Below, one piece after another: positions 1 through 64,000 of a DNA stretch of 64,000 bases. The DNA comes from Cafeteria roenbergensis (taxonomy: Eukaryota > Sar > Bigyra > Bicosoecida > Cafeteriaceae), in the NCBI GenBank assembly GCA_008330645.1, contig VLTN01000049.1, forward strand, positions 1 to 64,000, in the 5' to 3' direction. A program made the translations under genes and the position numbers. The stretch's first letter is position 1. Every line of letters begins with the position of its first letter. A model generated the notes under the pieces. That model saw only the letters and a list, made by a program, of their open reading frames with translations, ran no database searches and had not been told where the DNA came from.

Positions 1-3000
1 CGGTGCGGTCGCGCGACGGCCTCTGTCCGTCCCTGGCTCCACGATCACCTTCTCCGAGGCGGACGGCGTGGCTGGAGTGTCGCGCCGTTGTCCACGGTCT
101 CAGTCGCAGACGACTCTGTCGCCGTGGGTGGCGTCTTCGCGTTCAGGCTCCGCGCCGTGGTCGACGCGCTGCAGAGCAACGACGCCGGCTACCAGGCCCT
201 GGTCACCGGCTTGGAGGCAGAGGCCGCCTTCTCCGCGGCGGACAACGACGCGATTGGGCTTGTGTCCCGCATCGCCAATTCGGAAGCTGCGCCGGGCCCG
301 CCCATGATGCTGCTGAGGCCGAGTTCGGCGAGTCGGACGCCGAAGGAGCCTTCTTCGTGGAGCTCAGCTCGCAGCCTCGCGCGCGGGTCTTGTGCTCGGC
401 GGCTGCTCCTGCCGACCAGCTGACTGTCTTCCCCGATGTCCTGGTCTTCGACGAGCGCTCGTGGGAAGATGTCATGCTCATCGAGGTGTCAGCCGTGGAC
501 GACGATATCGCGGAGGCGCGCCCCCACGCTGCCAATGTCACCCTGGCTTGCGAGTCGGCCGACCCCGCGTACAACGGGCTCACCGCCGCCTTGCGAGTGA
601 GCATCATGGACAACGACGAGGCCGGCGTGCTCCTTGAGCGCGAAGAGCCCATTTCTGTCGGCACTGGATCTGCCGAGCAGTCCGTCTTCATCCGTGCCGT
701 CGACCCGGCGTCCGACGTCTGGACCACGGAGGCGTGCATCGCCGTCTGCCAGAACAGCATCAACGCGTGCCCGCGGGACGTGTGCAACGTGTTCAGCTAC
801 CCCAAGGCCAGCGCGCCCTTCCTCGTCGCCGTGGAGGGCGGCACCCCCGACGCCGTGGCCATCTCGCTCACGTCCGAGCCCGTGGCCCCTGTGACCGTGC
901 GCGTGCCGAGCGTGATGCAGGTCATCACCGGAACCGTGGTCGCGGACGCGTGCGTCGCTGGCCCCGCGGGCTCCGGCCAGAGCGGCGTGTCTCAGGCGCA
1001 GCTGGAGTCGTCCGGCCCCCACGCCGTGACCGGGGGCGACGGATCCTTCATTGCAGAGCTCACCTTCACCGCCGAGAACTGGTTCGAGCCGCAGGTAGTG
1101 ATTGTGGGCGCTCGTGATGACCGCCTGGACGAGGCTGGCGACGAGCACCGCGTCAGTGCTCAGCTTGCCATCGTCTCCAACGACACTATGTACGGCAGCA
1201 TGGCCACCGTGCCTTCGCTGGAGGTGTCGATCCGCGAGGACGCCTTCACGGCACCGCCGGTGCTGTCGTCGGCCAAGTTCGACAACGAGCTCACCTCCCT
1301 GACCCTCACCTTCGACCGCGACACCAACGCTGGCGGCAGCGCAGGAGGCGCCTTCGCTTGCTCGGAGCTCCTCAGCCCGATGGCCGCCTCTGGCAGCTCT
1401 GCGACCCAGTGCAGTGTGCCGGCCGTCGATGCCCGCCGAAGCGCCGTCGCCACGCTCTTCGGCGCTGGCAGCTCGTGCCAGTGGCAGTCGCGCCGCCAGC
1501 TGCAGGTGCGCTTCGGTCGCGCGCCCACCGTGCTGCCCGGCCACTCCATCGCGCTGGTGCCCGGCAAGGTCAAGACATCGAGCGCCGCCCGCCTCAGCTC
1601 CGCGGGCGTCGTCAACGTGACGGCTGCAGCGAACGGCATTTTGCCGGTTGCTGACATTGGCCCCGGCTCCCGCACCATCGGCCGCTGCGACAAGCTCACC
1701 GTCTCCGTCCGCGAGGCTGGCGGCGGGAACCGCCCGCTCGCGTGCCAGTGGAGCATCGTGTCCGTGGTGAACACCGCGACCCGCCAGACGTCCACTGCGG
1801 CCGTCCATGCCGCTGGCCTCAAGACGGTGCTCGACGCCCGCAATGCCGGGGACTCGGTCGTGTCCTGTGCGACCATCGCCCTCGCCAACGCATCCGCCAT
1901 CGCCGACGGGTACACCGTGACCCTGGAGGTGACCGTGACCAACTTCAACGGCGGCTCCGCCACCACGCAGTCGGCCATCGTGAAGCAGGGCATTGCCGCC
2001 CCCAGCCTCGTGGCCCCTTCGTCCGTGTCGGTGCTGCGCTCCGCCGAGCAGTTCATCGACGTGCGCGCCTTCGCGCCCCGCTGCCCCGGAGAGGCCGAGC
2101 TCTCGGCCGAGGCCCGCGCGATGCGGTTCTTCTTCTTCGACGCCTCCGCCTCGCCCATGGCCACTGACGTGCCGTCCCAGCTGCTCGGCGGCGGCAGCCT
2201 GTTCACCTCCTTCGATGCGTCAGCGGACGCCGCCACCCAAAGCGGCGGCCGTCTCGTGGCCCCGCCCGGCGCCAGCGCGCGCCAGTTCGACACCTCGCCG
2301 CTGCCCTTCATCGTGGTGCCCGGCAAGGCGCTCACGCCCGGCCTCAAGTACACTGTGCGCGTCTTCGCCCAGCTCATCAGCAACCCCGCTGCCGTGGCCT
2401 CGGCTGACGTCGAGGTCGTGCCCCAGCTCGACGCCCTGCGCTCCAGCATCGCTGGCGGCTCCTTCAAGCAGGCCCCCGTGGACGCGGCATTCACCCTGGA
2501 CTCCTCGGCCTCCTCAGACCCGTCTGCGCTCTCGGGCGTGGCGGCCACCTTCTCCTGGTCGTGCCAGCCCGATGCGGCTGCAAATAGCGCCGCTGGTCTC
2601 ACCCTCGTTGAAGACTGCGGCGCGGCGACCTCCGTCGTGCGTGCCGCCACCGCCAGCTCTTTCACGCTCCCGGCCCTGTCTCTCTCGGCCGGCTACACGT
2701 ACCGCTTCACCGTGACCTACACCAAGGGCTCGCGCTCCAGCGTGTCCACCCAGACCGTGCAGGCGGTGTCCGGAGCGGGCCCCGAGGTGCGGGTGCAGGA
2801 GCCGGAGACCATCGACGACGCAGGCCTGCTCGGCGGCCAGCTGCCCGTGGTGAGCGCGCAGGACTCCGTGTTCCTCGATGCGGTTGTGAACTCCCTGGAC
2901 GAGGGCTCGCTCGAGCTCCAGTGGACGCAGGCGGGCGGCCCCCCGCTGCCGGCTGGCGCCTTCACCGACCCGGACATGGCCGACGAGCTCTTCGCCTCCA

Positions 3001-6000
3001 GCCCGCTGTCCTCCACGCTCATCGTGCGCGGCGACACGCTGCTCCCGTCGTCCACCTACGAATTCTGCGTCACGGCCACGGACGCCACCGGCTCGCGCAA
3101 GGCGTGCACCTCCTTCATGACTGCGCCGGAGCCTGCTGGCGGCTACGTGGAGGTGGAGGCCGCGGACGCCAGCGCCGCCTCTGCGTTCTCGCCCTACGTC
3201 GTGAGCACCGGTGGGTGGGGCGCCAGCACCATTGAGTCCTTCACCTTCTACATCCTCAGCCGCGCGACGGCGCCCGCTGACGTGGCCGCCTCTTGGCTGT
3301 CCGAGGACGAGACCTCCGCGTTTGCCCAGGCAGTCAAGTCGCTCGATGGCGCTTCCGTGTTCGCCGAGGTGCCCGCCTCGACCTCATCGCTCACCACGCA
3401 GGTGATGCCCGCGGGCGACGTGGTCATCATCGTGGAGGTGGAGACCAGCTTCTTCACCCGCGGATACGCGTGGACCAGCCTCACGGTGGGTGCCTACACT
3501 GGCACCCAGGCAGAGCTGCTCACCAGCATGCAGAACCTGGCCGGCGATGGCGACTACAGGCAGACCCTAGCCGGTGCCGGAGCTGTCTCCTCTGTGACAG
3601 GCGGTGCGTCGGCCCCCCCTCTCCGCGTGCTCGCTCAGCTGACCGAGGGCATGTCCAGCCCGGCTCTGCGCGCCTCCTCTCGCCGCAGCCTTCGCGCCGC
3701 GGCCCGCGCGCTCGAGACCACCCAGAGCGTGGCGGCCTCCATCCGCGCCCTGCTGGACCGCGCGCTGCAGCAGGGCCAGAGCGCCACGCTGTCCTCGGAC
3801 CTGACCAGCCTCGCCGCCGACGTGACCCGCGCCCTCGACCTGGCCTCGAGCCAGCAGCAGGTGTCCGTCATGTCCCCCACCGACGCGCGCGTCTACCTCA
3901 CGCGCGTGAACACGACGCTGTCCATCTTCGCGTCCACCACCAGCGCCAACGCGCCGGCCGTGACCGTGCTCGACGCCATGGCTCGCGCATCGGCCCGCCT
4001 TGTGGCCGCCGTGCCCGCCGCCCAGGCCGACTACCGCGTGGCCCTGGAGGCGCTCTACCGCGGCTACCTCTGGCACCTCTCGGACACCGCCACCGCCAAG
4101 CCCGTGGGAGCCCTCGGGTTCACCTCCTCCTTCGCCGCCCGCGCGCGCGCCAGCGCTGTGGGCGCGGCCAAGAACATCCTGCAGCTCGGCAACGTCACGC
4201 GCGTCGCGGGCGCTGTGGACCGCTTCGGCGCCGCCATTCCCAGCTCGATCGTAGGCCGCCTGTCCGTGACCGGCTCGGCGCGCCTCGCCAGCTTGTCTAC
4301 CGGCGCCATCGTCGACGCTGCGGGCTCCCAGGCCATCGGCGCCCTGGTGACCGGCGTGGACACTGCCCACCCCATGTTCGCCAACGCCTCCGCCTGGGCC
4401 ACCGCCGACGCGCGCTTCAGCGGCCTGCCCGCCGCCGGCACGTCCTCCGAGGCCCAGGACGCGGACGCCGCCCGCCGCCTCAGCATCGCCGGTCAGGTCA
4501 CCCTCCCGGCATCGGCTGCCCTGCCCGCCGTGGCCGGCCGCGCCTCCGGCCTGGCCTTCTCGTCGCTGCTGGTGGACCGCCTCGACCGCATGGTGGAGCC
4601 GCTCGGCGCCCTCGTGCTCGCTTCCGGCCCCTCCGCCGCCGTGGCCACCGCTGCCATCAGCGGCGGCGACGCCAATGCCGACACGGCGGCCAACAAGACC
4701 CGCTTCGCCGCCGTGTACGAGTCCGACGTGCCCGTGGCCTGCGCGTCGCTTGCTACCATGGCCCGCGGCACCGCCACCTTCACGCTCGCCGGCTCTGCAT
4801 CGGCCACCATCAGCTCGTCCGTGGTGTCGGCGCAGCGCACCGCCGCGCTGTTCGTCAGCAACGCCACCGCAGCTGCCGCCGGCCGCCTGTCCAGCGGAGC
4901 AACGCTCTCGGCATCCACCACCGCCGCCGTGTCCGCCGGCTCCGTGACCGTGGCCGGCGCCTTCGCGTCCACATCGTCCGCCGCCACGCGCGCCGGCGCC
5001 GCCACGCCCTTCCTGGCCGCCCTCGGGCAGCCGCTGGTGCCCGCGTCCGGCAGCAGCACGTGCCGCGTGGAGTCCTTCCTGCGCACGGTGCGCCCGGGCC
5101 AGGCCATGTCCGTGGCGCTCGACACCGCCGCCGGCCTCCGCCTGCGCTCCGCCACCAACGCCGCGTCCGCCGCGGTGGTCGTCGCGCCGGCGCAGCCCGC
5201 GCTCCTCGAGGGCGCCCAGGTGGCCGAGGCTGACTCTGCGGCGCTGTCCGGCGTGGTGGCTGCCGCCGCCACCTCTGCCCGCGTCGGCCTCGAGCTCACG
5301 GCCCAGCCGCGCGGCGCCGTCACCCTGACGCTCGCCAGCAACACGGGCAACGGCCTCTGCGTGGGCTCCACGTCGGGCCTGCTGGAGTTCTCCGCCGCCC
5401 TCGTGGGGGTCGACGCCGCCATGGCTGCCGCCGCGGACGCCGGCCAGAGCCTGCCCGCCGCCGTCCCGGAGGCGCTGCGCGGCAAGCGCGCCGTGGACGC
5501 TGCCGCATCGGTGGCTGGCGTGGCGGCCGCCCCGCCCGTGACCTACTGGCCGCAGGCGTACCCGTGCTCGACCAACGCCGACTGCGGCGAGGGCTACGTG
5601 TGCGACGCCGGCATCGGCATGTCGTCCACCCGCTTCGTGAACCGCGCCACCGGCTCCGACGTGGATGCCGGGTCCTCCATCGTTGTGGGCGGCGCCTCTG
5701 GTGCCGCGTTCACCGGCTCCAACGGCGTGGGCGTGGCCATGACCGCCGCCCAGGACTCCGTGGCCGAGCTGATGCTCGCCCCGCCGACCCTGTCCGCGGC
5801 CATCGAGGCCCGCCTCAACGCCGCCAGCGCCACCCGCGCGGGCCTGACCGCCGCCCTCCGCCGCGTGCTCGGCGCCACCGTGGGCGCCGAGATCGTCGAC
5901 AGCATCGCCGTGGCCGCCGCCAACCCGACCCTGGCCACCGCGTCGGACGAGGCGCTGAAGCTCGCCTTCTCGACGCCCACCAACAAGACGCGCATCAGCC

Positions 6001-9000
6001 TCGCGGCCAAGGCCGTGGCCGCCCGCCTCTCCGTGGGCGCCTCGTCCGTGGCCCTCAACGCCGCGCTCAAGGCCGCGCAGGACGCGCCCGTCGCCTCCAA
6101 CTCCCAGTCGCGCCGCCGCATCGCGCTCGTGCCGGTGTCCGTGCGCGCCGCCTCGGCCGACGACCTCCGCTACGACGCCACCGGCCGCTGCGCCGTGGCG
6201 TCCACCGACGGCAAGTCCTGCCAGCGCACGCTGCCCAAGGCAGGGCGCGGCTCGTGGTCCTTCGGCATGCTCGCCGTGGACGACGACGCCATCCGCGTGT
6301 CCATCACCCCGACCGCCGGCGCTGAGGGCGCGTTCAACAGCTCCATGGCGCGCGTGAACGGCATCAAGGAGGGCACCGCGTCGCTCTCGTTCCGCGTGGA
6401 GGTGCGCAACCGCGTGCGCATGCCCCGCGGCACCATCCGCGTGCAGCTCGCCGCCCTGCCCTACGTCAACGACGCCTCGGCCAGCCCGCTGTCGTGCGCC
6501 AACGCCGTGGCCGACTTCGGCTCCGAGGACACCGCCGCGTCCAAGACCGTGACCTGCACCGTCGTGGACGACAACGTGGCCCGCGGCGCCCGCGTGCCGG
6601 CCCGCGTGACCGCGACCATCTCGCTCCCGTCCATCACCAGCGCCGCCGACCACACCGCGGCGCTCACCGCCCTGGTGCCGCCGCCGCTTGCCGCCGATCA
6701 CGCCGGCGTGGCCCCGACCTACTCGGCCGCCACCCCGTGGGTGCGCACCATGACCGCCTTTGTGGAGGACAACGACGCCTCCGGCCTCAAGCTCTTCGCG
6801 GTCACGCCGACCCCGGCCACCAGCCAGCGCACCGGCCTCGCCGCCGGCATCACCAAGGAGGCCGCCCTGTCGACCAGCACCGGCTCCCTGTCCTTCAGCG
6901 TGGGCCTGCTCTCGCGCCCCTCGGCGCCGGTAACGCTGCGCGTGCGCCTGACCTCGGGCATGGCCGCTGACAGCAACGCCGTGTCCGCCTCCGCCAAGGC
7001 CGCCCTCTCAGCCGTGGTCAACGTGACCGTGCAGCCCGCCCAGTTCGCCACCGGCGGCGTGGTGCGCATCAACGCAGGCACCCTCACAGCCGGCCAGACC
7101 GAGGCCGTCTTCGCCGCCACCGTGGAGGCCGTGTCGACCGACGCTGCCTACAACGGCCTGGTGCTGGCCGGCCCCGTGCTGGTGTCCATCACCGACCCCG
7201 CCGCGGCCGCCCTGCAGGTGACGGCCCAGTCCACGTCCGTCAGCGAGGGCTTCACGGCCACCGTCGCCACCGTGCGCCTCAGCGTGAGCCCCGGCTCCGC
7301 CACGGTCGTGGTCCGCCCTGCGGTGCTCCTGCCCGCCTGGGCCCGCAACAACAGCGCGGCCGCCGCCCTCTTCATCCCGACCAGCCCGGCCCCGCTCTCC
7401 GTGGCCACTGCCGAGCTCGTGTTCACCAGCGCCAACTGGAACGTGGCCCAGAACGTCCGCATCACGGCCGCCAACGTGGACTCGCCGCTGCCCTTCCCGG
7501 AGCAGCCCTTCGCCGTGTCGCTGCCCATCACCGTCAGCTCCACCGCGGGCCCCTTCAAGGCCAACGGCACCGTCTACTACGCCAACGCGCTGCCCGTGTC
7601 CTTCAGCCAGTCCGAGACCGCGGCCATCACGTACACGGACGTCACGGCGCGCTTCGCTGCCGGCGCCACCGGCGCTGAGGCGGGCTCCGCACTGACCATC
7701 GCGACCGGCCAGCCGGCGCCCGCGCTGACCCTGACCGAGGACAACAGCTACAGCGGCGCGGCCTTCGACCGCATCGCGTCCGTGTTCGGCGCCGCAGTGG
7801 CGCAGGGCATCGGCGCCGCCTCCTTCCGCGTGATCGAGGCGAGCGTGTCGTCCAAGCCCGCCGCCGCCTTCACGCTCCGCCTGGGCGCGGCCTCGCCCGC
7901 CACCACGCTGCTGTCGTCCGGCGCTGCCGAGCTCTTCGCCAAGGAGGCCGCCCTGCCCTCGGACGTGACCGTCACCGGCACCGCCGGCGCCGCGTTCCGG
8001 TTCAAGCCGACCAACTTCGCCTCGGCCAAGCCGCTCTTCCTGGTGCGGGCCGCCAACCGCGTGGACCACGCCGCCGCCGACCTGAGCGGGTCGCTGCGCT
8101 TCTCCGTCGACGCCAGCTCGGCCTCGGACGACCTCGCCTTCCGCAACGCCGCGACTGTGGGCACCGTGTCCGTGTCGGTCACCGACGACGACGTCGCGGG
8201 CGTGACCGTGACCCGCACGGGGCGCACAGAGGCTATCGGCTCCAGCTCGGCGGCGTCGGCCAACTTCAGCATCGTGCTCGACTCGCAGCCGCAGGCGCCC
8301 GTCACGGTGGGCCTCGTCTTCACCGGCCTGCCCGCCGAGTGCGCCAGCGCCGCTTGCACCTCCCTGGCCGCCATCGGGTCCACCGCCTCGAGCGTGGTCG
8401 CCGCCGACGGCAGCCTCGCCGCTGTCTTCTCGGCCGCCAGCTGGAGCACCGCCTCCACCGTGCAGGTGACCCTGACGCCCAACGGCCAGGCCCTCATGGC
8501 CGACCGCGGCCTCACCACCTTCTCGGCCCGCTTCGTCGTCTCGGCGGCGGGCGACGCCAGCTACTCGGCCCTGCGCACCAGCACGCTCGCCACCGGCGTG
8601 TCCACCACTGCGCTCGACGTGGCTGCGCTCGAGGCGGTGTCCCTCACCGTGACCTCCGTGCGGGACCTGGAGCGCAACGGCGGCCGGGACGGCGCCATCC
8701 GCGTGGCCCTGCCCTCCGGCATCGCCATCGGCAAGATCGTGGCAGTGGACGTGGACATCGACGTCACCGGCACCGTGGGCAGCGTCTCCCGCCCGGCCGG
8801 CGGCTTCGGACTGCGCGTGGCTGGCGGCATCGCTGCGGAGGCGGGCCGCCCGGCCACGTCCGCCGCGGCCACCGCCGGCAAGCTGTACTCCGTGGTGGCG
8901 CCCGTGGGCGACGGCTCCTCGCGCGCGCGCTACACGCTGGTGATGGGCGGCGCCGCCGAGTCGGTGGTGCTCGAGGTGTTCGCCGTCGACCCGTCGGCCT

Positions 9001-10076
9001 CTGTGGAGGACGTGGTCAGCGGACTGCGCGTGAACGCCTCGGTGTCCGCCACGCTGACCACCTCCTCGCGCTACTCCTCGGCCGCCACGGCCAAGGCCAC
9101 CTCCGTGACCAATGTCGCTGCATCCCTCGGCGTCGTGGCGCCCAGCCCCAGTGCCGTTCCTTCGGCGACGCCTTCCCCGTCCTCGACTGCTTCTGCTTCG
9201 GCTTCTCCAGCCAATAGCCCCAGCACTACACCGTCCGCAGCTGCGTCGCTCGCTCCATCACCGACTGAGTCTCCACAAACGACCGTTTCAGCGTCACCGG
9301 TGCCGTCTGCTATGCAGAGCGCTTCCAGCGCGCCTTCCACGTCTCCGGGGGTGTCAGCATCATCTGCCAGCGCAGCCACACCTTCAGCTACAGCCACAAT
9401 GTCTGCGTCGCCTGTGCCTTCGGGCACGACATTCTTCGTTTCCGCCCAATTGACTTTCCAGTCATCTTCCTCAGCGTCCAGTCTGATGTCGAACGAAACC
9501 GTCCTGCTTGATATGCGCAGAGCCATCGCGCTGGCCTTGAACGACGTGCTCAGCCCTGAAACTCGCAGGATGCGATCGCTGCAGCTGACGATTCAGGCAT
9601 CGGACGTCAACATTGATCGCATCGCCTCTTCGGAGGAGAGCCAGGAGATTCAAGTCGACTTTTCGGTTCAGCTTCGCGACTCCACGTCTGCGAGTGAAGG
9701 GACCACTGTTGTGCGTGCCTTGCAGTCTGCATCCGAGAACGGACGACTCAGCTCGCGCATGCGATCGATGCCTGCTCTTGCCTCTGTGGTCGTCGGCGAC
9801 GTGTCCGTGAAGCGAGCCACTCTTGGCGCGGCCCCATCGCCCTCGGCCTCACCGGCAGCCCCCGCTCCTCTGGTTGGCAACCACTCTGACGTTGGGGCCA
9901 TCCTGGGGGGCGTACTCGGTGGACTGGCTGTGCTCGGCGTTGTCGCGTTTTTGGTTCGCTCATACCGCGGCGGCCGAGCCTCAGAGAGACGCCGGCTGGT
10001 TCTGGGTGAGGGAGAGACCTCGCAGCAAGGACCCATGCCCTTTTTCTCCCGATCTCGGCCGCTGCCCGCCAATTGA
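1..10076 (+). CDS. Giant Calx-beta/REJ-repeat surface adhesin, 5' partial, with two frame breaks
   Basis: One reading frame runs open from about base 300 to a TGA at 10074-10076, giving over 3200 residues; the 5' end lies outside the window. From about 430 to 1250, and again about 6200-8640, it has repeating Calx-beta-like units: a strand ending in F-x-A-x-W, an acidic V-x-A-x-D-D stretch, then a V-x-I-x-D-N-D-E-A-G-V type end. Between about 1620 and 3240 it looks like an REJ (receptor for egg jelly) module as in polycystin-1. A Ser/Pro/Ala-rich stalk (about 9140-9430) leads to a SEA-like ectodomain (about 9430-9800), one hydrophobic segment (about 9895-9955) and a short basic tail. It is therefore probably a type I surface protein for adhesion or gamete/prey contact. 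No channel or kinase domain is seen. Before base 300 the Calx-beta reading continues in two other frames (see findings). Confidence 0.8.
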   Translation, partial: VRSRDGLCPSLAPRSPSPRRTAWLECRAVVHGLSRRRLCRRGWRLRVQAPRRGRRAAEQRRRLPGPGHRLGGRGRLLRGGQRRDWACVPHRQFGSCAGPAHDAAEAEFGESDAEGAFFVELSSQPRARVLCSAAAPADQLTVFPDVLVFDERSWEDVMLIEVSAVDDDIAEARPHAANVTLACESADPAYNGLTAALRVSIMDNDEAGVLLEREEPISVGTGSAEQSVFIRAVDPASDVWTTEACIAVCQNSINACPRDVCNVFSYPKASAPFLVAVEGGTPDAVAISLTSEPVAPVTVRVPSVMQVITGTVVADACVAGPAGSGQSGVSQAQLESSGPHAVTGGDGSFIAELTFTAENWFEPQVVIVGARDDRLDEAGDEHRVSAQLAIVSNDTMYGSMATVPSLEVSIREDAFTAPPVLSSAKFDNELTSLTLTFDRDTNAGGSAGGAFACSELLSPMAASGSSATQCSVPAVDARRSAVATLFGAGSSCQWQSRRQLQVRFGRAPTVLPGHSIALVPGKVKTSSAARLSSAGVVNVTAAANGILPVADIGPGSRTIGRCDKLTVSVREAGGGNRPLACQWSIVSVVNTATRQTSTAAVHAAGLKTVLDARNAGDSVVSCATIALANASAIADGYTVTLEVTVTNFNGGSATTQSAIVKQGIAAPSLVAPSSVSVLRSAEQFIDVRAFAPRCPGEAELSAEARAMRFFFFDASASPMATDVPSQLLGGGSLFTSFDASADAATQSGGRLVAPPGASARQFDTSPLPFIVVPGKALTPGLKYTVRVFAQLISNPAAVASADVEVVPQLDALRSSIAGGSFKQAPVDAAFTLDSSASSDPSALSGVAATFSWSCQPDAAANSAAGLTLVEDCGAATSVVRAATASSFTLPALSLSAGYTYRFTVTYTKGSRSSVSTQTVQAVSGAGPEVRVQEPETIDDAGLLGGQLPVVSAQDSVFLDAVVNSLDEGSLELQWTQAGGPPLPAGAFTDPDMADELFASSPLSSTLIVRGDTLLPSSTYEFCVTATDATGSRKACTSFMTAPEPAGGYVEVEAADASAASAFSPYVVSTGGWGASTIESFTFYILSRATAPADVAASWLSEDETSAFAQAVKSLDGASVFAEVPASTSSLTTQVMPAGDVVIIVEVETSFFTRGYAWTSLTVGAYTGTQAELLTSMQNLAGDGDYRQTLAGAGAVSSVTGGASAPPLRVLAQLTEGMSSPALRASSRRSLRAAARALETTQSVAASIRALLDRALQQGQSATLSSDLTSLAADVTRALDLASSQQQVSVMSPTDARVYLTRVNTTLSIFASTTSANAPAVTVLDAMARASARLVAAVPAAQADYRVALEALYRGYLWHLSDTATAKPVGALGFTSSFAARARASAVGAAKNILQLGNVTRVAGAVDRFGAAIPSSIVGRLSVTGSARLASLSTGAIVDAAGSQAIGALVTGVDTAHPMFANASAWATADARFSGLPAAGTSSEAQDADAARRLSIAGQVTLPASAALPAVAGRASGLAFSSLLVDRLDRMVEPLGALVLASGPSAAVATAAISGGDANADTAANKTRFAAVYESDVPVACASLATMARGTATFTLAGSASATISSSVVSAQRTAALFVSNATAAAAGRLSSGATLSASTTAAVSAGSVTVAGAFASTSSAATRAGAATPFLAALGQPLVPASGSSTCRVESFLRTVRPGQAMSVALDTAAGLRLRSATNAASAAVVVAPAQPALLEGAQVAEADSAALSGVVAAAATSARVGLELTAQPRGAVTLTLASNTGNGLCVGSTSGLLEFSAALVGVDAAMAAAADAGQSLPAAVPEALRGKRAVDAAASVAGVAAAPPVTYWPQAYPCSTNADCGEGYVCDAGIGMSSTRFVNRATGSDVDAGSSIVVGGASGAAFTGSNGVGVAMTAAQDSVAELMLAPPTLSAAIEARLNAASATRAGLTAALRRVLGATVGAEIVDSIAVAAANPTLATASDEALKLAFSTPTNKTRISLAAKAVAARLSVGASSVALNAALKAAQDAPVASNSQSRRRIALVPVSVRAASADDLRYDATGRCAVASTDGKSCQRTLPKAGRGSWSFGMLAVDDDAIRVSITPTAGAEGAFNSSMARVNGIKEGTASLSFRVEVRNRVRMPRGTIRVQLAALPYVNDASASPLSCANAVADFGSEDTAASKTVTCTVVDDNVARGARVPARVTATISLPSITSAADHTAALTALVPPPLAADHAGVAPTYSAATPWVRTMTAFVEDNDASGLKLFAVTPTPATSQRTGLAAGITKEAALSTSTGSLSFSVGLLSRPSAPVTLRVRLTSGMAADSNAVSASAKAALSAVVNVTVQPAQFATGGVVRINAGTLTAGQTEAVFAATVEAVSTDAAYNGLVLAGPVLVSITDPAAAALQVTAQSTSVSEGFTATVATVRLSVSPGSATVVVRPAVLLPAWARNNSAAAALFIPTSPAPLSVATAELVFTSANWNVAQNVRITAANVDSPLPFPEQPFAVSLPITVSSTAGPFKANGTVYYANALPVSFSQSETAAITYTDVTARFAAGATGAEAGSALTIATGQPAPALTLTEDNSYSGAAFDRIASVFGAAVAQGIGAASFRVIEASVSSKPAAAFTLRLGAASPATTLLSSGAAELFAKEAALPSDVTVTGTAGAAFRFKPTNFASAKPLFLVRAANRVDHAAADLSGSLRFSVDASSASDDLAFRNAATVGTVSVSVTDDDVAGVTVTRTGRTEAIGSSSAASANFSIVLDSQPQAPVTVGLVFTGLPAECASAACTSLAAIGSTASSVVAADGSLAAVFSAASWSTASTVQVTLTPNGQALMADRGLTTFSARFVVSAAGDASYSALRTSTLATGVSTTALDVAALEAVSLTVTSVRDLERNGGRDGAIRVALPSGIAIGKIVAVDVDIDVTGTVGSVSRPAGGFGLRVAGGIAAEAGRPATSAAATAGKLYSVVAPVGDGSSRARYTLVMGGAAESVVLEVFAVDPSASVEDVVSGLRVNASVSATLTTSSRYSSAATAKATSVTNVAASLGVVAPSPSAVPSATPSPSSTASASASPANSPSTTPSAAASLAPSPTESPQTTVSASPVPSAMQSASSAPSTSPGVSASSASAATPSATATMSASPVPSGTTFFVSAQLTFQSSSSASSLMSNETVLLDMRRAIALALNDVLSPETRRMRSLQLTIQASDVNIDRIASSEESQEIQVDFSVQLRDSTSASEGTTVVRALQSASENGRLSSRMRSMPALASVVVGDVSVKRATLGAAPSPSASPAAPAPLVGNHSDVGAILGGVLGGLAVLGVVAFLVRSYRGGRASERRRLVLGEGETSQQGPMPFFSRSRPLPAN

Positions 10077-10529
10077 GTGTAGAACGACAGTTTTCTCTGG
10101 CTAGGCTGGTGAGCAGGTTGCTGAGCCCCAACGCAATGAAAGTGAATTACAACACGAGTTGCAGGCAGGGTGGGGAGGCTGTTCTGACGCCTTCCCTCCC
10201 CCCAACTCCCCGATTCTGGGGCCAGTGTGCCTGTGCTTGACCCGGCCGCGTCGAGTCTGCCATTTGGGTGTGGTCTGCTCGCCTCGGAGCACTGAACGAC
10301 GCGCGCCTCGCAATGGGCATGCTCCCAGCACACACGGCTCCCAACACACAAGGCAGGCTGGCGAATCCCTCCTCTGGCAGCGCCCTCCCCTTGCGCAGCC
10401 TGCCGCTCACCAGCTGGGCGCACGGCCACGGTCGCAAGTGCAACTTGCGGCTGCTCTGCCCGTGCTTCAAGGTGCCGTCGACGCTGGCCGGCCTGGCACT
10501 CCCGCCCAAGCTCTGACAGACAGCTCGCA
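10077..10529. other. Intergenic, adhesin 3' flank and promoter of the small secreted peptide
   Basis: 453 bases between two same-strand genes. The sequence loses the strong codon periodicity of the adhesin. I see no tRNA, repeat or convincing TATA box. Open frames here on both strands look like GC-rich background. Confidence 0.5.
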
Positions 10530-11186
10530 ATGGCCCAGCAGCGCCTTTCCTTCGCCGCAGCAGTGCTGCTGGTCGTGCTCGCCTTCGTGGCCGCCGTGTT
10601 CGCCCAGGATGACGGATACTGCCAGTGAGAAGTCGCGATGGCCGCCACGTTCAACTTGCGCCTCGCCCCAGTGCTTGCGAGCTTCTTTGAGGCAGCGCCG
10701 CTGAGCACAGTCTCCCGGCAAGCACTGTGGGCGACACCTGACGGACTGGCGTGGCGGAGAGAGTTGGTTCTGGCTCGTCGCGCGGTGTGTTTCCATGCTT
10801 CGCTGTCCCGCGCCTTCGTTTTCTGCCTCGCCCCTGCAGCACCATCAAGGCCAAGAACGTGTGCCTGAGCAACAGCACCTGCGCGGTGAGCACCATAGCG
10901 CCGCGAAATGCCTTGCCTGGAGCGGCGAGAGCGCCTGCTGGGCTGGCCTAGCGCGCTGCGCACCTGGGCCCGCAGGGTTTCTGGTTCCGACGCGTTGAAG
11001 CTTTTCGTGTTCCGAGCCACGCGTCCCCGCCGCGCCCTTTGCGTCCTTGCCGCTCCTGCTTCGTGGGCCCACTCGCAGTGGTGCACGTCGGCCGCCGTGC
11101 CCTCGGCCTGCTTCGAGCGCGACCAGACTGGCAAGCTGCCGCCGTCCATCTTCGACTGCACGAACGGCACCATCGCCATGGCTTGA
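10530..11186 (+). CDS. Small secreted six-cysteine protein (three exons, 82 aa)
   Basis: Exons 10530-10624, 10840-10885 and 11079-11186 join in frame (95+46+108 bp = 83 codons, TGA stop). Donors are GTGAGA and GTGAGC; acceptors are CTGCAG and TCGCAG. The first 25 residues are a clear signal peptide, with a core of Ala, Val and Leu ending VFAQ. The mature part, about 57 residues, has six cysteines at 31, 40, 46, 49, 58 and 74, including a C-x-W-C pair (46-49) followed by an A-V-P-S-A-C block and an L-P-P-S-I-F-D-C end. The C-x-W-C pattern recalls plexin-semaphorin-integrin (PSI)-type cysteine knots, but I cannot name a family. Likely a disulfide-bonded lumenal or extracellular peptide. Splicing is inferred from site consensus and the preserved frame; no single open frame reveals this gene. 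Confidence 0.75.
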
Positions 11187-11563
11187 GGTTGCCGCGACTT
11201 GCGTGTTCCTCGTGTGCGCCCTCGTTCACCAGATCTGCCTTGCGCTACGTCCAAGCCTGCACCACTCGCTCCTCACTCGGGGCAATCCCCACCAAGCATT
11301 CTGGCGGCCGTCGACGCGGGCGCAACGCGATGGAGTCGGAGGCTCACGGTGAAGTCCCGACATATTGGGGTTCTCACAAGCGATTCGCCACACAGACGCT
11401 GTTGCCGCTTGCGTGCCGTTCGCGCCCATTCCACTTGCGGACGGAGCGCCCTGCCCGGGAACGCGGGGGTCGGAGCCTGAATCCACCGGTGGCCTCTCGC
11501 CCTTAGCCGCCCGCACCACGCCGGTGCAGCTCACGCGTGGGGAGGGGGGTTGCGGCGAGGACG
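11187..11563. other. Intergenic, upstream of the FAM184 gene
   Basis: 377 bases holding the 3' flank of the secreted-peptide gene and the promoter of the coiled-coil gene. No repeat, RNA gene or clear promoter box is recognised. Confidence 0.5.
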
Positions 11564-14500
11564 ATGGCCGCTGCTGGTGGCAACGGCGACTCCGCCGAGG
11601 GTTTACACCTGCGCATGAGCAAGAAAATAGCGCAGCTCACCAAGGTGATCTACTCGTTGAACACGCGGAATGAAGACCACGGCGACGAGCTCGAGGCAGC
11701 TGTCCGAGCGCACGACGCCGAGCTCCAAGCTGCCATGGCCGACGCGGCTCGCAAGCTCTCCGCGTTCCAGTCGATGCTGAGCGAGAAGCGGAAGAGCGCA
11801 GTGCAGGACGCCACTCTGCGCGAGATGGAGGCAACCCATGCGCGTCAGCGCGAGGCGGCGGCTGCGGAGCTCGATGCGGATCGCCGAAAGGCCGACGCGC
11901 GCGAGGCAGCCATGCGTGCCGCGTTCGACGACGAGCTGGCCCAGGTGCGGGCCGAGGTGGAGGCGGCCCGCCGCGCCGTGGAGAGGCGGAACGAGGACTT
12001 CGCTGCAGCTCGCACGGCGCTGGAGGCCCGAGCCGCAACGCAGTTGAGCGAGGCCGCCGACCGTGCCAGCAGCCTTGAGGCCAGGCTGGCGCAGGTGCAG
12101 GCGTCGGCGAAGGAGGAAGCCGAGGCTGCGGCAGCTCGGGCCGCTGCCAACGAGCAGCGACTTCGCGACGACGCTGCGTCGGCGGCCGCAGCGGCGGCCG
12201 AACAGGCAGCGGCGGCGCTCGAAGCCGCGACGTCGGCCCTTCGCGCTGAGGCCAGTGCGGCGCTTGAGGCGGCCGAGCGAGCCGCAGCGGAGGATGCTGC
12301 GCGCCAGCAAGCTGCCCTGGAGGCTGAGAGGGCGCGTGCCTCCTCGGCGGAGGAACGATTCGCCGACGCGACCAAGCGTGCCGACGAGTCAGAAGCTCTG
12401 CAGGCCGAAACCGCGGCCGATCTTGAGGCCGCCAGGGCAGACCTGGTGGCCGAGAGAGAGTCCACTGCCCTCTTGCGGGAACAGCTTGACCAAGCCAGGG
12501 CCTCCGCCGGCGGCGCCGCCGCCTCCGCAGCGGATCAGATCAAGGCGGAGCGGGAGGCGCGCCGCAAGGCCGAGGACGAAGTGCGCCGGCAGAGCAAGGT
12601 CCTCCGAGAGCTGGAGGCGTCGTCGAGCAGGCAGCAGGCGCAGTCGGCCGCGGAGCTGCGTCAAGCCAGGGAGGCGGCCGAGGCGGCGCGAGCGGCGCTT
12701 AAGGCTGAGGCGGAAAAGTGGCAGAGCCAGAAAGACGGTCTGGAATCGACTGTCGCGACACTTCGCTCGGAGGTAGAGCGCCTGCAGAGCCAGGTTGAAT
12801 CCGCGACGCGCTCCGCCGAGGAGGCCGAGAGATCGAAGCAGGAGGCTGAGGCACGTCGTCTGGCCGAGGCCGCGGCCGCTGCGGCAGAGGCCGAGCGCCT
12901 GCGAGCGGAGGCGGAGGCGAAGGCGGCCCGACTCGCGGAGGCGGGGGCGGGATCGCGGGAGGCCGAGGAGCGGTTTCGCGCCGAGCTGGAGCAAGCCAAG
13001 CAAGAGGCGGCGGCTCTGCTGGCTGCCGCCAAAGCCGATGCAGCCGCGGAGGCGGAGCTCGCCGCGGCGTCGGCGGCCACCGCGCTGGCCAGCGCCGCGG
13101 AGGCCGCGGCAAAGCAGCTGGCTGAGGCCGAGGCGGAGGCCGAGCGGCTCCGAGGCTTGCTTGGGGCGTCGGAGGCAGAGCTGGCGGCGAGCAGAGCGTC
13201 GCTTGCGACGGCGGCCCAGGAGGCGGCTGAGCTGCGGAAGCAGCTGAGCGATGCTCTGGCGGGGGGCAGCGGGGCGGAGGAGAGGGCGGCCGCCCTGGCG
13301 AGCAGACTGAGCGACGCGGAGGGGCGCCTCGAGGTGTCGGAGCGAGAGCGGGCAGAGGAGGCCGCGGGTCGCGCGGCAGCCAGCGCCGACGCATCGCGGC
13401 TGGCCGATGACGTGGCTCGACTGGAAGGGCAGCTGAGGTCGGCGAAACAATCCGCCGAAGACGCCGCGCGGACGGGGAGCAGGGGCGTTGCCGACGCGGA
13501 GGCTGCTGCCGCGAGGCGGCTCCGCGACGCCGAGGCTGCCGCCGAGAAGCGCTTGCGAGAGGCGACTGCTGCGGCCGACCAGCGGTTTCGCGAGGCGGAG
13601 GAAGAGTGGCGGCGCCGGCTCGACGCCGAGGCGGATGCCAACCGCCGCGCTGGGGAGAGCAGCGAGGCGGCGATGCAGGCACTGAGAGACGCCCGCGCCG
13701 AGGCCGAGCGCCGCCGGATTGCGGAGGGGGAGGAGGCGGTGAAACGCTTTGCCGACGCGAGGGAGGAGGCCGCAGCTCGGCTCAAGGCCGCGGAGGCGAG
13801 GTCGGCTGAGGCGGCTGCGCGGCTGCGCGCAGAGGCGGCCCAGGCTGCGGAGGCGAGCAGGCGAGAGGCCGAGGCGGCGGCGGCCAGGGCTGCGGAGGCG
13901 GCGGCGGCCAAACTGAAGAGCGAAGTGGAGCGTGCGCGAGCGGAGGGTAGGGCTGCGGTGGAGGCAGCCACGGAGGCGGCGCGTGTGGAAACGGAACGAC
14001 GGCTCCGCACGGCCGCGCAGGAGGCCGAGCGGCGCCGGGCGGCGCTTGCTCGCGAGCTCAAGGAGGGCGCCGGCGAGGAGCGCAGGCGCATGCAGGCGGA
14101 GCGGGACGAGGCGGAAGCGGAGCTGCACGCGGAGGCGGAGAAGCTGCGAGTCGCCATCAGCGATGCCGAGGCTAGGGCCGCCTCACTGGCCAACCAGGTG
14201 AGGGCCGGCCAGGCCGCGGCCGCGCGAGCTGAGGAGGCGGCAGCGGCGGCGCTGGAACGGGCGCAGGTGGAGGCCAGAGAGCGCGAGTCGCAGCTGCGGG
14301 AGAGGGCGCGTGCGGAGACGGACGAACTTATGGCCGAACACCGGCAGGCGACGGAGGGGTGAGGACGGCCCCGGCAGCGCGCTCCGTGAACGCGCACGTT
14401 CACCAATACTTGTTGAAACGCGCATGCGTGTGCCTGGGCGCACAATGGGTGGTTGCAAGTGTGGGTGGTTGTCGCGGGGGAGAGCTTGCGACGGTAGCGC

Positions 14501-15588
14501 TGGAAGCGGTGTGGTGGGGGGCAGTGTTTTGGGGCCGCAGCCACGTGGTCTGGTGGGAAGCAGGTGGAGGAGATGGGCAGGCGCGCCTGGACGCGGACGG
14601 CGCAATGCTGCTGCCTCGCCCGTGCGCATTGGTTTGCCGCCCCGAGAGTTGCAGGGTTGCTTCGAACGGCTTTGAGGGCGAGCGATGAGGCCTCCGCCAC
14701 ATGCCCCCCCTCCCCCCTTCCCGCCCCCCGCAGGCTGCAGCACGACTTTGCCGAGGCCAGGGACGCGTTCGAGGCGCATGCCGCCGAGCAAGCCGCCCGC
14801 ATCGGCGAGCTCGAGCAGATGTACCGTGACAGGCCGTCCCGAGAGGAGGACGTGGACAGGATGCGGTGAGAGACGCGGCCGCCGCGAGCCGCCCCGGCAC
14901 CGAGCAGCAGTTGCCCTGGTCGCCAGCCGTGTAGCAGAGCCATCGCGACCGAATCACGTCTTTGCTCGCTGGCGGCGTGGGCCGCGCTCGCAGTGCCCTG
15001 GAGGAGGCGCTGGCGTCGTCCCGCGCGGAGACCGCCCGCATCGCGAAGGAGATGGCGTACTTCAAGCTGGAGCTGGTGAACCGCGAGGAGTCGTACAACA
15101 AGGTGTTTGGCCGGCAGCCCAACGTTGGGGTGATGGCCGTGGCTGGGTCCAAGGGCCAGGCTGCGCTTGCCGAGCGTCAGCGCGAAATCGCCGCTCAGCC
15201 GGCGAGGCTTGCGGCGGCCGCGATGCGAGCAGCGGCAGTGGCAGACAGCTTTGGCCCCGCCGGCTCGTCGGGCGCCGCAGGGCCGGCCTCGGGCACTGCG
15301 GCGGGCGGCGGGTCAGGCGCCAGTCTGAGGCCTCTGGCGCGCACTGGCAGCGGCATCGGGCAGGGCGGCGGCAGTTTCAGCGCAGGTTCTTCTTCCGCGC
15401 GGCCACGGGGAAGCGGAACGGCCGCCCCGTCGCAGCTGCCAGGGTCGGCTCGCGGTGCAAGCGGGGGTGCGTCGCAGCAGCGCAAGCCGGCGGCCGTGTC
15501 TGCGGCGGCCGGACGTGCGGCCGGGCCCCGTATCGGCCTCCCAGCCCCCACCGCGACGGGGTCGCGTCGCAAGGCAGGCCGCAAGTGA
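11564..15588 (+). CDS. FAM184-family coiled-coil protein
   Basis: Exons 11564-14358, 14734-14865 and 14994-15588 (1173 aa). Introns are GTGAGG...CGCAG and GTGAGA...CGCAG. The ATG at 11564 is chosen because an open extension to 11537 has no ATG. About 20 residues in is the FAM184 signature (SKKIAQLTKVIYSLNTRNED, nearly identical to the animal motif). Some 850 residues of Ala/Glu/Arg-rich coiled coil follow. Exons 2 and 3 restore the conserved C-terminal block with YFKLELVNREESYNKVF, typical of FAM184A/B. An Ala/Gly/Ser-rich basic tail ends the protein. FAM184 genes occur mainly in ciliated eukaryotes, so a basal body or axoneme role is likely but inferred. The conserved blocks at both ends, joined by these splice sites, make the gene model firm. 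Confidence 0.9.
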
Positions 15589-15826
15589 TGTTCGTTCGAT
15601 TGGCTTCCGACGTTCCCGACGTTATGCTTGCGTTTTGAAGCGCGGTAGCTCCCGCCAATTCGTTATGCTCCGCTCACGCGCACCAGCCCTCCCGGATCCC
15701 GCCTCGTCCCGGTCTGCTTGCTGCGCGAGCGCGTAGGCACACCCTGCCCGGGCGTCCAAAGTCTGTCCCGCGCTGTGCACAGCACCCGCGGGCCTGGCGT
15801 CTGGGCCAGGCGGCGATGCGGCAAAG

Positions 15827-17185
15827 TCACGCATCAGCGCCAGGCGCAGCGACCTGCCCGGCGCTGGCGTCCTCGTCCTCGTCCTCGTCCGCCCAGGCGT
15901 CGGTGGCAGGGTAGTGCTTCGCGACTGAGCACGGCGGGGCGGCCGTGGCTTGGGCCCCGGCCGGCATCGAGCCCAGCAGCGGGTGAAGGAACCCACCCAG
16001 AGGAGTCCCCTTGGGAAGGTCCGGCGCCCCGCTGAGCACAGGCCCCCTAGACGTGTTGATGACCACGCCGTCTGCCGCCAGATTGACCACGGCGGCTCGG
16101 CGAGGTCCCGCGCTCCGGTTGCCGAAGCTGCCGTGGACAGACAGCGGGTGGTGGATGCTCACCTGGCCAGCGCGCAGGCGGACGCATCGGCACGCATCGA
16201 GCTGCGCTGCCTGCTCTCTGTCGAGGACGGATCTGATCGATTCCATGTCGCCAAAGTGGCGAGAGGTCACGGGGAGCAGCGGCCACCTGTGCGAGCCAGC
16301 CACGTAGTGGAGAGCCCCGTTCTCGCTGCTCTGGTCGTCCAGCGCCACATGCACGGTCAAAAATGCCGACGGCGAGAACCGCGTCCAGTAGGACAGGTCC
16401 TGGTGCCAGGCGACAACTGCACCGGCGCGCGCTGGCTTGCAAAACAGTTGATCGTGCAATAGCCGCACTCCGCGTTTGTCACACAGCCCCATCGCTTGGA
16501 TTGCTGGCACGAGCAGGGCCGGGTGAAATAACAGGTCGTGAAACGCTTCGCTGATGCGCCAAGCGCCGAGCGCATGCATCAGCACTGTCCCGCTCTCAGC
16601 CGGGGCCTCGTTCGAGTGGAACTCGTGCCACAGCGCGTTGGCTGGGTGGTCGGGGTCGCTCAGCTCCACCAGGTCGCCGCGCAGTCGCTCCAGCTGCGCG
16701 GGGCACAGGCACGGGATGGCATCCAAGAACCTGCGCGGGGAGCGACGGCAGCAGCAGCTCAGGCAAACACGCTGGAGCTGTCGCGGCGCACACACACGCC
16801 ATCCCCGCAGCCGCCGCCGCCGCAGCTGCCCGCCGGACAACCAGCCCGCGACAGCAACAAGCAGCAGACAGCCACCACTGCAATTGCCGCTCGCTACCGC
16901 CCGTGGCAGAGACGGGGCCAGCGCTCACCCGTCCGCCTCGTAGGCCTCCAGCTGCGCCTCTGAGAGCTTGTGCTTCTCCCACATGGCCGCGGATATGGGC
17001 CACTCGTCCCCGGACAGGGCAATGAAGTCACTGACGGGCGCGTGCTCGCGTGACAAGTCCCGCGGAGCCCGTGCCTCGGGCGTCGGGGCGGCCGCAGGAG
17101 ATAGAGCAACTGCAGCTGCGCTGCCAGGATGGTCTCGCAGGCCCTCGCAGCGCGACGCAGGCGCCGGCGAGCCAGAGGCCGCCAT
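15827..17185 (-). CDS. Phytanoyl-CoA dioxygenase (PhyH) family protein
   Basis: Exon 1 complement(16929-17185), exon 2 complement(15827-16730), 386 aa, intron GTGAGC...GCGCAG of 198 bp. The PhyH N terminus reads LSEAQLEAYEADG and crosses the junction. The Fe(II) and 2-oxoglutarate site is intact: His195 and Asp197 in WHQDLSYW, distal His285 in LSVHGS, and Arg296 eleven residues on, the spacing known from human PAHX. The expected activity is 2-oxoglutarate-dependent hydroxylation. The substrate cannot be named, because the family includes phytanoyl-CoA, halogenation and small-molecule oxygenases. No PTS1 peroxisomal ending is present (C terminus GADA), which weakens a phytanate role. The acidic C-terminal run of Asp/Glu is unusual. 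The start could instead be the Met 13 residues before the LSEAQ motif. The gene is divergent from MIC60. Confidence 0.85.
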
Positions 17186-17442
17186 AGCAGCAGTCGCCGC
17201 TTGCTGGCCCGGCCTGCTCCCGCCAAGCTTGTGGGGACTGGGCGCGCGCGTGCGCGCACGGCAAGCAGAGCAGCGACACTGCGCCGCGGAAAAGCAGCCG
17301 ACGATCGACGCTTCCGCCGGCGCCGGCGAGGCTCGCCGAGGATTCCCCGTCCCGCACTCGCTTGCGCGGCCCTCGCTCGCCCCGCGGCCAGACCCCTGCG
17401 CCCAGCTCCCGGCCTTTGCCTGGTTCGTCTGCGCCAGTCCCC
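17186..17442. promoter_or_regulatory. Shared promoter region, PhyH / MIC60
   Basis: 257 bases separate the start codons of two divergent genes, so both promoters and both 5' UTRs must lie here. No TATA element is visible; the region is very GC-rich. Confidence 0.5.
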
Positions 17443-19452
17443 ATGCGCAGCGCTGTCCGCACCTCGGTCTTCGCGGCCTCGTCCGCACTTGCGCGCCGCT
17501 CGGCCGCGGCCCACTCCGCCGCCGGGCCTACCGCGGCCCTTGGCCGCGCCGCCTGGCCCTCCCGCTCCGTCGCTGGCGTGTGCACCGTCGGCGGGGTGGC
17601 AGCAGCTGCCGTCGCGTCCTCGGGCGTTGCGCGCGCCGAGGAACGGCCGGGCAAGCCGAGCCAGGGCGGCGACGGACCGCTCGACAAGCTGACGCAGTCC
17701 GTGGACAAGGCGCGCGCCTACGTCTCGGACAGCGTGGACTCAGCTCGCAACTTTGTGGGCGAGCGCGTGGACTCGGTCCGTGCGCTTGCCGACGAGGGCG
17801 TGGACAAGGCGCGCTCCCTTTTTGGAATGGAGCCTCGCGCAAAGACGCCAGCCCCTCCCGCGGCTGCACCCAAGGCAGCAGCGGCCGCCGCCGCACCAGC
17901 CCCGACTTCTGCCCGCCGCACCCCTGAGCAGGAGCGCGCCCGCCAGGCCCGCTTCGCTGCGGCGCGCAAGGCCGAGGTTGAGGCCCGCGAGGCTGCCGAG
18001 GCCCGCGCCCGCGCCCGCGCCGAATCGGAGGCCAAGGCCGCCGCAGAGGCCAAGGCTGCCGAAGAGCTCGCAATGGCTGAGGCCAGGGCGGCCGAGGAGG
18101 CCGCAGAGGCCGCCCGTGAGCGGGCCGCGCAGCTTGCGGCCGAGAACGAGGCCCGCGCCGCCGCGGCCGCCGAGGCCAAGGCCGCCGAAGAGGCGGAGGC
18201 CGCTCGCAAGCGCGAGGAGGCAGAGCAGGCCGCTGCCAAGGCCGCTCAAGAGGCAGAAGAGGAGCGCGCCGCCGCCGCTGAGGAGGCGGCCAAGGTCGCC
18301 GCGAGCGCGAGAGGCAAGATGAGCGCCTACGCGGCCGAGGCCATGGCGGAGGTGCTCCGCTCCGGCGAGGGCGCCAGCGGCTCCTCCATCGACATGGAGG
18401 ACGCCGGCGTGGACGAGCTCCGCTCGCGCGTGCGCCGTCTGGAGGAGGAGCTGTCCGCCCGGGCAAGGGAGGAGGCCCTCCGGCTGAGCGACTTCGCCAA
18501 GGCTTACGACGTGCGCTGGACCGCGCTGGCGGAGGAGGCGGCTGCCAACCGCGTGGCCGCCGTGCGTGAGCAGGCCGAGGCCGCGCTGGAGGAGGCCCGC
18601 GCCGCCGTGGAGGCCGAGGGCCGCTCTGCCGTGGAGGAGGCGCGAGCGGCGCTGGAGGCAGAGGCGCGACGCGAGGTGGAGCGGGCCACGGCGCACGCGG
18701 TGGGCAGCGTTGCGCGCGCCCGGGAGGAGGAGGCGGCGGCCCGGCTGGCCGAGCTGGCCACCGTCCGCCGCGAGGCCGTGCGCATGCGCCGGGGTGCCGC
18801 CGGGCACGTGGCCTACGAGGAGGCATCGTTCCGCGTGCACCGCGCCTCGCTGGCGGCCATGGGCCTGTGGGAGTCGCTGGACAACATCAAGATGCCGCCC
18901 TTCTCCTCCCGCGATGTGACCAGGGAGGTGGAGGCGCTGCGCGTGGCGGGCCACGGCGACGAGGTCATCACCGCCGCGGCGGACAGCATGCCCGCGGACG
19001 CCCATCGCCGCTGCGGCATCCCCTCCCACACGGCCATCATGGTGGGCATGGAGGAGGCCTCGGCCCGCATCCGCTCCGCGTCCCTCGTCCCGCCGTCGGG
19101 CGGCATCGTCGGCCACGCCATCGGGGCCGCCGCTGGCGCCGTCGTCGGCGCCTTTGGACCCGCCCCCTTCACCGATTCTGCATCCAAGGCGGCGCCGCCC
19201 GCCGCGGAGCAGTCGCCCGCGGCCCTGCAGCGCAAGCGCGCCTCCAAGGCGCTCGCCCAGCTCGAAAAGGCTCAGGATGCAGTTGCCCGCCGCGAGTACG
19301 CAGCGGCCGCCGCCGCCCTCCGCGAGTTGGAGGGCAACCCAGCCCGCGTGGCGACCAGCATGCGCGACATGCTCGAGACTCGCGCCGCGGCGGAGCAGAG
19401 CATCCGCCTTGCGCGTGCGCACGTGGCCACTCTCGTGTCCGCAATGTACTGA
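17443..19452 (+). CDS. MIC60: MICOS subunit MIC60 (mitofilin)
   Basis: 669 aa in one exon, ATG at 17443. The N terminus is rich in Arg, Ser and Ala without acids for about 60 residues, as expected of a mitochondrial presequence. One membrane segment follows (about residues 42-62). Then comes a long Ala/Glu/Arg coiled coil (about 150-470). The C-terminal mitofilin domain shows a short helix pair near ASLAAMGLWESL, the turn GIPSHTAIMVGMEEA, a Gly/Ala segment and a final helical block with ARREYAAAAAALRELEG. MIC60 anchors cristae junctions to the outer membrane. The order (presequence, TM, coiled coil, mitofilin signature) fits the family, although the coiled coil is extremely Ala-rich. Two amphipathic DKARAYVSDSV-like repeats follow the TM. 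Confidence 0.87.
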   Translation: MRSAVRTSVFAASSALARRSAAAHSAAGPTAALGRAAWPSRSVAGVCTVGGVAAAAVASSGVARAEERPGKPSQGGDGPLDKLTQSVDKARAYVSDSVDSARNFVGERVDSVRALADEGVDKARSLFGMEPRAKTPAPPAAAPKAAAAAAAPAPTSARRTPEQERARQARFAAARKAEVEAREAAEARARARAESEAKAAAEAKAAEELAMAEARAAEEAAEAARERAAQLAAENEARAAAAAEAKAAEEAEAARKREEAEQAAAKAAQEAEEERAAAAEEAAKVAASARGKMSAYAAEAMAEVLRSGEGASGSSIDMEDAGVDELRSRVRRLEEELSARAREEALRLSDFAKAYDVRWTALAEEAAANRVAAVREQAEAALEEARAAVEAEGRSAVEEARAALEAEARREVERATAHAVGSVARAREEEAAARLAELATVRREAVRMRRGAAGHVAYEEASFRVHRASLAAMGLWESLDNIKMPPFSSRDVTREVEALRVAGHGDEVITAAADSMPADAHRRCGIPSHTAIMVGMEEASARIRSASLVPPSGGIVGHAIGAAAGAVVGAFGPAPFTDSASKAAPPAAEQSPAALQRKRASKALAQLEKAQDAVARREYAAAAAALRELEGNPARVATSMRDMLETRAAAEQSIRLARAHVATLVSAMY

Positions 19453-19861
19453 GCGCAAGCGCGCCCCGTGCCCCCTTCCCGCCCGCCGTCCCGGCTTGGG
19501 CCTGGAGGAGCGTCTTTCTTGCCCTAAGCGCAAACCAGCCGCCGCGCTCTGAGCTCCAGACCATTGACGAAGCGGCTGTGCCACCCGCCGTGGTCGGTGG
19601 TGCATTTGTATGTGTCTGTGTGTCCCTGCAAGCCACTGGCGCAAGCGAGCAGGACATCGCCAGCCAGCGCGGCCGGGCCCTTTTCGCGCACACACGCGAC
19701 TGCTGCATCGGCTCTGGCTGTTGCAGTACCAACAGTGGCTTGGACCGCGGCTCAGGGAGGGAGTGCAGGGGGAACGCACACGATTTCGCCAAGAGCAGCG
19801 GCTTGGAAAACCGTCGACGAAACAACCCTGGCTCTGCCGGCCCGCTGGCGCGGCAGTTGCA
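19453..19861. other. Intergenic, MIC60 3' flank and USP promoter
   Basis: 409 bases. A GT-rich run sits near 19600-19625. The USP frame stays open through part of this stretch but has no ATG before 19862. No RNA gene or repeat is recognised. Confidence 0.45.
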
Positions 19862-21674
19862 ATGGCGACCAGGATTTCGCGCGCACCCCGGCCAGGGGGA
19901 GGCGAGCCGACGGCAGCTGTTCGCAGTTGCGGCTGCGCAATGGCCGGCCTGACGAGTGTGGAGGAGCATGGTTGGCGCCGCTCCGATCACGGCGACCTGC
20001 TTCGCCGAGCAAACGCTGTTGCTGCAAGCGCGTTGCAGGACCCGAGTCTGTGGAGCTGCGGCGAGACGGGCACGACCGACGACGTTTGGCTGAATGTGTG
20101 CGACGGGACGGTGCTCTCTCGGGAGCACGCGATCGCGCATGCTGCCAAGACTGGCAACCCGGTGCTGATGGCGCTGACTGCCAGCCAGGCCGACGCTGAC
20201 GAGGAGGATGGCTTTCTCGGGGCGGCAGCCGCGCTGGGGGACGTGGTTGTTGTGCGCAGCCAGTCTGATTCCGACGATACCAGGCCTTCTCGCCCGAGAA
20301 CGCGGTCAGGCGCGGCGGCAGCGGCTGTCGAGGTGGTTCGGGTGCCTGCTCGCGCAGTCCGCGCTCACGCGGTGCTGTCCCAGGCCACCAGGCGCCTCAA
20401 CGACACAGTGTCGCCGTCCTACGCGGACGAGTCCGGCCGGGCGCTGCGCCGCTGGGCGCGCGTCCGGATGGCAGTTCGGCTGCTCGGCCTTCGCGTGTTC
20501 TCGCGTGAGTCCCGCCTTCGCCGCGCCGAGAGCGATCGGCGAGAGGCAGCCCTGCGCCGAATGCGGCGCTTTGCGCTCTGGCGGGCCTTCCACGCCCTTC
20601 GCGCCGCGGCAAAGGCGGCCCGCACCAGCACGGACCGCCCTCCGAGGCTGATGGCTGCGGAGTCTGCCGTGGCCGCGGCGGAGGCCGACCCGGAGCCGGC
20701 TCTGCCCGGGCCCCTGTCGGGGTGTGGGCTCCGCAACCTCGGCAACACGTGCTACATGAACAGCGTGCTGCAGGCTCTGGCCCGCGCAGCGCCGCTGCGA
20801 GAGTGCCTGTGGCAGCTGGTGCACGACCCCGTCATCGGGGCGACTGGGGAAGGCGAGGAGGCCGGCGGCGGTGCGGAGTTTGGGTTCTACGGGGAGCCGT
20901 GGAGCCCGGCGAGCGACGGGAGGCTCATGGGGGGCCGCAGCGGCCGCTGCAAGCAGCAGGGTCAGCAGGCGGTTGCGACGACTGCGCCCGCCGCTGCTGT
21001 GGCGTCGGCAGCGGCGGGCGGCGGCGGCCAAGGCGGCCACAGGGCGGAGGAAGATGACCCTGCGACCCCTCCGCGCAGGAAGCGGACTCGGGCTGCGAGC
21101 GGCGCTCCGGGCTCGGCCAGCGAGGGGCCTGGCTCTGGCGATCCGAGCGACCCTCGCTCGCTCTTGGCGTCTCTCACGGAGGTAACAGCCCAGCTGTGCG
21201 GGAGGAACCGCCTCGGAGGGACCACTCCCGCGGCGACGGTGACCCCCGAGGCGTTCCTGCAGGTGATGTGGGGCTCGCTGCCTCAGTTTTCGGGCTTCCG
21301 GCAGCGGGACGCGGATGAGTTTGCGAGCGCGCTGCTTGAACGGGTGGACGAGGCGACGGCAGTGCGAGGGCGAGCGGACGACCCGCCAGCTACGGATGAC
21401 GACGGCGGCCGCGGGACCAGCGGCAGCGGCAGCAGCAGCGGCAGCAGCAGCGGCAGCAGCAAAATTGGCGGCGGCGGCCAAGCGGCCGAGCGGGCCTGCC
21501 AGGGAGCTGGCCGGCCGGGAGGCGCGGCAGAGCACCCGTGGCTGCGGCCCTTGTGGCGGTTGTGCGGGGCGACTGTGGTCACGCGCCTGAGATGCACGTC
21601 GTGCGGTGCAAGCAGGGCTGCTGGCAGCAGCTCAGGCAGCAGCAGCTCAGGCAGCATCAGCAGCAGCAGCAGCA

Positions 21675-21722
<48 letters not shown>

Positions 21723-22546
21723 GCGACGACGCCGCGGGCACTGGGGCGCCAGCTGCCGCCCCCACTTCCAGCAACAGCGATGGCGTCGGGGGAGGTGAGG
21801 CGACGGCTGCCGGGCCATCGGACGCAGCCTCCGACCAGCCGGCCGGCACAGGGCTGGACCCGCACAGCGGGCGGCGGAGCGTCCCGGGTCAGCCCTGTCT
21901 GGGCGCCGTGCGCCTGGAGATGCCGACCGAGCTCCTCGCAACCGGCTCTGCCAGGGCTGTGGCAGCAGCGCCGCCCGTGCCGCTGGCGGCGTGTCTTGCG
22001 CGATCGTTCCGCGACGAGCCGCTCGGTGCCGACTTCAAGTGCGAGGCGTGCGGGGCAGCCGGCTCCACCGTGATGTCGACCCGAATCGGCCGCTTGCCAG
22101 CCGTCTTGATCCTTGTGGTGGGCCGGTCGCAGTGGTCGGGCCGAGGCATGACAAAAGTTCGCGATCGAGTGCAGGTTGACGTCGACTCGGTCGACGTCGG
22201 CTCCGCAGCCACGGCCGACGCGCTGGCAGCAGTGTCGACGAGCGAGTACGAGGTGCAGGCCATCGTAGAACACCACGGCCGCAGCTCCACTTGCGGCCAC
22301 TACACTGCGCTGGGTCGCGACGGCAGCGCCTGGCGGGACCTGAACGACCACCGCGTGAAGATGCTGTCTCCTCGCGACGCTCGGCCGGCGGCCTCCGAGG
22401 GCTTCCTCTTCGTGCTGGTGAGGAAGGGGGCGACCTCGGCAGAGGCCGCCGCGCGGGAGGCCTTCCGCGCCCTGTACGTCCTGCGGGACGAGGCGGAGGC
22501 TGCCGGCGCGTCCAGGCGCAAGCGCGCTCGGCTGCAACCATGCTGA
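19862..22546 (+). CDS. Ubiquitin-specific protease with a degenerate ZnF-UBP
   Basis: 894 aa from ATG 19862 (868 from the in-frame ATG at 19940). Near the N terminus is a ZnF-UBP-like pattern: SLWSC, W-x-N-V-C-D-G, then EHAIAHAAKTGNPVLM, with fewer cysteines than a full zinc finger. A basic helical segment with repeated R-R and WRAF follows. The USP catalytic domain starts with the Cys box GLRNLGNTCYMNS (Cys297) and ends with the His box CGHYTALGRDGSAW (His813) and LNDHRV. Two C-x-x-C pairs (LRCTSCGAS and FKCEACGAA) fit the zinc ribbon in the USP fingers. Between the boxes lie long insertions of Gly, Ser and Asp. The closest described layout is USP3/16/22/44/49 (ZnF then USP); histone H2A/H2B deubiquitination is one possible role but is inferred. 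One exon. Confidence 0.88.
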
Positions 22547-22638
22547 GGTTTCTCGTGTGTGGGATGGCTGGGGCTGTTCCTGCGCCTGGAAAGGCTTGCG
22601 GAATGCGTGGCGATGCTCCCTCGCAAGCCGCCTCCATG

Positions 22639-22649
22639 AAATATATAGG
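22639..22649 (+). promoter_or_regulatory. TATA-like box of the DoxX-like gene
   Basis: The run AAATATATAGG is an AT island in very GC-rich DNA, 70-80 bases upstream of the ATG at 22719 and 93 bases after the USP stop. Spacing and sequence fit a core promoter TATA box. It is the best TATA candidate seen in the window. Confidence 0.6.
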
Positions 22650-22718
22650 ACCCGCAAATACAGCACAGCGCCGGCTGCAATTCGCTCACTTGCCCGCACC
22701 AAACAGCTGCAACCCTGC

Positions 22719-23441
22719 ATGGCACACATCGTCAGGGTGGTGGGGCGAGTTCTCCTCGCGCTGGTGTTTATTTGGACAGCGATCGGGTCCTGGACCGTGA
22801 GAGCGAACGCTTCGAGTGGCGGGCGAGAAAGCGCCACAGCGCCGCATTGCCCCCGCCCGGCCCTCGTCGCAATGCCACCGCGCCCTTTCGTCGCGGTTGG
22901 GCTGCCACTGCAGGCGTGGGACAATGCCCACGAGTACACGTATTCTCGGCTGACCGATGCGGGCGTCATGCCGCTGATCCAAAGCGCTGCTGGCCAGCTG
23001 GGAACAACCTCGGACAGCATCGTCGGGCTGATGCTCGGGGCCGCGGTGTTCCTTAAGGGCATGGGTGAGATCGAACTTTGGCCGGCTTCATTGCCGCCCC
23101 GCAGCATGGGCGGGGCTGCGGTCTTTGCGCGACCCCGGAGGCGACGATGCCCGTGTTCGCAACTTGTTCTGCTGCGCGCAGGAGGGCTGGCGCTTGCATT
23201 CGGGGGCGAGGCTTGCGGGACTGTGATGTTGATGCTCTTTCTCGTGCCAGTGACGTTCTTCATGCATGCGCCGACGCACACCGGCCCCGGGTCGCTGGAG
23301 CGGAACTTTGACGAAACGTCGCACCTGCTGAAGAACGGGGCGATTGCTGGAGCCCTGCTGGTCTTGTGGCAGTCCATCCCAGCCAAGGACGCTCGCAGCG
23401 GTGGAGAGCTGGCGCCGCGCGACAGCAAGAAGCGCCGCTGA
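22719..23441 (+). CDS. DoxX-like small membrane protein
   Basis: Exons 22719-22796, 22914-23064 and 23182-23441 (162 aa). Both introns are 117 bp, GTGAGA donors, CTGCAG and GCGCAG acceptors. Both are open in frame, so retention would add residues rather than truncate; the spliced form matches DoxX better. TM1 is VGRVLLALVFIWTAIGSW; TM2 lies in DSIVGLMLGAAVFL; TM3 is CGTVMLMLFLVPVTFFMHAP, carrying the DoxX-type P-V-T-x-x-x-H; TM4 follows HLLKNGAIAGALLVLW. The C terminus is basic. DoxX-like proteins are four-helix membrane proteins of poorly defined, often redox-linked function; the location here is unknown. Confidence 0.7.
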   Translation: MAHIVRVVGRVLLALVFIWTAIGSWTVRANASSGGRESATAPHCPRPALVAMPPRPFVAVGLPLQAWDNAHEYTYSRLTDAGVMPLIQSAAGQLGTTSDSIVGLMLGAAVFLKGMGEIELWPASLPPRSMGGAAVFARPRRRRCPCSQLVLLRAGGLALAFGGEACGTVMLMLFLVPVTFFMHAPTHTGPGSLERNFDETSHLLKNGAIAGALLVLWQSIPAKDARSGGELAPRDSKKRR

Positions 23442-23710
23442 CCTCGCGTGCCCGCTGGGCGGCGGCACGCGCAGAGTGGGCACCACCGGGCACCAGCCAA
23501 CGGCCCGCGGCGGCGCCATTCTGCAAGCATGCGCCGCAGCAGGGAGAGCAAAGCGGCTGCGAGCGGGGCGTGTGGAGCGTTATGTGCGTGATGCGTGCTC
23601 CTGCGGCTGCGGCTTGGGGCGCATATCCGGCGCGTGGCGCTGACACGCCGCAGCGCTGCCTGGCTTATGACGCGACGCAAGCCCGGACCAGTCTCGCTGC
23701 GGGCTCTCAC

Positions 23711-24737
23711 TCAAGCGCGGTCTTGCCCGCCACTGCCCTGCTGGCCGCCAGTCGCACCCTCCTCGCCGCTCTCCGCCGCCGAGGCGCCGCCAGGGGGGCT
23801 GCTGCCCAGGACGAATTTGCCTTCGGCCTGCAACACTCTGATGTCCTCATCCGTCAGCTCCATCACGCCCTCCATCAGCTCCAAGTCAAGGGGGGTCGGG
23901 CCCCCTTCAGCAGAGGCGCCCTCGGCCGCGCCCCCGGCCGCCGCCTCGCTGGGCGTGGGCGCGGCAGAGCCGGCAGGCGCGTCGCCTTCGCCGGGCGCCA
24001 CCGAGGCATTGAGCGCCGACACCGCGCGCACCGCCTCGCCCTTGCGCTTCATGATGTCCACGATGTCAATCGTCTTCTCGCCGGCCTCCACGTTGGCGAA
24101 CCACCCGAGGCGGTCTGCCATGAGGTGCAGCGCCTCGCAGCCGGGGCAGCGAATCAGCACCACGCCCTTGTTGTACGCAAGCTGCGGAGCACGCGAGACC
24201 AGGGCACCGCAGGGCAAAGTTGGCAAGCAGCCAGGGCACGTGCAATCGCGGGGGGGCGGGCGGAGCGGGAGCGGTCGGCGCGAGTGTGGCGCTGCAGGTT
24301 GCAAATGGACACGCGCCTGCGACCGGCTCGCTCACCTTGGACACAGTCTTGGCCGTGCGCGTTCCGCACTTGCTGCACGTAAACATAATGACAAACCGGT
24401 CGCCCCCGTACCACGCGCCAGGGACGGCCGGCCGCATTTCCGCGGCCACAGCTTCCTTTCCCTTCGGAACCTTGCCCTCGTGCACCATGTCGGGGCCGCC
24501 GCGCTCCTCGCCCTCCTGGAGCTGGTCCTCATCTTCCCCCCTGGTCGCCGGGGGCGAGTCGGCAGACGCGTCACTCGAGCCCGCAGCGCTACTGGCGCAC
24601 CGTCCGGAGGAGCAGGCGCAGCGTGGGCTCTCAAGCGCGCTTCGGGGCGGAATAATGGCCGACGCTGCCGGGCGAGCGAGCGCTGCGGCGGAGGCCAAGC
24701 GGCGGCTCGAGCGCCGCACAAGAGAAGACAGCTGCAT
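23711..24737 (-). CDS. Mitochondrial zinc protein ZIM17/Tim15/DNLZ (HSP70 escort)
   Basis: Exon 1 complement(24336-24737), exon 2 complement(23711-24181); 290 aa; intron 154 bp GTGAGC...CCGCAG, phase 0. A Ser/Arg/Ala-rich presequence fits mitochondrial import. The DNL zinc finger is split by the intron: Cys121 and Cys124 in FTCSKCGTRTAKTVSK (exon 1), and Cys146 and Cys149 in VVLIRCPGCEALHL followed by ADRLGWF (exon 2). ZIM17 keeps mitochondrial HSP70 soluble and supports matrix import. The protein is longer than the usual 170-200 aa because of an Ala/Gly/Glu-rich C-terminal tail. The start is the first Met that gives a presequence. Confidence 0.9.
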
Positions 24738-24950
24738 GGCGCGAGCGATGGCCACTCGGGCGAATTGTGCGCTCCTGCCCGCGAAACAACAACAAAGCGA
24801 CTGGCCAAGACTTCGGCAGAGGGAGCGCCCGCGCGAGCGCGCCTCTGCCAGAGCCGTCTGTTCCAGCTGCAACCAGCGGCCGGCCGGCCGCCCGCTGCCG
24901 CCCGCGCGCACCGGTCGCAGGGTCGTCCCCGAGGCCGCCCGGCACTCTCG
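24738..24950. promoter_or_regulatory. Shared promoter region, ZIM17 / GGT-family
   Basis: 213 bases between divergent start codons. No TATA is evident. It is the shortest divergent spacer in the window. Confidence 0.5.
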
Positions 24951-26831
24951 ATGGCGTCGGCTTCGTCAGCTGTGCCGGACTCCTGGCGGGAGCGAGCCAG
25001 CGCGAGCGCGGCCTCGCTGCCGTTCCGCTCGAGGCGGTCGCCAGCGCTTGCGCGCGCCGCCATGGTGGCAAGCACGCAGCCGCACGCCAACAACGCCGGC
25101 ATGGATATTTTGCGCTCTGGCGGGAACGCGGTGGACGCGGCAGTGGCCATGGCGGCGGCCCTGAACGTTTGCGAGCCAACCAGCACTGGGATCGGCGGAG
25201 ACGCCTTCGCGCTGTTCTTCCGCGCATCGGACAAGACCGTGCACGCGATGAACGGGTCGGGGCGCTCGCCAGCGGGGCTTTCCCTGGAGCGCGTGCTCGC
25301 CGACCTTCCCGACGGAGCCACGGAGCTGCCTCCGCTGCACGCCCACTGCGTGACTGTGCCTGGCGCAGCCGCCGCGTGGGCTGACTCGGTGGCCAAGTGG
25401 GGCAGCGGCTCGCTGTCCCTCGCGGAGGTTCTGGCCCCTGCCGTCAAGCTGGCGCGGGACGGCGTGCCGATCGGCCCCATCGCCGCTGACATGTGGGCGA
25501 GGTCAGCGGACCGCCTGCGGGCGAGTGGCGCCGCGAACATGCTCGTGAGCGACGCGGGCGGCGCACGGGCACCCCGCACCGGGGAGCTGTGGCGAAGCCC
25601 GGCGCTGGCGGCGACGTTTGAGGCCCTCGGGGAGGGGGGCAAAGCCGCTTTTTACGGGGCCGAGTCCCCCATCGCCAAGGCCATCGTTGCGGCAGTGGCG
25701 GCGCGTGGGGGGACGATGTCGCTCGAGGACCTGGGGGCCCACTCGACGGAGTGGCCCACGCCCATCAGCGTCCCCTACGCTGGCAGGGTGCGCGTGTGGG
25801 AGTGCCCGCCCAACGGCCAGGGCGTCGCCGCCCTCGTCGCGCTGAACATCGCCGAGGCTGCTGCAGAGACGGCCGTCGCTCGCAAGGGTCCCGCGGGGGA
25901 GGAGGCGGCGCGCGGCGGCACGCCCCTTGGCTCGCTCCCCGCAGCCGAGCGCGCCCACATCCTGCTCTGCTCAATGCGCCTGGCGTTTGCCGATGCGCGC
26001 CGCTTCGTGGCCGACCCTGCCGCGACGTCGGTGCCGACGGAGGGTCTCCTGAGCAAGGCCTATGCCGCCACCCGCGCCTCCCAAATCCCACCGTTTGACG
26101 GCGAGGGCGAGGGGGTGGTTGGCGGCGACGCGGCGTACGGTGCCCCGGAGTTCGGGAGCGACACGGTGTCCTTCCAGGTGGTGGATTCCACTGGCAACGC
26201 AGTGGCCTACATCAACTCCAACTACATGGGATTCGGCTCCTTCATCGAGCCCGAAGGCACTGGCTTCACGTTGCAGAACAGAGGCGCGAACTTCTCGCTC
26301 GACGCGACGCACCCCAACTGCGTGGCGCCCTCCAAGCGGCCCTACCACACCATCATCCCATGCCTGGGGACGCTCCTCAGTGACGAGCCCAGCGGCGGCC
26401 CAGTCCCGGTCCCGGCCGATGGCGGCGGCGGAGGCGGGGGCGGGGGCGGGGGCGGCCTGCGGGCCGGTTCGCTGCTCTTCTCCGCGAGCGTCATGGGCGG
26501 CTTCATGCAGCCGCAGGGACACCTGCAAGTCGTGTCCAACCTGGTGGACATGGGAATGGAGCCGCAGACAGCACTTGACGCCCCGCGCTTCTGCATCGAG
26601 GACGGGAGCGCGGGCGGAGAGGCGTTCCTGGAAGACGGCACGCCGGCGGCCGTGGCGAGCGCGCTTGCGGCGAGGGGCCACAAGCTCGGCCGCGGCGACG
26701 GCGAGGGAGGGTGCGTGGACGGGTGGCATCGCTCCTTGTTCGGGCGCGGACAGGTGATCTGGCGCGACGATTCCGGCACGCTTTGGGGAGGAAGCGATCC
26801 CCGCGGGGACGGCTGCGCGGCCGGCTGGTAG
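24951..26831 (+). CDS. Gamma-glutamyltransferase-family acylase (YwrD-like)
   Basis: 626 aa, one exon, TAG stop. The N-terminal nucleophile hydrolase fold of GGT/cephalosporin acylase is clear: MVASTQPHANNAGMDILRSG near residue 38, a GNAVDAAVAMAAALNVCEP block, GIGGDAFALFF, then the processing site GSDTVSF with Thr405 as nucleophile, followed by YINSNYMGFGSF. The precursor is expected to self-cleave before Thr405 into large and small subunits. The overall pattern resembles the cytosolic YwrD/acylase branch more than glutathione GGT. No signal peptide or TM is seen, so the substrate is open. A poly-Gly run (about residues 490-502) sits in the small subunit. The Met at 25062 is a possible alternative start. 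Confidence 0.88.
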   Translation: MASASSAVPDSWRERASASAASLPFRSRRSPALARAAMVASTQPHANNAGMDILRSGGNAVDAAVAMAAALNVCEPTSTGIGGDAFALFFRASDKTVHAMNGSGRSPAGLSLERVLADLPDGATELPPLHAHCVTVPGAAAAWADSVAKWGSGSLSLAEVLAPAVKLARDGVPIGPIAADMWARSADRLRASGAANMLVSDAGGARAPRTGELWRSPALAATFEALGEGGKAAFYGAESPIAKAIVAAVAARGGTMSLEDLGAHSTEWPTPISVPYAGRVRVWECPPNGQGVAALVALNIAEAAAETAVARKGPAGEEAARGGTPLGSLPAAERAHILLCSMRLAFADARRFVADPAATSVPTEGLLSKAYAATRASQIPPFDGEGEGVVGGDAAYGAPEFGSDTVSFQVVDSTGNAVAYINSNYMGFGSFIEPEGTGFTLQNRGANFSLDATHPNCVAPSKRPYHTIIPCLGTLLSDEPSGGPVPVPADGGGGGGGGGGGGLRAGSLLFSASVMGGFMQPQGHLQVVSNLVDMGMEPQTALDAPRFCIEDGSAGGEAFLEDGTPAAVASALAARGHKLGRGDGEGGCVDGWHRSLFGRGQVIWRDDSGTLWGGSDPRGDGCAAGW

Positions 26832-27300
26832 CGCCGAGCATGGCTTGCCAAAGGCGCCGTGAGCCGGGGCGAGGCGCGGCGTGGAGGGGCGCGGCCGGAG
26901 TCGCGCGCGCGCGGGGGGGGGGCGGGACAGCGCGCTCGCGCGCCTCGATCTGATGCGACAACTTGCACAGCTTGCGGGGCGACAATGCATCGTTGTTTCG
27001 CAATCGAACTGAGCGCAACACGCATGCAGGCACACTGACGCAAACACCTCACGCATTCGCCTAGAAGACGGGCCCAGCGGGGAGCGGGCGCGCGCCCTTG
27101 CCCCGCCTTGCCGGACCCGCTCGTTGCGGAATGCCAAAGGGAGGAGATGCAAAAAAGCAACGCGACGCTTGCCCGCACTCGACCTCCTCCTCCCGCCGCG
27201 GCTCCACACGCTGCTGCAAGTGGGCCAGCGCTGCGTCCAAGGTGGAGGAGGTCTCGCCCTCGAGGCGGCACAGGGGCACATGGCGCTCGAAGCGTCGGGG
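26832..27300. other. Convergent 3' region, GGT-family and PI3K genes
   Basis: 469 bases between converging stops. Contains a CG/G-run near 26905-26925 and lower-GC patches around 26985-27010. No gene or stable repeat recognised. Confidence 0.5.
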
Positions 27301-30300
27301 CTAGGCGTGCTTGAGCAGGTGGCAGGCATCGTTGAACTGCGTGGTCCGGGTGCGCCGGGCCTCGTCGATTTGCCCCCTGAAGTGCTTTGCGGCCGCCTCC
27401 TCGGTCATGCCGAGGCACAGGTGGTCGCGGAGCCAGAAGATATCGCTGTCTCGCCGCAGCTCGGGCAGGCCGCAGGACTTCATGAGGGCAAAGAGGGTGA
27501 TTAGCAGCTCCGCGTTGCGCCGCAGGCTGTTGAACGCCCGGCAGCACAGGTCCTCGAACCGCTCGTACATGGGCGAGCCCTGCCCGCCCAGCACCGTGGC
27601 CATGGACGGCGTGAAGATGAAGGGAGCGCGCTCTCGCTTGTACCCGAGCTTCTTCTTGAAGTTTCCGAGAAAGTGGCCGAAGTCGATGTGAAAGAAGCAG
27701 CCGTCTCGGGTCATCATCACGTTGTCGTTGTGCCGGTCGCCGATTCCCATGACGTAGGTGGCGACGCAGTAGGCGGCGCAGGAGCGGGCGAACCGGTCGA
27801 GCACCTCGTCCATGCGGTCGGCGTTGCCAGGCTGCGCCTCCAGCCAAGCCAGCAGCGTGTCCTCGCGGTAGGCGCTGATGGCGGCGCGCAGCTTGCGCCC
27901 GAACCCCTTGGCGCTCGACCTGACGCTCGCCGCCACAATGGACGCGATGGTCTCGGAGTTGGGCACCACCTCGAGCATGCCGATCTCGTCACCAGTGCTG
28001 ACGCAGCCGTACGCGCGCATGCTGAGGTCCAAGCCGTCTCGGCGCCAGATGCCGTCCATCACGCGCAGCACCTGCAGCGTCAGCTGATCCTGCCGAAGGT
28101 CGTCCCCCGCCTTGAACAGCACGCGCAGCAGCGGCCCGCTCGCGCCCCCGCCGGAGGCGCCAGCGACCGACCCACCTCCGACAGCAGGCGCTGCGTTGGC
28201 GCCGCCGTCGGCGCCAGCCGAGGCACCCGCAGCAGCAGCAGCAGTAGCAGTAGCGGCGGCGGCGGCCAAGCCAGCACCCGAGAGCGGGCTGACCCCGCCC
28301 GCGCCGGGCTGGGTCGGCCTCTCGAAGGACAGCCAGAGAGGCAGCTTCTTGGAGGACATCACGCTGCACTTGTCCACGCGCAGGCCCGATGCCACCATTG
28401 CCGGGCTGAGGGGAAGCTGGAACCGCTCGGGGAAGACGATCTTCGGGAGATCGCCCCGCACGAACTTGACGCGCTCGCTCTTGCCGCCCGTCACGGCCTT
28501 GACGGCCAGGGCGGTGGCCTCGAGCTTGGTCATAACGAACATCTGGTGGCCGAGCTCGGTGCGGTGGTCGCCCGCCGCGCGCAGGTACGCCTCGAGAATG
28601 GCGCCGAACCGCTCGGCCACCTCCGGCACGTGCATCTCAGCGCGCAGCAGCCAGAAGAGCTGGTGCCCGATGAGCCGTGGCCGGCGGAGGGCGCGGCGGA
28701 GGAGGAAGCGCGCGAGCGCCGAGTCCAGGTGGGGCTCGAACTTGAGCACCTGCGAGAGCTGCAACAGGAAGGATCCCAGCTCTGCGTCGCCCATGCGCTC
28801 CAGGCACGACACCGCGAGGGCGCGCACGGTGGGGTCCGGGAACTTGTTGTCGAGCAGCTGGAGGGCCTGCACGGGCGAGGGGGTGCGCCAGCGGCGGATG
28901 AGGGACGCTGCCTCGGCCGCCGCGGCGCCCAGGTGCCACGGCACCGCCTGCAGGAACTTGGGGAGGACGTCGGCGGTCTCAACGAGGAAGTGGCGGCAGC
29001 GCCAGAGGAGGGCCTTCTCGGCGGCGGACGGGGTGTGCAGCGGGTTGGTGGCCGCCACGGCGCGGATCGAGGCAGCAGAGGCCCGGAACTCGGCCGACGT
29101 GGCCCGGTCGCGGAGGGCGGCCAGGTTGGGCCCGCTGTCGGCCCAGGCGCTGTGCAGAGCCGCGAGCGGAGCGGCCCCGCCGTCCAGGCCGGGCGCAGCG
29201 TCGGCGGCGTCCTCGGCCTCCGCGGCGCTGCCCGCCGACGACCGGCGCGCCTGCGCCGCGTCCTCCTCGCGCGCGGCCGAAGCCGACGTAGAGGCCGCTG
29301 CAGCGCGCGGCAGGGGCGGATCCGGCAGAGCCATGACGGGAGCCGCGAAGGGGGGGAACTGCACCACCAGCTCTGGAGCGGATCCCTCCTCGGCGTAGCG
29401 GTTGGCGAGGCAGGTGGCGTTGAGGGCCTGGTCCTCGCCCCCCGCGCCGGGCCACAGGCGCAGCGTGAGCGTGCCGGTGCGGAGGCAGCCGCGGTGGTCG
29501 AAGAGCGTGGTTCCCGCCCACCCGCACGCCGTGCCGTCCTTGAGGGTCACGTTGAAGATCACCCGCGCCCCGACGGGCGCGTCGCTCACCGAGAGGCCGC
29601 CGACGAGCCACTGGTGCCAGGCCGTGCCCAGGTGGATCTTGTCGCTGACCATTGGGTTGGCGGTCCCGCCGGTGGAGCTGTGGATGACGCGGCGCGATAT
29701 GCCGCGGGGAGCGGTGGTGGCAGGGTTGCTCTGAAGCGGGGGGGCGGGCTCACGATGGCCGGCGGCGGCCGCCGGCCCGTCAGAGTCGAAGGAGCGAAGA
29801 GCCGGCGACACCACCACCGCCGCGGGCCGGGTGGCAGCCGGCTTTCCGAGGGGGACGTCGGCGTGGAAGACGGTCATCGAGACGGTGGCCGTCGCGCTGG
29901 ACGGCACGCGCTTCACAGCGCCGCTCTTGGAGAAGGTCGTGCCCTTCGGCGGGGGCAGGTGGCGCGCGGCCAGCACCTCGATCGCCAGCTGGTCGCGCAC
30001 AGTGTGCTGGGGGACGCACTGAGCCGCTCCCAGCATCACCGAGGCTTCGAGGCCTCTGTGCTCAAGCGCCGACGTCAGCGCATCGCAGGTACCGGTCAGC
30101 ACGCGCTCCGTCCGCGCGCTGATGCGCGGGGGGGCGGTGCCTTGGTTGGAAGACGCGGCGCCGGACGGTGAGGCGCCGGACGCCGCAGGGGCGGCTGGCG
30201 CAGACGCTGGCACCACGGGGGACGCGATTGCCAGCGGCGACATGGCGGCCTGAAGCGGCGAGGCGGCGGAGGCGTCGTGCCCGGAGGACGCGGTGGAGCC

Positions 30301-32487
30301 GGCAGAGCTCGTAGGCCCGATCCGGTTGGGGCTGCCGTGGCGGGCGGCAGAGGTGTTGAGCAGCGCAACCAAGCCCACGACGACGCTGCCGTCGGCGTTG
30401 AGCACGGGGGACACGGCCAGATCCCTGAGGCGGGGCACCGAGCGGCCCTCGCCCGCCGCTACAGGCGGGGACGTGTCCACGGAGGGCGCCGTACCGGACC
30501 CCTGGGCCGCGGCGGGGGAGGCCGGGTCCTCGCGCAGCTCCGGCGCCACGGAGGCCTTGGCCCAGCCAGGGGCAACGTCCCTCGCAAGCGCCGAGGCCAC
30601 CAGCGCCTCGAGCGCGAGGGCGAAGCGCGAGCCCGGGTGGTAGGCCGGGTCGGCCTGGGCGTCGTCAACGAACACTGGCGAGGCTGTGAGCAGGCACTCG
30701 GCGAATGGGCCGAGCAGCGCCGGGGAGGCCTGAAACCGCGCCAGGCGGAGGCAGGTGGCGTCCACGCCGGACAGCGGGCCGGGGTGCCGCTCGTCCGTGG
30801 TGGGCCGCGCCCCGCCGTACAGGCGCTCCGACGCGGCGTCGGCGGCAGAGCCCATGGAGGAGGCGGAGCCTGCGCGCGCGGTGCGGCCCCCAGCGGCGCC
30901 CGGGGCCGCGGCTCCCGCAGCGCCAGCACCGCCGATGTCCTTGGTGACGAGGAAGGGCGGTTGGAGGGCGCCGGCGGGCAGCACGTCGACGCCGCGTCCA
31001 GGCTCCGCCCCGTCCACGAGCAGCGCGATGGCGGCCTCGCAATGGGTCGCCCGCCGGAGGCTGTGCGTGGCCTTGGCGAGCAGAGAGAGGATGCCGGCCT
31101 CCGGGCTGTGCAGGGCGAGCCCCTGGAGCAGCGCGCACGACGGAAGCGCCGCGGCGGCCTGGGAGCGGGGCGGGGCCGCTGCGTGGGGCGCGCCCAGCGC
31201 AGCGGCAGCGGCTGCGCTGCGCCGCGCGGCGAGGAGGCTGAGGGGCGCGGGACTGCCGTCGGGCCCGCCGAAGCAGACCTCGTCGTCGACCAGCGCGGCG
31301 GCAGCCACGCGGTCCCTGGCCACGGGAACCGGCGGGACTGGGCGGCGCAGGGTGGTCAGGGGGGCGGGGGGCGTGGTCGCAGTCGACGCGGCGCCCTCCG
31401 ATGCGGCGGCTTCCGAGGCGGCGCCGCAGCTCTGCTCCGCTGCCGCCGGGCTGCTGTCGCCAGGGAGGGGCTTGACAGCGGGCGAGGCTGCGGCCGAGTG
31501 CGACGGGGTGGGGCTCGCGGACCCCTCCGCCGCCGCCGCCGCGTCGTCGTTGTCGTCCGCGTCCTCCGCCGTCTCTTCGTCCACCACGGCGAGAGCCGGA
31601 GTGTCGCACCCCGCCGCGCAGCCGCCGGCACCGCCGGGCATCGCGCCGGGAGTGGACACAGCGAAGACGGACGGCATGGGCGTGGGGAACTCGCCGGTGA
31701 CGGCCGCGTGGTCGATGAGGCCGGCTGCCACCAGCGCCTGATAGGCCTCACCGCGGGCCTCTGCCAGCGCCCGCGCCTGGGCGGCGACGTGGGCCAAGAG
31801 GCCGTCGTACTCCTCAGAGCTGGCGCCGTAGAAGCGGCGGCCGTAGGAGCCGATCATGTCCTCCATCCCGGACACGCACTCCTTAAACGCCTCCCTGTCC
31901 AGGCAGAGGCACTCCACCCGCTGGGAGGCGGCCACGCACGACGCCGCGCGCTTCTCGTGGGTCAGCAGCGCCCGCTCGCCGAAGAAGAACCCCTTGGACA
32001 GCTCCGCAACCACGGGGCCCAGGGTGCGGCGCCGCAGGTCGGCCGCCTCGTCCTCGCCGTCCCCGGCTCCGTCCAGACTGAAGCTGTCGTCTGACCCCGC
32101 CACCGAGGCGGCGCCGGCGCCGGCGCCGGCGCCGTCCGCTCCCTCCAGGGACAGTGACGACTCGCTGCCCTGTCGGCTCCGCCGCGCGAAACCGCCGCGC
32201 AGGCTGGTGGCGCGGCTGACGGTGGCCGCGCCTGCGGCGTAGCCGTCGGAGCCGAAGCTTGGACGGTGCTCCGGGGACCCGTCGCCTTCGGCGCGCCCTG
32301 CAGCGTCGTCCAGCCCATAGGCGTCCACCTGGTCCTCCTCCTCCTCCTCATGGTCCAGCAGCGCGAACATGGCACCGCGCTGCATCGAGTCGCGCTTCTT
32401 CTTGCCGCGAGGGCCAGCCGACGGGGAGCCGCCGCTGCTCCCTCGGTCAGAGACAGATCGAGTGAGCGCGTCGCCCCCACCGCCCCC

Positions 32488-32525
<38 letters not shown>

Positions 32526-34011
32526 ACAGGCCGCGCTGCCTGCGGCTTCCCACGCCCGAACTCGACGCCCTGCGCACCTCCGGCAGGGGCGCGGCCCCGT
32601 CCACCCGCTTGTGCACGGCCACCTTGCCCTCGGTGATGACGAAGAACCGGTCGCCGGTGTTTCCCTGCCGGATGATTGTTTCGCCGCGCTCGAAGGCGAG
32701 CACCCGCAGGCGGCGCATCAGCAGGCCGAACTGGCCCTCTGAGAACGCGTGAAAGAGCGGAACGCTCTTGAGGAAGCTGACGGTGCCAGCGGGAGCGGCG
32801 CCGCGGGGCTGGCCGGGAGCCTCGCCCCTTGCAAGGCGGCTCGCGAGCGCCTTTGCGGCGGCGGCCGAGGTGCCGGCAGCGCCCGCGCCACGTCGAGCCC
32901 CCTCTGTGCTGCTCGACTCGCCAGCGTCCTCGTCAGACTCCTCCTCTTCCTCTTCTTCCTCCTCTTCCTCTGACGAGTCGCTCAGGGCCAGCAGGCCGCG
33001 TGAGAGCGCCATCTTGCCCTTGCGCCCAGATGCGCCGCTCAGCGCCGCGGCGGCCATGGTTGCCGCCGTAGACTGCCGCCGCATCGCGCTTCCGCCCTTA
33101 CGGGTGCGGAACGGCGCGCCAGCAACGGCGGCCAAGGGCGCCGCGCCGTTGGCCTTGGCTGCACCCGCCGGCGCGCTGAAGCCGAGCGGTTTGCTGGCCA
33201 GAGCGCTCCCCTTGTCACTGCCACCGCCCCCATCCACGGCTGCAAACCCGCTGCCAGGAGGCGTGCTGCGACCATCCTTCTCGGTGCCGCCGTCGGCGGG
33301 GCAAGCGTCGGGGCCGCCTTCCGCAGCGGGCCCGCGGGCTGAGGCACGCTCGCGCTCCGCCTGGAGCGCTGCGATTGCGCGCCGCTCCCCGTCGCGGGCC
33401 TCGGTCAGCGCCAGGCGCGCCGCCGCCAGCTCGCGCTCGATGTCTTCAATTTGCTTGCGCAGGGCCTTGTTCTCGTCCTCGAGCGCAGGGACGCGCGCGG
33501 CAGCCTCGCGGAGCTCCGAGACTCCCATCGCCGGCTCCGCACCAGCGGCTGCCTGTGCCTGCGCCACGAGCGCCCTAGGGTCCTCCCACATGCTGCTGTT
33601 CAGCTCCGCGTTGAAATAGTAGGTGTCGCCGTCGTCGTCGGTCTGGGCGCTCCAGTCGTCCAGGCGGGCCGGGTCGATGAGAACGTCCCCGAACTGGACC
33701 AGCCCGCTTTCGCAAAGCACAGGCAAGTCCGCCGCCGCCCCAGAGGCCGCTTCGCCGTTGTCGGCCTCCTCCGCCTGAGGTAGGGTGAGCTCGGCGGGCA
33801 GGTCAGACTCTTTGACCACGCGGACCCCTTCGGGCCGCCCGTACTGGCTCGCACCGGTCGCGGTGTGGTAAAAGTAAACCTCCGGGTCCGCTTGCCCCGG
33901 ATCCGCGCTCTCGTCCACCGGAGACTCCACCCAGAAGCCGCCGTCCGCATCAAGCTCCGGAATGATCCCGGCCGCGATTGCGCGCTCAAGCGCGGCAGGC
34001 TCGAAGGCCAT
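27301..34011 (-). CDS. Class I PI3-kinase fused to WW, cyclic-nucleotide-binding and GAF domains
   Basis: 2236 aa in one uninterrupted exon, ATG 34011, TAG 27301. In order: a WW-like segment (about 24-62, degenerate) and a better WW (about 118-148, W...YYFN...MWEDP); a coiled coil (about 160-215); a cyclic-nucleotide-binding fold (about 415-467 and 660-717) with Glu679 and Arg688 in the phosphate cassette FFGERALLTHEKRAAS; a GAF-like region (about 960-1215); PI3K C2 (about 1340-1520, ending LRTGTLTLRLWPG); the helical accessory domain (about 1657-1837); and the kinase (about 1857-2236) with GDDLRQDQ, GIGDRHNDN (Asp2092) and HIDFGHFLGNFKKKLG (Asp2110). The basic KKK and KRER of the activation loop are as in class I enzymes that phosphorylate PI(4,5)P2. 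I see no p85-binding or Ras-binding domain. The cNBD is interrupted by about 190 low-complexity residues. Confidence 0.9.
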
Positions 34012-34501
34012 GCTGCCAGGCCGGGAGCAGGGGAGACCGGGCTCGGCTGGCAGTCACTCAGCTCGGGGCCGCTATTGCGCTGCGACGCGGCCACCGCACG
34101 GGCAGCCGGAAGCCCGGGAAGGTCTCCCGGGGGGGATGGCAAGGGTCCTGGCGCGGGGGCGCGCCTGGCCGACGCAGCTCGCGCAGTGTGTCGGGGCCTG
34201 CCGGGCAGGGCAGCGAGAATTGCCGAATCGTGACCACCAGTTGTGCAAGCTCAAGCGCGCCTCGTGGTGCTGCGAGTGGCCGTCCGCTAGCCGCGCCGCC
34301 GCGTGCTTCGCGCCCCCCCCCCCCGCCTCGAGCGGAACACTCCTGCACACTCGGCACACAACCCGCACACGCAACGCAAGACAGTCCTCGCGCGCGGCAC
34401 GGGAGGCCGTGGCAGCGCGAAGCGAACGGGTTGCACGAGTTCGAGAGGCATCCCGCTGTCGGCGGCGCGACATTGCGCGGCCTTGCGCCCCCAGCCATGC
34501 C
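34012..34501. other. Intergenic between two minus-strand genes
   Basis: 490 bases holding the promoter of the PI3-kinase and the 3' end of the cytochrome b561 gene. A poly-C run lies near 34314-34324. No gene is supported. Confidence 0.5.
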
Positions 34502-37500
34502 TCACTCGTCCCCGCCTCCAGGGCAGTTGCGCGGCGACCCGATGGAGCGGAAGCCTGTGCCGGCCAGCCGCTCGCTCAGGGTGTGCTGGAGCTGGTGCTG
34601 GCTCGGTTCGCGAAAGGCCAAAAACGAGAGCGAGCCGGCCGACCCTGCGCTCGAGGCGAGTGGCACGACAGGGGCCGGGCCAAGCGGGCGCTCCCGCGAC
34701 TCGGAAGTCGAGCGGCGCCCAGTTGAGGCAGCGGGGTGGTGCAGGAGTCCGACGCCCGCGGCGCCGTGCGAGCCAAGTTGCAGCGAGCCTTGCGACCGGG
34801 CCATGGCCGCCCGCAGGGCTCGCGGCAGTGCCCTGTCAACCGGCGGGGTCATGCCAACCCCCGCCGCATCCGCGCTTGGCACGACCAGCTGGCTGGCTGC
34901 CACGGGCTGCGGCCTGCTGGGGCCCAGCAGGTTGACTCCGTGTTGTGCTGAGTCAGCAGCCGCGAGCGGGTTGCGCATCATGCCCATGACCAAAGGCCGC
35001 CTCCCCGTCTTTCCCTTGGCACCCTTGGCGCCCTTGGCGCTCCGGGTCGGCGGTGGGCTGGGCGGCGGCGCGGGCCGCGCGCGCGCGCAGTGGTGCAAGA
35101 GCAGCAGCGATGCCACCTCCAGCGAAGCCCCTGCGGCCGCGCCGCCCACAAGCCCCGGGGGGGCGCGCGCCTCCGCAAGCGCCAGCGAAAGCACGACCGG
35201 GCCAAGCACCAGCGAGAGGAGCGCCATCGCGCGGTGCAGACGCAGCCACAGGCACCGCAGCGGCGCGCCGAGCCGGGGCCGGAACACGCCGAGGGTCACA
35301 TTGATCACAGGCACGGAAGCCGCGCCGAGGGCGGCGACGGCCGCTGACGAGCCCGGCATCACGCCCGTGCTGCTGGCTCCGCTGGCCTCGGCGGGGAGAA
35401 GGGGGATCACCCCTGCAGCGACGGCCAGCGCCGCCCCGCATAGCTGAAGGCCCGCGTGCAGCCTGAGCAACCGGGCGCGCGGCACTCCCTGGGACATGGG
35501 GTGCGCAACCACCGCCAGCACGACGCCCGCCGGGAGCGCTGCGAGCCAGGCAACAGCGAGCGTCGCGAGGCCCGCAACGCTCAGCGCCTCTGCGTCGGGG
35601 CCCCAGCCGCTGCCAGCGGGCGACCCCGCGCCGGGCACTTCCCGCAGCGACACCACCGCCGCCCCCGCCGCCCCGGGCAAGTGCCCTCCAAGCTGGTCGA
35701 GGCTGCGCGCTGCCCCGCCGCTCGCGAACAGCGCTGTCACGGACTGGCCCGCGACCAGCGTCACGGCTCCGGCAACGCCCCTGGAAGCCGCCAGCGGCCG
35801 CTTCGCAAGCAGCCGAAACGCCATCCCGTTGGCGTCAGCGGGCCCGTCCCAGCCAGGCGACGCAAATGCGGCGTCGCCTGACTTGGTGGCCGAGCCTGCG
35901 CCGACGAGCACCCGCTCCAGCGCTGTCGCGGCTGCGTCGCGCGTTGAGCGGGGAACCACACCCGCCGCCGATGCGTTGCTGATGCTCACTTCGACCACCC
36001 GCCCCGGCTGCGAGGACGCGCCAGGCAGCGCGACCAGCGCCCAAGCCGGCTCTGCCATGCACTGCCGCCCAGAGCAGCCAAGGGTCCCGCCGGCCGGCCA
36101 CTGCCCCCCGGCGGCGCCGCCTCCGCCGCCGCGGAATCCGACGGCCGCCCACCCAGCGCCGGTGAACTGCAGCTGCACCACGAGCGACAGGCCGCCGGGC
36201 GCCAGCTCGTCCCTGACCACCCCCCACCGAAGCGCCATGGGGGGCTGCACTGGGGCGAGCACTGTGTCGGTCATGCCCGCTGCCAGCTCTGCCGACACGG
36301 CCTCCTGCTGCTCCAGCTCCGCGGCCGATGTCCCCAACCGCGCGAGCAGCGGCGCGTCAGCGGCCCGTGCCCCTAGCAGCTGCAGCGACGGCCGCGCCGC
36401 TGCCAGGGCCGACGCGCTGCGCAGAGCTCTGCCGATGATTCCCACTTCGGTGTCGAAAGCGCTGGGGGCGGGCGGCCAGGCCTCACAGGGCGCCTCGTCG
36501 TCGTCGTCGTCGTCGAGCCGTGTCGGCGCGCCGCTTGGCAAGACGTGGAACCGCGCCCATTCGCTGGAAGCGCTCAGCCGTGCCGCCCCGAATCGAGCGA
36601 GGATTGGGGTTTGCCCGGGCCGGTTGACCTCAGCCGTGACGATTGCCCGGACGTCGGCCGCGACGGCCGCCAGCACATCGCTGCTCTCCGGCTGCCAGGC
36701 TGAGGGCGGGGGGGGCGTGGGCGCAGTTGCGGTCTGGTCGGCAGCTTTCAGGAAGACGACCACGACGGCTAGAGAGGAGATCCAGGTGGGGCAGGCCGTC
36801 GGGGGCGCAGCCGAGGCAGCAACCGAGGGCGCAGCCGAAGCAGCGGCCGAGGCAGCAACCGAGGGCGCAGCCGAAGCAGCGGCCGAGGCAGCAACCGAGG
36901 GCGCAGCCGAAGCAGCGGCCGAGGCAGCAACCGAGGGCGCAGCCGAAGCTGCAGCTGAGGGGCTCGCGGGTGGAATGGACGGTGAGCACGACGCCGACGG
37001 GGTCGGTCCAGGGGGTGCTTCGGCCGCGTTCAGCCTTCGCGGCGCAGCAGCGCCTGGGGGGGCTTTGGGCGGCACCTCGAGCCAAGGCGCGTGCCACCCG
37101 TGGACACGGAAGCGCCCTTCCGCCGCGCCAAGCACCGATCTGGCTGCCGCACTGACTCGTAATAGCGTTTGCTGCGAGAATGCGGTCGCCGGCGGGGCCC
37201 ATGCGACCTGCGCGCGGAGGACAGGGGCGACAGCAGAAAGGACCTTCGCACCAGCGCCAACTCGCCGCACACGGGCCATTGCGCGGAGCCGTCAGAGCGT
37301 GCGAGCCAGCAAGCGCGGTGTGGGGCTCACCGTGCCGAGCAGGCGCCACGCTCGGCCCAAAGGGCGGCGCTCCGCTCTCGCGCAGTCTGAAGGCGCTGAA
37401 ACGGGGGCTATTTCAGACCATGCCGCCGAGCCCTCTTTGCTGGTGCTGCAGTGCCCGCCGTTGCACCACGACAGGCGCACGTCTGTGATGCCCTGCAGAT

Positions 37501-37702
37501 CGCGCCGCGCAGCGACCCGCAACACGAGCAGCCCAGGCTGGGCACTGCGGTGCGCGGGCGGCCGGCAAGCCCAGGTGTCGAGCCTCAGGTCCCCGCCGGC
37601 AGGAAGCAGCGCCCTCGCAGCGGCGCAAACAACAACCGCAACAAGGAATGCAGTCGGCCACTGGCGGCCGCCGCGCGGGCCGCGCCGGGCGGCCTCGCGC
37701 AT
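34502..37702 (-). CDS. DOMON / cytochrome b561 (CYBDOM) membrane protein
   Basis: Exon 1 complement(37331-37702), exon 2 complement(34502-37207); 1025 aa; intron 123 bp GTGAGC...GCGCAG, phase 0. The signal sequence WPTAFLVAVVVCAAARA is supplied only by exon 1. An Ala/Ser/Pro-rich stalk with three perfect 12-residue repeats follows. A DOMON domain (about 445-630) precedes a cytochrome b561 core with five or six membrane segments (about 660-830), with His in AHPMSQ, RLHAGLQ and RLHRAMALL. The expected second His of the NVTLGVF motif is not visible. Such proteins carry electrons from cytosolic ascorbate or NADPH across membranes, for ferric reduction. A long hydrophilic C terminus ends at GGGDE. 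The minus-strand Met at 37279 lies within the intron and is not the start. Confidence 0.82.
36831..36938 (-). repeat. 36-bp coding tandem repeat (three perfect copies plus partials)
   Basis: Three identical copies of a 36-base unit at 36831-36866, 36867-36902 and 36903-36938, with partial copies each side (36807-36830 and 36939-36950). It encodes the 12-residue unit A-A-A-S-A-A-P-S-V-A-A-S in the stalk of the cytochrome b561 protein. The DNA-level identity implies recent expansion. Confidence 0.9.
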
Positions 37703-37941
37703 GGCCAGCGCCGCGGTTGCAGCTGAGTCTGCGTGCGCGTTCCTTCAGTTCGCGCTTGCAAGTCGAGTTCCAACTCTGCAGAGTCGGCCGCGCAACTCGC
37801 AAACGGCCAGCAACGCAAGCCGGCCACTTGCGACCGCGCCAGGCTGCCCTTCGGCCCGGACTCCCCGTCGCCGCTTCGAGATCCAGCGCTGTGCGGGGTG
37901 CTGGCCGCATTGCCACGCGCCGGTCGCCCTTGGAAGGGGCA
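37703..37941. promoter_or_regulatory. Shared promoter region, CYBDOM / 1501-aa protein
   Basis: 239 bases between divergent start codons. No clear core element is recognised. Confidence 0.45.
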
Positions 37942-40900
37942 ATGTCCACGCCCGCCGGCGCGGGCGCCGTGCAGTGGTGCTCTCCCCACGGCGCCAAGGC
38001 CATCGATGACCACATCGACGCGCTCCTCGGCATTGCACGCGATCCGCTGGCCTACAAGGCCAGGAGTGGGGGAAGCGGGGGGCGGAATGCCGCCGGCGCA
38101 AGCCACGGCCACCAGGCGCCTCGGACTGCGCTGGAGCGCCTGGATGCGTGTTCGCGGCCATATGGGGCGGCTGCCGGGAGTGAAAGCCCGCAGCGATCCA
38201 AGTACGGGCGCACTGGCAACCCGCGCGGCGCGAGGGGTGCGCCCTCCCGTGGTTCGACCTCGGGCGAGCTGGCGGCGCTGCTGGCACAGCCGCCGGGCCG
38301 CTCGCCTCCGGGGGCGCGGCCACGTTCCTCCTTGGCCGGCTCCGCCTCTGCCTCCTCCTCTGACTGGGCTCGGGTCGCCGACGACGCTCTCGCGAGGTTG
38401 CGCCGGCTCGCCGCCCGCCCCCCGAGCCCGCCGCCCGCTCGCTCCGACCGCGGGGCTGCGCCGCCCAGCAGGACGTCGGCGGGCAGAGCAGCCCCGGGCG
38501 GTTCACCGCGGCTGCCAGTCACCCCTTCCCGCGCCGTTCGCACCGCGTCGCTCGTCTCCCCGGGCGCGATCACGGCTGCATCGCCCGGCGTGGCGCCGGG
38601 GGCAGTCCTTGCTCCGCGCCCCAGCAACTCCAGCCCGGCCGGCAGAGCCGCTCGCCAGCCACCACGAGCCTTCCGACGCGACGGCGGAACCTCGGGCGAC
38701 ATTCTCCCGAGCGGAGCCTCCACCTCGCACTTGCCGCTGCCGCAGCAACCCCAGCTGCTGCTCTCCGCGTCGCTCGGAATCGAGCGACCCGCGCTCTTCG
38801 GAAAGATCCGAGCTCTGCCGCAGGAAGAGCAGCCAGCCCAAGACCGCTCGCGTCAAGGTTCAGTCACTGGCCAGTCGCCGATCCGTCAGTCTCCGCGCCA
38901 CCAACCGAGCATCACGGCCGAGTCGCTCAGCCGGCCCCAGCCCGCGCCGCTCGCGGCAGCTGCTGCAGCATCGGCCGCGCAGGCCGGCCCGGCCAGTGAC
39001 GGGGCCGGCCGCGGTCGCCGCGGGCCTCCGGTGGCAGGGTCGGCTGACGCCCGGGGCCACCCCGACCCCGTCGCAGCCGCCCTTCGCGCGCTGGACGGCA
39101 TGGCGGGCGAGTCAGCGGCCGCTGACCGGAGCTGGCTGGGGGGCGACTGGAGCGACTCCACGCTGGACCAGCATCACGACGGGGCATGGGGGGTCGGTGC
39201 ACTGTGGAGGGGGGTCGCGACTGGCGGTGCCAGTGGCGGAGCGAGTGGCGGTGCTGCTGGCGGCACGGGTCGCAGCCGCAGCGGCGGCGTGGCCGCCATC
39301 GGACGATCTTCGCGCGCGGCGTTGAAGCCAGACAGCGGCTCTGACGACGCAAACGCCGGGAACGCTGCCAGCTGCGACGCTCCTGGCCGTGGCAACGGCC
39401 TCCCTTTTGCGGTGCGCCGCGCGAGTCACCCGCGAGTCACGTTCGAGTCATATGCTGAAGCCGCTGCTGCCACTTCAACCCCCGCCTCCGCTGCAGCCGG
39501 ATCGACTCTACACGGCCCAGCAGCGAACAGCTCGGCAGCTTGTGGCCAGGCGGACAGCACCAGCGCTGGCGACGGCGCCGACGAGACGCCGCCTCGTCGC
39601 GCACTCAGCCGGCAGGCCAGCCCCACGGGCGTGGCGGTGTCGCCCGTGGTGGCGGGTGCCGCAGGCGCGGCCCACGGAGAGAGCCAGGGGCTCGCCGAGC
39701 CGGATGCGAAGCCAGATACGCAGCCGTCTGCGGGCCTTGCAGCTGGTGACCGCGAGGCGCGCACCGGGGCCTCGGCAGAGCCAGCAGGGGAGGGCGCAAC
39801 GTCGACGAAGGATGAGACGGCGGAGGCGGAAGACGAGGGTCAAGAGGCTGAGGAGTGGTCCGCGCTGCTTAGGCTGGCGCAGGGCTCGGCGCGAGACCTG
39901 CAGCGTTCGGGTTCGAGCACGGATGCAACCATGAAGTCTGCAGCGGGATCTGGTGCCCGTCCAGCCGGAGGGCAACCGTGCGAGGCATGGCGCGACGGCC
40001 GGGCGGGTCAGAGCGCGCGCCAAGCCGGCACTGAAGCGTCCGGCGCAGCGGCTGCCGGCCTGTCGTGGGGCCTGCTGGCGACGTCCGACGACGTTGCCCT
40101 GTCCAGCGGGTCGCTGCGTGACCAGGACGTCTCAGCCGGCCGAGCGGCCAGCCGGCCCGCCGTGGACAGACCGGGCCGTCTAGTGCGCAGTGGCACCGGC
40201 TGGCAGCTGCGCTCGGTCGCTGACGCCAAGCCCGCGCCCCTGCCTCCGCGAGAGCTGCGGGCGCACTTGCGCGCCTGGGAGGCGGAGGCCACGGCTGCGG
40301 CGGCTTGGGCGGCATCGGGGCCGCGGGCGGTGCAAATTCTCGCAGCGGCGGCGGCCAGAGCGCAAGCGGACCACGCTCGCCGCGCCGACCGTTCCCACGA
40401 GCAGGTCCCCAAAGACTGCACCCCAGAGGGCCCAGGGCTTCCCGAGGGCGGCGCCGCTCACTGTACGGCGGTGCCCCTGCCGTTTGACGCGGCGGCAGTC
40501 CGGTCGCTGCTTCGCCGCGCCCTCTCCGCATGGGAATCCAGCAAGGCTGGGGCGCGGCGCCGGTGTGACGTCATCCAGCGCGTAGGCAGGATGCTTGGCG
40601 TGGAGGACGTGCTGGGCTTGCAAGGCCCCTCGCGGTGGATCGATGACGGCTCCCTGGTCCTTCCAGCCGCGCTCGGCCGACACGCGCGCCACCACGGCGC
40701 CAGCCGCGTGCCGGTGGAGTCTGGGACCGTAGTTGCCCCTGACAGGGAGCCCTCAGTCGCAGCTGCCGGCGATTGGAGTCCCAGCTCTGCTGGCTCTGCC
40801 AGCTCTGCCGGCTCTGCGGCTGACGGGAGCGAGTCGCTCCCGCAGGACAGGCTCACGCGCGCAGCCATGGCGCTGTCTCGAGAGGCCTCTGCCGCAGAGG

Positions 40901-42447
40901 CGGACACCGGGACGGACGCCGCGCTGCTCCGACTCGTGGAGCGGCGCGAAGACGCGAAGCGCACGCTGCGGCTGCTGGCGAGGCAGGCGCAGCGACACGC
41001 CGCGGCGCTGGCTGCGCACGCGCGTGCCGTCGCTGCCGGCGGGAAGTCCGGTCGAGCCGCGGTCGGCCACCGGAGCGCCCGGGCTGACGCAGCGCTTGGG
41101 GTGGCCGCGTTGCCCACTCGGCGGCAGCGGCCACGCGCCGACCGGGCGCTGATGCTGGAAGGATCAGCAAGGGCCACTGCGCCCCTCACACGCGCCTGGC
41201 GGGGCGGCGCCCCTGCCGCTGCTGGGCGTGGCGCTGGCGTTGCCCCTCGTGCAAAGCGCGGCTCTGGAGCCGGCGCCCCAGACGCTGCTGGCGGGTCGAC
41301 CAGCAGGCTTCCGCGCGCAGGTCGCCAAGCCCCGACCAGGCACGACCGAGACATCACGTCCGACCTGTCTGTCGATTCCGCGGCGGAGCTGGACGGCCTC
41401 AGCGACTGGCCGCCCGGCACGGGCCATCGCGGGCTCCAGGCCAGCGCCCAAGGGAGCAGATCGGGCTCTGCCGGGGGCGGATCGCCGAGCGGTGGGGGCG
41501 TGGTGGTGGACGTGCTCCTAGTGGACCACGCCACGGCCGCGCCGCCGGTCACTCCGGTTCGCGGGACTGGCGCGTCTGCCGCGCATCGCAAGCCTGTCGC
41601 GCACGCATCAAGGCGGTGGGCCACGGGCAGGCAGGTCACGCTCATCGACGCCGGACCGGGCGTTGCCGCCGTGGACCTGCTGTCGCCTGGCGACCCGACC
41701 GCGCCCGGCTCTGGCAGCAGAGCTGGCCTATCGAGCGGCGTTGGAGGGGCTCCTGGCAAGCGGGCTCCCGAGGCCCAGGCCGCCAGCAGGACACGCGCCG
41801 CGCAAACCCCGGACCCGGTTGGCGCGGGCGCGGGCACTGGCGCCGGCTCTGGCGCTGGCGCTGGCGCTGGCGCCCCCCGTGGACGAGCCTGGGGGGATGC
41901 GTCCCTGGGAGAGCAGGAGGGTGCGGCGGGCGAGCAAGAGGAGGCGTCCACGGGGTCCTCGTGGCTGCTGGCGCCTCCGCCGGGCCGGCCGAACCAGCTG
42001 ACGCGCCAGCTCATTCGTGACCTGGGCGGAGAACTGTCGGACGCAGAGGCGCTTGCGATCGACGAGGCAACTGCGGCGGCAGGAGGCGACATGAGGGCGG
42101 GCGAGCTGAGCGACTCCGAGTCTCTCGCTGCGCTGACTGCCACGCTGGCCCGCCCGCCAGGCGCATCAGAAGCAGGAACGCTCGCCCAAGGGGGCCTCCA
42201 TAGCGCCAGTCCTGCCGTCACCGCCGCCGTGACAGCAGCCACGGTGTCCGCTCGCGACCGTTGCTTGGAGCTCTATAGGCGGTTGACTGGGGAGCTTGTG
42301 CCCCGGCTTGCGGCGTTTGAGCTTCGCACGGGGCGGCCGCTGCGCTGGCGGGGCATTCACTACGCGCGGTGCATTCGGGCGGAGGTGGCGCTGGAGCTTG
42401 CTCGCGAGGACGCTGCGATTAGGCGACGGGCGCGCCGGGCGCTGTGA
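37942..42447 (+). CDS. Large disordered protein of unknown function
   Basis: 1501 aa, one exon, ATG 37942, TGA stop. I do not recognise it. Most of the protein is Ser/Ala/Gly/Pro/Arg-rich and likely disordered. Helical, less biased segments occur around residues 770-830 (LRAHLRAWEAEATAAAAWAA), 855-900 (VRSLLRRALSAWESS), 990-1035 (LLRLVERREDAKRTLRLL) and the C-terminal 65 residues (RCLELYRRLTGELVPRL...). The C-terminal helix is the best search query. A run of Gly-Ala pairs (GAGTGAGSGAGAGAGA) lies near residue 1295. Consistent codon use and a single open frame of 4.5 kb between two well-supported genes argue that it is real. A scaffold role, for example at a cytoskeletal structure, would be a guess. 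Confidence 0.7.
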   Translation: MSTPAGAGAVQWCSPHGAKAIDDHIDALLGIARDPLAYKARSGGSGGRNAAGASHGHQAPRTALERLDACSRPYGAAAGSESPQRSKYGRTGNPRGARGAPSRGSTSGELAALLAQPPGRSPPGARPRSSLAGSASASSSDWARVADDALARLRRLAARPPSPPPARSDRGAAPPSRTSAGRAAPGGSPRLPVTPSRAVRTASLVSPGAITAASPGVAPGAVLAPRPSNSSPAGRAARQPPRAFRRDGGTSGDILPSGASTSHLPLPQQPQLLLSASLGIERPALFGKIRALPQEEQPAQDRSRQGSVTGQSPIRQSPRHQPSITAESLSRPQPAPLAAAAAASAAQAGPASDGAGRGRRGPPVAGSADARGHPDPVAAALRALDGMAGESAAADRSWLGGDWSDSTLDQHHDGAWGVGALWRGVATGGASGGASGGAAGGTGRSRSGGVAAIGRSSRAALKPDSGSDDANAGNAASCDAPGRGNGLPFAVRRASHPRVTFESYAEAAAATSTPASAAAGSTLHGPAANSSAACGQADSTSAGDGADETPPRRALSRQASPTGVAVSPVVAGAAGAAHGESQGLAEPDAKPDTQPSAGLAAGDREARTGASAEPAGEGATSTKDETAEAEDEGQEAEEWSALLRLAQGSARDLQRSGSSTDATMKSAAGSGARPAGGQPCEAWRDGRAGQSARQAGTEASGAAAAGLSWGLLATSDDVALSSGSLRDQDVSAGRAASRPAVDRPGRLVRSGTGWQLRSVADAKPAPLPPRELRAHLRAWEAEATAAAAWAASGPRAVQILAAAAARAQADHARRADRSHEQVPKDCTPEGPGLPEGGAAHCTAVPLPFDAAAVRSLLRRALSAWESSKAGARRRCDVIQRVGRMLGVEDVLGLQGPSRWIDDGSLVLPAALGRHARHHGASRVPVESGTVVAPDREPSVAAAGDWSPSSAGSASSAGSAADGSESLPQDRLTRAAMALSREASAAEADTGTDAALLRLVERREDAKRTLRLLARQAQRHAAALAAHARAVAAGGKSGRAAVGHRSARADAALGVAALPTRRQRPRADRALMLEGSARATAPLTRAWRGGAPAAAGRGAGVAPRAKRGSGAGAPDAAGGSTSRLPRAGRQAPTRHDRDITSDLSVDSAAELDGLSDWPPGTGHRGLQASAQGSRSGSAGGGSPSGGGVVVDVLLVDHATAAPPVTPVRGTGASAAHRKPVAHASRRWATGRQVTLIDAGPGVAAVDLLSPGDPTAPGSGSRAGLSSGVGGAPGKRAPEAQAASRTRAAQTPDPVGAGAGTGAGSGAGAGAGAPRGRAWGDASLGEQEGAAGEQEEASTGSSWLLAPPPGRPNQLTRQLIRDLGGELSDAEALAIDEATAAAGGDMRAGELSDSESLAALTATLARPPGASEAGTLAQGGLHSASPAVTAAVTAATVSARDRCLELYRRLTGELVPRLAAFELRTGRPLRWRGIHYARCIRAEVALELAREDAAIRRRARRAL

Positions 42448-42474
42448 CGTGGGCTCGCCGTGGCCAGTGTGCGA

Positions 42475-42510
42475 GCAACAGCCAGCCGCGCTTGCGTGAG
42501 AGGCTGTTGC
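42475..42510. other. Hairpin in a convergent 3' region
   Basis: GCAACAGCC (42475-42483) is repeated inverted as GGCTGTTGC (42502-42510), a perfect 9-base stem with an 18-base loop, followed within a few bases by a T-run. It lies 27 bases after the stop of the 1501-aa gene and upstream of the converging photolyase stop. It could act in 3'-end formation. Confidence 0.5.
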
Positions 42511-42660
42511 CGATTGTTTTGCTGGCTCGGGGTGTGGGCGCGGGGAGTTATTGCGTGTTGAAAAGCCGGGCTGAGTGGGGCGGGACGCGTTCTTGTCGAA
42601 CAGTGCGAGCGTGACTTGCTGTGGGGCCTTCGGTGTTGCGGGACAGCAGGACCACGCACC

Positions 42661-45600
42661 TCACGCGAGGAAGCGATCGGCATCGGCAGCGGGCGCGGCA
42701 GCGGCATCTGCGGGCTGGCTCTCTGGCTGGGTGGGGCCGCCGTCGTCGAAGAGGTCGTCCAGAACATCGTCAGCCGCCGCGTCGGCAGCGTCAAACCCTG
42801 CAGGGGACCCACCGCCGGCAGCGTCCGAAGCGGGTACTGCAGCCGTCGAAGCAGCAGCAGCAGCTGCAGCAGCAGCAGCCGACGACGACGACGACGACGA
42901 CGACGACGAAGGCGCAGACGGCGCAGCGGCGGCGCGAGAGGAGGAGGACCCGCCGTTCTCAGCCGGGCCAAACTCCCTGACCTGCGGCGCCTCGTCCTCA
43001 ACCGCTCCCTCCAGAGCCCGCACCGGGTGGTCGTGCGCGTACCGGGCCACGTTGACCTTCTTCTCAACGGCCTCCCGGCCGTAGACGCGGACCTTTCCGG
43101 ACACTGCCCGCTCCTTGAAGGCCATGTCGTGGACCCCTCCGATGGCCCATGCGCAGCCTGTGATGCCCGCTGCGTCTGCGCCGTCGAGCTGGTACTTGTC
43201 GTTGAGGGCGATGGCCGTCTCCAGGGCCTCCTCCGGCGACGGCGTCCACTCGAGCAGCTTCTTCGCCCAGTACTTGCGGCACCAGCCGTGCATGTAGCCG
43301 GTGTGCACCAGCTGCATCTGCGCGGCGTTCCAGAGGCGGTCGTGCGTCAGCCCGCGTTCGAGCACATCGGTGGCGTAGAGGAAGTCGCGGGCGTCGTCCG
43401 CGTGCGCCTGGAGGGATTCGCGCGCCCAGGCAGGGAAGCCGTCCACAGAGTCGTACTGCGGCCACGGGGCGCAAACGGGTCACAGATGCGGGGGGCAGGT
43501 CAGAGAGGGTGTCGAGGACGGGGGCGGGCGCTGCACAAGCAACGGGCTGGGGGAAACCGCTGCGCTGGAGCCGACCACCTGCGCCTGAGCGGAGCGCGTG
43601 CGCTGGTGCGCGAGGCGCTGATCCGGCGCACAGCGCCGCGCGCACGGGGCCAGCCGAGCGCTCTCGCTCGACGGGCTGCAGTGCAAGCGCCAATCACTCG
43701 TGCTGCCGGGCCGGGATGGCGCCTTGCGCCAGCCCAGAGGACCGCTGCAGCAACGCGCGGACTGCTCACCCTCTCCTCGAAGAAGCAGAAGTTGTCGCTG
43801 AGCTCCCTCCGTACAAGGATCTCCTCCGCCCAGGCCTGCATGCCATTGGCGGCCCGGGACACGAATACGTCCTTGATGGCCCCGCCAGCCACGCGCACCA
43901 GCTCCAGGCAGCAGCGCTGCGCGGAGAGGTGCCCGTACCGGATGTGGGCGCTGAGCATGGAGCGGACCTCGGGCTTGTTCGGGTCGTCCGCTTCGGTGTC
44001 ATACTTGTCCACCCGGCGCGCCGACTCGAGGAACGCAGCCAGGGCGGCCTCGGCGGCGCGCTCGCCCGGCTGGGCCCAGGTCACTTCCGGCAGGGCCCAG
44101 TTGATCTTGAGGAAGGCAGCGACGGCGCCCCAGTCAGTCAGGCCGGTCGCGGCGTTGATGGGTGCCGGGCCAGCGATCAAGGGCCCCTCGCTGGGGCCTG
44201 CGGAGGGCCCCGCCCCGTCGGCGGCCGCTGCCGCCGCAGCGTCCTCGCGCACCCCGCCGACCACGGCGGCGTCGTTGAAGGGAAAGGGGGAATGGCTGAG
44301 CACGGCCGGGAACACGGTGAGGAAATGGTGAATGCGGGCGTGGAGCTTGGGCCGGAACGTGCGGGTGGCTGCGAAGGGTGATTGGGCGTGGACGGGGGGA
44401 GGCCGGGGCGGGGCGTGTCAACGCAGGCTGCGGAGCTGCAGGCCGCTCCACGGCGGGGGGGGCGCGCGATAGCGGGCTTTGCTGGCGACGCCGGACTGGC
44501 CCTGAAGCAGGCAGGCGAGCGGGCAGGGGGGCAGGGGGGCAGGGGGGCAGGCGGGCAGGCTCACAAACTTCGGGCTTGTCCGATGCGAGCCAACAGGGGA
44601 CGACGTTGTGTGCGTCCACGTACTCAAGGCCGCAGCCGTCGTGGAGGCGGCGCTCCGCGTCGTCGCGCCACGCCTGGGCCTGCCTGAGCGGGGAGAAGTC
44701 CGTGACCACGTGGCGGGCCTCCACCGCCGCGGCGTATCGCGCGAGCTCCTCAGCCGGGTTGGAGCCCACGAGAAGGCGGAAGCCGATGCCCAGCGTGCTG
44801 AGGTCAGCCTCGAGGAATCGCAGGCCGCGCAGCTGGAAGCCGGCCTGGCGGGCGGACGCGCCGCCAAAGTCCTGGGACACGGTGAAGACGACTACCAGGG
44901 GGGCCTTGTGCTTGTAGGCCTGGCGCTGCGCGGAAACGAGCGCCCAGTTGTCGCGAATGCGCTGGTCTGCGAGCGGGGCAGAGGCGGCCGCGGGGAGCGA
45001 GGGAGGCACGCACGCGCGTTGTGCAAGGGAACGGCGCCGTGGCCGTGGCGAGCCGTCGCCCGCGCGGGCAGCCAGCACCGTCGCAGCTCCTGGTCTCACC
45101 CCGGCTCATCCAGTAGATAACAGGGCCCGAGTTGGCGCCCTCGACCGACTTGCGCATGCGCGTGCGGCGGCTGCCGTCGAACTTGGCGGCGTTGTCGTAC
45201 TCGAACGACGTGACTGCCACAACGCAGGGCAGCCGCGGCGGGGGCGCCGAGAGGTGCTTGATGAGCCGATCGCGCGTGCTCAGGTTGCCGTCGGACTCGG
45301 CGTTCGGAAGCGCCTGCAGGATCGTCCGCGTGCGCAAACGAGCGTTCACAGCACCCACCCGCTCCTTGAGCTGGGCCGCGAGCTTGGCGCGGGCCTGCGC
45401 CGCAGCGCGCCGAACGGTCGCCTCGCCGTGCGCATCCACGAGCCTCGTGAGCACCACGCCGGCCTTGGTCTCGCGCATCGCCGACACGGTGACGGAGACT
45501 TCGCCCATGCTCTCCAAGACTGCCACCATCCGTGCATCGTCCCCCCCTGCGCGTCCGGAGCGGACCAGGTTGCGAGCAGAAAGGGCCAAGTCGGGCAAGG

Positions 45601-45726
45601 AAGCGCGCGCGGCGCCGTCGAGCATTGCTGCACGGCTCGGGCACGTGGCTCACGACCAAATGCGGTGCGCAAGTGGGCAAGGTGCAGCTTGAGCTTTCGC
45701 AGGGCCTCCGAGCCGTGCCCGTCCAT
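42661..45726 (-). CDS. TFIIS N-domain fused to class II CPD photolyase
   Basis: Five exons, complement: 45654-45726, 45100-45546, 44565-44966, 43770-44368, 42661-43455 (771 aa). All junctions are GTGAG...GCAG and keep frame. Residues 1-90 match the TFIIS N-terminal LW-type helical bundle (ALRKLKLHLAHL, then VSVTVSAMRETKAGVVL and a helix AKLAAQLKE). The same exon then continues into the class II photolyase start GPVIYWMSR, which joins DQRIRDNWAL, VTDFSPLR and DAHNVVPCWLASDK (antenna and Rossmann part), and then YGHLSAQRCCLELVR, EILVRRELSDNFCFF, YDSVDGFPAWA and GYMHGWCRKYWAKKLLEW (FAD part), ending in the ERAVSGKVRVYG motif. The enzyme splits cyclobutane pyrimidine dimers with blue light. An Ala/Ser/Asp-rich tail follows. 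The start is the first in-frame ATG, but coding-like sequence continues upstream. Confidence 0.88.
44521..44556 (+). repeat. G6CA tandem run in photolyase intron 3
   Basis: Repeats of GGGGGGCA (about four units) next to the splice donor of intron 3. The plus strand could form a G-quadruplex; the transcript (minus strand) carries the C-rich complement directly after GTGAGC. Confidence 0.7.
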
Positions 45727-45979
45727 GATGGCGGCGTCCCGGTGCCGCTGGGCCGACTGCAGCCGCAGCTTGTCCGCCGCGCTGCTCTGCCGAGCTCGTG
45801 CTGTGCCATCGCCGCATCGGTTTCCTTTGCCCGCAACGCGGCGCGCGTCTCGTTTGGCACGTGTGTGCTCGCCAGGGGTTGCCGCGCAGGGCCCGCAAAG
45901 GTTTCATCTGGGGCAATGTGACGCGAAGGCTACCGTCCATGCACATTCACGATTTGAGCTGGTCGCTGCGGGGCCAGTT

Positions 45980-47551
45980 TCACTCGCTACGACCGCCTCG
46001 CGCACCGCCGCCACGCCCGCGGAACCCGCCGCGCCCCCGGCCGCCCCCACCGCGCCCGCGGCTGAACCCGCCCCCACCGCGCCCGCGGCTGAACCCGCCA
46101 CGCCCGCGCCCGCGGCTGAACCCGCCGCGGCCCCCGCCACGGCTGAACCCGCCATCCTCTCCGCCCCCCCGAGAGCCGCCGCCCTCCTCTCCGTCGCGGC
46201 CTCCGGAAAAGCCGCCACGCCCGCGCCCGCGCCCGCGCCCGCGTCCGCGTCCGCGCCCGTGGCCGGGAGCCTGCGCGGCCTTGCGCTTGGGCGGGCGGGA
46301 GCCATCGGCCATCCACACGCTGGAGGCGTCGAAGCCGCGCGTGCGAAGCTCGCGGCCGTCCAGCTCCATCTTGGCCTCCTTCAGCTTGTCGGCCGCGGCA
46401 GCGCTGTCCATCTCCACGTACGCGAAACCGACAACGGCGCCCTTGCGGTTGCGCTGCAGGTGGAGGTCCACGATCTCGCCGCAGGCGGCGCCCTCCACCG
46501 CGCGACGCACCGCCGCCTCGTCAACGGTGTCGAGTGGGAGGTTCCCCACGTACACAGTGGCAGCCGCGTTGGAGGGGTTGAACGCCAGGCCGGGGCGGAG
46601 GATGGCCGGCTCGCCCTCCTGGGGGACGGGCTGGCGGGGAGCTGGCTTGGAGGCCTCGGCCTCGGCCTCGCGGCGCGGGCGCTGCGCCTTGGGCGGGGCC
46701 GTCTCCTCCTCCTCGTCCTCAGACTCCTCCTCGTCCTCCTCGTCGTCGTCTTCGCTCTCACTGGCATCATCGCTGTCGTCACCGGCCAGACTGTCCTCCT
46801 CCTCCTCCTCCTCCTCGTCCTCCTCGTCATCGTCGCCCTCGTCCTCCTCGTCGTCACCCGCGGGCTCTGCCTCCTCGCGGCCGCGCTTGCGAGCGCGGGC
46901 GGACTCAAGCTCCGCCTTGGACACGCCCCATGCCTCCTCGGCCTCCTCGATGAGCGCGGACGCCTCGTTTGCGCCTCCTGCGCCGAACGCGGACTCGACG
47001 GCGGCGGCCTCGGCATCGCCAGCGGGCTTGGCGGTCAGGCCTTGGGGGCGCTCGCGCTGCCGCTTGGCGGGCTCGGCCTTGGCGGCTGCCTTCTCGCGCT
47101 TGGCTGCCTTCTTGGCCTTGGCCTTGGCCTTGGCCGCAGCCACGCGCTCGGCCGCCTCGTCGCTCCCCTCGTCAGAGTCGTCGTCGGAGCCGGCGTACTG
47201 CGCCATCCAGTCGTCGTTCTCGTCGATGCGCTTGTGCATCTCGATCATGGACACCAACAGCGACCTGCCGGCGCCCAGGTTGTCGACATCCTCCACCTCG
47301 TCGTCGTCCTTCTCGTTGTCGCTCGCGCCGCTGTCAGCGGCAGCTTCCCCGGCGCTAGGGGCGACGACCTCGGCCGCAGCCACGGGCTTTGCGTCCCCAA
47401 TGACCGCACCGGAGCCTGCCTTGCTGAGCATATCGACAAGACTGAAGCCTTCCGCGGCGCTGTCCGCCCCGGGCTGGGCGGCGGCGGCTGCCGGCGCGCC
47501 GGCCGCGGCCTTTGCCTTGTCCCCGGACTTGCTGCTGGAACGCTTCGGCAT
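45980..47551 (-). CDS. Nucleolin-like RRM/RGG RNA-binding protein
   Basis: 523 aa, one exon, ATG 47551. N terminus Lys/Ser-rich; about residues 85-310 are mixed acidic runs (poly-Glu/Asp) and basic Lys/Arg patches, as in nucleolar proteins. One RRM at about 328-405: RNP2 VYVGNL and RNP1 KGAVVGFAYVEM. The C terminus (about 430-523) is an RGG domain with many GRGRG, GGFSRG and RGGFRGRG units. This order (acidic, RRM, RGG) is that of nucleolin/fibrillarin partners and of Nop12-like factors, so a role in rRNA maturation is likely. Only one RRM is seen where nucleolin has two to four. The photolyase gene lies directly downstream on the same strand, 253 bases from its stop. Confidence 0.82.
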   Translation of the reverse strand: MPKRSSSKSGDKAKAAAGAPAAAAAQPGADSAAEGFSLVDMLSKAGSGAVIGDAKPVAAAEVVAPSAGEAAADSGASDNEKDDDEVEDVDNLGAGRSLLVSMIEMHKRIDENDDWMAQYAGSDDDSDEGSDEAAERVAAAKAKAKAKKAAKREKAAAKAEPAKRQRERPQGLTAKPAGDAEAAAVESAFGAGGANEASALIEEAEEAWGVSKAELESARARKRGREEAEPAGDDEEDEGDDDEEDEEEEEEEDSLAGDDSDDASESEDDDEEDEEESEDEEEETAPPKAQRPRREAEAEASKPAPRQPVPQEGEPAILRPGLAFNPSNAAATVYVGNLPLDTVDEAAVRRAVEGAACGEIVDLHLQRNRKGAVVGFAYVEMDSAAAADKLKEAKMELDGRELRTRGFDASSVWMADGSRPPKRKAAQAPGHGRGRGRGRGRGRGRGGFSGGRDGEEGGGSRGGGEDGGFSRGGGRGGFSRGRGRGGFSRGRGGGGFSRGRGGGGRGRGGFRGRGGGARGGRSE

Positions 47552-48016
47552 TGCTTCCGCTGCTGTGCGCCACCTCCCGGGCACGTGCGGTTGCAACCCA
47601 GCGGTTCGGGTGCGAAGTGCCCGGCGCCGGGGCGACGGCATGGCGCCCACACTCCCCGCGAGGGCTGCGCACTTTGGGCAGAGCCGCAAGGCGAGCCTTG
47701 GCGCGGATGCTTGCGCGGCCAAGCAATTCGCGATTCGGCGCCCTCCTTGCGTAAACCGACGGCAACAGGGCGTTCCTTCGGTGCTGTGGCCGAGATCACG
47801 CACGCGGCGGTGGTCTCTGGGAAATGCGGGGCAGCCCCGAGCAGGCTCTGGCGGTGGCGAAGGGGAGCGGGCAGGGGAACGCCACCTTCAACCGCTGCAG
47901 AGCGCAAACTGTCGTGGCCACCGGAAAACTTGCAGATTTCTCCACGGCCCGGCGCCCCAGGCACGCTTGCGGCTGCGCCAGCCCGCGCCTCGTGCCCAGG
48001 CAGGCTAGTTGCGTCG
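47552..48016. promoter_or_regulatory. Shared promoter region, RRM protein / PH protein
   Basis: 465 bases between divergent starts. Contains both 5' UTRs; no core element or RNA gene seen. Confidence 0.45.
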
Positions 48017-49407
48017 ATGGCTGACATGGTTCCCGCCCATGGCGGCGCCGACGGCGCAGGCGAGGGAGACAGGCTGGTGACCAATCACGAGCACGCGCGG
48101 TCCGACCTTGGCACCCCGCCGCACGCGAGCCCAGTAGCCTCTGGCCCCGGGACGCCGATGTCCGTGCCTGTCGGTCCGCCTGGTCAAGCGGGCAGGGAGG
48201 GCGACCACAGCCACGGGCACGCCCAGGGCGGCGCAGGGCCTCAGCGCCCAGGATTCGGCGACGCGGCGCACGGCTCGCGCCCGCCCACGCACGTCGGGCC
48301 GCCGGCAAAGGCCGCCGCAGGCCCGCCGCGGTTCGTGGTGCTGGCTGACCCCCTGCTGCCCGCGGGCTGGAAGAGCGACTTCAGCGAGCCGGTGCGAACG
48401 CCGCCCCGATGCCGCGCGTCGCGTGCCTGCTGCCCCCTCGCCCCAGTCGCCAGGCGCGCGCCCCGCTCTCGCGCCGTCGCTGGCCCTCGCCCTCAGTCCG
48501 TCTCGTCGCTGCTGTGGGTGGTTTCCCGCCGAGCCGATCGCAGGTTGCGCACGGCTGGGTCGTCAAGTACGAGGGGCAGGGCGGGTTCACCAAGCGGTAC
48601 CTCGTGCAGCGCGGAAGCACCCTTCTCTACTTCGAGAACTCAGCGGCGCCCGATCCGCGCGGCGTCTTCCTCCTCGACACCGCCACCGTCCAGCGCGGGG
48701 CCCGCCTCGCCGATCGAATCGGTGTGACTGCTCTGCTCAACCGCTCGTCGATCGCCACGCGCTTTTGCATGGTAATTGCCCGCCCTTCGGGGGTGAAGTG
48801 GGAGCTGTGCCTGCCCGACGAGCCCACGCTGGACGGCTGGATCAAGGCATTCACCGCCACCGGAGTGGTCAGCCGGCTGCCGGACATCCCCCTTGCGCCG
48901 CCGCCCCCTGTGCCCGTGGCACCCACGGTGCGGCCCCGCTCGTCGCCGCCCCCCGCACCCTTTGGCTCCCAACAGCAGCAGCAGCAGCAGCAGCAGCAGT
49001 TTGCCGGGGCCGGGTCCCCTGACGCCAAGAGCGGCCCCATGCCCTTCGGCGCCGCGACGGGGCCCGGAGCCGGGGTGCCACCGCCGGGTGCGTACTCCTA
49101 TGGAGGGGGTCACACGAGCTACGCGTCGGCAGCGGGCGGCTCAAGCGGCTACGGCGTCGCCCCCGCCGGCTACCCGGCGCCCGCTCACTCTGCGGCCGCT
49201 GCGCCCGCCGGGTTCGGGGGCAACCCCCAGCCCACGCCGACTCCAGGGTACGCCCCGGGCGCGGCGGGATCGGCGGCCTACCCGCCGCCGGGAGGGCGCG
49301 GCGCAGGCCCCGGCACTCCGGCCGATGACAACGAGGGCGACGACGCGTCGCTCGAGGCTGGCACCGAGTTTCGGGGGCTCCCCTCGGGTGGCGGGGACGG
49401 CGAGTGA
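48017..49407 (+). CDS. PH-domain protein with disordered tails
   Basis: Exons 48017-48391 and 48544-49407 (412 aa). The intron (152 bp) has a GTGCGA donor, weaker than others here, and a TCGCAG acceptor. The N-terminal 115 residues are Gly/His/Pro-rich. The exon junction joins WKSDFSEP to VAHGWVVKYEGQGGFTKRYL, the first strands of a pleckstrin-homology domain (about 126-225), which ends with the helix containing LDGWIKAF after a typical WELCLPDEPT strand. PH domains bind phosphoinositides or proteins, so a link with the PI3-kinase products is possible but not shown. The tail is Pro/Gly/Ala/Tyr-rich with ten Gln in a row (near 48970-49000). The basic Lys/Arg cluster that binds PIP3 in PH domains is only partly present. 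Confidence 0.8.
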
Positions 49408-50364
49408 CCCGCGACGTGCGGTGCGACTGGTCTGTCGCCAGCAGGCGGCGCACTGCCAGCCAATTTGCCGTCGACTGCGGCTGCGGTGAATGGCGGCCCC
49501 GTTTCCAGTGCGTGCGGGGCGGTTAGCGGGTCTTGCGGCCCCGAGTGGCGCTGCCGGCCGAGGGACGCGCCGCCGCCGCCGCCGCAGCCGCCGCCGCCGC
49601 GCACGCTGCAGGGCGCGCACATCTTGTTTTGCGTCGAGCCAGTGCAGCGCCAGCGGACGGCCTGGTTGTTCGGCTGCGCGGTGAAAATACATCGGCCCTC
49701 GAGCGCGTGTGGCGCTGCCGCCTTCGGCGCTGCTTGCCGGCCGAGGCGTATGCAGCCTCCCAGCGCCTGAGCACGCTCACGCATTCGTGCGTGCGCGAGT
49801 TCGCGCGCGCGCAGTCACCCACACCCACACCCACAAGCACAACTACAGCTTGTTCACCCCGCCCCCGTCGTGGAAACGCGGCCTGCAATCGGCTCGCTTG
49901 TCGGCGCAGTGTTGGCCGTCATGCCAAGCACAGCGTGACAGATGTCCCAGCTCTCCGCTGCCAGTGGCCCAATCTCCACGGACGCACTGCTTTGTGGCCT
50001 CGGCGCAAGGCCGGATGGCCGGATGGGGTGCAACGATGCCGTGGTGGCGATGCGTGCTCCGCCACCTGAGCGACGATTCGTCTCGATGCAGCGGTTATTT
50101 GCCACGCCAAGCGCTGCTGTCGCGCACGGGCGCACGGTGCGGCAAGGGGGAGCTGACTGCGCACCGATGCCTCTCTGGGCCGCTCGCCGCCGACAGTGAG
50201 TGGGAGGGCGCAAGGCGGGGGGGAAGGGGAAGTGGCGGGGACGAATGCGGGGAGGTGAGGCCAGAGTTGCAGGTTTGGCTCCCGCCGTAGCCGCAGCGCT
50301 GGCGCTGGAATCCACCACCCGCGCGGCCTCCCGCCGCGCCGGTGTGGCGCCCGACGCGCGATCG
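49408..50364. other. Long convergent 3' region without a supported gene
   Basis: 957 bases between the PH and EF-hand stops. Contents include a CCG/CCGCCG microsatellite (about 49567-49602), a CA-rich patch (about 49816-49840) and patches with lower GC. Open frames up to about 170 codons exist on both strands but show no domain, signal peptide or consistent codon use. I see no tRNA. Confidence 0.5.
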
Positions 50365-50897
50365 CTACCCGCGACGGTGCTGGCTGGTGCCTGCTCCTCC
50401 CGCTGGCATCCTCATTTGCGCCGGCCTCTCCGCCTCGTCGAGTCTGGTGAGGGCGGCCTTGATGCCGTCAGTGATGGCAAAGAAGTCCGGAGTCCGGGCA
50501 ATGAACCGGCCAAACGCGAGCCACTCGGGCAAGGAAACATACCCGTCCCCGTCAGCATCGGCTCGCGCAAGCTGTGAGGCCGCCTGCTCGGGTTCCACGC
50601 GGCGGCCGGTGAGCGCCCGCCCGAAACGAGCGAACTCCTCCACGTCGAGGAAGCCATCGCTGTTCAAGTCGAGCAAGCGAAAGATGACGGTCAGGGTCTC
50701 ACGCTGCCTGTCGTCCTGCGGCCACGGGGGCACGAGGGCCGGCGCGGGGGCGCGGCGGGGCGAGTCAACGGGCATGGTCGCCAGCGCTCGACGACGGCCA
50801 TTGCGGCCTGCTTGCCCCCCGCGCCGCTCACCAGCTCATACGGAGGCAGGTCTGCCGAGTCTTCAATGCTCGGCGCAAACGCAGACGTCGATGCCAT
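50365..50897 (-). CDS. Small EF-hand protein (two motifs)
   Basis: Exon 1 complement(50832-50897), exon 2 complement(50365-50715); 138 aa; intron 116 bp GTGAGC...CCGCAG; stop TAG. Two EF-hands are plain: loop DLNSDGFLDVEEF and loop DADGDGYVSLPEW, each with the D/N-x-D/N-x-D-G spacing, 33-40 residues apart. Both have the -Z Glu/Glx position filled, so both could bind calcium. The exon 1 start, MASTSAFAPS, is 22 residues long and joins DDRQRETL; the ATG visible at 50775 lies inside the intron and is rejected. Two hands only, without another domain: a calcium sensor or a light-chain-like subunit, partner unknown. Confidence 0.82.
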
Positions 50898-51114
50898 CGC
50901 ACCGCGCGAGTGGCGATGTCTGCCGACGGGTGAGTTTTGCCTCGACTCGGCTCTGCCCGACTCAGGGCTTTTGATGCTGCCCACGCGAACGTGTGTGGCG
51001 GCACGTGTGTCAACCAGGGAGGCCGCTGCATACACGCTCCTAATTCTGCATGGAACTTGCACCCGCCGTCGCTCGCCGCAAGCAGCTGGCCCGCGGCCCG
51101 CGGAGACAATTGCC
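50898..51114. other. Short gap between two minus-strand genes
   Basis: 217 bases between the FAM228-like stop and the EF-hand start. No feature is recognised. Confidence 0.4.
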
Positions 51115-52245
51115 CTACTCAACATCTGCCGGCCGCGGCGGTGCTCGCAGGGTTTCGCGGGCGCCGACGCCTCTGCTGGGAACAGCCACGGGGCGCTTTC
51201 CGAGGCGTGGGAAGTCGCTAGCGACCGCTGCGTTGCTCCTATCAATGTCGAACTGGTCGAGGTGCACGCGGTCGGGAGCGTGGCTTGCGCCCGGCACCGA
51301 GCGCCTTGGCTGCACCTTGTGGACGACCCACGCCTTGCTGCTCTCAAGAGATGTCCTTGTTGGGAGGGAGTGCATGGCCTCCACAGCATCCCGAGCGCCG
51401 CCTCCCAGCAGGAGCTGTCCTTCGAAGCCCCCCTTGACCAGGCTGAGCTTGAGGGGGTCGGAGCTGATCGGCGCGCCGGCGACGCGGACCGACCTGCGGT
51501 TGAGCTCCATGGGGTCGTCGAACGCGCCGCCCGTGCCTCCCTTGTGGTCCAGATGGATCAATGACGAAACGGAGCACTCGTGCAAGAAGCTCGCAAACGC
51601 CTCGCGCCTCTGCGCCGTCCTGTCCTTTGCCGCGTCCACTGCCTCGCACATGCGTGTGCTCATTGGCTTGTACACGGTCTCGGTCCACTTTGTGTGGAGG
51701 GCCTGCCGCTTCGCGGCGTCCTGCCGCCTTTTCGTCTCCAGGGCGTGAAACGCGCGCCGTTGCTCGCCGGTGAGCTCGAGGCAGGCCGCAGCCCGTTGCC
51801 TGAGCCGAAGCTCTTGCATCTCTCGGTCTGGCTGCTTCCCTGGCAGCGCTGCCTGGCGCTCGTACCACTCGTGGCGCTTGCGCACAAGCTCAGCCTTTCT
51901 AGGGTCCACGGTTCTCCTCCTGCCCCCCGCCCTGGCAGGCCCAAGCGCGGGCACTTTGCCCGTTGGTGCCCACAGCGGCTTTGGCTTGGACGGTGGTGGA
52001 AGCGAGCGCAAGGAGGCTTGGCGGCTGCCCAGCGAACGCGCCATCCCTGCTTGCCGCAACGCAGCGGTGCGAGCGCGCAACGCTTGTGCCCCCGCAAGCA
52101 TCCGCTCCAGGGAGTCCTCGTCGTGAGTGGCGACGGAGGCCCTTGGCGGCGTGCCGCACTCAGCGCCCGGGCCGGCGGCCTCCGGGCCGGCGCCACGCAC
52201 CGAATCGGCCATGTCGCGCAACGAGCCGCCCGCGGTCACTGCCAT
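51115..52245 (-). CDS. FAM228-like (cilium-linked) protein
   Basis: 376 aa from ATG 52245 (an in-frame ATG at 52542 would add 99 residues that look like UTR). Stop TAG at 51115. A helical basic core has RKRHEWYERQAAL, RRQDAAKRQALHTKWTETVY, then KPMSTRMCEAVD and an RRREAF-like repeat, followed by HLDHKGG and a DPLKLSL motif. This order resembles vertebrate FAM228A/B (R-K-E-x-L-Y-x-R-W...P-L, K-K-G-N..., D-P-L-K). FAM228 proteins are little studied and restricted to organisms with motile cilia. The match is from memory of the motif pattern and is not proven. The gene is divergent from AIP1. Confidence 0.6.
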   Translation of the reverse strand: MAVTAGGSLRDMADSVRGAGPEAAGPGAECGTPPRASVATHDEDSLERMLAGAQALRARTAALRQAGMARSLGSRQASLRSLPPPSKPKPLWAPTGKVPALGPARAGGRRRTVDPRKAELVRKRHEWYERQAALPGKQPDREMQELRLRQRAAACLELTGEQRRAFHALETKRRQDAAKRQALHTKWTETVYKPMSTRMCEAVDAAKDRTAQRREAFASFLHECSVSSLIHLDHKGGTGGAFDDPMELNRRSVRVAGAPISSDPLKLSLVKGGFEGQLLLGGGARDAVEAMHSLPTRTSLESSKAWVVHKVQPRRSVPGASHAPDRVHLDQFDIDRSNAAVASDFPRLGKRPVAVPSRGVGARETLRAPPRPADVE

Positions 52246-52844
52246 GACAGCGCGCTCCTCCGATTCAGAGGGCCTGTGCCGTGGACTGCCGCGGGTAGCC
52301 TCACTGGGGACGGGGGCAAGCGACTCAGCGGGCTTCTGCGCTTGGGGCGCAATGCGCGTGCGCGCAACCGCGCTGCAGGCAGAGTGCAACTTATGGCAGA
52401 GCCACCGGCAGCGGGGCGGCTTGCGCGAATGGCAGTGCGAGCGCGCAGCACGTCGAGCGATGTGCTCGGCAGCAGCGAGGCGTTCCTTCGAGGGACGCTG
52501 CGGGCTGAATCCAGGCGACCTGCGCGCCGCGCAGCCGACCATCTCAAGGCTGCGGGTGCAGTTGGCCGCCGCCGGGCAAAACCTCCGTGCAAGCAGGCGC
52601 TGGGAAGTCGAAAACCGAGCGCGGTATCAGAGCCCACGCGCCATCCCAGCGGCGTGCGGCAAGTCCGCTGACCGGCGGCGGTGTCGGTGCCCGGCCTCGG
52701 CAGCTCGGCACTCGGGTGCTCTGCTCGCGATTGCCGAGCAGCGACGGCTCCCGCGTCATCCGCTGGCGCCGGCCCCGACAGGTCGCGGGTGCGGCTGCCC
52801 GGGGCACTCCCCGCCCCCAGCGCTAGCGCGCACGAGTTTTGGAC
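52246..52844. promoter_or_regulatory. Divergent promoter region, FAM228-like / AIP1
   Basis: 599 bases between the preferred start codons (302 if the longer FAM228-like start is right). It holds the open N-terminal extension described there. No core element is recognised. Confidence 0.45.
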
Positions 52845-55409
52845 ATGGCTGCCGCGGCCGCTGCCACCTCTGCCCAGCCTTGCGAGAGCGCCGTCAGCTC
52901 CGGCTTCCTGCTGCCGAGCCCCACGCCGACGCGCGGCAAGGCAATGCGGGTGCATTCCTCCCCGGACGGGAAGCTCATCGCCTACGGCGCCGGCCAGGTT
53001 GTCGTCGTCCGCTCCGTTGAGGTGAGTTGGCGAGCGGGAGCGGCGGCCGGGGACGCCGCGCGGCCACGGCAGCGCCCGCGGCGCGGCCGGATCCCTGCGA
53101 GGGAGTGCTGCGCCCACCTCGGGCCCGCCGCCCGCCCGCAGGGCCCTCCCCCGCGCGGCCAGCGACGCGGAGGCTTGAAGCGCGACGGTGGCCCCTGCCC
53201 GTGCTGCCGCAGGACTTCAGCGTCGGCTTTGTGTACGAGGAGCACCTGGCAAACGTGCTTTGTGCGAGCTTCTCTCCGGACGGCGAGTTCATTGCCTCCG
53301 GCGACGTGAAGGTGGGTCGCAGCGCCGCCGCTGGGCAGCGCATCGCGGGCAGTATTCTTTCGCCTGCCGCTCTGGCTGCTGCGTGACGGGATGTGGCCGG
53401 AGCGGCCGCTCTCCCAGCGCTGGATGCACGCTCGTCCGTTGCCGCAGCAACCGCGCCACAGCGCGACTGCAAGTTGTGCGCGCCCCCCACCGGCCGCGCC
53501 GCCTCTCCCGCCCTCCTCCTGTGCCACCGACGGCCCACCCCCTCGACTTTCGTCCCCGCTCTTCCCCCTCCCCCCGCGCTCGGCCGCTGGGTGCGCGCGC
53601 AGGGAGAGGTGCGAGTGTGGGCCGTGAACGACCTCGCCCACACTGCGCGCAAGGTGCTCATGGGCCTGCCCGGCGGCGTCGAGGACATCGCTTGGGACTC
53701 CTCCGGGTCGCTGCTTGCGATGACCGGTCAGGGCACAGACAAGGCGCGCATTTGCACGGTGGACAGCGGCACCGACATGGGCACGATGAAGCCCATGTCC
53801 AAGACCGGCCTCGCTGTCGCAGCGTCGGCGGGCGCCCCCTCTGGCTTCGCCTTTGCGGGCGAGGACAAGCAGGTGCTTGTTTACACCGAGAAGCCCGCCA
53901 AGCTCGCTGCGGCATGCACCGAGCACACTGGGTTCGTCAACGCCGTGGCCTTCAGCCCGGACGGCAAGTTCCTCGTGACCGTGAGTCAGCCGGCGCATGC
54001 GCGCACGCGGCGCGCCTCCCGTTTGCCCCGCACGAGCCGCTGCCCCATCGCGTGCTCGCTGCGGCGCGCACCCCCTCGCTGCGGCGCGCCTCCTTGTCTG
54101 CCCCCGCCCCTGGTGCAGCTCCTCACCCTCCCCCCCCCGTCTCCAATGGCCCGCCCGCCGCCCCCCCCCCTCTCCAATGGCCCGCCCGCCGCAGGCCTCG
54201 GCCGACAAGGCCGTGATGGTCCGTGACGCGGCCACCGGGGCCGTGCTCTTCAAGGCGGCCGCCGCCCACAAGGGCAGCGTGTACAACGCGGTCTTCAGCC
54301 CCGATGGGGCATCCCTCGCCACCTCTTCCGCCGACAAGACGGTCAAGGTCTGGACCGTGGGCGCCGACGGGGCGCTCACCCAGGCCAACGTCGTCACGCT
54401 GGGAAAGGCCATCCCTGACATGCAAAACGGCCTTGTCTGGCCGACGGCGGACACCATCATCTCCGTCTCCCTCTCAGGCGCGATCAACGTCATCGACCCG
54501 ACTGCGGCTGACCCCAAGGCCGTCGTCACTGGCCCGGCAGGCGCCGTCACGTCGCTCGCCGCTGCGGGGGCGTCCTTCGTCACTGGCGACGCCGCTGGGG
54601 ACGCCAGCCTCTGGAGCCGCGGCGAGGGCAGGGAGGGCTTCGTGGCAGTCAGGGCCACGGGCGCTGCCCACGGCAAGCGCGTCAGCTGCGTCGCGGCCTC
54701 GGCGGACAGGTTCGTGACTGGCGCGTACGACGACACCCTCCGCTTCGGCTCGGTGGCAGGGCCGGAGTTTTCCGGCAGCGCCACCGTCGGCGCCCTCCCG
54801 CGCGCCGTCACGCTGGTCCCGGCCTGCCCCGAAGTGGCCGTCGTGGCGACGTCCAAGTTTGTCAAGTCCTTCTCCACCGCCTCGGGCGCCGAGCTTGGCG
54901 TCATCCCCGCCCCGTGGGAGGGCCGCGCCGTCGCCGCGTCCCCGACGGAGGCAGTCGTCTTCGTCGGCGGGGAAGACGGCAGCGTGCACCGCGTCTCCGT
55001 GTCCTCCGCCGGGGCCATTGAGACCTCCTCCACCGCCGCCGACAAGATGCGCGCGGCCGTGGCGTCCCTCGCCGTGTCCCCCGACGGAAAGCACCTAGCC
55101 GTTGGCGACGCTGCCCGCGAGGTGCAGGTCCTTGACGCCGCCTCGCTCGAGCCCATTGTCAAGTCAAAGTGGACCGCCCACACCAGCCGCGTCGTGGCGC
55201 TCGCGTTCAGCCCCTCCGGCGACGTCCTCGCCTCCAGCGGCGTGGACCGCCACGTGTTCTTCTGGTCCGTGACGGAGAACCACCCCATCAAGCGCTGCAA
55301 CGTGGCGATCGCCGCACCCGCCACGGGGCTCGTCTGGGAGGCCGACGGCTCTGCCGTGTGGGTGTCGGCCAGCAACGGCGTCGTCACGCGCGTCGACGCT
55401 GCGGTGTGA
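52845..55409 (+). CDS. AIP1: Actin-interacting protein 1 (AIP1/WDR1)
   Basis: Four exons: 52845-53021, 53213-53311, 53603-53980, 54195-55409 (622 aa). Introns 191, 291 and 214 bp; donors GTGAGT, GTGGGT and GTGAGT; acceptors GCAG. The family length (600-615) is met. WD repeats fill the protein in two propellers, with motifs such as VLCASFSPDGEFIASGD, NAVAFSPDGKFLVT, YNAVFSPDGASLATSSADK, VALAFSPSGDVLASSGVD and the characteristic early block RGKAMRVHSSPDGKLIAYG. AIP1 speeds cofilin-driven severing and disassembly of actin filaments. A central DDTLRFGSV...FSGS segment and a conserved ATDMG-like strand also fit AIP1. The third intron carries a 31-base repeat of the acceptor region (see findings). 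Confidence 0.9.
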
Positions 55410-55810
55410 GCGCATGCGCCGTTCTGCCTGCTGTCGCCGCCTTGCCCGTTTGCTAGCCCCGGCGCGTGCGTGCACCTCGTGCGGCGCCGCCAGCCAATCT
55501 ATGCCGCCCCTGGACGTGCGCAGTCAGCGCGCGCTTGATGGTGGCTGGTCCCCACGCGCCGCACAGTGCCGCGGCGCCCACCTCCCCCGCCTCCCGCTCA
55601 CACGACCACTTGCCACACACCTTGCACCGGGCAGGCAACAAGGCCCGCCCTGAAGCCGCGTGCAAGCCGCATTTCTGGCGCGTGATGCTTCGCTGGCTGC
55701 GCCCAGGAGCGTGCGCGTGTTGGCAGATGCGGGGCGCCACGACGCCGCAGGGTCCCGTGCCGCGAAATTGTGTGGTCGCGCTGCAAAGCCGCACTACGCA
55801 TCTGTCAGAA
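55410..55810. other. Convergent 3' region, AIP1 and epsin genes
   Basis: 401 bases between converging stops. No gene, repeat or RNA is recognised. Confidence 0.5.
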
Positions 55811-55857
55811 TCAGAAGGGGAAGTCACTGCCCTGGCTCTGGCCGCCCTGAGGTGCTC

Positions 55858-55928
<71 letters not shown>

Positions 55929-58456
55929 TGGGGGCCGTAGCCCGGGGCGCCGCCCCTCTGCGGGGCATAGCCAGGCGCGCCGCCCATCCCGCCGTAGCCC
56001 GGGGCGCCGCCACCCGGAGCGCCGTAGCCCGGGGCACCGCCCATCCCGCCGTAGCCGGGGGCGCCGCCGGCGGGCATGCCGTACCCCGGCGCGCCTCCCA
56101 TGCCGCCGTAGCCGGGGGCGCCGCCGGCGGGCGGGCCGTACCCCGGCGCTCCGCCCATGCCGCCGTAGCCGGGCGCACCGTAGCCGGGCGCCCCGCCCAT
56201 GGGCTGGGGAGGCGCAGGCGCAGCGCCGGGGCGGAGCATCACGCTCTCCGCCGCTCCCCGGGCACTTGCCGACGCGCCCATCCCACGCATGGGGCGGCGG
56301 GCCTGGGGCGGGGCAGCGGCCGCCGCCTTGCGCTTGTCCGCGGCCGAGAGGGTCAGGTCCTCCAAGTTGACGAGGTCGCCCAGCTCCGCGTCGCGCGGGG
56401 CGGCGCGTGCGGGGGCGGGGGCGGGGGCGGGCGCGCTGCCTCCCTGCAAGGCGCCCCGGGCAGGGGTACCGGGCGCGCCGAAGCCCTGCCGCTGGCCGGC
56501 GGCCGGTGCCGCAGGCGCGGGGTCGGCGAAAAGATCCACCGACGTGGACGCTGCCTGGGCGGCCGCGACCGCGGCCTGCGCGGCTGCGTGGCCAGTGGGC
56601 TCGCCGCCCGGGGTGCCAAACGGCCCAAAGTCGTCGTGGTCGGTGAAAAAGTCAGAGTCTTCGTGGGCCGGGGCCGAAGCCGTGGCCTTGCCGGAGGCGG
56701 CAGCGACGGCGGTGCCCGAGTCTTCGCCGAAGGGCGCGAAGTCGTCGTCAGCGGAGGCAGCCGGGGCAGGAGCCGCGCTGTCGCCGAAGAAGTCCATGTC
56801 GCCGCCAGGGTGGCCACTGCCGCTGGCCGGAGGCGCTGCCACGGCGGGGGCAGGAGCGGCGGACGCGCGGGTGGTGGCGGCGGGGCGCATGCGAATGCGC
56901 ACGTTGGGGTGCTTGGCGCGGGAGGCGCGAGACTCCGCGGCGGGCGCAGGGGCAGGGGCAGGCGCCGGCTCCGGGTCGTCGAAGCCAAAGTCGTCGTCGT
57001 CGGCAGGCTTGCCGCCGCTCACGGCGCCGGGAGACGTGGGGCCGTCCCCGCCGAACGGGTTGAAGTCGTCGTCGTCCTTGGCAGCCCTGCCGCCGGAGGG
57101 GCCAGCGGAGCGCGAAGGGGAGGCGCCGGCAGAGCGGCGGCCGCCGGCCCCGGCCCTACCGCCGGCAGGCGCGCGGCCCCCGGCCGGCTGGCGCCCTGGC
57201 CCAGCGGGGCGGGGCCTGGGTCCTCCGGCGCTCGTCTTGTAGCCGTCAGGCCCCCATGCGGTGCCACCGTGGTCGGCCCTAGAGGCGCTGGCGCCGCCGT
57301 AGCGGGCGCCGCGGGACATTTCAAAGTCGGAACCGCCGGTGCCGCTGCTCGGGCCGCCGCCCACAGCCCCCATCCTGGGCCCGGAGCCCGGCATTCCATC
57401 GCCTGCGCCGCCCGACCCTACGCCGCGCGGGGCCCCGTACGTGGTTCCCGCGGCAGACGGAGTGGCGGACCCGTAGAGCCGCTTGGCAAGGTCCGCGGCC
57501 TTGGCTCGCTCCTCCCGCAGCCGGGGCGTCGAGCGCAGCAGGTCCACGATGTCCTTGGCAAGCTTCCGAGCTGCGAGGAGGCGCGGCCAGAGGAGGCGCT
57601 CGACGGCGGAAGGTATGTGTGGGCGGCGGCGCAAGGCGCGGGGCGCAGAGCTCGGGCCAGGCCACGACGGTGCGGGCGCGAGCTGCCCGGGGTGCGGAGC
57701 CCGGCCGGCCTCGGGACTCACTTCCTGCGCCCTTGTCCACGCTGTCCTCGTAGTGCGAGAAGCTCATGAGGGTTTGCACACGGAAGACGTGCGAGCGGGC
57801 GTCATCGATGACGCGAGTGCTGCCGTTCTTGAGCAAAAAGTCGAGAAGCTGCAGCGCCTGCGGGACTCCAGAGGCTCGCGTGGACACCAGGAAAAGCGAG
57901 AACAGGGTCGCAAACGGAGCAGCGCTCGCGATGCAGCCGCGGCGGCGAGGGCGGGGCATCCCTGCGCCCCAAGGCACTCACCTTGAAGATCTGGCGCCAG
58001 TTTTTCCCCGAGTGGTCCAGGGCGGTCCAGAGCTCCTCCATAACCGAGCCGTACTCGGCACTGCGGAAAGGGGGCAACGCGGGGGCGCGATTGCGACCGG
58101 ATCGGCGCTTCCCCGCTCGGTCGGGGCGAGCCGTCGGCGGTCTGCGGCAACGCCAGTCTCACAAGTTGTGCGTGAGCTTGGCGACCTGGAACTTTTTGGA
58201 GGCCGGAACGTCCCACGCCTCCTTCGAGAGGCAGGAGTCCATGAGGATTTGTGTATCCGTGCGCTGAGTGATGGCGTTCTTGCTGCGGCGAGGGAAGAAA
58301 GGACGGAAGAGGGGCGGCGGAGCTCCTGAACGCGCGGGGAGCCGCGGTCATTCGCGCGCCTCCGGGAGCGTTCGCCGCCGGCCGAGCGGCAGGCGGCCGC
58401 ACCGCGGCCGGGGCTCACGCGCGGGTAGCGAGCGAGCTCATGAACTCGACGGCCAT
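55811..58456 (-). CDS. ENTH-domain endocytic adaptor (epsin-like)
   Basis: Five exons, complement: 58419-58456, 58163-58282, 57982-58060, 57722-57857, 55811-57570 (710 aa). All introns are GTGAG...GCAG and keep frame. ENTH domain (about 1-150): TDTQILMDSCLSKEAWDVPAS, KLTHNFAEYGSVMEELW, GKNWRQIFKALQLLDFLLKNG, STRVIDDARSHVF and LREERAKAADLAKRLYG. ENTH binds PI(4,5)P2 or PI4P and bends membranes. The disordered tail carries clathrin/adaptor-type motifs (NPF, DPF-like DDFGPF, FAPF, and a final DFPF), and a Gly-rich GYGGMGGAPGYG repeat region near the C terminus. A role in clathrin-coated vesicle budding is likely; the KNAITQRT start resembles the tepsin/epsinR branch. Exon 1 codes for only 13 residues. 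Confidence 0.88.
55864..55926 (-). repeat. 9-bp coding tandem repeat (Met-Gly-Gly)
   Basis: Seven copies of CATGCCGCC, coding MGG in the epsin tail. A longer, imperfect GGMGGAPGYG array continues to about 56200. Confidence 0.85.
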
Positions 58457-58973
58457 GGTTGCCAGAGCCCTGCCAGCCGCTCCGGAGGGTGCCCGGACGC
58501 GCGGCGCAGACCGCGCAGGCGCCGGCCGGCAGAGTTGAGCAGCCAGCAGAGTCGGCGGCGGACGCCCGGTCCGCGCGGGTGCGCGGGGCGGCCGCCACTA
58601 CCCCACGCCCGTGGCGCACCCCGTCGGTGTGCTCTCGAGCAGGGGCCCGCGCCGCGTCGCTGCCTCGCGGGGCAGCTCGTTCGGGGGCGCCGGGGCGCCT
58701 TGCATTCGGCGGCACCGCCGACTAGAAGGTTAGGCCAGCGAGCCCCGCGCGGCCCTCGCTCGCCCGCCCGCCGCCCCGCCCCGTGCTGCGCGCGCGAGCC
58801 CCCCCCCGCCTCAAATATGCGAGCCACCACACATTGCGTGACCTGGGGATGCCTTGCGGCTCGGGGCTCGCCATTCGCAGGGCTGCAGGCGCGGCTGTCT
58901 TGAGAGTTGGCGAAGGGGAGCTCGTTGTTTTTTTCGTTCCTTGTCGGCTTTCAGCGGCCTCGCGCCGCGCGCC
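58457..58973. promoter_or_regulatory. Divergent promoter region, epsin / CDK-like kinase
   Basis: 517 bases between divergent starts. CAAATATG (58812-58819) is a weak TATA-like island about 155 bases before the kinase ATG; a T-run lies near 58926. No gene is supported. Confidence 0.45.
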
Positions 58974-61900
58974 ATGGCCGTGTCCAGCAGGGCAGCGCCG
59001 GTTGCCAGCTGCCCGCTGCGCGTTGAAGGAGTGACACCGGCCGGGCCGGGCGCCTCGAGCGCCAGCAACGCGCCTGGAGGCATGCCTCCCATTCCGCTGG
59101 CCAAGCGTTCTGCTGCGCCGTCGGCGCATCCTGAGCTCAGCAACGGCAACGGGGCCGCCCCGGGCGCGCCCGCGCATGCTGCTCCACCTGCCCAAGCCGC
59201 CGGTGCGGGCCCTGGCTCGATTCCGGCTGCCGGCCACGGCTCGCCGGCGTCGCAGCGCTCGAGTGGCGTTCTCGGAGGCGGTCCGTCTCGGCCGGCCCAC
59301 GCCGGAGGCGCCCCCCCCCCGCCCATAGGCGCAGGACCGACGCCCGCAACGAGGCCCGCACCTGTCCCTGTGGCAGTGGCCGGGTCCACGGCAGCTTCCA
59401 GCGTGCCCCGCGTGTCGAGCGCGACGGGTTCGACGACCGACTCCGCGTTTGCGACGCTTCCGGATGCACCCTCGCCTTCGTCGTCCTCCTCCTCCTCCTC
59501 GAAAGCTGCCTCGGCGGCAGCTCCCGATGCGGGCCCTGGCTCCGCGGCTGCTGGAAGCAGCAGCTCCTCCAGCTCGTCGTCGACTGCGGCCCGGGCCGCA
59601 TCCGACGGCGCAGCCGGCGCGGTGGACCAGGCCGCCTCAGCCTCGGCAGGAGATGCCGGTTCCGCTGCAGCCTCGCATGCAGCAGCTGGTCCGGCAGAGG
59701 ACGACGAGCCGGCGCCGACGCGCAAGCTGTGGCGCGCTCGCCCAGGCTGCCGCGACCTGAGCAAATTCAAGATCATTCGGAAAATCGGCGAGGGCACGTT
59801 TGGTGACGTGCAGCTCGCAACCGACCCGCTTACTGGCAAAATGGTTGCGCTCAAGCGCGTCAAGCCCCACAGCGACGCCATCACCAAGAAGGAGGGGTTT
59901 TCCTTGGTGGCGCTGCGCGAGATCCGGCTGCTGCAAATGCTCAATGACAAGAACATTGTGAAGCTTCTGGGGGTGGTCACGGACCACCAGTCCAGCAGGA
60001 AGCAGGGCACGCTTGGCGAGGTGTTCCTCTGCCTCGAGTACGCCATGTCGGACCTCAACGGGCTCAAGGCGCTGCCAGACTTTAAGCTCACGCCGGCGCA
60101 CGTGCAGTGTTATATGTACCAGCTGCTCCGTGGAGTCTACGTGATGCACCGGCATGGGATCCTTCACCGGGACATCAAGCGTGAGTCGCGTGGCGCGTGC
60201 GAGCCTTGGGCCATCTGCGGGGGGAGGGGGTGGGTGGGTGAGTTGCGGGAAGCTGTGCGCGTGGGGGCGCAACGTCTCACCTCTTGCGCCAGCCGCTCCC
60301 GCGATGTCTCTCCTGGCGGGAACTGGCGCTCACCCGCCCGACCAGCCACGGCGTTGCGATGCTTGGCGCGCCCAACCGTCGCTGTTTCGGCCCTCGTCGC
60401 GACCAGCACCCCATCCTCCCCTTGTGGCTACCCTTCCGTTCGCGCTCTCGCAGCCGCCAATATTCTGATCCAGCGCAACAACGTTGCAAAGATTGCCGAT
60501 TTTGGCATCAGCAAGCAGCTCAAGCGCCCCCAGAAGGCTCAGGCGCTGGGCAAGCTGCCCGCTGGCGTGGACCACCAGCGCCTCACCAGCGGCAACCGGG
60601 TGCAGACGCTGCCCTTCCGAGCGCCAGAGGTGTTCCTCGGCGAAACGTGAGTCCGTGCCCGTCGCCTTTGGCGGGACCCCCCCCCCCCCCCCCCTTCCCC
60701 CCTTTCCCCCCCTTCCCTCCGCGCACGCAACCACGGCGCCAGAGCCGATGCGGACCGACGCTGCTAGCCTCACGGCGCTTGAGGGGTCATCTCTTCCCGC
60801 CCACCCGCGCTCTTTTCCAACGCAGCAACTACACGGGCGCGATCGACGTGTGGTCCTGCGGCATCACGATGGCCTACCTCCTCAGCGACACGGCCCTGTG
60901 GCCGATGAACGTGCCAGAGGCCAAAGCCAGTGAGCCCCCGCCCCCTCCGCGCCTTTGCCGCGCCGCTCCGTGGCTCGAGAGGCGGCCGTGAAGCGCAGGG
61001 GGCTGCGCGCGCCTCAAGCTGCCTCGCCCTGCGACTCGTGCTTGCAACTCGGTCTTTGCCTGTGCTGCCCACCCGTGTCTGCTTTGCGTTTGAGCGCCGC
61101 AGACACCGTCCAGATGCAGTGGATCTGGGACCTCGTTGGCACAGACCGCTGGGAGGGCGCTTCGAAACTCCCACAGTACACGCAGTTCCGGCCAGCGCGC
61201 GCTGTTCCGACCCGCGGCCCGACCTTCACCACGCCCCTGTGGCGTGAGAAGTTTGGCAGGCTGCCCCCCCAGGCCCAAGACCTCCTCCGCTGCCTCCTCC
61301 ATCCTGACCCTGCCCAGCGGATCACCGCCTTTGATGCCACGTCACACGACTATTTCTGGGACAAGGTCGGCCCCGACGGCAGCCCCGCCGCGCCGGATGC
61401 AGCCAGCCTGCCCCCGCTCGACATGGAGGCCGCGCACGACGCCGGCGCGCGTGAAGAGGCCCATGCCGACCGCGCCCGACGCAGGGAGGCGGTGAGGGCG
61501 GCCGCGACGGGCAGGGCCCGGCCCTCGCAGAGCCAGCAGGCGCCGTCGCAATCGCGGGGCCGGTCGATCCCGCCCAGCGCATCGGTCAGCCCGTCGCTTG
61601 CCCGCTCCATGCATGGCGCGTCCATGCCGGGCGGGGCTGCGGCCGACGATGTGACTGCAACTGCAGGCGCGAGCAAGCCGGTCGATCGTCTGGACGACTT
61701 GCCCGACGGGCGCCCTGCTGTCCGGCAGGTCTCACCCTCGGTGGTCAGCCACACGTCCAGCCGCGTGTCTGCCAGCCGGGACAGCCTCGGCGGGTCGGCG
61801 GCCCGCTATCCAGGAGCGTCAGCCTCTGTCGGCCGTGGGCCCTCGGAGGCCCGCTCAGCGTCCCGGTCCCTCGCTGCAAAGCGCCGCGGCCTCGGGAGCC

Positions 61901-62052
61901 TCACCATCTCCCGTCGCCCGAAGCGCCCCAGGGACCAGAAGGCTGTCGCCGCTGCCTTGCTCGCCAAGCGCAGTCGGGGAGCGGGCCAGCCCCGCCCCAG
62001 CCCGTCACCGCCCCCGCGAGGCCCGCCCAAGCCTCCTGGTCCGCAGGCCTGA
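58974..62052 (+). CDS. CDK-like protein kinase with disordered N and C termini
   Basis: Exons 58974-60180, 60454-60646, 60826-60929, 61103-62052 (817 aa); introns 273, 179 and 173 bp, all GTGAG...GCAG. About 260 disordered residues precede the kinase: Gly loop GEGTFGDV, Lys294 in MVALKRVK, a helix SLVALREIRLLQ in place of the PSTAIRE-type helix, HRDIKPANIL across the first intron (Asp400), and DFGISKQL, where CDKs have DFGLAR. The activation segment is long and ends TLPFRAPEVFLG, with IDVWSCGITMAYLL as in CDKs. The C lobe has MQWIWDLVG, LPQYTQFRP and LHPDPAQRITAFDATSHDYF. The tail is Arg/Ser/Pro-rich, similar to CDK12/CDK9-like or CRK kinases. The cyclin is unknown. CMGC membership is firm, the subgroup is not. 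Confidence 0.85.
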
Positions 62053-62621
62053 CTCAGGCCTTGGCTTGGCGCGCTGCAGAGCATCGCTATCTGGCCTCCA
62101 AAGCCGGACCTCCTCCGTGCCGCGGCTGGCCGAGTCAGCCCCTCCGCCTGGACGGAGGCCCCGCTGGCCTGCAGGCGCCCGCCGCGCCCGCCTCCTGCTC
62201 AGCCCCACACTGCGGGCGGGGTCTGACGCTGGAGCGCGGGTGCTGCCGCCACGTGATTTTTTTCTCCCTCCCTTTCCCCATGTTCCTCTTCCTTCTTGGC
62301 TGTGATTCTGCTTCGTCAATCGGCATGCTTGTCACTTTTTGCGTTTCGCCAGCAGGACCCTTCGATGCGGTTTCGGATTGCTTGGCCGGGGCAAACAAAT
62401 ACCGACTGACTGGCATGGCCTGCTGCCTGACTCCGCGTCGCGGCGCAACGCGGCACGCGAGCTGGAGTGTGCACGGGCACGAGAGGGCGGCAGGCTGAGG
62501 AGCGCGGGGCGTGCGCCTTGACGCCAGCGCACATGCATTGCCCCAAACACACCCACTCACACACACAAATGCGCAATCAACGGACACTCAAGGGGGCAGA
62601 GCCGCCGAATCGCAAGCGGAA
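62053..62621. other. Convergent 3' region, kinase and Gly-Met secreted protein
   Basis: 569 bases. A lower-GC area (about 62250-62400) includes T-runs, and a CA-rich patch lies near 62548-62565. No gene, RNA or inverted repeat is clear. Confidence 0.5.
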
Positions 62622-63815
62622 TCACTTGGACGCGGGGGCCTTGGCGTGCGCGGCTGCCGGGGCCTTGACAGGGGCCGCAGCCTTGGCGGGCGCTGCGTGG
62701 CCCGCGGTGGCGGCCACCTTGCCGGCACCGACGCCGTGCAGCGCAGAGCTGCGCTCCTTGGCGGCGACGGAGAGCATGAGCTTGCGCTGCGCGGCGCTGT
62801 ATGCGGACGGCATCATGCCCGCCCCACTGCCCTCCTGCATCAGATCGCTGGGCATCGACTGCTGGTTCGCGCCGGGGCCCATGCCCATGCCGGGGCCCAT
62901 GCCCATGCCGGGGCCCATGCCCATGCCGGGGCCCATGCCCATGCCGGGGCCCATGCCCATGCTGGGGGGCATGCCCATGTCAGGGCCCATCTGCTGGCCC
63001 ATGCCGGAGAACTGCTGGGCAAAGCGCATCTGCTCGGCGTGGGCGCGCGCGTGGTAAGCCTTGGCCGCGCTTGCGGCGCGGCCGTGCGGCAGCTCGTTCT
63101 CCGGCTTAAAGTCGGAGGCTCCGTGAAGCGAGCGGAAGCGGGCACCGTACTCGTCCCGGCCGCGAGGCCCAGCAAACGCCGAGGGGTTGTACGACCACTG
63201 GTTGGAGACCATGCCAGCGGTGTGGGTGAGCGGCTGCCCAGGAGCGCTCGAGAGCGCCGCCATTCCCTGCACGGGAGCGCCCTGCGACAGAAGCCAAGAG
63301 CACATGCAAGGGCGGCGAGCGCGACTGTCGGACGGCGAGCGGGGCGGCCGCTGGCTCGGGCCGGGCCGAACAGTTTGAGATCAACGACCAGGCCCGGGCG
63401 CTGTGACCGGCGCTGCAGCCCAGCCCCACCGCAGGCTGCGTTCACCACACAAGCGACCCCTGTTCTGGCGGCTCGACCGGTGGCGACGTTCCCTGGCTCA
63501 CCCCGGAGGTGCCGTACGGCGTGGAGAACGCAGCGTTCATGCTCGCCGAGGCAGGCGGAAGGTAGTACGGCTTCTTCTTCTCCGCCGCCGACACCGAGAC
63601 CACAGCGGCGCAAACGGTCAGCTGCGGAACGCAGGGGGTTGGGTGGGGCGAGAGAGGGAGGAAAGCACGAGCATCGCGTGCAAGCGGCGGGGAGGGGGCG
63701 GCGGAGCAGCAGAGCCGGGCGGCGGGCGCACGGGGCCGCATGTCGCGCCCCAGGGCCGCAAACGCCCACTCAGCGCCACAGGCGGCAGGCTCACCGCAAC
63801 AAGAAGAAGCTTCAT
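62622..63815 (-). CDS. Secreted Gly-Met-Pro repeat protein
   Basis: Exons complement: 63795-63815, 63502-63621, 62622-63281 (266 aa). The first exon codes for just seven residues (MKLLLVA); joined to exon 2 (LTVCAAVVSVSAAEKKK) it completes a typical signal peptide that neither exon shows alone. Introns 173 and 220 bp have GTGAGC donors and GCAG acceptors. The mature protein has a Tyr/Pro start, a region with WSYNPSAFAGPRGRDEYGARF and a tandem GMGMGP array, then a Lys/Ala-rich C terminus (KAPAAAHAKAPASK). No family is recognised; an extracellular matrix or scale/wall protein is plausible. The exon 3 boundary is set by reading frame. Confidence 0.78.
62881..62952 (-). repeat. 18-bp coding tandem repeat (Gly-Met-Gly-Met-Gly-Pro)
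   Basis: Four near-perfect copies of an 18-base unit, followed by diverged copies to about 62995, in the secreted protein. Confidence 0.85.
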
Positions 63816-64000
63816 GGCGGCAGCTGCGCCAGTCTGGTGCGGGATGGCAGACCGGGCCGCTCGCGGCCAGCCTGGACGTCGCCAGTTCCGCTGGCTCTGC
63901 AGCGATGTTTGCGGCAATCATACATCGGAGCAGACGCGAATTGCGGCGGTGAGTTTGCGGAGTGCCTGTGCCTGCGCTGCCTTGGACGGCAGCATGTGCG
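63816..64000. other. Upstream region of the secreted-protein gene, window edge
   Basis: 185 bases with no gene supported; contains the promoter of the minus-strand gene and possibly that of a gene beyond the edge. Lower-GC run ATCATACATCGG lies near 63918. Confidence 0.35.

Follow-up and report, generated by a model that had tools for sequence, protein, structure and literature searches.

A gene on the minus strand of the first 64,000 nucleotides of Cafeteria roenbergensis contig VLTN01000049.1 (the whole stretch, called the window hereafter) is best explained as a class II photolyase paralogue that gained an N-terminal TFIIS N-domain (TND), by which light-driven repair would be tethered to transcribed chromatin. 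This composite reading is tentative, with a probability that we put at roughly 0.4, and its parts differ in strength: residues ~150-650 are, by profile and structure matches, a class II photolyase, residues ~5-90 are probably a TND, and the tethering of light repair to transcription is a good hypothesis whose chief rival is an altered substrate or lost repair. If it is true, the fusion of a photolyase with a transcription-docking module would be an evolved answer to the hiding of lesions by stalled RNA polymerase II (Pol II); even with repair lost, a TND-flavoprotein would represent a novel way for light to act on transcription elongation. Neither a paper linking 'photolyase' with 'TFIIS N-terminal domain' nor one on a class II photolyase fusion with an N-terminal extension was found in a literature search (most subscription papers and all preprints lay outside its scope); the fusion, known from one genome only, may already be annotated in eukaryote protein databases.

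Gene structure and the start of the protein

The span 42661-45726 proposed for the gene in the first-pass annotation is borne out, together with its exon structure. On the minus strand, the reading frame begins with the ATG at 45726 and ends with the stop at 42661, and five exons, separated by four GT-AG introns of 107, 133, 196 and 314 bases, join into a coding sequence of 2316 bases including the stop, hence 771 residues:

45654..45726, minus strand: exon 1, residues 1-24, with the ATG and putative helix 1 of the bundle (GT donor, codon log-odds)
45547..45653, minus strand: intron 1, GT-AG, phase 1, separating putative helix 1 from helix 2
45100..45546, minus strand: exon 2, residues 25-173 (AG acceptor, GT donor, PF08711 at 14.6 bits, codon log-odds)
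44565..44966, minus strand: exon 3, bulk of the PF00875 photolyase domain (splice sites, Pfam, PDB match)
43770..44368, minus strand: exon 4, photolyase part with R256A, N257D and H272R (M. mazei numbering)
42661..43455, minus strand: exon 5, photolyase part with M379K and the Trp triad, followed by the low-complexity Ser/Ala tail and the stop

Exon 2 carries putative helices 2-4 of the bundle (to ~residue 92), a linker (~93-149) and the first photolyase motif, GPVIYWMSR. The junction had been described as lying within this single exon and hence as independent of splicing, which is true of the linker, the beginning of the photolyase and the greater part of the bundle; the putative first helix, however, falls in exon 1, so that the bundle as a whole depends on one splice. 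Nor does the bundle lead straight into the photolyase, as had also been stated, because ~57 residues (93-149) intervene; a piece covering them was without a Pfam match at E <= 1.

Where, then, does the protein begin? In codon log-odds trained on the photolyase exons of the same gene and on the upstream gene, exon 1 scores +0.31 in the called frame and -0.77 and -0.57 in the other two, and the bundle part and linker of exon 2 score +0.26 and +0.32 in the called frame, respectively, both other frames being negative; just upstream of the ATG at 45726 the value is about zero. The coding bias in the called frame and its disappearance upstream make 45726 the likely true start of a gene that is itself real, and a 5' extension beyond this ATG was rejected on the same upstream value. 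A transcript starting within exon 2, or at an upstream start in another frame, where ATGs are indeed present, would instead yield a plain class II photolyase devoid of the bundle. We regard this as very unlikely, since the coding bias of exon 1 and of the bundle region in exon 2 is confined to the joined frame and the splice joins the two exons in frame.

The N-terminal bundle as a probable TND

The identification of the bundle as a TFIIS N-domain met with a divided outcome when it was compared with the TFIIS_I profile and its relatives: PF08711 stays below threshold and the LW motif has Leu at its Trp position, whereas tests built specifically on TNDs favour the assignment. Against PF08711, residues 1-94 score 13.7 bits (E 0.058) and residues 27-88 score 14.6 bits (E 0.029), under the curated cut-off of 20.6 bits, and the family goes unlisted when the whole protein, or the piece extended upstream in frame, is scanned. 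PF14850, an unrelated helical family, scores nearly as well (E 0.085), and 40 shuffles of residues 27-88, none of which matches PF08711, list 11 other families with a best E of 0.0012; as shuffles score equally well against other families, the agnostic Pfam search is not significant. A PDB search with the window N-domain returned four chains at E <= 10, none of them a TND. The low score, the near-equal family, the shuffles and the PDB search favour the view that the protein is a diverged photolyase with a disordered tail, to which a helical bundle not related to TNDs was added at the N-terminus.

Domain scans may nevertheless miss TNDs in the Cafeteria lineage. The organism's own TFIIS gene, recognised by its PF07500 domain (C1, L089), has an N-domain that, hand-joined from three exons, reaches 16.4 bits against PF08711 and is likewise sub-threshold, and alignments read by eye place Leu at the LW Trp in this domain as in the window domain; the organism's own IWS1 passes the cut-off at 22.1 bits. 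Searched against the whole own genome (an assembly of 36,303,456 bases in 167 contigs), PF08711 gave no match at E <= 0.001 and at E <= 10 returned only IWS1, the window domain and TFIIS both being absent, and the own TFIIS N-domain, used as a query, retrieved no chain from the PDB.

For the more specific tests, TND HMMs were run over the window domain, 20,000 shuffles and 6,335 ORF segments. The six-TND HMM (all6) and the seven-TND HMM (all7) give the window domain 13.3 and 12.1 bits, scores reached by no shuffle and in each case by 6 segments, all own IWS1/TFIIS loci for all6 and own loci for all7 (models that include own sequences match the own loci by construction). With four outside TNDs (noOwn) the score is 9.5 bits, equalled by 3 shuffles and 2 segments, both own IWS1. 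Five outside TNDs (ext5) yield 9.2 bits for the window domain and 10.5 for the own TFIIS, with 2 shuffles and 2 segments (own IWS1) reaching the former, and a TFIIS+MED26 HMM yields 11.2 and 3.4 bits, respectively, with neither a shuffle nor a segment reaching the window domain's value. Judged by these scores of the own TFIIS, the window domain looks about as TND-like as the lineage's true TFIIS, which argues against an unrelated extension, as do the 0 to 3 of 20,000 shuffles counted with five of the six HMMs. The TFIIS-only HMM points the other way, its 9.4 bits for the window domain being reached by 20/20,000 shuffles as well as by 11/6,335 segments (10 from L089/L094, overlapping loci of the own TFIIS, which is itself part of this model, and an unrelated one on the plus strand of the window). 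One 'decoy' segment (minus frame 0, index 6117, from 45649) corresponds to the reading frame of exon 2 and stayed below the score throughout.

Pairwise comparison singles out MED26 and yeast TFIIS, for which just 1 and 3 of 2,000 shuffles, respectively, are as good as the window domain, and with both of which its core motif is in register; the matches to Spn1 (81 shuffles of 2,000), TCEA1 (279), own IWS1 (356), own TFIIS (1,459) and human IWS1 (1,766) are weak or ordinary. The agreement in register again opposes an unrelated extension, whereas hhalign against the seven-TND alignment can be read both ways, its P of 0.00025 favouring a TND and its probability of 43% such an extension. With the TND-specific tests for it and the Pfam cut-off and shuffle results against it, a TND is probable, and an unrelated helical extension appears unlikely, if by no means negligible. 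Relative to TFIIS N-terminal/LW domains, for which yeast TFIIS (1eo0), TCEA1 (6zuy), MED26 (5odd), IWS1 (6zv1) and PNUTS/PPP1R10 (6vti) served as references, the window domain agrees in core-motif length and register and departs in its sub-threshold Pfam score, its Leu at the LW Trp position and its attachment to a photolyase, not to a transcription factor.

That the window domain was copied recently from the own TFIIS was considered and rejected: BLAST of it against the TFIIS N-domain gave no alignment, and the own TFIIS intron found (by eye) at a place similar to that of intron 1 is in phase 0, not phase 1. Residues 28-154, searched against the own genome, retrieved nothing beyond their own gene other than two weak places (E 2.8 and 3.3).

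Photolyase chemistry and the lesion pocket

That the remainder of the protein belongs to the class II photolyases, as the first-pass annotation held, is confirmed by TIGR00591 (phr2; 470 bits, E 9.8e-141, in two stretches, short of the NCBI cut-off of 550), by PF00875 and by solved class II structures, which match at E about 1e-106, among them 8oet (E 8.6e-107). The class II CPD photolyases 8oet, 2xry and 3umv, from Methanosarcina mazei and rice, share with the window protein the full domain order, the Trp triad and the YWMSRDQR start; the window protein differs in adding ~150 N-terminal residues with the TFIIS-N-like bundle, in a ~120-residue low-complexity acidic tail and in three altered lesion contacts.

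Conservation was assessed over the 80 best of 143 GTDB relatives, which are prokaryotic class II proteins; in their alignment, 132 columns are conserved to 93% or more. The window photolyase keeps 110 of the 132, among them W549, W570 and W577 (the triad), W610, E490, R313, R630 and D617 in its own numbering. Translated into M. mazei numbering through the 8oet alignment, with a 20-residue offset worked out by hand, the triad W381-W360-W388 is intact as W570, W549 and W577; in class II enzymes it serves flavin photoreduction, according to PMC5885780. Seven CPD contacts, W421, W305, M379, N257, E301, R164 and R256, are named in PMC6126647. W421, E301 and R164 are kept, as is the Asp428-Arg441 pair, and the W305 position holds Arg, as it does in 93% or more of the 80 relatives. 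Three of the seven are altered (R256A, N257D and M379K) at positions where the usual residue occurs in 96%, 97% and 100% of the 80 relatives, respectively; the motif DGRDPNG reads DGADAAG, and in H272R an Arg replaces a His that is 100% conserved in the same set. Loss of the bubble plug (R429 to Met, W431 to Phe) was rejected as evidence, because, according to PMC6126647, the class II family tolerates both Met at R429 and Phe at W431. With the Trp chain kept and three CPD contacts changed, the electron-transfer chemistry appears preserved while lesion binding appears changed.

A TND-less paralogue and prokaryotic relatives

The own genome contains two more class II-like genes, one on contig C2 (C2:846897-848432; 45% identical over the best matched stretch) and one on C31 (37% over part). 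The C2 paralogue keeps R256, N257, M379 and DGRDPNG and agrees at 114/132 conserved columns, 4 of its 18 misses being gaps, as the compared piece starts late. Unlike the window gene, it has a first exon encoding a short basic N-terminus (read by eye), and no TND likeness was found near it in the HMM scan. In a FastTree of 83 sequences, with C31 included as a fragment, the window photolyase pairs with C2 (support 0.77), and the terminal branches measure 1.12 for the window photolyase, 0.82 for C2 and 2.47 for C31, which lies far off. The window gene may be the class II paralogue that gained a TND, C2 being a counterpart without one.

Could the TND be real and CPD repair nonetheless have been lost, leaving a cryptochrome-like light sensor, a structural component of transcription or a photolyase for another lesion? 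The changes at Arg256, Asn257 and Met379, strongly conserved positions that PMC6126647 names as CPD contacts, the altered DGRDPNG motif and a branch longer than that of C2, which retains the three residues, all point in this direction, whereas retention of Trp421, Glu301, Arg164, the Asp428-Arg441 pair and the Trp triad, as well as the tolerance of Met at 429 and Phe at 431 in class II enzymes, argues against it. We consider such a loss improbable, albeit a serious contender.

Beyond Cafeteria, 143 of 188 candidate GTDB stretches encode a relative, and all of the best 80, which were kept, contain a class II ORF. In 77/80 loci, the photolyase core match is preceded by at most 59 open residues, in L061, L082 and L084 by more (103, 104 and 172, respectively), and no 94-residue ORF segment in the GTDB loci reaches the window domain's score with the six TND HMMs. 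One locus aligned from query residue 63 (L036) was dropped, just 24 open residues preceding its match. In IMG/VR, one stretch matched the peptide pattern and encoded no relative, in a search that finds close relatives only. The same fusion, for which relatives had been thought worth searching, was not found in the best 80 of 143 GTDB loci or in the search of IMG/VR for close relatives.

How light-driven repair might be tethered to transcription

The first-pass annotation went on to read the fusion as light-driven repair recruited to stalled transcription. A TND-class II photolyase fusion remains the interpretation that suits the sequence best. It fits a documented gap in yeast, where, according to PMC12153352, photolyase is efficient on the non-transcribed strand and inhibited on the transcribed one, stalled Pol II being the likely cause, and where UV mutations in excision-deficient cells are enriched on the transcribed strand. 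Weighing against the stall reading are the changes at three of seven CPD contacts, the sub-threshold TND and the failure of the IWS1 HEAT/TND, by itself, to stay on the elongation complex (PMC13175633). The same source and PMC12278311 describe TNDs as docking on short motifs in disordered parts of factors such as IWS1, SPT6 and PAF1.

Under the tethering hypothesis, the TND would dock on short motifs within the disordered regions of elongation factors of the IWS1, SPT6 and PAF1 type and would keep the flavoenzyme near transcribed chromatin, raising its local concentration; blue light would excite the reduced FAD, an electron would be donated to the UV lesion, and the benefit would fall on the transcribed strand, where stalled Pol II hinders free photolyase. 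We infer for this scheme the TND fold, a binding partner, a nuclear location, DNA repair and a strand preference, and it is in this inferred setting that light-driven repair would act at stalled transcription. Some of the presumed partners exist, as the own genome encodes TFIIS (C1) and IWS1 (C16; PF08711 and PDB IWS1 matches) and has probable Elf1/ELOF1 pieces on C31, below cut-off. A tether alone would leave a lesion under Pol II hidden. It is conceivable, though rather doubtful, that the TND passes the photolyase to the Pol II elongation complex and that the pocket (R256A, N257D, M379K) has been re-tuned for transcription-opened DNA or stalled complexes, not closed duplex. The proposed role, repair at transcribed DNA, would be shared with transcription-coupled nucleotide excision repair (CSB, UVSSA, TFIIS, ELOF1); in contrast to that pathway, the window enzyme would be one fused photoreversal enzyme, without excision.

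Other features of the window and genome

In the photolyase tail (42790-42960, minus strand), Ser/Ala runs from simple codon repeats are followed by an acidic DDVLDDLFDD patch, which could itself be a docking motif. A PF00875 search of the own genome found places on five contigs (C53, C49, which carries the window, C20, C2 and C31), of which C53:46782-47300 and C20:465295-466146 are further places of the photolyase/cryptochrome family, and the C31 gene (L006/L096, C31:262217-262819) is a highly diverged third class II-like photolyase with a very long branch. Taken in 2-kb steps, the GC content of the window varies between 66 and 76%. The upstream neighbour of the photolyase gene (45980-47884, minus strand) encodes a protein that is acidic, rich in RGG and nucleolin-like by eye, with a single RRM (PF00076, 22.7 bits), and ends ~250 bases before the photolyase start codon.
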